From Blastomussa wellsi (lineage: Eukaryota > Cnidaria > Anthozoa > Scleractinia > Plerogyridae): a stretch of 64,000 nucleotides of DNA. Both the position numbers and the translations under genes were made by a program. The stretch is taken from contig OX393567.1 in assembly GCA_947652115.1 (NCBI GenBank), positions 26,345,644 through 26,409,643 of the forward strand. Reading direction: 5' to 3'. The notes under the pieces were generated by a model, which had not been told where the DNA came from, did no database searches, and worked only from the letters and a program-made list of their open reading frames with translations. Of the stretch, positions 1 through 64,000 are shown piece by piece. Every line of letters starts with the position of its first letter. Position 1 is the first letter of the stretch.

Positions 1-3000
1 GCTTTCCCAGCAGAGTTCTGTGGACTTGAAATCTGGTTATTTCCAGAAGAATTTTCACCTCTGAAGAAAGTATTGCAACCAACTGATGTTCCACTCTCAG
101 TACTTGACAGTACTTTGCTGCCATTTTCAGAGGGAGGTACTTGATTGTTACATGTATGATGAATGGGCTGTTTGTTTTTGTTATTACTGACATCTGTCAT
201 CTTGGATGTGGGTACCTTAACATAAGCCTGATAATGCCCACTGCAGGATGTCATGCCGCTGTGCATTACTATGCCAAACAGTTGATAAGTTGGATTGGGA
301 ACTGCACATGATTTTGAGCACCATCGCTTGAGAGAAAGCTCCATTGGTGTCTCAAGATTCGAAGTGATCTTAGAAACACTGCTTGACAAAAACCTGCCGT
401 AGAGAATAATAATTAGCAATTGCACTGAGTGGAGCACAATTCAGGGAGTAATTGCATATTAAGTCATTTCAAAATTGGCCGAGCATGCAGTACAAGGGAG
501 ATTTGAAATTATGACCATGATTAGTCCCTGAATTGTATGGCACAAAGTCCAATAAATTATATTACTAGTCAATTGTATCAATAACAAAATTTGAGATTAG
601 GAAGTCTTTCAGAACTGCTTTTGTTTGAAGAAGTCAAAATTACATGTATATTGGAAGAACAGCAAGAAAGAACCTTTCCAAGTTCATTTGATTGACAAGA
701 GAATGGTCAGTGTAGGTGTCCAATCCACTGTATGGAAAAAAGGGTGGCTGTAATTTTACCAAAAATAGCACAGCCTGGGCACAGGTCATATATGTCATGA
801 TAATAATTTAACCAAATTCTTCCCTGCACTAACAACATTTTTCTCACCAAGTTTAAAGTATTGAGAGCTTGTCTTTGCATTTCTATTATTATTTTTAGGG
901 TTTTTGTACAAAGAATCAGGTAAAATGTACTAGTCCCCATATGGGGTGATTACAGGAATCCAATTTGAAATTGTTGAAATTGAATACCTTTGATTGGACA
1001 CCCATGTGATCGGAACAAGAAAGTACACACAGAACCAATAAAAATCAACAATAAAATAATAACGGTTGCTTCTTGGAGAGGCTAGTAATTGAGCATAACC
1101 TTTATGGCTAGTATGTATAATAAACTTTGTCCTGGTGAGCACTTTGCTATCTTATATAGGCAGCCTTTATAACCTTTAAATTGAGCCTTTTCATAAGTTG
1201 TCAAAAGGTCTGCAAAGGAGACCTTCTGCTACTACTTCAAGGTTGTGTGTGAAAGTCATTTAAGCATACAGTGAAACTGTCAGAAGACTCACCCTGATAA
1301 AGCATTTGCAGTAAACCTCTTGAGGTGGATAGTAAGTATCTTTGGCAGCCTATCAAAGCATGTGGAGATCTCAGCTTCAGTATGAGTGAGGCAATTTTCA
1401 CAGAAGTACTTGTTGTCTCCACTCAGATGATCTACTGTAGCAAACTGTGACAAGGCCCAACACAGGCTTTGGCTATCTTGGCCTTTCTTGGGTGTTGGTG
1501 AAAACGTGTGAGCTTTTTTAGCATCATACATTTTAAGTTCCTTTTTAATAGGCACACTGATGTCTTGGAAATCTTCAAAACGTTTCTTAGCCTCTTCACA
1601 AGTCATGCATTTTGTCTGATGCAGAAGTCTTCCATGGAATAAGTCTTCCACTGGACCACAACATTGGCTTGTGTCACTAGAGGATGGACTTTTAGCTGAG
1701 ACTTTTTCAACAGGTGCACATCTGTTACACAATTTTCCAGTATCTTCCATTTTCTTTTTAATGTCATTCTCTGTATCTTGAAGATTTACAAGCAAACTGC
1801 ACAGGAATTCTTGGGCATCATGTTGAAGATTGTCTTCAAACACTGGATTTTGTCTCCTGGTAAAAGAGTTGTAACACAAATAAGGCCAAAATGCTCAATA
1901 TTCCCATTCCTGGGTCCAATACATGTTCTTTGTGATCTTACAAAGTACTAAGAATTGTTTTGCTACTATTTTTAGCAAATTGATTATTTTGTTTTGCACA
2001 CACAATTACATGCTAAATGCATGTTTGATTTTGTTGAGCCAGAGGGGTATAATTTCATACACTTCCCAATGTTTGGGAGAGAACATTTGATTATCAAAGT
2101 TGCTCATTTGGTCACATTAACAGGTCAAGAACTACAGTCCCAAGGGGAAAGATCAGTAACTCTAGAGACAGAGAGATCTAGGGAAGGACAATACCACCAC
2201 TCCAGCATTGGCTTGTTTGTTGCAAACAATTTACCGTAGTTGTTTCAGCTGAATGTGTCAGAAAGCAGCTTTTATAAAGCCTCACAATCCAATACATTTT
2301 CTTAATAGCTTACATGTGTAAGAAACATACTGTACCTGAATGTTTCCATGAACTCCTGAGGCTTTGCAGCAAGAATAAAATAATTCCTTCTTTGTATAAG
2401 ATGCTCACAATTCTCTTTGTTCTCACTGTAATCAAGCTCAAGGGCTTTCATTTGACTGAAAAGCTAAGTAAGATAACATTTCTATGAATATGCTAAATTC
2501 ATGCAGCAATCAATCCATGTATTTCAATTATAGTGCCTTTCAATGACACGCAAACTCTGCTCATGTAGAGGGTTACGTATTTTGCTGCCGTCAATCATCA
2601 AGCGGACCTCTCAGGAAACAGAGGTACGCTTCAACAGCGTCAAAAGGTCATGTCTGTCAGTTGTGATTGGTAGACTTCGATCCATTTTGTTTGTTTCTGA
2701 TTTTCGCAGTTCATTAACTTTTACCGTAATTATTATTGACGGCAGTGAAAAACGCAAACTTCAGAGTTTGCATGTTATTGAAAACTGCAGTAATATGTAG
2801 CATTTATATAGCACTTTTTCACAATGTCACAAAGTGCTTTACAACAATTTGTTGGGGACTTTCCAGACTGCATTTTTAGGCGCCAACAGCAGCCGAGCAG
2901 TTTACAAATATTTGAAGAACAGTAAGATTCACAGGTGCCGCTAAAACTAATAAGTGGAAGGCCACCACACTCTTTTCAAACAGTGTGTGGGTTCTTTAAT

Positions 3001-5239
3001 GTCGCATGTGAGATGGGGCCTACGGTTTTATCGTCCTTATCCAAGAAGACTAGAATGTCTAGCTATTTGCAGATTTTATTACAAAGGCAGCACTTTCTCC
3101 TCAGTCATTTTTGAGACCCTGGGTGTTGGTCTGGTCAGGGGAATTGAACCCGCGACCTACCGCACAATAGTCTGATGCTCCACCAACTGAGCTAACCAGT
3201 TGGAGGTTAATTGGGTTCTGTCCTTGTGTACTGGTGCACAAGGGACTAACCATTGTAATTTCTTTGTTTTAGATTCATTGGTTAGCTGTACATGTGGTGT
3301 ATTGTTTGGTCCTTTGTTGTCCGGTACATGAGGACAGAATCTTGAATTGAAGGATGGGCCACGAGGAAAACTGAAAGCATCACATTATTTGACTTTACCT
3401 CCTTTAGTCTACAAATGACTAATTTATGATCCTCACCATTACTGCTGTAAAGGTCAATTTCTTGAGATACCTGATTAATATATAAACACAATTAAAAAAA
3501 GACAAAATTTAGGGGACAACAACATTGCATACTTATAAATAAATAGAATTCGGGACAGGAAAATTTCTTTTTTAGCAGTAGAGCAGGATCAAGACTTTTT
3601 AAATGGGTTATGCGTGGTTCAATTCTACCTGTAACCATCCCCCTGTCCTGGGGTGGGGAATTGGCCCGTGATGTGTATCTCTGCACACACATCACTAGTG
3701 TATCCCCAGTAGGAATACACAAAACACTGAAGCTTTGTACCTGGGCCTCTAAATGCAAGGAAAACATGGCGGACATGAGGGAAGCTGGATAATTATTTTT
3801 TTGTGCGGGGTTTATATTTTATAAAAAGTGACAAGCCAACATGACTTCCGTTGGTTGCAAGATCCGATTCTATTCCAGGCTACTGTTGTCTTAAAACATC
3901 AAGAGCTGTACCTTATAATTATACAATACAATACAATGCTTTATTAATTCTCCACAAGGGGTTTTTCAGAATTAATTTACAATATGAATATAAAATTATG
4001 ACCAAGACTACTAATTTAAACTACATACATACATTTTCTTAATATAAAAATAATGACTTAAAATTACTATTAATGTCACTGTTCCTTAATAAAAGAGACC
4101 GACTGCAGCGCAATATTTATTTAACGTGTAGGCTACTAAATAGAGACAAAGAACGACTCAAGTTGGCGATAATGGGGGAGCACTGCCTTGTGTACCCTGA
4201 TGTGAGTGTCTGATCTTGAAGAGACAAAATCCGAAGATATCAACTCCACTAGTGATCCTCAATGACCCTCTAAAAGGAAGGCTGCCATTGAAGCAAGACA
4301 AAAAATTCACCCGTGCAAATGAACTGTAGCAATAGCGCACAGGCACTCTCGGAATTATGTTAATCTTGTTTGTTCACTAGTATAAAAATTTCATATTCAT
4401 ATTTTTGGAGCACATGGTTTGTAAAATTGGTAAAGAATAAACCGTCTCAAGTTTGTGGTTGGAGTCGTTCGTACTTCTTGAGACCAAAATTCCAGTAATG
4501 TAGCCAGGGCTGAAAATAACGGCCGGTCAACGGACAATGTCCGGCCTGGTTGGGGTTTTGACCGGTCAAACTTTCACATTGCCAGTCATGCTGACCAGTC
4601 ACATTCGACCATATGGAGGAAATAAAGTTTCTTTGTTGTTGATGACTGTCAGAATGCCTCGCTCGCTGTGTTGTTTAAGTGAAAAAAAAAATAGATTTGC
4701 GGGGAAAAAGACTTAGGGTTCGTGAACCTCAAGACTCAAGTTAAAAAGTTCTTTATTTTCTCCACCACACAAATTAGTTCCAAAGCTCAGAAAAAGTAAC
4801 AGGTATAATTAAAACTTTCGCTTCTTTTCAGGTTTATTTGTGTTTCATTTGCTGTGCCATTGTCATTGTTATGCAGTGTTTGTATGTCTGCAAACACAAG
4901 CTAGAGATAGATAAATTACTATGTCTCCAGACCAAGAACGGAATACGCAAAAGGTAGCCTGCACTACAGAGGGTCTGTCCTGTGTAACAAGATCCCATCG
5001 GAAATCAGACACCTACCTAGTTTAAAACTGTTTAAAACCGCACTAATTGGGAAAGATGATTTTTAGGGCGCTGTATATTAGAGAAATTTTTATTACATAG
5101 GTTTTTACTGAAGGTTAGTTAATTAGTTTGTTAGTTAAATGTAATGTTATTCTGATATTAAAGTTAATTTGATCTTTGTAATTTTTTACACGACTCCTAG
5201 GAAGACCATTTTTATGATAAGATTTTGTGTTTAAATAAA

Positions 5240-5270
<31 letters not shown>

Positions 5271-7163
5271 GCTGAAGTTTTAATACCGAGAAAAACTAAT
5301 GAAAAACATTTGAATTACAAAAAGAACAGAAAGGTTATGGAAAAGTGAACATATTTCAATAAAAACTGTAGCTGCACATGTCATGAGAATTGAAATATTG
5401 GCTGAATTGACACGGACTGTAATAAAATTAATTCATGGCTCGATTTCACGGCTTAAAAAAACGAACAACATCTGGCTCAAGTCTTGCACGTGGTAGTCTG
5501 ACACATGTACGCATCACATTTCTGGTGTGTTTCCCTTTTGTTTGTTCACTGCATTATGACCCATAATCACTTTACTCTTCAGTGCTGTTCAACAACAATG
5601 TTGTTTTAGAAAGGGCCTAACTTTAGACTATGTACTTGGGGAAATTGCAGAGTGCAGTTAATATTTGTCCGGCCAGAAACGAGGTGTGACCAAGCTAAAA
5701 CTTACTTAGCCGGTCATTGTGACCGGAGATTCTACAGAAATTATTTTCAGCCCTTAATGTAGCAGCTGTTGAAAACTGCTTTTGTTTGGTATTGTAAGAA
5801 GCTTCTATTGTTTTTAAGTCTAAGTCATTGCTTCACTTGCTTAGTCTTTTTTTGGGCTAGGGTATCAAACCAATCATATTATATGTTACAAGAGCTGCTA
5901 TATCACCCTAAAATTCCACCGATCAACGCACTCAGTACACAAAATCAAACACACACAATGCACAAAAGACCACAAAACAATGCAACAGACATTACTTCTT
6001 TGTAATGAAACTCTGCACCAGTTTCCTGGGGAGACATGTACTTGCAGCCATTTGGGTAACCTTACAGGAATGCCAGGAATATGACGCATATAACCCTGCA
6101 CAGGATACCCACCTCTCAAAAGCCAGAGGACAAAATTGGGCACCAGTCAATGTTAAGCCCGAGGGGGACCCCGGGCATATGTGGGGCATTTGACCTCTAT
6201 TGCCTTCCCCACCCTCAGGAAGAATCTGAGCCCGAGGGTGGGGACGTTTGCTTTTTCTGCATGGAGGAATGGGGCCTAGTCACAAGTGCTCATCTGTGCG
6301 CAGGCCATGATGAAATTTTGAAGTAGCGCAGCTAAAGCACGGCTGCTTTAGAGGTAAGCACTTGTTTTAACAAACACACTACTTCTCACTACTCACTTTC
6401 AATATAATAAAATTGATGGAACACCTTTGTGGGGATCGTTTAGATTTTTTAGCATTATAGTCTTTTTGTCAGGGAATCAAGCGTTGGAATTCTAATAAAA
6501 AAGCTTGGCAATTATATCAATGATTAGTAAAATGTACACAAGCACTACTATGAACATTATGGATGTTACTTCCCCAGGGTGGGGATATTTTATCTGATTT
6601 GACCAAATTTTGGGGCCCTACGGTGGGGATTTTGACCAAAAGTCCTTCTGGAAAGTCAAATGCCTCACATATGCCCGGGGACCCCGCATCGGGCTTACAA
6701 TTGATAGGTGCATTTAGGCTTGCCTTCGTCGAACGCAATTATGCCAAACAACCAAAACGTCACGAAATCGACTAACCTGTTCATTTCTCGTTGTTTCCAT
6801 TGCATGTGCACTTGCTATATTGGGACACAACTCGCTGATGAGTGATTCAGTTTCATTGACAGACGCCATTAGTCCTGGGCAATGGCGCAGAACTTGCAAT
6901 ACCGCATTTGCGTAGCAGATATTTCCATGATTCTTTAGCCCTGCATAAGGCGGTGGTGGAATAGGAGGTTCGAAAATGTCATCATCACTCGTATTTTGAG
7001 TTACAGGAGGACTGAATATCGGAAACAGTTTCTCTCTCTTTTCGCTTTCGCCGCCGCTAGTCGATTTCTTCTTGCCCTTGAGCTTCAAAGAGAACTTGGT
7101 TCGTTTACGCGGCGGACTTCTCGGACTTGAGGGCGGTGAATCTGCGTGAGAGATGGATGGCAT
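1..7163 (-). CDS. USP1: USP1-type ubiquitin-specific protease (3' end beyond window)
   Basis: Cysteine deubiquitinase. In the known family it acts with WDR48/UAF1 in the nucleus on monoubiquitinated PCNA and FANCD2. Exons in transcript order: 6777-7163, 2336-2463, 1293-1856, 1-393 (open at the edge); all junctions are GT-AG with matching phases, giving about 490 visible residues. The basic N-terminus (SPPRKRTKFSLKLKGKKK) resembles that of vertebrate USP1. The Cys box GLKNHGNICYANAVLQ puts the nucleophile at Cys83. QHDAQEFL, the FQDISVP segment, finger CxxC pairs (CMTC, CENC) and the His box HSGMTSCSGHYQAYVKV follow. FQDISVP, KYFCENC and the His box match USP1 better than other USPs. The linker between the Cys box and QHDAQE is shorter than I recall for human USP1. 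The third catalytic residue lies outside the window. The ATG at 7163 is in a good context and is divergent from POLD2. Confidence 0.93.
2795..3205 (-). mobile_element. tRNA-derived SINE
   Basis: On the minus strand the head has a Pol III A box (TTAGCTCAGTTGGTGGAGC, ending near 3180) and a B box (GGTCGCGGGTTCAATTCCC, about 3139-3157), like a tRNA. It is followed by a long body and a tail reading AGTGCTATATAAATGCTAC. The tRNA-like part does not close an acceptor stem, so it is not a tRNA gene. It lies in USP1 intron 1, in the sense orientation. Confidence 0.75.
4504..5754. mobile_element. hAT-like non-autonomous transposon with 8-bp target duplication
   Basis: The termini read AGGGCTGAAAATAA at both ends in inverted orientation, and TAATGTAG flanks both sides (4496-4503 and 5755-5762). 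An 8-bp duplication and CAGGG-type ends point to the hAT superfamily. Subterminal CCGGTCA motifs are repeated at both ends. A LINE 3' fragment is nested inside, and no transposase frame remains. It lies within USP1 intron 1. Confidence 0.75.
4932..5268 (+). mobile_element. 5'-truncated LINE 3' end with (GATT)n tail
   Basis: A frame from 4932 to the TAG at 5064-5066 encodes YAKGSLHYRGSVLCNKIPSE followed by an SLKLFK segment. This is the C-terminal pattern of L2/CR1-type reverse transcriptase ORFs in cnidarian genomes. A 3' UTR follows, then AAATAAAGATTGATT and a (GATT)n tract. It is nested inside the hAT-like element, so it inserted later or was carried by it. Confidence 0.7.
6141..6710. mobile_element. 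MITE with about 50-bp terminal inverted repeats
   Basis: The left end CACCAGTCAATGTTAAGCCC and the right end (complement CACCTATCAATTGTAAGCCC) continue as near-matching inverted repeats through GGGGACCCCGGGCATATGTG. There is no coding capacity; short frames here are only repeat translations. It lies in USP1 intron 1. Related copies lie at 29691-30624 and 53573-53844. Confidence 0.7.
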
Positions 7164-7645
7164 CTTTGTTAATTATCCCTTATGTTATTGCCACGAGACA
7201 AGTTATTGCATGATTCAAGGAAGAGTTTGTGGCATTCACTTTCATTTCCCCGCCATTTTTCTGAACAAATTCGTATCCAGTCCACCCGAGTATTACATGT
7301 AAAAGAGACAAGAGAGAGACTGAGTCAAGATTTACTAAGTATTTTATCTGGTTTCTAAAATTTTTTTTTCGGAAAAATGCTATTATATTGTAGGGAAAAC
7401 TTTTAAACTGATCAAAGAATAAAGGATTTCAGGCTGCCATAATTTTAGGACCTTTTGTAGACCTTTTCATAAATGGATATGCATGCATTCAAATTAGCCT
7501 CACTAAACTCAACTGTCCGCCTTGCCTGTCCAGCGGTGTTGCCCTTGTTAATTGGCGCGAAAAGTTACCCGGGAAAAAGAAAATGGCGACCGTTTATTGT
7601 TCGTAGTGCTGGGAAAACTATAATAATTAGTCTAATTAACCCAAA
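7164..7645. promoter_or_regulatory. Divergent USP1/POLD2 promoter region
   Basis: This 482-bp spacer separates the start codons of two divergently transcribed replication/repair genes and must contain both promoters and 5' leaders. No TATA box stands out. It holds an inverted CCAAT box overlapping an E2F-like site near the POLD2 side, and TTTCCCCGCC on the USP1 side, which resembles E2F with one extra C. A YY1-like AAAATGGCGACC starts at 7580. The ATG inside it (7583) opens an 8-triplet upstream ORF ending TAG at 7606, if transcription begins upstream of it. Shared regulation is inferred, not shown. Confidence 0.6.
7551..7564. promoter_or_regulatory. Overlapping inverted CCAAT and E2F-like site
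   Basis: The sequence ATTGGCGCGAAAAG reads as an inverted CCAAT core (ATTGG) running directly into GGCGCGAAAA, the reverse complement of TTTTCGCGCC, which fits the E2F/DP consensus TTTSSCGC. It lies about 80 bp upstream of the POLD2 start codon. CCAAT plus E2F sites are typical of S-phase gene promoters in animals. Occupancy cannot be judged from sequence. Confidence 0.55.
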
Positions 7646-10600
7646 ATGTTCAGTGCCGAGGAATTTGATATAAAAACTACCCAGCTAAAAGCCGAGGTGC
7701 TGCTATCAGAGCCTTCAAATCACCAAGAGCTTGAAAACGAAGAGAAGATTGAAAGAGAAACTTGTTCCTATGCAAGTGAATCAGCACGCTTCGTGCACCA
7801 AGAAAGAAGTTTTTCAAGACAATATGCGCAGATATATTCAGTCCGTATAATGGCAATGAGAAAGAAGCTAGCTGCAGCTGCAAGACGGAAATGGGGTTTG
7901 TAACTTTGTGGTAAAATTTTGTGTGTCGGTCACTTGGTAAATAACTCTTATTTGTCAGACCTTTGAGGGATTTTTCTGCATAGACTCCAAATTGGACTCA
8001 CATTTAATATGTGAGTCTAAAAAGGTTGCAGTTTTAGAATTCCGCAAAACGACTTCCAAATGTCAAACAAGTGGTCTCTGAAGCTCATGGACTAAAGCTT
8101 TAGAATGAAATGTAAAATTCCCATAGCATGAAGCAGTGGAATGGATCCCTGAGTTTATGCATTGAACTCCAGTGGAGTCGGGCTTTCATGTCAGGAAAAT
8201 CCCACATGATGACAGATCTCACTTGTTTCCCGAAAACCCAAATTTTGCCGATATGTCTGAAAATCTGCTCATCTGTCGCAGATTCTCCCAACATTAGCAC
8301 TGAAGCCAGCAAAAACTATCACCAGTTTTCCTAATGGTGCAGGTTTGAGTTTTCATATGCCAGGAATGATTACCGATCATTACAAAAATCTGGGACATCT
8401 TGGGAAAATAGATTAGAAACCTTCCCAATTTTCCTGCACTATCACAGACAGTGGAGGCATGTACTAAAACTAAGAATACTGGAATACCCTAAAACATGGA
8501 ACACCAGAACACCGCGGAACCAAAGAAAAATTCCTAATTATCTGCCGACCCGAACTATCATCACTAAACAAACGTAATGAACTCGTGTCTTCTTGCCGCC
8601 ACAGAAACAAAGCCCTTCTATGCAACAATTAAACTGTAAAATCTCGCGCTGCATATATTATGTAAATGAAATTGTATATAAGCGATGGTAAAGAATATTC
8701 TCATTAAATCCCCTGATGAGTGGGCAACCACGAAACAGGCTTGTAGGGATGACCTAGTAGTTTATTTGATTTTTCTCCCACAACATATACTTCGCTCTGC
8801 TTCTATGTATTGAGCACTGTTTTACGAAGATCAAATTTTACACTTTATGATCTTCGTAAAACAGTGCTCAATACATAGAAGCAGAGCATATATATATATA
8901 TATTCTAGTGTTCTGGTGTTCCATCTTTTGGGGTGTTATGGTGTTCCTGGTTTTAGTACATGCTGAAAGTGGAGGGTGTCTGCGATATTTTCAAGTTCCA
9001 TTAGCAGTTGATATAAATTTAATATCCCATTCAACAACATTCAACCATCCTAAATCTGTAAGGCAGAATTGTACATAATTTCTGAAGGAGCAGTTGTTAG
9101 AGTTGTCACTACCTGTGTAAATATTATTGTCAGTAATAATTTGTTACAGGTTTTAGTAATCACCTTATATTGCACAATTCTAAAAACTGTGACCACACAG
9201 TCATTGGAAAAAGTCTATGAATTTCTGTTTTGTAGGTGGTAAAGAGAGAAAATTTGAACTAAAGAAACTATCCGAAGTGAAAGCAGATGAAAAATGCTTT
9301 GTGATAGGAACATTATTCAAGAAAATGGAACTGAAGCCTAGTATTTTAAAGGAGATAAGTGAGGAGGTACATGTATGGCTTGAGACATAACAAATCCTGC
9401 TTAACTCATGACATTACAGGAAATTTTTTACACTTTTGAAAGAGAGATATTGTGGCATTTGAAATATAATTTTTATAATATGTCCCATGCTTTGTTAACA
9501 GCATAATTTGATGCCACAACCAGCCAGAGTTAAATATGTAGAAGACAGTGACGAACTTGTCATAGAAGATGAAACAGAAAGAGTCACTCTTACTGGTAAC
9601 ATTCCAGTGGGAACATCTGTTACAGGTATCTTGGTATGTCTTTTAATCAAAAAATAAAAATAGTAAAGAAATAAGGTGCTCCACTCTTCATGTGACGACA
9701 ACTTTAATAACACTTGAAATCATTGTCTATTATAGGAAGTATAGTAGCTCTCTGTGGCCACACAATTGACAGTGGTAAATTCTTTGTTGAAGAGCATTGC
9801 TTTAGCGGCCTTCCATACCAAACTGCACCAAACTTGGATCAGTGCATGTGTAGTGGTGAAGACAGGTGAGTATCTTTATCAGCTGTCTTACCCAATTTGG
9901 CATACCGGTATATTACCTATTTGGGTATTAGAGATCTTTAAAGTGTATATGACACTAAATTTATTTTTGTGCAGTCCTTTCTTAGTATGTCATAAATTTG
10001 AATTTCCAAAAAAAGTTTGACGATTTTTGCGGCCGAAATACTGCCAATTTCCCTACAACAGTGTCCCAGGAAACTGGGGACGAGAATTGTATTTGTGACG
10101 TCACAGTGTTAGATAGCATTGTTAGATAAACACATTGACGTCACAGGATAGTTTGACCACTCAATCTCTGGGACAATTCTAAGGTCGAAGTGGCGTATAT
10201 TTTAAACCAAAAAATTTGGTTTCAAGATACCTTCACAGTCGATAAGTTTCAAAATCCTTTTTCCAATAGCTAGATTATACCATAAACAACCAAAACCAGT
10301 GGAAAAAAAATACTGTACCTTGTACATTTTAAAGGGCGTGACACTAGTGACTGCAACAAGGACCTCGTCCCCACACATGTCCAATACTCACCACTTGATT
10401 CGAGTCGACAAAATGCGTCTGACTTTGGTTTTATAAAAATGACAGTACACTGTGTATCTTAATTAGGGCAACAAAAGAGAAAAAAGAGAGACCATGCTCT
10501 CAGAAACAATCTTATCATGTGAGGTTACAGGTTTAGACTGATACTCATGTAGTCATCACTAGATCACATGAGGAAACATATTAAAGATAGCGTAAACATA

Positions 10601-13600
10601 ACGACGGCCTAGAAGTCTGCTCAGTTCTTAAGTCCGGACGCTTATAGTAGCGCTATACCAAATAAAGATAAATTGTCAACATGATGGCATAGCGTTGCTA
10701 TGACAGCCTGAGAGTTGATCAGTTCCTAGCCTGGGATTGGATTGTCTTTAGTTGGTAACTGTCAGCAGTGACTCAAGGGACTCCTGAATGTAATTATTTC
10801 TAGACTTCTCACTGTGCCATCCCCCTTGCCATTGAAAAAGTTGATCTGGTGTACCACGGGCAGCCACTGCCGATGCTCCTTCTGCTTTTAGAGTGTGGAT
10901 TCCATACAAACTAGGCTCAAGCCCCTCCTTCAACAACAACAACAACTTGATTACAAGTTGGGATAGTTTGCCCGCAAATAGCTGAGAAGCTAGTCGAGGC
11001 GGGGCAAGACAAATACATGAACAACTCAAATAGAAAGAAACAATTTAAACCTCAAATTAAAACAAGCTTGCAGATTGCAAAATTACATGTAGATAAAACA
11101 AAGATCTAGTTAACACAGTGCTTACTGATGTATAATGCATTAAAATAGGGAGTCAGACTCTTTAAGGTTGATAGTAGACGTTAATTTAAGAGATTAACAA
11201 GTGTATCTATGTACCTACTTTTTGGATAATCATGGGGATTTGGGCATGGTGCACAATCGCTGTGTGCAATAAAGACCCAAGAACCTTCCCGGAACTGGTC
11301 GTTGTTCCTCTGTGCAAAAAAAATTGCCAGATGGGAATCTGCAAACTGAAGATTTATTCAGATTATTCAGATTATTCAGATCTTCCCAACGAAGGAAACC
11401 AAAGAATCCCAATGCAAACAGGGCAGCAACTTGAATATCCCCCAGATGGCCTTGTTCAAGCTGGCGGATGACCCTCATGACCTCGCTCACTTCCAAGGCT
11501 TTCTTGCGATTTGGAGGTTTTGCTAGAATCCATTGTCCAGCTTCTGCTACCTGGCAGACACTCATCTTGTGAACCCAGCTAGAGCCGTATACCACGGTGT
11601 TTAGCGTCGAAACTGAGCTCCCTTGCTGGATAAGATGCACCAAGTACAGGGCAAAAATTACAGGATTAGCAGGTAAAGCAGTGGCACTACACTGGATGGC
11701 CCATTTCTTCCATGCCTGATATGCCCGAACATATGAACTGACAGTCCTAGGTGCTCTATCTTGAATTAAAATACTTGGAAGAGATCTTGCAAGCGGCTGC
11801 AACTGTGGACGATTAGTGAGCTCATCATCCAACCAAACAGACAAGTTCACCTCCTTCTGGACAGTGTTAGGCACTGCAAATAAATTATGCCAGCAGTGAG
11901 CAACCGATTGTAACACATCGCTTAAGCAAATCCATCAACAAAACGAAACAATGCCAACAGCTACAACATATGGTGAACATGCACACATTCCGCATTCTAT
12001 ACCACCACATAGCCAACACAGTCGCAAGTGGTCTCTTTGGGATCAAAATTTTATTAGCCTGAATAACCCTTCTTGGCCAACACGGCTGGGGTTTTAAATA
12101 ACCATAACAGCAATAAAGCAATGACTAGCCCAAACAGCAATGTGATGATATCATTATAACAGGACATCGTAGCCCCTTTGGCCAGCACAGCTAGAGGCTA
12201 GATTGCCATGACAGTGGAAATGCAGTGATCCACCCAAACAGTAGTGATCTGTTTACAAAACAATGCCAAATGCTAAAGCAAAGACGAAGAGCGATGATAT
12301 GAAAGGACGGGATATCTGATGTGAAAATACTGCTAGCTGCTGCTCCTGTTAGAAAAATCTCTTCATATGGTTGAAACACTATTGAGTCAGTGACAAAGGG
12401 TCTCCAAGACCCAGTCATCTCAACCAGGAGTGGCCACCAAACATCTGAGGGCCAATGGGGAACAAGTAGAGCGCCAACCTCACCACCAGCTGACATGTGC
12501 CTCAGTACACGTGGTATGAGATATGGAGGAGGAAAAAGCCAATTGTTGTCCTTTGACCAGGTGACAGTAAATGCATCGACCAATTCACACCCCGGGTTGT
12601 GATATCTACTGCAGTATCTCTCCAGCTGCTTTGTCTGCATGCTTGCAAAACGATCTACCGTGTGAGGGCCCCATGCATCATTGATATAATGGAAGCACGA
12701 AGGATCCAGCATGTAATTGTTGGGGTCATCAAACCAAGATAAGATATCTGCCTCCACATTGTCGTCCCGGGCTCACCCATTCAGCAGACAAACGAATGTT
12801 CAAGTGTCGACACAGTTTGTAAACTGCCACTGCCTCCTGATGTAACTCATTTTTACTGCTTCCAACTGATAGAGCAATTTCGGCGTTCTTATTGTCTTTT
12901 TGTCTGGCTTTTTTCCTCATTAGCAACGAACCTGCTTAAAGCAATATCCTGATGTACCAACACAGACAGCTTCACAGCCACATCCTGGACCTGATGTGCG
13001 CCTGCACCATCATCCAAGCAGGTAAATATTCGGAACCCTTTACCCCTCCAGTTCTTTGAACCTTGGTGAAAAGATAAGGTCCCGTACACAACCAAATGGG
13101 AGACCCAGGAACTGAAAATATCTAAGGCGACCGTCATAGAAGAAAGAGAATCCAAGGAACTGACAATGCAGCGGAAAAATTTCTATGTGGTGGCAGCCAC
13201 TCTTGCAATCAAATTTAAAAAAACCAATCGCCCACAGAAAACAAGTCTGCAGCAGTTCTTATATCCTGATCACACTTAAATTTACAAGACCGTAAGTGAC
13301 AGTTAACATAACGCAAGTCCACAAAAAACCGAGTCTTGCCTGCAGAGTTCCTGACAACACCCAAAGGGTTGCAGACTGACAAATCTTCTCTTGAGACTTC
13401 AGCTATAGCACCAGGTACAAGTAACTTGGACACTTAGTGACTTATAAACTCTTCATTCTCAGCAGAGAAATAAAAGGCAAACTATAGCCATCACCTAGCA
13501 CATCAAGCACCCATCTGCTAGCCCCAATACTATTCCAAAACGCAAGTCTCTCTCTTAACCTCCCTTTAATAGGGGTGGCACAGGCCAGTTCAACTTCCAC

Positions 13601-16600
13601 AAGATTTAGATCAACACAAACAAGTTCACCAGAACAATAACCATCTTCCTCGGGATCGGTAACGACAAACTCACTATTGCTGATTTTCTGAGGGTTGTGC
13701 CGTACTTCGAGCCCACTCGGTTGCTTTTCACACAACAGATGCTCGGTGTTCACATGCAAAGCAGCGAAAAAACATACCTGCTAGATTTTTTGAGAACCAC
13801 GCGCCTCGACCGGTGTTCTCGCTGGGGAATCTTTTTGGTCTTCCACTTTGTTTAGGCCATCGACTTTCGCTTCTCCTCCCTCATCTGCTTACTTTCCTTT
13901 ATGGCCTTTTTTATTTGTTTGTCATCACCTGAGTCACTGGAAAGTGGCTCTGCCGTGTAGCATTCTACTGTATCCTACCCGTACTTGTATCCATAGCTGT
14001 GCTGATCTTGCCCAGAACATCTTTGTTCAGCCTGTATTGCTTTTTGTTACCTTCGAACTTGAACTTGTGCTCCTTATAACCTGGCTTTTCATGCTTTCAA
14101 CGCTTAGCAGAATCGAGTTCGCTCTTGATTCTCTTCAAATCTTCCCATACTCCTTCTGCTGTTGCAACAATTCCTTCACCCAAGAAGGGGGTTCTTCTGC
14201 CGTCGCCAGCGTTTGCACCGTCTCCCGCAATGACTCGGCAGAACTCCCATGTGGCTGGGCTGTTATTGAGCCTCAATCCTCACTAGACATGATACCAGGG
14301 ATTGAAAAAACCATGGACTGCGTGATATAAAACCAGATTTATAGAAAAGGCCAAAGGTCACATGACCCTTTCCCAGGTCCCAGCGGTATGTGAGAAAAAC
14401 ATTTTCCACTTATTTCGTGTCACTCAGCCAGTGGAAAATAACACTCGTTCTATCATCCATGAGCCAAAACGAGTGTGCACATGAATATACCGTGTTCTTT
14501 AGAAGTACTACCCCAGCGAGATTCAAACACTGGCAAGAAAAGGGCAGCCTACATGATTATTCCACATGCTTTCATCCATGGCCGAAACTGGCATATATAT
14601 GAATATACCATGCAGTGGTGGATCCAGGGGGAGGGTGGGGTAGTCCGGACCCCCCTTCCCTAACCAAATTTTTGTTTCTTCCGTTTTGACGATGAAATTC
14701 TTGCTTATCGCTTATTATCACTCAAACAAGAAACAATCGTACCACTCCATAGATTACAACGAATCATGCAATAAAAAAACAAGCTCCACCAAGCTGACAA
14801 ATAACCACTTGTCTACCCCATTTTTCGACATTGCCAACATTGCCTTAGTCAACTCTTACGACTCGACAAAACGCCATATACACCTAACGGCAGCAAAAAC
14901 TGGAAATTTTCTAAGCCCCCTTAATGAGATTCTCCATTTGACTAATATATATGTCAAGTGGAGAATTATACACCACTCAAATGACTTATAAAACATATTT
15001 GTCGACTCATATCAAGTGGTGAGTATTGGAGAACCCTCCTCCGCCCCTAATCTGGTCCTGCTTATTAATAAAGGTAAAAAATAACATGTCATTTATCTAT
15101 TCTTTGTTTTTTCTATTTATTCATTAGGTATGTGGCACTCATTTGTGGTCTTGGCTTTGGTAGTGAAAGCCAGGATTTACTCAGCCTTCAGATGTTTTCT
15201 GATTTGGTGACAGGAGAGCTTGGAAGTATTCAGGTGAGGTTCTTTACAGTGTAAAATTCAGGAAACCCTGCATGAACACCAGAAATATTCATGTACTATT
15301 CTTGTGTTACAAGGAAAAAGCCAACCAGGTGTAAGAAAATGGAAGCACAAACAACAACAGTAATTAGTTTGTCGAACTTTATTGTGATTGGTCACTACGC
15401 AATTGACAATAAGGTATTTTATAGGCATATTTTTATATAAATTATACTCCATCCTTACATAATTTGTGAAATTTGTTAGGAGCAAGAATCTTGTGCCAAG
15501 ATATGTCGTGTTATCGTTGCTGGCAATGCTTTAAGTCGGTGTACACAGACCAGAGACAGTGAAACAAAGGTATTTTAAATGGCTGGCTTGCAAGTTATAT
15601 TTCCACAGTTTAATTTAGCAAGCTACTGGTACTTCACTTTTTCCAATAATGTACATGATTAAAAAACTCTAATACTAAGATGAGCTTGTGGAAGGTGCCT
15701 GTGAAAGGGGTATTTGTGCCAGGTGAGATATAAGCCTAGAACAGGGCATGCAGTTATCATGGCAACCCTGAGAGTGGTAACCCCCACCAGAGACTGGCAC
15801 ACTAAAAGAATCAGTGGGGATACTTACCAACCCACATACATACCGCATCCACCAATCAGGGAGGGAGGGTGAGGTAGCAAACTGAAGCAGACAAGCATGT
15901 TTCAAGGCTTAAACAACTGCAACCCTTCACACAGCGTCTGGCCAAGTCACTATTTTGATGGGACAAAACTGCAGTGAGGTTGGACGTCATATTACATCTA
16001 TTTACTGCTCGATAATGTGTTGTCAACACAAAACATTGGTGTTTGCATTGAAAGGCGTAAAAATACGCCTGGGCATTCTGTCCGACCACAGTTGGGATTT
16101 CATCGGACATTGGCACATTTTGGTCGGCCACTGTCCGACTGTTATTTGCAGCCCTGATGTAGCCACATGTCAAGTACTTGCCAGACAGACAGTTGGATCA
16201 GATTAAGATCTGATGAAAGATTAAGGGGGAAGGATTAGGCAATGGCTGCACATTGGAGTGAAGTGTCACAAGTAACCATTGTCATCATCATCATCATCAT
16301 CATCAGTTCCATTTCCGTAGTTGGAAAATAGGGCCTTAAAAGGTAGTTGTCACAAGTAATAATTGCGAAGAAATGAAGCATTAGGCTAATTAAGGCATGG
16401 CTTTTAAAATTTATAAAATAGAGTCAGAAAATTTGTTATAGAATTTGTAAGTCACTCAGCGTATATAAGGTGTATAAAGAGCATGTGACTGAGATTTACA
16501 CTTCATTGTTCAATAAATGCATTCTAAAATTAATTAAAACCTCTTGCTGCAGGCAAAGTACCTGACTAGAAATGCAGTAGCTGGAAGTGTGGAAGCTATC

Positions 16601-19600
16601 AAGAATCTAGATGACTTTGTGCTGCAACTTGCTGTAAGTGGCGTGGAATGATTGGCAGATATCAAAATTCACATGTCACCCCCTTAAAACACTGTTACAT
16701 AGACCTCCCTACTAACTAATAAAAGCTGATGAGTATTACCATATCTATTCAATTTACTTGCAAAAAAGTATTTCATTGTTTCCTTGATAGTCATGTGTTC
16801 CAGTTGAAGTAATGCCAGGCGAGTTTGATCCAGCCAATCATGTTATGCCGCAGCAGCCCCTTCATCGCTGTATGTTTCCCCAAGCAGCTGCTTATCCCAC
16901 ATTCCAAAGTGTTACCAACCCATATGAAGCTCTGATTGGTGGAGTAAGGTAAAGTGTGCCTCAGTACCCATATACAACTCTGCTGGTTGAGGCAGCAACT
17001 TTCCAAAAAAAAGGATTCCGCCCAAACAAGAACTTAGTCTGGAGCCTGGTCAAAAGGAGCCTGCACAAAAAGTGTGACTTCCTTAAAATTAATTCATATT
17101 GTTATGTATCTCCTTACCAAAGTTTTCCATTCAGTAGTCAGCATAGGCTTGACATCCCATATTTAAGTAACTACATTATGTTGTCCATCTTCACTTCAAA
17201 CTAAATGATTGGCCTTTGAAGTTCACTAGCTCTTGTTCTTCAGGCTGTGCTTGAGTCATTGCTCTTTTTTATGATCAATCAGCCTTGCATGACAGTTTTG
17301 TGGTGCCAAGTCAAGAAGACTTGGTAGCATTTTCTCTTCCTAAATAGAAAAGGTTGCCAAGAGTTACTGTAATGCATGTAAATCTGAAATTTCTAGGTTC
17401 AAATGAGTAGTGAGTCTGTATAAATGCTCATAAATTGTCCTTAAAATCACAGAGAAACCCTGTTGATTATTCCACCTCATGTTGCTGAAACAGTTGCCAA
17501 TACAAGTACAAGACTAAGGCCTGATCCTTTGGTTTGGAGAGTTAGGATACAAGGCGATAATGACAAATGAATGAATGGACGGACAGATGACGGACGGACG
17601 GACGGACAAACAGAGTCTAGCCAGATAAAAGCTAACTGTGGAACCAAAAGAACATTCCAAATACAAAATATTAATAAAAATTAAAAAGGAATGCTAGGAG
17701 TGTTAAAAATAAGTGATATGATGAAGACAACATGTACTATATAAACAGATGGCTGGTAGACTGCTGACACTAACGGTTGATTATAAAAAATTGAGCGAGT
17801 CTTGTAAGGAGTAGCATTGTGTACAATTCACTCACTATTAGCATAAAATTTTACTGTTTGATTTCAGGATTCTTGGAACTTCAGGACAAAATGTAAATGA
17901 CATCTTCAAAGTATCATCTTTTGAGGATCCCCTGGAGATTCTAGAACATGCTATGTTGTGGGGTCATATTGCACCCACTGCTCCTGACACTCTAGGTACA
18001 ATCCTTGTTGTGCAATGATATTGCTTCTAAGTTAAAATTGTATTTGGAGCAGATAAATAGCCTAGCATTATTCAAATTAACCTATGGAAGCTACCCCTCT
18101 AATTTTTTTGTATCAATTAATGCCCAAGGGGGTTAGAATTGGGGAAAAAGTTATTCAAAATGTACACTTGGGAAACATATGTGGGAGATGCAGTGACATA
18201 ATATTAAGCTCATTGGACTTCTGGATCAAACAATCAGGTAACATCACTGCCTGGGATGTTCCAAGCAAGACTCTGCAACCAGGAGTATAACTGACCACGC
18301 ACTGAAAACTTATTGTTGGTGGATGATCTGGGACTGGGATGGCATGTCAAAATTAACCCATTGACTCCTAAACTGGCCGTAACCAGCCGTGGCAGACCTT
18401 GACTTTTGTTCCACTTCTGACATCATCAGCTTTGACCAAAATAGGAATCCAATTTACCCCAGTTCTGCAGGAGGGAAAGAGCTTTCCTATGATACCCAGA
18501 TGATATTGATTGGGCTAATGAGCTTGAAATATACACGAAAACGCTTAGAAATTTCCACCAAAAACTAGGGGGGAAATTTCCCTCGCTTACGCTTGGCTAC
18601 TCCGTGTTAAGTATTTCCCGTCTCATTGATGCTTTTGTGGCAATATATGAACCAAAACCAATCGCAGTAAAAGCCCAACAAAAGCATAAAAAAGATGTGA
18701 GTAAAGGAGAAAGGAAAAACGAAAAATAAAAATAAAGAAATCAAAAAGCCTAAAGAGGTGGGTCACTTTCTCTTACGTTTGATTTGTGCGCATGCCCGAG
18801 CTAAAATGTTGTTAAATCCCATGCTAGTGAAACACCTAGCATGTCTTTATTTTGCAAATGCATTTTGGAGAAATTTGAAGCATATTTAGCCTATAACTGA
18901 CTAGAAAATGTCTAAAAAACACGTTTTTTTTTTAAAAAATCTCCAGGAGTCAATGGATTAATAATGCTATCTACTGGATAAGTCACTACCCAGTGGATAG
19001 CATTAGTAATTTTGTCCAACACTTGTTCACTTGATAGTGATCTATGTGGGGGACAGTGTTATCCACTCTTTGAACTGGGCCCTGAAATAAGCTTGTTATG
19101 TGGACCCATTTTGCCCCAGCATTCTTTTCACAGAGTACTCATTGGAAGGCAGGCCGTAATGAAAACCGTGTTTCACATTTTCAATGGTTATGGGGAGATA
19201 ATTTGCTTATTGTAAGGTCTTCAAATTAATTCAACTGCTAAGTGTTTACTAAAATAATTTTGTTGCAAGTTGCTGTTTTATATTTCAGGCTGCTATCCAT
19301 ACTATGACAAGGACCCCTTTATTTTGGAGAAGTGTCCTCATGTGTACTTTGTTGGCAATCAGCAGAAGTACAAGAGCAAAGTTCTCCACGGTAAACTCAC
19401 TGCAGATGTTTTGTCGCAGATTAAGTAGAGTTAGTGTATGAACGGCCCATGATCCTTCTGGTTTGCACCATGGATCAAGACCTCTGGCCACCACTAAAAC
19501 AGACGTCTGCAATTCACAGACTAATTGTCAAATCTAATTGACTGAAAATTACAGAATGAGTACTTTGCACATGCTCATAAACTGGGACCGGCTCCCTGGC

Positions 19601-20341
19601 GCCCATCCATGGGCTCTTGAAACCCTTGAACTCCCTGTGTAGACTTAATGAAAATCTTTTACCATACCCTGCCTGAGATGCCGGAAATAGCCACATGATA
19701 GAAGATTTCTTTGTTTAGAATGTACTGTAGGCAGAGATTTAAATGCAGCTGCCATCTTTTACCTTGCATTGCCTGGTATTCTTCTGGTGAGACTACTTTT
19801 CTTGCAACCAATACAGCTGTCTTGCACCATGCACTGCTGGTATGCCTGTGGCGAGAGTAGTGCATGCAGCTTTGTTGCACCATGTGATATGCCTGTGGGC
19901 CTGTGGTGAGACTACTTTACTTTCAGCCTACTGTAGGTATTGTGAATACAGCTGTCTTGCACCATGCACTGCTGGTATGCCTGTGGCGAGAGTAGTGCAT
20001 GCAGCTTTGTTGCACCATGTAATATGCATGTAGGCCTGTGGTGAGACTACTTTACTTTCAGCCTACTGTAGGTATTGTGAATACAGCTGTGTTGCATCAT
20101 GGAACTGTCTATTGATTGGCTTATCATAAGCCCTTGATATTACAATGCTCATTTATTTTAATGTTCTCTTTCAGGAGAAAATGGGCAAAAAATATTATTG
20201 GTGACAATTCCAGATTTCTCTAGTACAAAGACCTGTGTGATGCTAAATCTGCGAACACTGAAATGTCATCAAGTGATCTTTTCTGCTTCCTTATCAGTGT
20301 CAGAGGATAAAGCGTTAAGTGAAGAACAGATGGAAATCTAA
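7646..20341 (+). CDS. POLD2: DNA polymerase delta subunit 2 (small regulatory subunit)
   Basis: Non-catalytic B subunit of replicative polymerase delta, bridging the catalytic subunit to the others. Exons: 7646-7895, 9236-9366, 9502-9625, 9736-9865, 15128-15233, 15480-15569, 16553-16633, 16791-16948, 17868-17995, 19289-19390, 20175-20341; all GT-AG, phases consistent, 488 aa (human about 469). [12 protein letters not shown] (residues 53-64) opens the conserved region. An OB-fold segment follows ([20 protein letters not shown]), then the inactive phosphodiesterase fold from about residue 212 ([73 protein letters not shown]). The start is the first ATG of the only open frame, and the human protein also begins MFS. 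Intron 4 (5.3 kb) holds a retroelement relic, and intron 1 holds a ribozyme-bearing element. Confidence 0.97.
8708..8750 (+). ncRNA. Hammerhead ribozyme (type I, short stem III)
   Basis: All hammerhead core elements are present in order. Stem I 5' strand ATCCC (8708-8712) is followed by CTGATGA (8713-8719). Stem II is GTGG (8720-8723), loop GCAA, CCAC (8728-8731), then GAAA (8732-8735). Stem III is ACA (8735-8737), loop GGCT, TGT (8742-8744). The unpaired cleavage nucleotide is A8745 (a GUA triplet), and stem I 3' strand GGGAT (8746-8750) pairs perfectly with ATCCC. Every core position matches. Short-stem-III type I hammerheads are known from Penelope-like elements and animal retrozymes. It is in the sense orientation of POLD2 intron 1. 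Activity is not shown. Confidence 0.8.
8794..8887. repeat. Perfect 40-bp inverted repeat (hairpin)
   Basis: Arms 8794-8833 and 8848-8887 are exact reverse complements over 40 bp with a 14-nt loop. The 3' arm runs into an (AT)n tract. It lies 44 bp downstream of the ribozyme in the same element. A perfect hairpin this long is evidence of recent origin or gene conversion. Confidence 0.9.
10748..14300 (-). mobile_element. DIRS-order (tyrosine recombinase) retrotransposon relic
   Basis: Read on the minus strand, broken frames follow the order of a DIRS/Ngaro-like element. The gag-like ORF1 is at about 13830-14290 ([28 protein letters not shown]). Reverse transcriptase is at 12889-13759 ([11 protein letters not shown], then FFVDLRYVN, then LDDGAGAH). 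The RNase H and adjoining region is at 12191-12926 ([34 protein letters not shown]). The tyrosine recombinase is at 10748-11916 ([11 protein letters not shown] with the box I Arg, then [18 protein letters not shown] and NNYI). There is little room for a methyltransferase domain, which favours the Ngaro-like arrangement. Stops and frameshifts separate every domain, so it is dead. It occupies most of POLD2 intron 4. Confidence 0.85.
15128..15128 (+). other. POLD2 exon 5 acceptor beyond the retroelement-laden intron
   Basis: The acceptor TCATTAG precedes exon 5 after a 5.26-kb intron, the longest in POLD2. Besides the DIRS relic the intron carries conserved-looking short repeats at about 9930-10440 and a GGGGGAGGGTGGGG-type repeat near 14630. 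No additional coding exon is visible in it. Confidence 0.5.
15955..16165. repeat. Dispersed repeat fragment with hAT-like right end
   Basis: The segment ends in TTATTTGCAGCCCTGATGTAG, similar to the right end of the hAT-like element in USP1 intron 1. An internal part (GATAATG, TTGTCAACACAAAACATTG) recurs near 60320-60350 in DDX5 intron 4. It lies in POLD2 intron 6 and has no coding potential. Confidence 0.45.
16282..16304. repeat. (CAT)n microsatellite
   Basis: About seven CAT units in POLD2 intron 6. Confidence 0.9.
17590..17607. repeat. (GGAC)n microsatellite
   Basis: Four GGAC units in POLD2 intron 8, preceded by diverged GGACAGATGA units. Confidence 0.85.
18357..18957. mobile_element. 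piggyBac-like MITE, copy 1 (TTAA target)
   Basis: The ends CCCATTGACTCCT and AGGAGTCAATGG are inverted repeats, flanked on both sides by TTAA (18353-18356 and 18958-18961). TTAA duplications and CCC-initial ends fit piggyBac-derived MITEs. It lies in POLD2 intron 9. A second copy in the same orientation lies in MAP2K intron 2. Confidence 0.75.
19690..20105. repeat. 135-bp minisatellite in POLD2 intron 10
   Basis: ATACAGCTGTCTTGCACCAT recurs with period 135 at 19811 and 19946, and its first part again at 20081. The two full units are nearly identical. A diverged earlier unit covers about 19690-19810. Exon 11 starts 70 bp after the array. Confidence 0.85.
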
Positions 20342-23300
20342 CTGTGTGCAACTCCAAGCCTTAAAATGCCTTTTCTCTTTTTGTGTGCTGATGCTAAAGC
20401 TGAGCAACCACTGGGGGCCCATACAAGCAGTGCGTCTTTGTATGTTCGAACTATAAAGAAATGTATGGGAACATTGAAAGCATCCTACTATTGAAACTTT
20501 ATTTGAAATTTAAAAACTGAAGGATACATTCATGCAAATGGTTAACATTATTCAACATTTAGGCTACATTTTCTTTCACTCCTAAGTTGATCAAGTTATA
20601 CATTCTCCTGACTTGTCAACTGTGAAGTCCAACTAAACATTGTTCCAATTTTTAGGAAGTCTCAAGAGGCAAGGTTGATTTAATTCAGTTTTTGTAAAGA
20701 TGCTCAACACAACAAAAATATGGCCCATAAACAGATTTATCCACTTTATTCCATTTTCTTTGTAATGACTCCATACATGGTACAGAAGACAAGTTTTACA
20801 AACTATAATTATAAATTGTTATCAGATATGGTAAAGTTGATTTCCAGTCCATACTGTGCAGTATTAGGATAAATTTGTGGGCGAGTTAGCAGCTCTCGTA
20901 AGGTCTCGCATGAATGGCTTGTGATTAGCAGCTGATTAACTTTTAACTAGGACAATTATATAAGGTCTTGTGCAAGCATGCAAGGAATTTCCGGCTGTTT
21001 TGTTATTGTAAATTGACTTTTAATGAGCGGATATATGATATCCTGGTCTGTGTATAGCAAGAGTTGCCCAGACCTCTGGCCACGCAGCTAAATATTGTAT
21101 TTGGGGCTACTTGAAAAATTATTATCTGTAGTAGTTGAGGAATGGAGTGTTGAAGCTTGTGAACATCGTTTAGCCGCTTTTAAGTTTGATCACATTCCGG
21201 TCACATTCATATGCATCACAAAGTAGAACTGGAAACACTTGGTTACATAATTGTCTAGGCTTTGTAGCCGTTTTTTGGGATGTCACGCAATGTTCACCCA
21301 TAGAAACGGCTTTGTATTTGTGGTTTGTTTGCGCTCTGTTGAACTAGCCAGTCAAATACTAGCAAAGTGTTAATGATGTAAGCGTAAAAGGATAGCGTGT
21401 GACAATGAGACAGAGTCCCTGCAGTGTTTGTAATGTGCTAGCCGTTGTGTTTTGCTCTAAAGTGTTTCCTTGAGGGGTTTGCCCATTGTAAATTGGAGCG
21501 CTTTTGTAAAAGGTCCTCTTCTGCGCAAAATGTGGCATTTTAAGTTGAATAGAATCTCAATACCGGGGTCAGAGGTCTGTCTGGTTTTCTGGATCGTGAA
21601 GTTTGACGCCTAGTAATTCGTCGCTAAATCAAAATACTTTCCCTGTGCTACTTTATTTGGCTTTGCTCAAAATATTTGCAAGGACTGAAACTTTCTGTTT
21701 GTTTCAAAGAGATGCTATATGTCGTAGCTGTGAAACCACATTATTCGAATGAAGATGCAGAGATAAATGACAATCTCTGATTGGGCGAGTCTCTGAATTT
21801 GGTGTGAAATAACTCTTGAAAATGGAACTAAAGCTGTGATTGGTTAATATTGGGAAAGGAATGTGGTTCGGTTGTCAGCAGCCATTTCTTTTGTTTTCTT
21901 CTCAAAAACAAGTGAAACAGTAAAACTGATCCAATTCAAAGTTGGCTCCCCAAAACAAAATAGTTGTTTTCAAGAATTTCTTAGAAATCAAACTTGAAAT
22001 CGAAATTGTTACAAACATGCATGTGTAAGCTAAACCACTAACCGAAAGATCGGATTTCAAGCCTTGTAAGCAATTTCTCAACCCATGAGAAAAATTGCTT
22101 TCAAAGCAGCTCAAATTGAAACTGTAAATTAATATACAAAGCAGGCAACTGATATTAATTATTTTATAGATAGAATCTTTATTCAAGTAAAAACTACATT
22201 TGTCATTAGAAGCAAAGACCTTTCAGTGTTCTTTTGTGTGTATGCAACGCGCTGTCTGAGTTGAAGCTGATGTCATCGAGTGAAAAAATGTACAGATTTA
22301 CATGTCAAATTACATTTCTGTGAAACTGCATTTAATTTGTCTCCTCTATTTTCATATCTAAACATTGCGTACTTAAACTTATGTATAATTATGTACAGAT
22401 ATCCAAAATACAGGAAAACGTTGTACCCAGAGAAATTGGTTGAGAAATTTAAAATTAACTTTATCTACCGGTATGTCATCATGGCATCTATCGGACATCG
22501 TCAACACCAGTACTGTCACGGAATGAAGTTGGGTGTTGTTTGTGATACCTGTACTTGTTTCCTATTTTTGGTTGGGTTGTCTGTTGTTTTCAACTCGGCT
22601 CTTAGGCCCTGTTTACAAGGAGGTAGGGTAACCCTTTCTGCTAGGGTTACCCTAGCAAGAGGGTTGCCCTGGCACTCGCACATTTATTTTTTTTTCAATG
22701 ACGCGTTTACAAGGCTGCAGCTAGGGTTACCCTGGCGCTATGGTAACCCTAGTTGCCTTGTAAATGCTCTGCTAGGGACAACTCGCCTACCCGGGACAAC
22801 TTTTCACTGGTTTCCAGACCCTTTGAATATTGACAAGAAACGACCATCATGGCAGACCGCGGGGCTAAATTTCGCCGATTTCAACTTAGAACAGCATTCC
22901 TCGACACTGGAACGCAGCAATAAGAGGCAACAGAGGCAGGAGAATGGCGGAACTTAGCAAAACTCTTCTCTTGTCGACCATTTTGATGCTTGGTGACCAT
23001 GTGGTTACCAAGCACACGAAGTTGTCCTGGGCATCAGGGTTACCCAACCTCCTTGTAAACAGGGTCTTAAGGACATTCGCGCTAATTGTTTATGTGCATC
23101 TTTACTGTGCACACAATTTGTGTTGCAATGTCACGCCACGTCATCCATTGAGCGTGTGCGCAGAGGAAAAACAAAGGGCCAGAAGCCGTTGCCGTAACTT
23201 TGCTTGTAGTTTACTCTTAAATGTTCGGTGACCCCTACTATTTTGAGCTGATTTAATTTAAAATTCTCAACATGTCAAAAAATCGATGTGGGAAGTTTAG

Positions 23301-24269
23301 AAATGTGCAAGTTTTCTGTCCATGCAACATTAAATCCTGTCATCATGAGGCTTTTAGGCGAGTGGAAATGTGGTCACTAAAATCTGAAGCCTGGAACTGC
23401 ATCAACAAAATAATATTTACCGCTCCTGTCAAGTTTAGCACTCTCGGAAAATTGTTCTACCTAAGTATCCAGAATATGTAGGTAGGTAGGTAGGTATGTG
23501 TGTATGTATGTAAAAGTGCATAAAATGATAGCTTTAATTTTGGAACACAAGTTTTCTATGAGCGATAGTCAACTTGGCTGCACCTTGATGACTATTCGCA
23601 CATAGAAAACTCAGGCTCCTAGTCTAATTGTTAAGTACGAAACAGTATGAGAACCAATTAGATTGAGTTTCTACTAACAATAATTACCCCATACTGGTAC
23701 AGGCAGTAATCTTCTTCTGTGCTCTCCAACCTTCATGCAATCCATGCACTATAACCCTTGCATTTAATGTTCATATTAAAGAGCAGGACATGCAGTTCCC
23801 AGTGTTGTGGTCAGGCCTTTCTTGACTGGGTGGGGCACCTCGCATCATAGGACCTCAAGTCCTGTCCATGCTCTTTCCCTCTGGGCAGCTTTGCCCAGTA
23901 GAATGGAGAAAGTTGCCCAGTCATCATCATCATCATTTTGTCCTTTTCCCTTTAAGGGAAATGGGGCCTTGCGTTCTTTCTCTCCAAGTGTCACGGTTTC
24001 TGGCACAGTTACTTGCTTCCGTCCATCCATTGAACCCAAGTTCTCCTCTTTCTTTCTCAACAAAGTTGCCCAGTAGAATGGAGAAATGTTGAATTGGTTT
24101 TCCGGCACCCCTTCTGTAATTTTCCTCATGTATATTCAAGTAAAGTTCCCTGTATTAGCCTCACATTCATGTTCAGAAGGTTCTCGCCCCAGGGCTGTCA
24201 GGGAATATGAATATTGTCTATTATCAAGCCAGTGAATACAGTTTTCTGTCACCTGTCTTCTAAAAGATC
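20342..24269. other. Intergenic region between the convergent POLD2 and KLHL genes
   Basis: I find no recognisable gene here. It must hold both 3' UTRs, but no clean AATAAA is visible soon after the POLD2 stop. It contains a PIF/Harbinger-like MITE at 22605-23066 inside an older dispersed repeat (22400-22600, related to 48120-48300), a (GTAG)n tract near 23480, and a direct repeat around 23890 and 24063 (AGTTGCCCAGTAGAATGGAG-like). The longest open frame (22280-22957) runs through the MITE and resembles no protein. Confidence 0.6.
22605..23066. mobile_element. PIF/Harbinger-like MITE (TTA target duplication)
   Basis: The left end GGCCCTGTTTACAAGGAGG and the right end (complement GACCCTGTTTACAAGGAGG) are inverted repeats flanked by TTA on both sides (22602-22604 and 23067-23069). 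A 3-bp TTA/TAA duplication is typical of PIF/Harbinger elements. Internal GGGTAACCCT motifs are arranged symmetrically. No transposase is encoded. Confidence 0.75.
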
Positions 24270-27200
24270 TTAACTTGTACTTTGAAGTACAGCCACTCCT
24301 GCTGCAGCTCGACACCTTGTCATGGGAATTACATCTTCCCACTGATCAGTTCTTGGATCATAAGCCTCCACAGTGTTGAGATATGATGGCCCATCAATTC
24401 CACCAACAGCATATACCCAGCAACCATATGTCATTACACAAACACCATCACGGCAAGAATTAAGTGAAGCAGCTTCCGTCCATGCATTCATGCGTGGTTC
24501 AAACATTTCAACAATGTCAAGCCTGGAAGCACCATCAAAACCACCAATGGCATATATGCGACCATCTAATGCTGCAGCTCCAATCCCTGCCCTAGGTCGG
24601 CTCATGGGAGGTAATAGAGTCCATCTGTTTGTATGAGGATCATAGCATTCAATTGAGTTGAGAAACGAAACACCATCATTCCCACCAATCACAAAGATGC
24701 GATCTCCAAGCTCTGCAACACCTGTTTAAACATTCAAAGAAGTATCAGTGAGTTTCAAATTGAACTGAAAACATTACTTATGGTCCGTATTTCCTAGTTT
24801 ATTGAAAACAAGCATTGACCAGACCCAGATGTTAAAGTTTGTTACCAAAGTGGGTGACAAGCAATATAATGATGCCATGAGAACTTTTTTAGTAGCCATG
24901 AGTTCTCATGTTAATGTTTGACAAGAATAAGACATTCTCTGCAGCTCAAATTAACTTTTTAACCTGAGCCAAAGATTAAAAAAATGCAAATCAGTACTGC
25001 AATATTTTTATAGTATAAAATTAAATGTACCACCTGATTACTGATTTTTGTGTGGCTTCACAAAGTGAGCCACATTATGCGAACATGAAAATTATTTATT
25101 TTGTTATCTCTTTGTATACAGAGTGAAGCACCTGTCATCACGCACCTTTACAATAACAAGAGAGGTGGATCAGACATGCCTTGCATGCAACACTTGACCT
25201 TATGATTCAGTACATCGAATGTCACTGACCTTGTGTTTCACATGGAGTATTGCATATGGGATGTCAGGCTTCAATATAACGCAACAAAGTGCAAGTCTCA
25301 CACAAGCCTCACTGCAGATTATTTGTTTTTTGATAGTGTACCCCTTTGGAAAGGTTTTAACTGAAGCTACACTTTTTCACCAAAAAATCACCTGCGATTT
25401 TAACGTTCCAAAAATGTTTCTTGTTAAATATTACAATTATTTAATTTATAAGCCACACATCTACACATTGTGGACATATTTTTTCCTTGCTACTATGAAA
25501 TAAACATTTGAAAAGAGTTTAGGTTTTCCTGTTCTATATTGTACTTAATCAAAAATAAAAATACAAAAATAGATTTTGTGTCCTCATGGATAATCAATCA
25601 AACATTCAAAAAGAAAACATTAGGACAAAGGCCAAACTTTAAAACAAACTCACATACCTGGGAAACTGCGGGTAATATTTGTAGGGGCAACAAGACTCCA
25701 GACATCTACCAGGGGGTCGTATCTTTCAACAGTTTTAAGACATGATCGCCCATCATAGCCACCCATGGCATACATTGCCTCGCCAAGTACCCCCACTCCA
25801 ACTCCAGAGCGACTTGTGTTGAGTGACTTGGCATACATCCAGTGGTTTGCCTCTAATGAAAAGCATTCTACCGTGCTCAGACGTGAATAGCCATCAGAAC
25901 CTCCAACAGCATAAAGGCGACCTCCTAAACTTCCAGTGCCAAGCTGTTGTCTTGGCACATTGAGTGGAGGAGCTTGCTGCCAAATGTTACTTTGCAAACT
26001 GATAACAAACAGGATGTTAATTTGATAATTGAATACATATGGCCCAGGCCCATTGTTCAAATTAAAGACTGGATACTGCTATCCAGTGGTAAGTATTGAC
26101 AAAACAAACTAGGCTATCCACTGGATAGTGATTTATCCCATGGATTGTGTTAAACCAGGGCCTGATAAAAGCCATAATTTACTTTGGGGAAAATTTATGA
26201 TTGTTACCCCCCTCCCCCCCAAAAAATGCACAATTGAAAAATATATATCACTCATGAACCCGGGGGGGGGTCCGACCCTAATATTGCAAACCCAAAACTA
26301 GTGAGACAATCTCAGACAGTGAAGAGTGTTATCTACAACTGAACATGTAAAACATGCAAGGCCATGGCAAACATGGCATTGTTCGGTTTATACCCAGGAC
26401 TAACAACTCATTGTTCAGTCTTCGCAGAAGTCTCTTTAACTATCATAATTCTTTGTCAACTTCAATGTCATCGTCGCTCAATACATTCAAATTTGACAAG
26501 TTTACAGTAATGCCACAAGTCAGTGGAAAGCTTGAACTAACTTTGAACGTTTTGAACTCTTCTTAGTGTCCATGAAAGGGAGAAATTGACAAGCCGCTGG
26601 AGATTAGTGATATGTTTCTTTTCTTTATTTGAACCCTGACAAACACATTACAACTGAAGTTTCAAAACGGCAGAAAAACTCTCTTTACAAAAGCTTGGGT
26701 TATTCGATTACAATCAAAATCACAATACTGAACTTTGCATTAAAGGGAGAAAGCGTCAATACACGAAGTAAGTCAAAATATTCCCCCTCCCTGACTAAAA
26801 TCAGAGTGTATTAAGGTGGTAGACCTAACTTTAAAGGGTCCATTTTGGACAGATATTTCTCGAAATTAAAGCAACCGTCTGAAATAAAAACACGATGGGC
26901 TGAGACGACAAAAAGTGTACATTAAAAAAAAATTATATCCAAGGTGACAATTTTGACACCTCAAGTGACAAATCCCAAATGAATTGCAGGCTTAAGAATA
27001 AGACTTTTGCATTTTACAGCTTTACATTTTGAGAAACAGTTTGAAATAATACTAAAGATTATTCCCATCCAGGAAAGGAAAAAATCTGCGGGAGCCCCAA
27101 TCGAAACTGCATTTATTTCGCGAGATATTCACTGTTATAGTAAACGGCATGCATCATGTTTGCGTGGCGATATTATCCAGAAGAAAGCTCTTTCCGATTG

Positions 27201-29690
27201 GGGCTCCCGCAGAAAGTTTCTTTCATATCTATTGAATGAACTGTGTACATTTCATCCAGAAACGTTAATTTTTTGTCTTTATTATTCAAATACCTTTAAA
27301 TGCGGACTGTACGTACCCTCAATTTTATGCAATTCATTGCATAAATAATCTCTTAGTAAACGCTAGTTTTGCGGGAGCCATCTTGATTTCTCCTTAGAAA
27401 ACCGCTGTCTGTAGTGTTTGCATCAACAAAGGACCGATTAATAGTCAAAAAACCCGAAAATCTATGATGTTAACCGTCCACTGACGAAGATCATGGCGTC
27501 AACATGGCGTTGTCATGCATAGCAACGATGTGAAATTGAGACCTCAGCTAATGATCATGAGTACAGCAGATAATAAGCAAAAGTTAGAGTTACTACACAT
27601 GTATCCCGTGAAGATGTGTTGTGCTGAGATGGTGTTGTGTAAATATTCTGTCACAAGTTTGAGAAACGAATTTAATTGCAATACAGGGCGGGCATAACGT
27701 ACACAAGTTCAGTTTATTTATGTCCTCTACTTTTAATCCACCGTATGCAAAAAGATGGCGACTGATACATTTACCAAAAATTCTTTGCGCACGAAAACCC
27801 TAACAACGCTTATAAAAACGCAAAGAAAAGCACCTACACACAGCAATATTGTTACAAGGAGAACAAATCTCATTAAATTGTAAAATGTACAGCCGCCATA
27901 TTTTTTCCTACAGCGGATTCAAAATGTTAGATGTAAATAAGTTTATATAATACTGTACACTACTTAATTTTAATTGTGGAGCACCTGGAAACTAGCGAAT
28001 GGCTAAGTGTGTTTATTGTCCACACTGATTATTCCGCGCATAGCAAGAAAGAAGAGCTTATCTTTTGGGATTATGAATAAATCTAATGTATGTAATTTTT
28101 TAAATCTTTGGTTTTTTTGGCATGTTTCATTTTTGAGCTAAAGTCAAGTCTACCACCTTAAAACGAATGTACCTTACACATTGTGTTGCACAGCAAGGAA
28201 GAGCACAAGATGTTCTTGTGTGATTCTGTATTTGTAAACTTTATGTTCCATCTTGTAGTGTGCAGTATAGTAACGCAAACTAATCTTCTGTGCATGTGTT
28301 GGGAGCAAATCACTTTGTTCTAGAAACGTAGAAAGGATTGTACCACAAGGAGGGTATGGTGTTTTCTGAAACATATATGTACCTGTTGACATCAAGAAGC
28401 AGTAGCACAGATACCAGCACTTTATGTGGTACACTGCACACAAGTTCCTACTAACCCCAACCCCTCTGCAAGACTAATTAATTAATTAATTGATATTAAT
28501 TAATTAAACAAACATTTAAGTTTACAGGGGGTAAGTTTCTAACGAAACTGTGGTGCTGCGTCGGTGGGAAGTATAACAATATAATTTGGTTTTATCAACT
28601 GGGTTGATAATGTCAATTGGCCACCGTAAAGAGATTCAATTGCTGACGTTTCGAGCGTTAGCCCTTAGTGCCTTATGGCTTTAGTGACTTAGCACGTTAG
28701 AAGGAGACTGTTGAGGCTAATCCTCAACAAGTTGTATTTAAGTCCACTCCGTGGGTCAAGATTTCAAATTACGTAAGACCATGATGCCTCAGTTTTGTTT
28801 GCTCACACATGGAAAGGATGCTTGTATAAAAAACGCTAAAAATTGTGATTTCCTTTGCTTTCTGCAAGTTTTCTTCTGCTCTATGTGCCCTTTCATCATA
28901 TGGTAAGTTGTAAACTTGTTTTTCTTGTTTTCAAGTTTCGCTGAATGTGAGTAATTTTTGTCATCTTTTCCAGGTTATTACAGGCTTGCTTGTAATTCAG
29001 ATGAAAGGCCAACATTGCGCATAACCCACCAGTGAATTGACTTGTTGTGATGGAATAGTTTGAAGCCATCTCTTGTCGCTTTAAATGTCCGCCTGGACAC
29101 GACAACCCACAAAACATCATCCCAATAGTGCACTCTAGATTTATTCAATCAAACAGACTTTTCCAATGCATGATTTTGCACAGTCTACCCTCAGCTGCCA
29201 GGCAAGCAACATCTCTGACTAAATTCCAATGATTGCTAATTAATTCCGACATGGCATTCATGTAAAACAGACTTTAATTTAGTTTACTTTCTTTAATAGT
29301 TAGTCATATTTTAAATTAAGAAGATTAATTTGTATATGTAGTTTTTCGTAATAAGTTGTAGCTTTTATATTAAATTATTATTGCCTGATGTATTTTACCG
29401 TGTTTAAATAAAGATGATGATGATGATGTTGCTGAAAATTTGAATGAATATTTTTCTGATCCACAGATTGCAACAAAAATTTCACTAAAAAATTACATGA
29501 CAGATCTCTTGACTCAAAAAATACCGAGCATGTAAATTTTCAACCCGAAAAAATATGCCGGACCCCCCGTCATGTATACTGTGTGTACCCCCCTACCCCC
29601 GGGCTCATGAACCTGCTATAACGTAATTTCATCCCTGTTCTTGAACCTTTCTACTCATTTAAGTAACATTATTGAATTAAAACCACCCAA

Positions 29691-29728
<38 letters not shown>

Positions 29729-30583
29729 CTACCCATGAGAAATTGGCTCAGCCAGCTTTCCCCTCGGTAGGGATTTTGACACTTGAGCACTGCCACTAGG
29801 CCGGGAATATTTGACATGGCCGCCATCTTGGAAGACCGAGAGAACCTGGAAATGGGTCCCTTTTCAAAGATCTCCATTAATTTTTCGCGCTGTTTTGAAG
29901 TTTTTTCGCCATGAGCGAACAAAAGCTAAACAAATTTGTTTTATTTTTCCTTACATCTAGGCCATCGCTTCTGATGTTTTTAGCCTATTCTCGTGCTTTT
30001 ATGAGTACAAACTGGGACCTTATCTATTTTGCTTTCTTGCTTTCTCTATTCGTTTACATATTCTGACTCGCAGACTGTCCAACCATCCTGATTTTGTCGG
30101 CATTATTTAGAGCAGAACGCTACAATAAAATAGGGACCTGGACACTAGATATGATTCGCCCGATAGGGGCCTGGTGCGGGTTGTCTGTACCACGCTGTAC
30201 TTTGTACGTGTTCTTGTCATTCTCCGGCGAGAATGTTCGTCTTTATTGATTAAACCTCTCGATGAAATGGATACATTCCTATCTATTATTCAGATTTTGA
30301 TTGAAAATTCCGAATCCCGACCAACATGCGATCGGACCAGGGAAAGTCCCGATTTTGACATTCATTCCGATATTTTTCTAAAATTGTAATAATAGTTACA
30401 CTCTGATATCCTGATAAAATAAAAAATGGCAATTTTACCGAACATTCTTGACAGAGAATGGCGTTTAAAATTTCAAAACTTTCCCCCAGTTTTTCATACT
30501 CAGATGGAATTTGACATTCACTGGGTGCCCAGGGGTGGGGAATTTGAGTCTAGGTTCCATAAAAATGCCAAAATCCCCTGAGA

Positions 30584-30616
<33 letters not shown>

Positions 30617-32086
30617 CGATGTATGTAAATTAATAATTACTGGTAAATGCGTAGTTTAAAGAAAGACGTTTTGAGAGCCACGCATCCGTATCAGCCAGGC
30701 TCGCCCATGCATCATGTTTTCCTTAGATGGAAAATCACTTCCTGCCCACAGAATGCCGAAAATGTTTCAATCAAAAATAGGCCAAATTTTTAGGACTTCG
30801 TAAAAGCAACAAAATATGTATACTAATAACTCGCGCGCAGTATCACGTATCTCAAAAGAAATCATTCGATCCATGTCCTGAAAATTTTTGTATTCAAATA
30901 GACCCAAATAGTTCAATGACAAATTCACTCATCTACAATTTAACAAATGATCATTAAAATACCACTATAAAGCTACGGCACACTAAAACAGAACTCGTAA
31001 AATAAATAATTAAAGTAAAAGTGAAAATGGATAGTACAGAGAAAAATTGTTGGCTAAAGGTCAGATGAATCTAATTAACAACTGCACTGAAAACATACAG
31101 ACAGGTTTGCTTTGACACACCAGCTGATGTTATTACAAATTGAGAAATTATACCAACCTGTAGCACTCGACTGTATTTGAAATAGTTTCTCCAGCTTCTT
31201 TGCCGCCAACAGCATATAACGTACCCACCATGGATTTTCTCGGTTTCATTCGATCTGTACGAAATTGCGCTCGCTGTTCAGGTACAAGATGATAGTTTTT
31301 TGCTTCATCCAACAAGTCTCTGCAAGTCAAATTCGATCGTATCAAAGTGTCTGTATCAATACAGTTCAAAAGATAATGCTTAGAAATCAAAGGCATCCGG
31401 ACGAATCGTATCAGACTTGGAAGTTCTTTGACTCGATTGTTCAAGTCATGTTTCACCCAAGACATCACGGCTTCGTAAACTTCTTCTTCAGCGATTATGT
31501 TCAAGTCGTCGCTTGAAATCACTTTGGTCAATAACTCGGAAGGCAACAAAGCATATTCTTCTGATTTCATTACCTCTCTAAAGTTCTCAAGCACAAAATT
31601 GTCTACAACTTCAAGGAAGTTCGTGCAGCCATGCGCTTCAGTAAATTTCCTTATTCCCAAGCAATTCGAAGGGTCTAACTGTGTTTCCAAAAATTGACAA
31701 CAAATATCTCGCACTTCGTGAAATTGTACTAAACAAGCGGTTGCTAGTATGGACTGTACATTTTCGACGCTTACATGAACCTTGCCTGTGTAAGCAAACT
31801 CCACTAGGGTTTGGACTACAGTGGCGTCTATGTCTTTCATGGTGATAACTTTCTGTCGGCTCTCGACCAAATCGCTCGTAAACATGGCGTAGAAGTACGA
31901 ACTACACGCTGCCAACACAGCCCTGTGAGTTGGAATATGTTCGTCTCCAATTTTAAGAACGACATCGCAGAGTTTAATACAGTCTTTGCGATGTTGGTTC
32001 ATAACATCCAGAACTCGAACACTGTGTGACAAAGAAGAATAAGGTGAGTGAAGCTCTCTACTCATAGCACTGCCCACTGCGTCCAT
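24270..32086 (-). CDS. Kelch-like protein (BTB-BACK-Kelch), CUL3 ubiquitin ligase adaptor
   Basis: Substrate adaptor of the kind that joins CUL3 through its BTB domain and binds substrates with a Kelch propeller. Exons in transcript order: 31158-32086, 25658-25998, 24270-24721; GT-AG, phases consistent, 573 aa. BTB is about residues 20-135 (CDVVLKIGDEHIPTHRAVLA). BACK is about 140-240 (NCLGIRKFTEAHGC). The propeller runs from about 283 to the end, with six GG-doublet Kelch repeats (such as YAVGGSDGYSRLSTVECF and YAIGGFDGASRLDIVEMF). The start is ATG at 32086 in an AAAATGG context; the frame stays open 51 nt further upstream but without an ATG. Features of KLHL8 (last blade), KLHL20 and KLHL28 are mixed, so I give no symbol. 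It is divergent from the MAP2K gene and convergent with POLD2. Confidence 0.94.
26815..28157. mobile_element. TTAA-flanked inverted-repeat transposon, 1.34 kb
   Basis: The ends read GGTGGTAGAC in inverted orientation, followed by similar subterminal sequence (CTAACTTTA / TTGACTTTA), and both are bounded by TTAA (26811-26814 and 28158-28161). It has internal GCGGGAGCC modules but no coding capacity. It lies in KLHL intron 1. A decayed copy in opposite orientation is at about 57640-58510. Confidence 0.75.
28526..28668. repeat. Dispersed repeat with hammerhead-like remnant, copy 1
   Basis: The sequence from GGGGGTAAGTTTCT to GTTAGCCCTTA is shared with 63756-63905. On the minus strand it ends AGGGCTAACGCTCGAAACGT then CAGC, which has hammerhead stem II (GGGC/GCTC), GAAA and the palindromic ACGT expected of dimer-type hammerheads. 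The CUGANGA part is lost. It is 5' flanked by a TTAA-rich simple repeat and lies in KLHL intron 1. Confidence 0.55.
29300..29430 (+). mobile_element. Probable LINE 3' tail with (GAT)n
   Basis: The sequence ends GTGTTTAAATAAAGATGATGATGATG, with the same TTTAAATAAAGAT-plus-microsatellite ending as the LINE tails at 5240 and 51900. No coding part is recognisable upstream. Confidence 0.45.
29691..30624. mobile_element. MITE of the AATGTTAAGCCC family, 0.93 kb copy
   Basis: The left end CACCTATCAATGTTAAGCCC and the right end (complement CATCGATGTTAAGCCCCAGG) are inverted repeats, with G-runs next to each end. It has subterminal similarity to the copies in USP1 intron 1 and upstream of DDX5. It lies in KLHL intron 1 and has no coding capacity. 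Confidence 0.65.
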
Positions 32087-32554
32087 TTTGTTGTGATGTC
32101 GAGATGTTCCGACTTTTTGACGATAGAGGAATGGCACAAATTTATCTTCGGAAGACTTCGGAAAGTAACGAAAATTTCCGAAGATAGAGTTTCAATTATT
32201 TTTTTACACCACGTACAAACGTTTCTTTTGTTAACCGCTGGCAAGTAAACACCGTGCATTTCCCGTTCTAAATTTTGCGATTACAAACATGTTCAAGAAT
32301 TTCGAATCACGTTTCTTGGCGATGGCAAGGTATTAAAAGGGGAATCCCTCCACCACTTGTTCCGGTTTGGCGCTTTGCAGAAACCAGCGGGCTTGCACGA
32401 ATCGAAGGTTTGTGACAAAAAAAGAGAAACTCTAGCTTAGTTTTAAATTCGGTCGATGACTTAAATGAACTTTAAGCCCCCGGCCCCCTCTACATTTTCT
32501 GGGATATTCACTTGAATTTTCGTCTACTTCAGTTTAGAGATCTAAAGGACAGTC
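32087..32554. promoter_or_regulatory. Divergent KLHL/MAP2K promoter region
   Basis: This 468-bp spacer lies between the start codons of the minus-strand Kelch-like gene and the plus-strand MAP2K gene, so both promoters and leaders must fit here. I see no TATA box or convincing transcription-factor site. It contains no recognisable transposon, unlike nearly every other spacer of this size in the window. Confidence 0.5.
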
Positions 32555-35500
32555 ATGTCTGGCTCACCCAAAGGAGGTAAGAAGAACAAACAACTGCAAT
32601 AATTTTTTGTGTAGCTCAGGTTTCTACAATTCCTCATTTCCACTTAGCACTAGTCTCCCTCGCAGCCTGTATCCATCATTTTCTTATTGCTATGTCGCTT
32701 GGCAAAATGTTTGGTTTAGAAAATAAAGATCCAGATCTGAATAGACTTAATTGTTTCTGAAAGACGGTAGTGTGTTCACGTCGCGAGTTAAGGTGATGCA
32801 GTACTGCTGGGTGAATTTCATTTTCATCATTGGATAAAAGTCATTCGAAGTTTATAAGTGCCTTTTGTATCAGTCAATTCCAAAAGCACCCATTTCCCCC
32901 CAATTCCCCTTCCCATGATGACCCCTGGGCATTTGACTTTTGCAAAAGTTTGGTCAAAATGTTGGCAGTTTACATGGATCCGCAGATGCCCCACCAGTTA
33001 GCTAGGGCTTCACAGAGCGTTAAATTCCCCACTCCCTTCGGATGAATGACAGCAAGTTAAATTACAACTAAATGAAGAAAACACTGATATGTACTATTGT
33101 TCCATGTAGCTTGAAAATGCTCTTTCTACCTCTGATAATATGTTATCTCCAAATGGTTTTGGTAATATGTTTTTGAAAACCCATGGTATTTCCACACGTA
33201 AATGTTTTTTCTAAGTGGCCAAAAGGATACCATAAAAAAAAGAGATGGAATCGTGGATTGACGTGAGTATTGTGAACAGTCAAGTAGTGGTATAGTGGAA
33301 TACAAAATAATTTTAGAATGTTTTTTCGATGGTTAAATGTCTGGCCTGGCAGGTGAAGTTTTGTGTCAAATTCCCCACTATTTGGACCAGTCAAATGCCC
33401 TTCCCCCCAAGGGAATGGGCACTTTTGATGAGGCAAAATGGAATTTAGGCATGGTTAAAACTAAGTCAATGCAGCGGCTTCATATTATGTGGGGGTTCCA
33501 GGGAGGTTAGCAGGGGCACTTCCATGTGCTTTGCTTTATAGGTTGAGTGTCCCATAGGCAGACATGCTTAGCACCAGAGAGATGTCCACTTGTAGGAAGT
33601 TAAAAAAACAGTGTTTACAGAGGATCGTACAGGGGTATCCTCGTGATACATGATTAGCTGATTTTACTTTCTATGAAACGTGAATTTAATAAATTATTCT
33701 TGGTGATCCACGACCAAAAGGTTTTTCATGACCAGTGAAGAACTTAAATCAGTAAGCGGTATTCGTGATTACACCACTTCATTCCACGTGATGTTGAGTC
33801 GCGAGTCCTCTGGAAGATTTATGAAGACTATGAAAACAAGTGCAACTTCTGTAAAATTATCTTAATGTCCCCTTAATATAAGAAATCGGCAACTACCAAA
33901 TAAGCGAGAGCTGCCCACGATAGTTTTTGGGTGCTTCGCAATCGAAATTATTAATTTATATAACATAATAATTTTATGAGTTTTCAGTTGCCTGGATTCT
34001 AGTTTTCAGCATTTGCAAGAAATATGATATTAATCAATTCAAGTCTCTAACATTATTCACAAAGTATTTTGCATTAGTGTTTCGTACTGATTTTTAATTT
34101 TTCTTACAACTGTCCTATCCATCATCATTTTCTAGCTCAAATTTAGTCCTTGTGTCTCCCGCTTCCCCAACTTGACATTGCGTTATTCTTACTTTACTTT
34201 GCGTTACTTTTACGTTGCTAAGTTAGTGACGTCATTGCCCTAGTTGCTATGGGCCACGTGCGTGTAGAGTTCAGAGATCGAAGCGTGTGATGATGTGAAC
34301 AGCTGATGTGAAGATGTGTCGAGAACATTAAAAGAGTTAAAACCGAACCAGCCGTGAAAATTTCTTGTCGCCCCGCGACAGTCCTGTCCCTGAACTCTCC
34401 CTTCTGCGCACCCTATATAGCGCGAGTGGAAGGGAGAGTTCAGGGATTAGATTAGCGCAAATTATGTTCGAAAGAGCTCGAAAATGCCTTATTCTGCCGG
34501 CAGAATTCCGCTGCTGGCAGAATGCTCGCTTCAAATTCTGCTGGATGAATTTTTCCAAGGCTAGTGAAAGGACAATGATTCTAAACATGGCAGCAATAAA
34601 TGATAACACTTGTTTGACTGATTCCCAAGTCATCAAGTCCATTTAATTTCCTTGGAAAGGAAAGAATTCGATATCTGGTGACAAACAACTATTCCTCTTT
34701 GACAGTTTTGGACAAATGAATTCATATATTCGTCTATCGAGAATGATAATAAAAGTATGCAATTAGCAAGTTAGTTCTTTACCCTAGGGATAACCAAGTA
34801 CGTTACTCTCTTATTTTACGTGATTCGGAAAAATAAAATTTAATATCTGTGATCCATGATTCGTTATTTTTTCCACCTGTGAACCGTGCTGGAAACCCCC
34901 TGTACGACCCTCTTTGCAGTGATGCATAGTTTGATGATTGCAATAAAATCTAAAACAATTTTATTATCACCATATTACTTGAAAGACATGGTTATCAATG
35001 AATGCCTTATCGAAGTAATGTGGTTACTTCCAAGCTCAAAACACAAGCAGAACAAAGAAGGGGAAAAATAAATGAGTCTTGACAAATTTTAGACGAGTCT
35101 CCAAATCTTGGCTTCAAGAACTACGGTCTCTGAATTTTGAAGGAACACTATTACATTTCTGAGCATGCGCCAATGTTTGATTTTTGGACAGGATGTCCTG
35201 AATTCAAAGAAGCCAGAAGTAATGTAGTGCACTCAAAGCCGTTTGCATTGTCCCCAGTCGACTTCGATATCACCCTAAAACTACTCAGAATTTAGTGATA
35301 TACGGTTCTCGTTTAGTGCCAATTTGTCTGAAATCAAGAATTTTTGGCACTTTTTCAATGCTGTGTGAGCTTCAAGAGGAGGGATGCGTTGTGTCGCTGG
35401 ACGAAGGCTTATTTCTCCTGGCAGCTTTCGGAAAAGTTCCAAACATCGGACAAAGACTAAAAAGAAATGAAGCCAACAACATAGTAGGTTTACATAAAGA

Positions 35501-38500
35501 AATCGATCCACACGACTTGAAAGAGGCTGAAAGCTGATCGTGTTCTTCAACACAGGTGAAACTGACCAGTTTACTCTTTGGTTTTCCTAGTATCTTCCAC
35601 GGTCTTCAAGCACGATACTGTATCTGGTTCTCTCTGCTCAGGTATAGGCTATGAGAATGATACTGGTTAACATTATTTCTTTTGTTAGTGAAAAAGGACA
35701 AAAAAACTGTGACAGCTTTAGATCACCCGTGTGTGATATGAACAATGCCCGCAATTCACCCAATTTCCGAAGTACATTTAGCAGATTTAGGCTTGTTTTT
35801 AACCGTGATCTTACTGTGGCCTTGTTCTTGTATGGCTTTTGCTGTGTTTCGCAGATATACTAGGTAGTACTGTTTTTATCTGCCATTTTACAAGGACAGC
35901 CGAGACGCTTCTTCCCTGACTTGGTCAAGCAAGTTGACTTGCATGCAATGACTAGCTCTTCCAGTAAAAGTGTAACTGACAAGATCAGCCGAATAATTAC
36001 ATGGTGATGGACAGGAAATAGCCTGCAATGAAATCGAAATATGTTTGTTCTTTTCGACGATCTCATCTTATTCAGACTGCATTTCCTTTTTTTATTTCTA
36101 TCTGCATTGTATCGGTCTCTTCTTTTATACTCTTGCATAATAAAGAGCAGCGGATAACAAATACAAAGGGTAAACAAATACAAAGTGACAGTTCTATTGT
36201 TTTAGTTGATAAAAGGCAGTTGACTGTCGCGCGTGCGCAAAATCGTGATAATATCCCTTTGAGCTCAAAAAAATCGAACTGGTCAAAAGATCTTGAATTT
36301 TAGATACTTAAGCTCTTAAAAGCCCCTCCGGGGAGAGTTTAATAAATTATTGTATTGTATTGTAATTTGAGTTTCTAATTTTTGCAAGCCACACAAAAGT
36401 TTCATGTTAAATAAAGCATCACAAAACAACTTCAAAAACAAGGAATAATCAAGATTAAATATTTACATACATAACCGTTAACTTGCTAGAAAAAAAAAGA
36501 TAAATAGGTTATCGTAAACAATTCTATGAAAAATTTATCTTGAAACAGAAAAATATAGCTTTGATAACCAATGCTTAAAAATTTCGATTTTCCAATGATG
36601 AATTTTTAGCATCGGGTACAGAAAATTAAGATTACTTTTATCATTAAAGTGCCTATGAAAATTTACTTTGTGAAATACATGATTCCAAAGTTTGAGACAT
36701 CTGGTCTTTAAAGTAACGATTTTACAGGCCTTCAAAGTTGAGCCATTGTGCCCTCAAAAATGATATTTGAATTGCGTGGTCAAAAGACCATGCGACGACA
36801 ACCTCTGACGTCATTTGGGTGCCAAAAATTGTTCTCAGTTTCTATTTCCTCAGGGTTGCTGGATATTTCTGACAAATCGCCCATTTCTGAATCGCTCGAC
36901 ATGTTTGTCATGTAATCACTCCTCAGTGACAAGAAACTTTGATTGTGCAAACAAAGGTTTGGCACCAAAGTGACATCACGGCGTGGTATTTTTGGACCCA
37001 TTCCCCTCACCATTTTTTTGGGAAAAATGCTCAACTTTGAAGGCTTGTAAAATCATTACTTTTAATCCCAGAGGTCTCAAACTCTGGAATTGCGTATTTC
37101 ACGAAGTAAATTTTAAAGCAAAACACAAAAAAATTCACTTCAAAGGCACTTTAAAAGTCCTGCCTTCGGATTTTAGAATTGCCTTGTCTCAGGCTTCGAT
37201 AATGGAAAACAAATTATTAACTCTTAGTGTCAGATTTTAAACAAGGGTCTCGGAGAGTGTCAGATTTTGCCGTTCTACAGTGTCCTCAAAGTTTAAGGTG
37301 TATCTAAGGGGCTCATTCTATTCCAGGAAAGAAGAATAAAAAGCCAAAAGGACCTAAATTTGATTTTTCAAAGGGGCATCCTTCACCTACGACATCACCT
37401 TCGTAAGTATGATTAAAAGTGAGTGTTTTGTAATAGTGCAATAAATACCAATCAGTTGAGTCAGTGTGATGATCATACCGAACACTGAAGGGACAGAAAT
37501 GTGGAGGGGCGGGGGCGGAGGGCAATAAAGTTAAGGCGGATACAGTAATGTTGTGGAGTTACAGCTTCCTGTTACCATAGATTTTTGTAGATTAACCCAT
37601 TGACTCCTGTCCGGCTGTGATGGACGTTGACCATTGTGTTACTTATGTCATCTTTGACCAAAATAGGAATCCATGTCACTCCAGTTCTGCAGGAGGGAAA
37701 GAGCTTTTCAATGATGCCCAAACGATAGTGGGTTAATGGAACTTGAAATATGCACAAAAACGCTTAGAAATTTCCATCAAAAACTGACAGAAAAATTTCC
37801 TTCACCTATCCTTGGCTACCGATACTCCATGTTCAGTATTTTCTGTCTCATTGATGCTTTCTTGGCAATTCTGGAACCAAAAAGCAAACCCATGCCATCT
37901 CAAAATTGTGAATTCTGTGCATGCCCAAGCTACGTAAATGTCATTTAATGCAATTCTGGTGGAAAATGTGGCATGCCTTTATTTGTAAATGGAGTTGGAA
38001 GTGATTTGGAGCAGATTTAGCCTATAGATCTAGAGCTGACTAGAAAATGTTCAAAATCTCTAAAAACACAATTTTTTCAAAAATCTCCAGGTGTCAATGG
38101 GTTTATTAATAGTGGAGCTCTGGTGCACGCTTCACCAGTGTGCAAAGCATGCCAGCAGAGCACCACGGGTAAGAGAAATTGGTTAAGCCAAGAAAATTTT
38201 GTTACGTGGCCATATGAGCATACATCCGTCAGTCCGTCCATATAGATTACGGGGAGGGGAGGGGAAGTCACATTTAACCTGACGAGGGAGGAAAATGCCA
38301 AGTCTTAAATTCAATTCAATTCAATTCAATTCAATGTTTATTCACAACATATTTACATCACTTAATTAAAAAGAAATAACAAAACAAAAGATAAGAGGAA
38401 TAAAGAACACAACACGTGCATTCCCGGCTCGGCATCCCAGACATGTGGTATGCTTGAAAACAACTCGGTGATTTGAACTTATTTTGTTTTGGATTTTTGA

Positions 38501-41500
38501 AAACTCTATAAAAACTATCCAGATATTCGCTGGGTAAAAATGCCTTTTAAATATAAATGCAGATGAGATTCTTGGATTCAGAGGAAAGCATGAGCAAAGC
38601 ATGACAAAAGCATGACAAAAACGTGACCTTCAAGCATTGGCTTCTCAAAATTGTCTACATATAACATGTATGCTGCTGTCGAAAGTTGTCTGTAAAACCT
38701 TGGGTTTTGACAACCTTGTTTAATCGCTTGTATTTTGGGGTGACTCCTTGTGATCGACCGTTTCAAATCCGGCCCTTCTGGCGACGGGAGTTTTGATTTT
38801 CTGTAGAATGTCTTGTGATACACAGTGCAAATTTATGTGATCATTGCGCAGTTATTAACGAAAGAAAGAAAGTGTTCACCTTTGCTGGTGTCCTTATTTT
38901 AGATTTTTGATAATGCTTTAACTCAAGTTTTGTATTTGTAATGGAAGTAATAAATTTTAGGGGTTTCGATTTACAAGCAATTTTGAGTTTGCTCGGCCGC
39001 TCGCACACAAGCAATAACAACATGCAAATTCAACCCACTGTCTGTGTGAAGTCAAAATATCCCGTGAAGCGCTTTACGCGAGCGCTTTTAACTGCGGTGT
39101 CCTTATTTTCGACTTTGAGATTGCTTTCATTCACGTTTCGTATTTGTGACGAACGCAATAAAGTCTAACGAGTTTCGATTCATGTTTTCTCGCACGTAAA
39201 ACGAGCAAATTCAATGCGCTGTCTGTCAGTTCAAATGCAAAATGAATATTTTATCACAAGTTACTATAAGCAAACCTAACATCAATTGCTCGACTAAATC
39301 TTCGAACTTTAGTTGAATAACCAGTGAAAACACTCTCTTTTTCACAAGATAATTTTCCCCGTAATTTATGATAAAATTTCCGCTTCATTGAGTCTCTCCA
39401 GACAAGACTCTCGTCTCACGAGACGAGAGTCTGAACTCGAGAGACGAGAGTGTCATCTCGCGAGAAACAAGACGAGAGTGGTAACTTACCTACCTCAGGG
39501 CTTATACTAAGAGGTCCCCTCATTGATACATAACAAATTGAGACATATGATACCTTGAATTACTTGACAAGTAGGTTATTTGTTTTATTTTTGCATATTT
39601 TAATTTTTGAAAAACTGAAAAAATTTTTTTTGAAAAAAATGAAAAAACTTTTTTTTAAAAGAAGATAAACTGGGAGAGAAGGTAACTGAAGATGGTAAAG
39701 CATTCCATATTTTTGGCCCTTGGTAAAGTATGGTGAATTGTTTGATATTTGATATTTGTTATTTGTTCAAAAGAAGGTATCTGCTGACCAGTATCACATC
39801 ACCAGATTGTGGGCTCAGATTTAGAACTCAATTTTTCTAGAGTAATAATTATATAGCTAATAGAACCTCTCCCTGCAGACACCTCAGTCTGTAATATGGA
39901 TAGTTTGCACTTGGCTCCAAATAGACCAACATTCATATTTATTTATTACTAGTGGTAATCAAAGATTAGGAGTGCGTTCGACAACTTTGATTCACTTGGC
40001 TTCATTTTGACTTGGTTTCCTGAAATTCAAGCTTTTTGCATTACGTGACACCGCTATTAGTTGTAGCCAGTGCTTAGAAAGCCGCAGACTGTGGACTGCA
40101 CTGATTGTCAGCCAAAACAAAAACATTAAAAAATCAGCAAGTAGTGAGCAGTAGCCAAATAATCACAATCCTCAAGACGCCCAACATATGTAAACAAATT
40201 AACACAGCAAACGCACATGCAAGCTAAAATGCAAACACAAAATTCACGACTGTCACGGTACAGATCGAAATCTGCTGTTATATATTCGCACCAGGAGTTG
40301 TACAATCTTCGCTACAAGGTTTTCCTTGGATAACAATAAGGCTGATTTGAACAGTACAGCGTCACAACTCTGTACATGGACAGAAGTTGAATCTCCAATG
40401 AAAAGCATCTGAGTTTTACAATGAGATGTGTTGCTTGGGCGAATTGCAGTATCTGTTTCCTAGAAAACATACCATTAGTAGGCAGGCTTCTGATGTTCTG
40501 ATAAGTAGCTTCAATCATCTTTGTCAGTGATAGCCCAAATAAACCAATACAACTGCGAAAAAGTTAGAGAAAATCGAAAAACACTCGAAGGAACTCAAAG
40601 GGACTCGAAAACAAAAAGAAAGCGACGCGACAAACATAGACATGACGTCATTCGCCCCTGATAAATTTTGTTGGGGGGGCCAAATTGGTGTCCACAAATT
40701 CACTGGAAATCTCGATTAGAAATGCGTTCTGTCAAACACAATAATTGTACACCTTATGCCAAAATGGCAATCATCTTAATATTCTTTTGTTGGTATTCAA
40801 ATTAGCCCTTCTTGCCTTGTTTTTAAGCTCAAAAATCAAAAGAATATTTCATCTTGAACGAGGTAACAAGTGCCAATTTGTGTGCATAAATCAGTGGCCA
40901 TTTTGGAATAAGGTGTATACACCACCTCTTTAATAGGGACACCTCTAGACACTCTTTTCTTTCCCTTCGGTGTTGATATTAAAGAGGTTCAAGTTCTTAT
41001 ACCATTAGAACTACACTGAGGTGGCTAGTCACTGGTTACAATGAAAGTTATTTAGTTCAAAATAACAGAACACAATATAATGCTTTCATTGTCTCAGGAC
41101 CACCCCTCCTAGAAATCTTACAGATAAAGAGACACTCACTGTTGATGGCAAGGTTGGTAAAATGCTTATAAATATTGATCTTCTTTTTATCCACTTTTTA
41201 AAAATTTCTCCCTTTTGCACGAAATAATTGAAATCCTTAAAGTGCTACTATGATGAAATTTGCATGTCTCCAATCTAAGCCATTTAAAAGCATTAGAAAG
41301 TAGTCTGCACAAGAAGTAAAATGCCGCTTACTTTTTTGAAATATCTTTTTTCGTTGTAGAGATATTCAAGTTTTTAACATATGCAATTTAGCTTTGCCCT
41401 TATGCTTTCTTTATTGATCAAACACGGTAGATGAAGAAAACATTTCTCACCCATTTTTTATCAGAAATGTTTGATCCTTTGCATCATGACTCTTCAAGGT

Positions 41501-44500
41501 CAGTTATGCAATAATGGCATCATGCTGGGTCACAGACCTCTGTGTGTCGTATTTTCAAACACCAGTGTTCGGCTATTCTGGCCATTTTTGGCCGTCAATT
41601 TTGATATTTCTCAATGACTCCAAATCTAGCTACATGATTTCTCAAGCATATTTATGTGTTAGGTAGGTTCTTTGGCCTATGCCCTTGTCTAAGTTTTCTG
41701 GGTTAAAAATCACTCAAATTATGAAAACAGATTCAAAGGGACTGGAAAAGAATGTCTTGCCTTGGAAACAGGATTTAGTCATAACTGCAGGTGTGTCCAC
41801 CTGATGAACTATTTGTGTGCCAAGTTTCAATTGTCTCAGTAGAAAACTGACTGAAATAGCCCTATTTATTTACTTGATATAAAATTGGGTTGCATAGATG
41901 ACGTCATCAGTCTCCTAATTTGCATATTTGACCAATTTTTTAAACTTGAATATCTCGGGAACTACTACAGATATTTGAAAACAGAAAACGACATTTTTAA
42001 TCTCACATGAAGCACTGCATGATTCCCTTCATAAAGCAAGGTGCAAAAATTTGATCACAGTAGTATTATAACACTTCACCATCAAACACATTTCTCCACT
42101 CTGCCTAATTTCAGAATCTCAGTCACTGTCTATTTAACTATACCATATGCTTAGAAGAATAAGCATGACTTTTGACAAGGTTCGTACACATCTTGAAAAT
42201 CCTTGAAAACCCTTGAATTTCAGAATTCCAATTTCAAAGTAATTGAAATTGGTTTCTGATCCTTGAAAGTCCTTCACTTTTTATTGAAAAACATAAACAA
42301 TATCTGGCGTTTGCCAGTGAATCTTGAATAACAAATTGCTTGTTCATTCCCAGTGGTCTCTCATTTTTCTCGTCAGAAAGAGGTCCTTGAAAATTAATGT
42401 CAAAATAGGGTCCTGGAAAGTCCTTGAAATTTAGCCCTGAAAAAGCCTACAAACCTTGTTTTTAACTAAGAAAATTTCATTGCGATGAAATCAATTATTT
42501 ATTGTTATCATTTGGATGATGATAATCTTTTTGTCAATTAGCTAAATTCAATGCAATAATTGATTGTTTGGTAATTGAGCTCCCTGAAAAAACATGTTGG
42601 CCGTCTGTCAATGTCTCTGTAACATGTTGGTAACTTGTCGGTAACCTGTCGTTAAAATGTTACACTAACCTCAATATTTTTCCTCAGTTTTTGCCGACAA
42701 ACGGCCAACAGTCAGCCAACTGTCGGCCGACAAACGGCCAACAGACTGCCTTCAGTCAGTCGACTGACCTCAGACAGTAGACCGAAATGTTTTTCAGGGA
42801 GCTCTTCTTCACAATTACCAAACAGATTGTTTCATGACATCAGTAAGTAGTTATCACTGTACAGTTGGTCAATGTAAGTTATACAACAACAATCTTTCCA
42901 GAAACGTCTGTTCATGCATGCATGCACACACAAAGAAGTTAGAACGAAAAACGAAAAAGGGATGTGCACTCAAACACTGGAAAATAAAAGTACATCAGTG
43001 TAGTAGTCAGTAGTTGGATATAATCAATTCTTTTGAGAGTTGAAACAAGTATACTTATAACAAGTAATTGTTGTGTTCTTTATATTCACTACAGGAATTT
43101 GAATGTAATGCAGAGGATTTAAAACAGTTAAAGGAGCTTGGTCATGGAGCATATGGTTATGTATACAAAATGATACATGAACCCACAGGGCACATTATGG
43201 CAGTCAAGGTACATTATATATATTGAAGAATAGTTCATAGACAGTTTTAGATCCTTCCTACTTGTCTTCAGAATGCCAGTCTTTAATTTAAGTTTTGTTG
43301 TTTATTTTGCAGAGAATACGGGCCAATGTAAACTCAACAGAGCAGAAGAGGCTTCTAATGGATTTGGATGTTTCTATGCGAGTTACTGACTGTCCATACA
43401 CTGTGCATTTTTATGGTGCATTGTTTAGAGAGGTCTGTCAGCTTTCATAACTATTAAAAACTCCTGACCACTGAGAAGGAAACACTGCATAACAGCAACT
43501 GAATTCTGCTGCAACAGTTTTCCTCAAAATGATCTTTAGAGTGTCCTTGTACCCTATTGTTCTTTTTAAAATTCTTTTAATTGATATTTTCAGTTCACTG
43601 AAAGGAAAACTACTGTTAGTTGGAGCCCACAGGAATTTGGAAATTTTATATTCCCCTATCTGAAAGAATCAATAGTCTATTCATAATTTATGATCATAAA
43701 TGAGGATTTATCATAATTTATGATCATAAATGAGGAGAGGATAATTTCTGAATTGGAATAAAGAAGCCTGAAAAATTCATGGCTTCAACGGAATGGAACC
43801 TGTGACATTTGCAATGCTGGTGTGATGCTCTCCAACTGAGCTATCAAGCCCCACGTTGGGAGTGAGGTCAATTTATTGAATTCATAATTTCCTGTGAGGA
43901 GTGAAATGATGCAAAGTATATTGAAACAATTCATATGTGAACTGCAGATGTAGATGAAAGTGAGAAGTGATCATCACATTGAATTTCCAATTTAAACAAT
44001 TGGAATAAAGAAGCCTGAAAAAATTCAGGGCCACAACAGGAATTGAACCTGTGACCTCCCTGATACTGGTATGATGCTCTACCAACTGAGCTAATTGAAG
44101 CCACACATTGGAAGCAAGGTCAATATAATTATTGAGTTTGTATTTTCCGGAACATGATACTCTGTCACAAGGCTAGGTTTGGCCTGTTCAAGATTCAGTG
44201 GGTTAAAACTAAAACAAATTGGCTCAAGCATCACACTTCTCATACCCATTTGACACTACAAACAATCTTGTCCCCAGAGCCCACGCTATTTGGTCAGTGC
44301 ATAGTGCTTTGCTTTGAATCTCAGCCAAGCAGTTGGAGCAAGCAAACGTAAGTCTGCATAGAATGACCAGAAGACTGAAATGTGGACAGTAGATTTCAAG
44401 ACTGGCCAGATTCCACATTCTTGGTGGTGGGCTCTGGGGACAAGATTGCACTACAACCAGTTCAAAGTAACCTGACAGAGTTGAAATCGCTGATTGTTGG

Positions 44501-47500
44501 CAGTTACTGGTCCGTTTCCCTGACACTGTTTTGTATACATTAATATCTGGTCTACCAGGGAGATGTCTGGATCTGTATGGAGCTAATGAAAGCATCATTA
44601 GATAAGCTGTACAGAAAAGTATATTCCACTCCTGACAGAAGAGTGCCTGAGGAGGTACTACGAGAAATAGCCACTGCTGTAAGTTATACAAACCTTTGTG
44701 CTAACCTAATTTTTAATCAATCAATCTTGCATCAGACGACTACCTGATTCTTTTGGCAATTTGTTATGATTTAATGGTCAGCAAAAGCCAAGACACTGAT
44801 GATGTCTTGTTCAAGAACGTTGAATTTACTTTTCCAGTTGAAAAATTTAAATATACCTGTTTTAAAATAACTTAAATTAGATGCACTGTGCACTTAATGG
44901 TTGAGAATGCATTCAGTCTTTAGCTGCTTGGAGTGCTTGCATGGGTATTTTAGGTCTGAATTTACCCAATATGTAAGCCAACAAACAGTGGTCAGGGTTT
45001 GTTAATAAAGCTCTAAAATAATGGAGATACATCATTTTGAAACCATCATTAGCCTGTGACAGCATCACTTTAAATTAATTATGTTGAGTAATTTGTTTGC
45101 GCAATTCCTTTTTCTCCCACCAACAGATGGTTCATGCCTTAAATTATCTTCATAGTAAGCTGAGAGTCATTCACAGAGGTGAGGAGTTTTATCGTTATAC
45201 ATGTAAATGTTGGAATTATTACAAACCTGCAGCTGTAATTATTTAAGGTTACACAATACCTTCAGGGGTGTCCAAGCAAAAAAAATTCCTACTTACGTTG
45301 TTTTCAAGGAAACTACCACAAACTACACATCAATGGAAAGGTTTTGAATTGTAGAATTAAAAAAAAAATATCTGCTATGTTCTTCGTCCATTTCATGAAA
45401 AGAAAGACCCCGGTAAACAGAAATGTCATTCCACCGAGTTAATCGGGTTTCAAAGGCAAATGCTGATGTAAAAGCACTGCACCGTGTTAATCAGCAAGCA
45501 TCAACCTCTCAAAGTGTGTCAGGGATTTCCTGTATTCCGATTATCTTTTTATAAACCCGTAAAGTTGCAGCCTCGGCCTCAGTGCATTCGTAGCTTCCAA
45601 AAGAAAAATATCCAAAATTTTAAAAATCCCTATCACTCTTTTGTTCCTCAATGCACAGTGAATGTTCTGGTCAAATTTCTTTACAATCTGTGAATTCTAC
45701 ATACCAGTATTAATTCGTTTAAAGAGATGGACTTCTTGTCAAAAACCAAATGCGAGTTTTTGCCCTTCTAAGATTTGTAAACACGTCTCACCTTCACTGA
45801 GATATCCGTCAACAGAATGTGCCGCCAGCCAATCAGATGGTGTTCACAGCAAGCGAAATGATATTTTCTAGGACAATATTATTGTGTGGCAGTTGCGTTC
45901 TTCTCGTTCACTTGTGTTTAATGCATGATACTGTATTCTAAGACACGTTATTTGGTTTAGGTTCGATGGTGATGTCTTCAAATTGATTTGCAAGAACTGA
46001 CTTTGCAAAATAAAGCAGTAAGCGAACAACAATAAAGCGGTCCTCGTAATAACAGCTCCCAGGGTAGCCGACACGCTATGAGGATTATGACACCTTACAG
46101 TTTCGTGGTGGGGGAGCTTGCGTGCCTCAATGACCCTGAGAGCTATACTGTCGGGGGTCTCCCCCAGCAGGTCCAACCTTGGCGGGCAGATCAAAGGGTT
46201 TAGGCCAGACTAAATGGTAGTCACTGGTCCTCCAGGTTGGGGATTGGGCGTGCGGCCAATCCCCGCACCCCGTAAAGGTATCTGATTACGGAAACCGAAC
46301 CGGCCTTAAGTGTCCTCATGGGCACGATGAGGATGAGTGAGTGAGTGAGTGAGTGACAGTTTCATTTACTTTTATTAAAAAGCCTTTTTTCTAAATAACT
46401 CGCACTGGTTTCAAGATTGTCATTTTAGTTTTTGGGAAATATTCCTTTTAGTGTTAAAAGTCTTTTTTGCCAAAAGTAGCCCTCTGAAGGTATTGTGTAA
46501 CCTTAATCGACTGTTCACTGAACTCAGTATGCAAGTAAACAGTCACTTTATGCTATTCTTTAACAAATGTGTGAATGCAAAAGTGTATAATTTGTTCAGC
46601 AAAACAGCTAACCTGATGTTGCGCTTTACTCATAATGTTAATTATGTGCTGTTATGTGGTCATAAGTGATTTTAATGTTACCAGCAATAATTGTTAAATT
46701 GTTGATGATCCTTGAGTGATTCACTTTGACTGAATACTTTGGCCATGTTTCTTTTTTGAACTTGTACCAGATTGAAAGCATTAAATGTGGCATATTTTAT
46801 CCAGGTGAAACTGATACTCAGTACCTCTATATGAACATGTGCACCCAGAAAATAAAAAAAAAGCATGTGTTAGATCCTATGTCAAATGCAGTAACATTAG
46901 TGCAGAATTGATCACTGAGGAAATGCTAATAAAAATGAAATCAATTATACAGATGTAAAGCCTTCCAATATTTTAGTGGATGACAATGGAAATTTCAAGC
47001 TCTGTGATTTTGGAATAAGTGGTCAACTGGTAGATTCTCTAGCAAAAACAGTTGATGCAGGCTGCAAACCCTATATGGCTGTAAGTAATTAAGCGAGTAA
47101 GTTGTTTTGTAACTGCCTGACTGTGTGTGTCGTGCATAACAAATATTGAAAAGAGGCTTTGTTTGGCTTACACTCCAGTACTACTAGTAACCTTCATACA
47201 ATACATAATTTACATGTTGCTTGCAATGGATAATAATTTTTTCAGACTCTAACTAAGAAATAATAATATTTTATCCTTTTAGCCAGAGAGAATCAACCCA
47301 GCTAGAGATATGAAAGGTTATGATATTCGTTCAGATATATGGAGCCTAGGAATTACCATGGTGAGACTTCCAGGGAAATGCAACTTGAAATCAGGATCAC
47401 AAGGCTATTGCATAATCTCTATGAAATATACTAGTAGTTATTGTGAGTAAGTGGAGTGCTGCAGAGAGGCTGATATGTAGAAAAGAAAAATGATTTATCT

Positions 47501-49606
47501 CCCATTATTTTACTCGGGCTTCTACAAAGAAAGCCCGAGTTTAAAAATGGGAACGGTTTATTTTTCTTGGGTCTTGCTGCAGAGAGGTTGATATGTAAAA
47601 AAGAAAAATTATTTATCTCCCATTTTTTTTTTTGGGGGGGGGGGTGGGTGGGGGTGGGAGTTGTCCTTTTATTACTCGGGCTTCTACAAAGAAAGCCCGA
47701 GTTTAAAAATGGGAAAGGTTTATTTTTCTTGGGTCGCAAATCACCCTCTGACGCCCTCTGTGCGTGCACAAGATATGAGTATGCATAGAAAGAGGTCAGT
47801 GGACGCGGACGTGTTTGATTGCACAGAGGCGCAAGGTCGGCATGAGGTTATAAAGTGAAAAATGATACATGGTACAAAGCTATCTGTTTTTGGTGGAATG
47901 TCAGTGAATGTAATGAAAATAATAATAATAATTTAATGCCTTCTAGAGTGCTATTTACATTCTCTGATCAACAGCGCTTTACAGCTTAAAATACTACAAT
48001 AAAATTCAAATTAGCAAAACCAATTACATGTATATTAATAAAATAGAAAATTTATAATAATGATAATAAACTTAATTAGTAATACTAAAAAGAGTGAAAA
48101 TTAAACAGGCTATGCTTTGAAAGCTACAAACAAACACAGGAAAGCATTGTATTTAGAGGAATTGGTTAAGAAAATTTTAAAATTAACTTTATCTATGTCA
48201 TCTTTCATATATTGTCAACAAAAGAACTGTCACAAAAAGAAGTTGAGGTTTTGTGATATTTGTTTCCTATTTTTGGCTGAGTAAATGTCCATTGTCTTCA
48301 ACTTTAGCAACCAGGCTAACCAGTAGTACTGAAAAATGGTCGCCTGGTAAACCTTTTGGATGTCTGCTTATTGAGGGCCGATAAGCTCAAGCGTAATTGA
48401 AACGTAACTAAAAGGTTCATGACCCTGATTAATCCTTCTATAAGCGAATAAACTGATATTCCACATGGTAATCAAAGCAGAAAATAAAATATATTTAGAC
48501 TTTTCAAACCAACGACTGCGAACCACATGCTATGAGCAACAATGCTGCCCTTGATACTGTCGGCACGCCGACATACAGACAAAAGTGGTTAGGATATCGC
48601 ATGTTCTGCATGATCTCGATTTGTGACTGGACTGGTATGGCTGCCTCCAGCAGCAATTAATACTGTCAAACCTTCCAGAAATCATTTGAGGCCTATCGGT
48701 GTGAAATTCTGGATACTCTTATAGACTTCTTTTTTTATTGCTGGTGTGTGCAGCTCAACTGTTGGCAATTTGTTATTTCATGGCTTTGACAAGAATAAAA
48801 AGTTTATCAGGTAGATAGAAACTGAATATCCTCAAGGCTCATCATCACCAGGTTCACATTTTAGAAAAGATCTCCATCCAGCTTTTGACAATTTTGTTGT
48901 AATAAATACAAGCTAAATCAAATTGATTACTTTTATTATATATTGTAAGTCATATGAACATCAAGGATGTGATATTCGCTTTCTAGTAAAAACAAAGTTA
49001 TGTCCTTTGAAGCAAGTGTTGGTTTTCTCATTTTTCTTACTATGGTTTACTTACTTACTTACTGCCCATCATGCCTATGTGGCACATAGGGCAGTAATGT
49101 ATGGTTTGTTCAGTGTAAATTTTAGGTAGTAGTTAAAAATTTGGTCCGAATTTTTTTTTTCCTGTGTTTGCTATCATAACAGACTTCTTGTGTCACACAA
49201 CCATACATATTGGGCTTATTTTTGGCCATAGTGTGAATAATAACAACTTTAGAGATAGTGGTAAGGAGGACACACCTGTTTCTGAGCCTTTCTCTGCTAA
49301 CTGTCAGAACTTTATGGTATCCTGTCAACAAGTTATTGTCTTCTTCACAGATAGAGCTAGCAACAGGCAAATTCCCATACACACAGTGGAAAACACCATT
49401 TGAGCAACTGAAACAAGTAGTTCATGAACCTTCGCCAACTCTCCCTGATGGTGGACCATATTCAGATGAATTCAGAGATTTTGTTGTTCAATGGTAAGTT
49501 GAAAGTTTGCTATTTCATGTGTTTTCTGTGCTTCTGATGTCTGCAAACAATAACGATTACAAAGGTAGCAGCCAATTTTACAGACAACGAATAACAAACA
49601 TGTTAC

Positions 49607-49671
<65 letters not shown>

Positions 49672-64000: not shown

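Follow-up and report, generated by a model that had tools for sequence, protein, structure and literature searches.

In our analysis, the hammerhead ribozyme (HHR) at positions 8708 to 8750 on the forward strand of a 64,000-nucleotide stretch of Blastomussa wellsi DNA (hereafter, the window) was very probably the resident ribozyme of a family of Penelope-like elements (PLEs), with the window holding a dead, 5'-truncated copy of such an element that inserted, in sense orientation, into intron 1 of a POLD2-like gene. This reading was built on the anatomy of the element, its dispersed copies, tandem units and ends, and on a ribozyme that is conserved and covaries across three families. The preliminary description of this DNA had presented the HHR as belonging to the POLD2 intron itself, and that view gave way, as the motif belongs to a dispersed PLE fragment (40 scored genome places, with the end of the PLE open reading frame at 8522 to 8632). 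Its mention of Penelope-like elements as a source of such ribozymes was borne out, as the repeat, seen in longer copies, proved to be the 3' end of a PLE.

Every element of the complete type I HHR with a short stem III claimed in the preliminary description could be read directly on the forward strand. Stem I is a plain helix of 5 bp between AUCCC (8708-8712) and GGGAU (8746-8750), and is followed by the first part of the core, CUGAUGA (8713-8719). Stem II has 4 bp (GUGG at 8720-8723 with CCAC at 8728-8731) closed by a GCAA loop, and the second part of the core, GAAA (8732-8735), leads into stem III, where ACA (8735-8737) pairs with UGU (8742-8744) across a GGCU loop; the 3 bp of stem III include the conserved A-U pair. 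The cleavage triplet GUA ends at 8745, and the predicted cut falls between A8745 and G8746. The motif has the CUGANGA and GAAA core, three stems, a UH cleavage site and an open end at stem I, as type I hammerheads do, and a contact between the loops of stems I and II, a canonical type I feature, was not evident by eye. We regard the HHR as confirmed and correctly spotted because two results decide the matter, namely, a match to a covariance model from which this ribozyme was held out (E 2.2e-8) and the covariation between families described below.

To estimate chance expectation, single-strand sequence matching the window in dinucleotide composition was simulated (4.316 Gb). A strict motif definition (at least 5, 4 and 3 pairs in stems I, II and III) matched 39 times and a looser one (at least 4 pairs in stem I and 3 in stem II) matched 320 times, which by arithmetic corresponds to about 0.001 (strict) or 0.01 (looser) matches in the window on both strands and to about 7 or 55, respectively, in a genome of 368 Mb. 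The HHR at 8708 to 8750 was the sole match to the motif definition in the window on either strand. The earlier statement that a chance match is very unlikely was upheld for the 64-kb window, where about 0.001 to 0.01 are expected, and was not decisive genome-wide. The core pattern by itself (CTGANGAN{4,30}CGAAA) performed at chance level, with 0.79 matches expected and 1 found.

The Rfam type I model, RF00163 (Hammerhead_1), which the preliminary description had named as a check with a sub-threshold score counting against the ribozyme, gave 12.2 bits against a gathering threshold of 34 (E 2 in a search of 71 bases). The alignment covered the full model (positions 1-45) with the same core and stem layout, although the score was far below threshold. 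When 451 bases were searched, the HHR was not listed up to E 10, and a search of the whole window with Rfam at gathering level returned no ribozyme match. Two loci elsewhere in the genome, L003 and L063, which between them hold the PLE ribozymes of two other families and one copy of the window family, also gave nothing with RF00163 up to E 1, in a test made stricter than the 71-base search by the longer sequence. Because of this result, we take RF00163 to be a poor yardstick for the PLE class of HHRs. The 43-mer was not unusually stable when folded (z -1.07; 30 of 200 shuffles equally stable), and its hammerhead fold, at -9.6 kcal/mol, was outcompeted by a best fold of -12.5 kcal/mol that pairs CCUG with CAGG. 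The hammerhead was absent from the best fold of all four longer stretches that were folded.

The PLE copy extends from 8521 to 8848 on the forward strand and represents the 3' end of the element, with boundaries taken from the aligned copies. It opens with the last 36 codons and stop codon of the PLE ORF (8522-8632), read directly and corresponding to where the endonuclease region ends in longer copies (L003, L041) and in a public protein, P0001. The stop codon is separated from the HHR by 75 nt of 3' untranslated sequence (8633-8707), evident by direct reading and in the aligned copies, and a further stretch (8751-8848) runs from the ribozyme to the 3' end of the insertion. The central 161 bases of the repeat were scored, from 162 first-look candidates, at 40 places in the 368-Mb genome, the window's included, with 96-100% identity. 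The alignment comprised 41 copies from 36 loci, again with the window copy included, and the copies were 95-100% like that in the window. Of the 41 alignments (window copy included), 27 extend to base 1 of the 328-base query, and the window copy was judged to be 5'-truncated because the other 26 share more sequence further upstream.

A perfect 40-bp palindrome with a 14-nt loop occupies 8794 to 8887, as identified by an inverted-repeat search. Its left arm (8794-8833, forward strand) belongs to the 3' end of the element, and its right arm (8848-8887, reverse strand) is an inverted, tail-to-tail copy of the left that was not seen behind any of the other 40 copies in the alignment. Matches below gathering to several Rfam families of microRNA precursors cover this region; a microRNA at 8776 to 8911 was considered and set aside, as all of these matches were sub-threshold and were put down to the perfect palindrome, with no microRNA evidence. 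Copies in opposite orientation occur within single loci elsewhere (L007, L013, L027, L035). The PLE insertion is also flanked by a 56-nt inverted repeat (8457-8512 and 8908-8963, 84% complementary), and its target may have been a different element that carries inverted repeats. Elsewhere in the window, ORFs at 11230 to 13780 on the reverse strand, which we take to encode the tyrosine recombinase and reverse transcriptase of a DIRS-like retrotransposon, mark a candidate element of that kind. The reverse strand also carries a histone 3' UTR stem-loop (RF00032; 56129-56173; 35 bits, gathering 34) and two weak tRNA matches (43780-43850 and 44036-44093; 30.1 and 29.2 bits, gathering 29).

Within the family, the HHR appeared constrained when all variants were counted (10 of 1748 HHR cells and 174 of 10552 others). 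This was not significant once variants present in more than three copies were removed, leaving 10 of 1748 cells in the HHR and 84 of 10552 elsewhere (P = 0.38), and the idea of constraint within the family was dropped. As expected, no constraint on the HHR was detectable after insertion, which fits dead, drifting copies.

Comparison between families was more informative. The genome also contains two diverged PLE families whose HHRs occupy the corresponding position and differ from the window HHR in stems I and II. The first, at L063, is 68% identical in DNA to a portion of the window-family unit start and carries an HHR upstream of the ORF, with a second, inverted HHR copy nearby. The second (L003/L041, one place seen twice) has a frameshifted PLE ORF containing YRDDGLAV and YVGLATNFKERYRNHTASF, with an HHR about 170 nt beyond it. 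Stem II measures 9-10 bp in the HHRs of both families. Between them, 7 of 17 stem pairs are changed on both sides, and their alignment contains no unpaired cell (3 distinct rows, 49 cells). With three rows of the window family added (6 sequences, 3 families), 97.2% of 72 cells pair, compared with 25-46% when the partner is slid. Both-sided change occurs in this alignment at 4 pairs (3 of 5 in stem I and 1 of 4 in stem II), a count that 24 of 500 shuffles also reached, and two of the shuffle controls were weak (24 and 106 of 500). The outermost pair of stem I is broken in 2 of the 6 rows, and stem III is invariant across them and uninformative on covariation. On the basis of these alignments, compensatory changes appear to have preserved the stems of the HHR across its relatives. 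A 3-bp stem III that can close (ACA/UGU) is common to the three families seen, which is slightly unusual.

A covariance model (R1) was built from the two other families alone (4 rows, 3 distinct). Searched against the 64-kb window, R1 found the window HHR as the sole match up to E 10, at 33.5 bits and E 2.2e-8; E-values from this model are rough, and the margin is large. When R1 was searched against 56 loci, 57 matches reached E 1 or better; the training rows of the model took the top four places, and the two lowest, at 14.0 and 13.4 bits, were doubtful.

The coding part of the element was recovered from longer copies, in which an ORF with ETYIGLTENDFKTRYRNHTSSFRHAKHRNSTELSKHIW lies upstream (L003). 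For the ORF of a longer unit, L039:3444-4802, 8000 candidates were scored; 4525 were relatives at E <= 0.001, and the best 120 of them were listed. The closest was P0001 (707 aa, 90% identical), which has YRDDGLAI and an endonuclease-like end, as in the window-family ORF. Across 36 proteins chosen by hand from the 120 listed, Y343 R344 D345 D346, R614, H618, E673 and N687 were invariant. The YRDD motif and the C-terminal residues are, we presume, those of the reverse transcriptase and GIY-YIG endonuclease of a PLE. Among the 120 listed relatives, 4 had a precomputed Pfam RVT_1 assignment, and in P0052 RVT_1 scored below cut-off (E 9.3e-6). P0001 gave no RT or GIY-YIG match in Pfam, and neither Pfam searches with three pieces of the ORF nor an NCBIfam search gave anything above cut-off. 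No match was found among solved structures for the L039 ORF, P0001 or alignment A1, no relative of P0001 or A1 among viral contigs, and no match to the repeat in a phage collection. A reverse transcriptase and a C-terminal GIY-YIG endonuclease in a single ORF, as in endonuclease-bearing (EN+) PLEs, are indicated by motif only, together with the anatomy of the element.

In L039, a unit starts with ACCCGCTCCAAG..., and the ATG of the RT ORF follows 47 nt on. A genome-wide search with this unit start yielded 22 candidates and 23 match rows, and the sequence preceding the unit start was inspected at six loci (L042, L043, L044, L045, L046 and L056); a 34-base row, L064, is the other junction in L039 and was not counted, and the remaining rows stop short of the unit start. 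At three of the six (L042, L044 and L045), the order was HHR, element end, and then the start of the next unit and ORF, i.e., the tandem or partial tandem units with a pseudo-LTR (pLTR) that mark PLEs. Of the others, L043 begins exactly at the unit start, L046 at about the equivalent of 8716, and L056 (minus strand) at the equivalent of 8747, one base off the cleavage site, which is a single case. L039:931-3427 holds two PLE ends with HHRs in the same orientation, 2131 bases apart, just before a PLE ORF; each is preceded by a near-identical 165-aa ORF, and the arrangement looks like a tandem duplication.

At the 3' end, 27 of the 41 copies, the window's included, end at 8848 and 3 at 8847. Among the 29 non-window copies ending at these two positions, 4 continue into the next unit and 25 into other DNA, which is 83% AT (window, 61%) and starts with ATAT or TATA in 15 cases. 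In a search that favoured full-length matches, shorter ends were found at 8810/8812 in 2 of the 41 copies and at 8789 in 4 others, which gives weak support to the 30-40 nt tail that is optional in PLEs. Directly behind the copy end, tandem units have a predicted hairpin (GCUC...GAGC). Judging from these ends, reverse transcription probably starts internally, where the copies end, at AT-rich targets.

The preferred reading, that the HHR is resident in the PLE, would have the following course. In tandem, pLTR-type arrays, the HHR sits between the end of the RT-endonuclease ORF of one unit and the start of the next, and the array transcript would be cut once per unit, leaving a 5'-OH end beginning with GGGAUGACC. 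Reverse transcription would then start internally, about 103 nt past the cut and just before the hairpin, priming on AT-rich DNA, and a truncated copy would have brought an intact ribozyme into the POLD2-like intron 1. Cleavage by the HHR, its service to the PLE and the start of reverse transcription where copies end are the conditional parts of this scheme. Counting against it are the low Rfam score, the lack of constraint after insertion, the more stable competing folds, the loop contact not evident by eye, the unit starts (one in six near the cleavage site), the missing Pfam match in P0001, and the broken stem I pair and weak shuffle controls.

PLE HHRs are already in print (Cervera and de la Pena 2014, as summarized in the available portions of PMC6155905, PMC7229834 and PMC7761336), and the window HHR adds another. 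In those accounts, as here, they are type I with a short or minimal helix III and lie in pLTRs in many dispersed copies; they are usually described there without helix III, whereas three families here have a closable helix of three pairs. According to the accessible sections of PMC11167929, the Poseidon PLE of Anolis carolinensis likewise has tandem units and an HHR near the junction of pLTR and ORF; its reverse transcription begins internally, in a stem loop that lies downstream of the HHR, and its protein prefers AT-rich targets. The Poseidon HHR, however, is described there with stems I and II and overlaps the ORF start, whereas the window-family HHR has a stem III and lies 75 nt after the stop of one ORF and about 150 nt before the ATG of the next unit. 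Poseidon reverse transcription begins 111-118 bases into the ORF, whereas window-family copies end about 47 nt before the ATG. Penelope elements of Adineta vaga, as far as PMC3846280 was available, share palindromes, inverted pLTR pairs at ends, 5' truncation and possibly a short optional tail with the present family; their inverted pairs are mostly head-to-head, whereas the palindrome in the window is tail-to-tail.

A stronger version of this scheme would hold that stem III is kept so that each HHR cuts as a monomer, that the cut sets the 5' end of the copied RNA, and that intronic sense copies can still cut host pre-mRNAs. The second of these ideas draws on the single unit start among six that is one base off the predicted cut. 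Against it, the other five lie at about 8716 (one), at the unit junction (one) or in tandem (three), and we consider the version unlikely. In the available text of PMC11167929, the Anolis HHR cut in vitro only with protein, core mutants left in vitro insertion unaffected, and no RNA-seq reads were found ending at the cleavage site. In a review, the part of PMC7761336 available to us calls the role of HHRs in PLEs unknown.

The preliminary description put the HHR on the sense strand of POLD2 intron 1, and this location stood. The ORF from 7646 (MFSAEEF...) and GTLFK at 9307 belong to what we take, by comparison with the human protein, to be POLD2-like exons 1 and 2 (7646-7895, end approximate, and 9240-9380, ends approximate; forward strand), and the PLE insertion lies in sense between them. 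The consequences suggested there, cutting of POLD2 pre-mRNA or release of small RNAs, were unsupported, given a dispersed PLE copy and a competing fold 2.9 kcal/mol more stable. An HHR that functions in the intron, cutting the pre-mRNA or intron and tuning expression as proposed for intronic amniote HHRs, could draw on the complete core, the sense orientation and the first-intron position, and conserved intronic HHRs are reported for RECK, CTCL and DTNB in the consulted part of PMC6155905. The same stretch, however, occurs at 39 other scored places, the insertion looks young because the aligned copies are 95-100% like that in the window, the alternative fold is more stable than the hammerhead, and, as far as PMC11167929 was available, the Anolis PLE HHR showed no cleavage in vitro unless protein was present. 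A function of this kind is very unlikely in our judgment. The sense position in the POLD2-like intron 1 says where the copy lies and does not amount to a function; many other copies exist, and the HHR probably does nothing for POLD2.

The repeat could also be regarded as a short non-autonomous retrozyme or SINE-like element, comparable to Sm-alpha of Schistosoma or the metazoan retrozymes, rather than a PLE. At about 330 bp, the window copy falls within the retrozyme size of 170-400 nt given in the available text of PMC7229834. That length, however, was set by truncation, as 26 other copies share sequence upstream, which in L003 includes an endonuclease ORF, and HHRs of the same family and strand were never closer than 2131 bases among 56 loci. 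A metazoan retrozyme is a non-coding tandem unit of that size with a type I HHR, and the present element is coding and longer. The end of the PLE ORF at 8522 to 8632 ruled out a retrozyme or SINE for the window copy, and we give this explanation hardly any weight. A chance fit of a sequence inside the repeat to the hammerhead pattern, for which one could cite the loose definition with about 55 matches per 368-Mb genome, the low Rfam score and the lack of constraint in rare variants, has a negligible probability, as covarying HHRs sit at the matching place in two diverged PLE families and R1, built from those alone, finds the window HHR at E 2.2e-8, which in our view ruled it out.

Our findings suggest that the Rfam type I model misses PLE HHRs of this kind. 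A ribozyme that appeared to be bound to a gene turned out to be the baggage of a mobile element. With a genome that holds three PLE HHR families, all with a stem III that can close, B. wellsi offers a clean example of PLE ribozymes and a good test bed for them.
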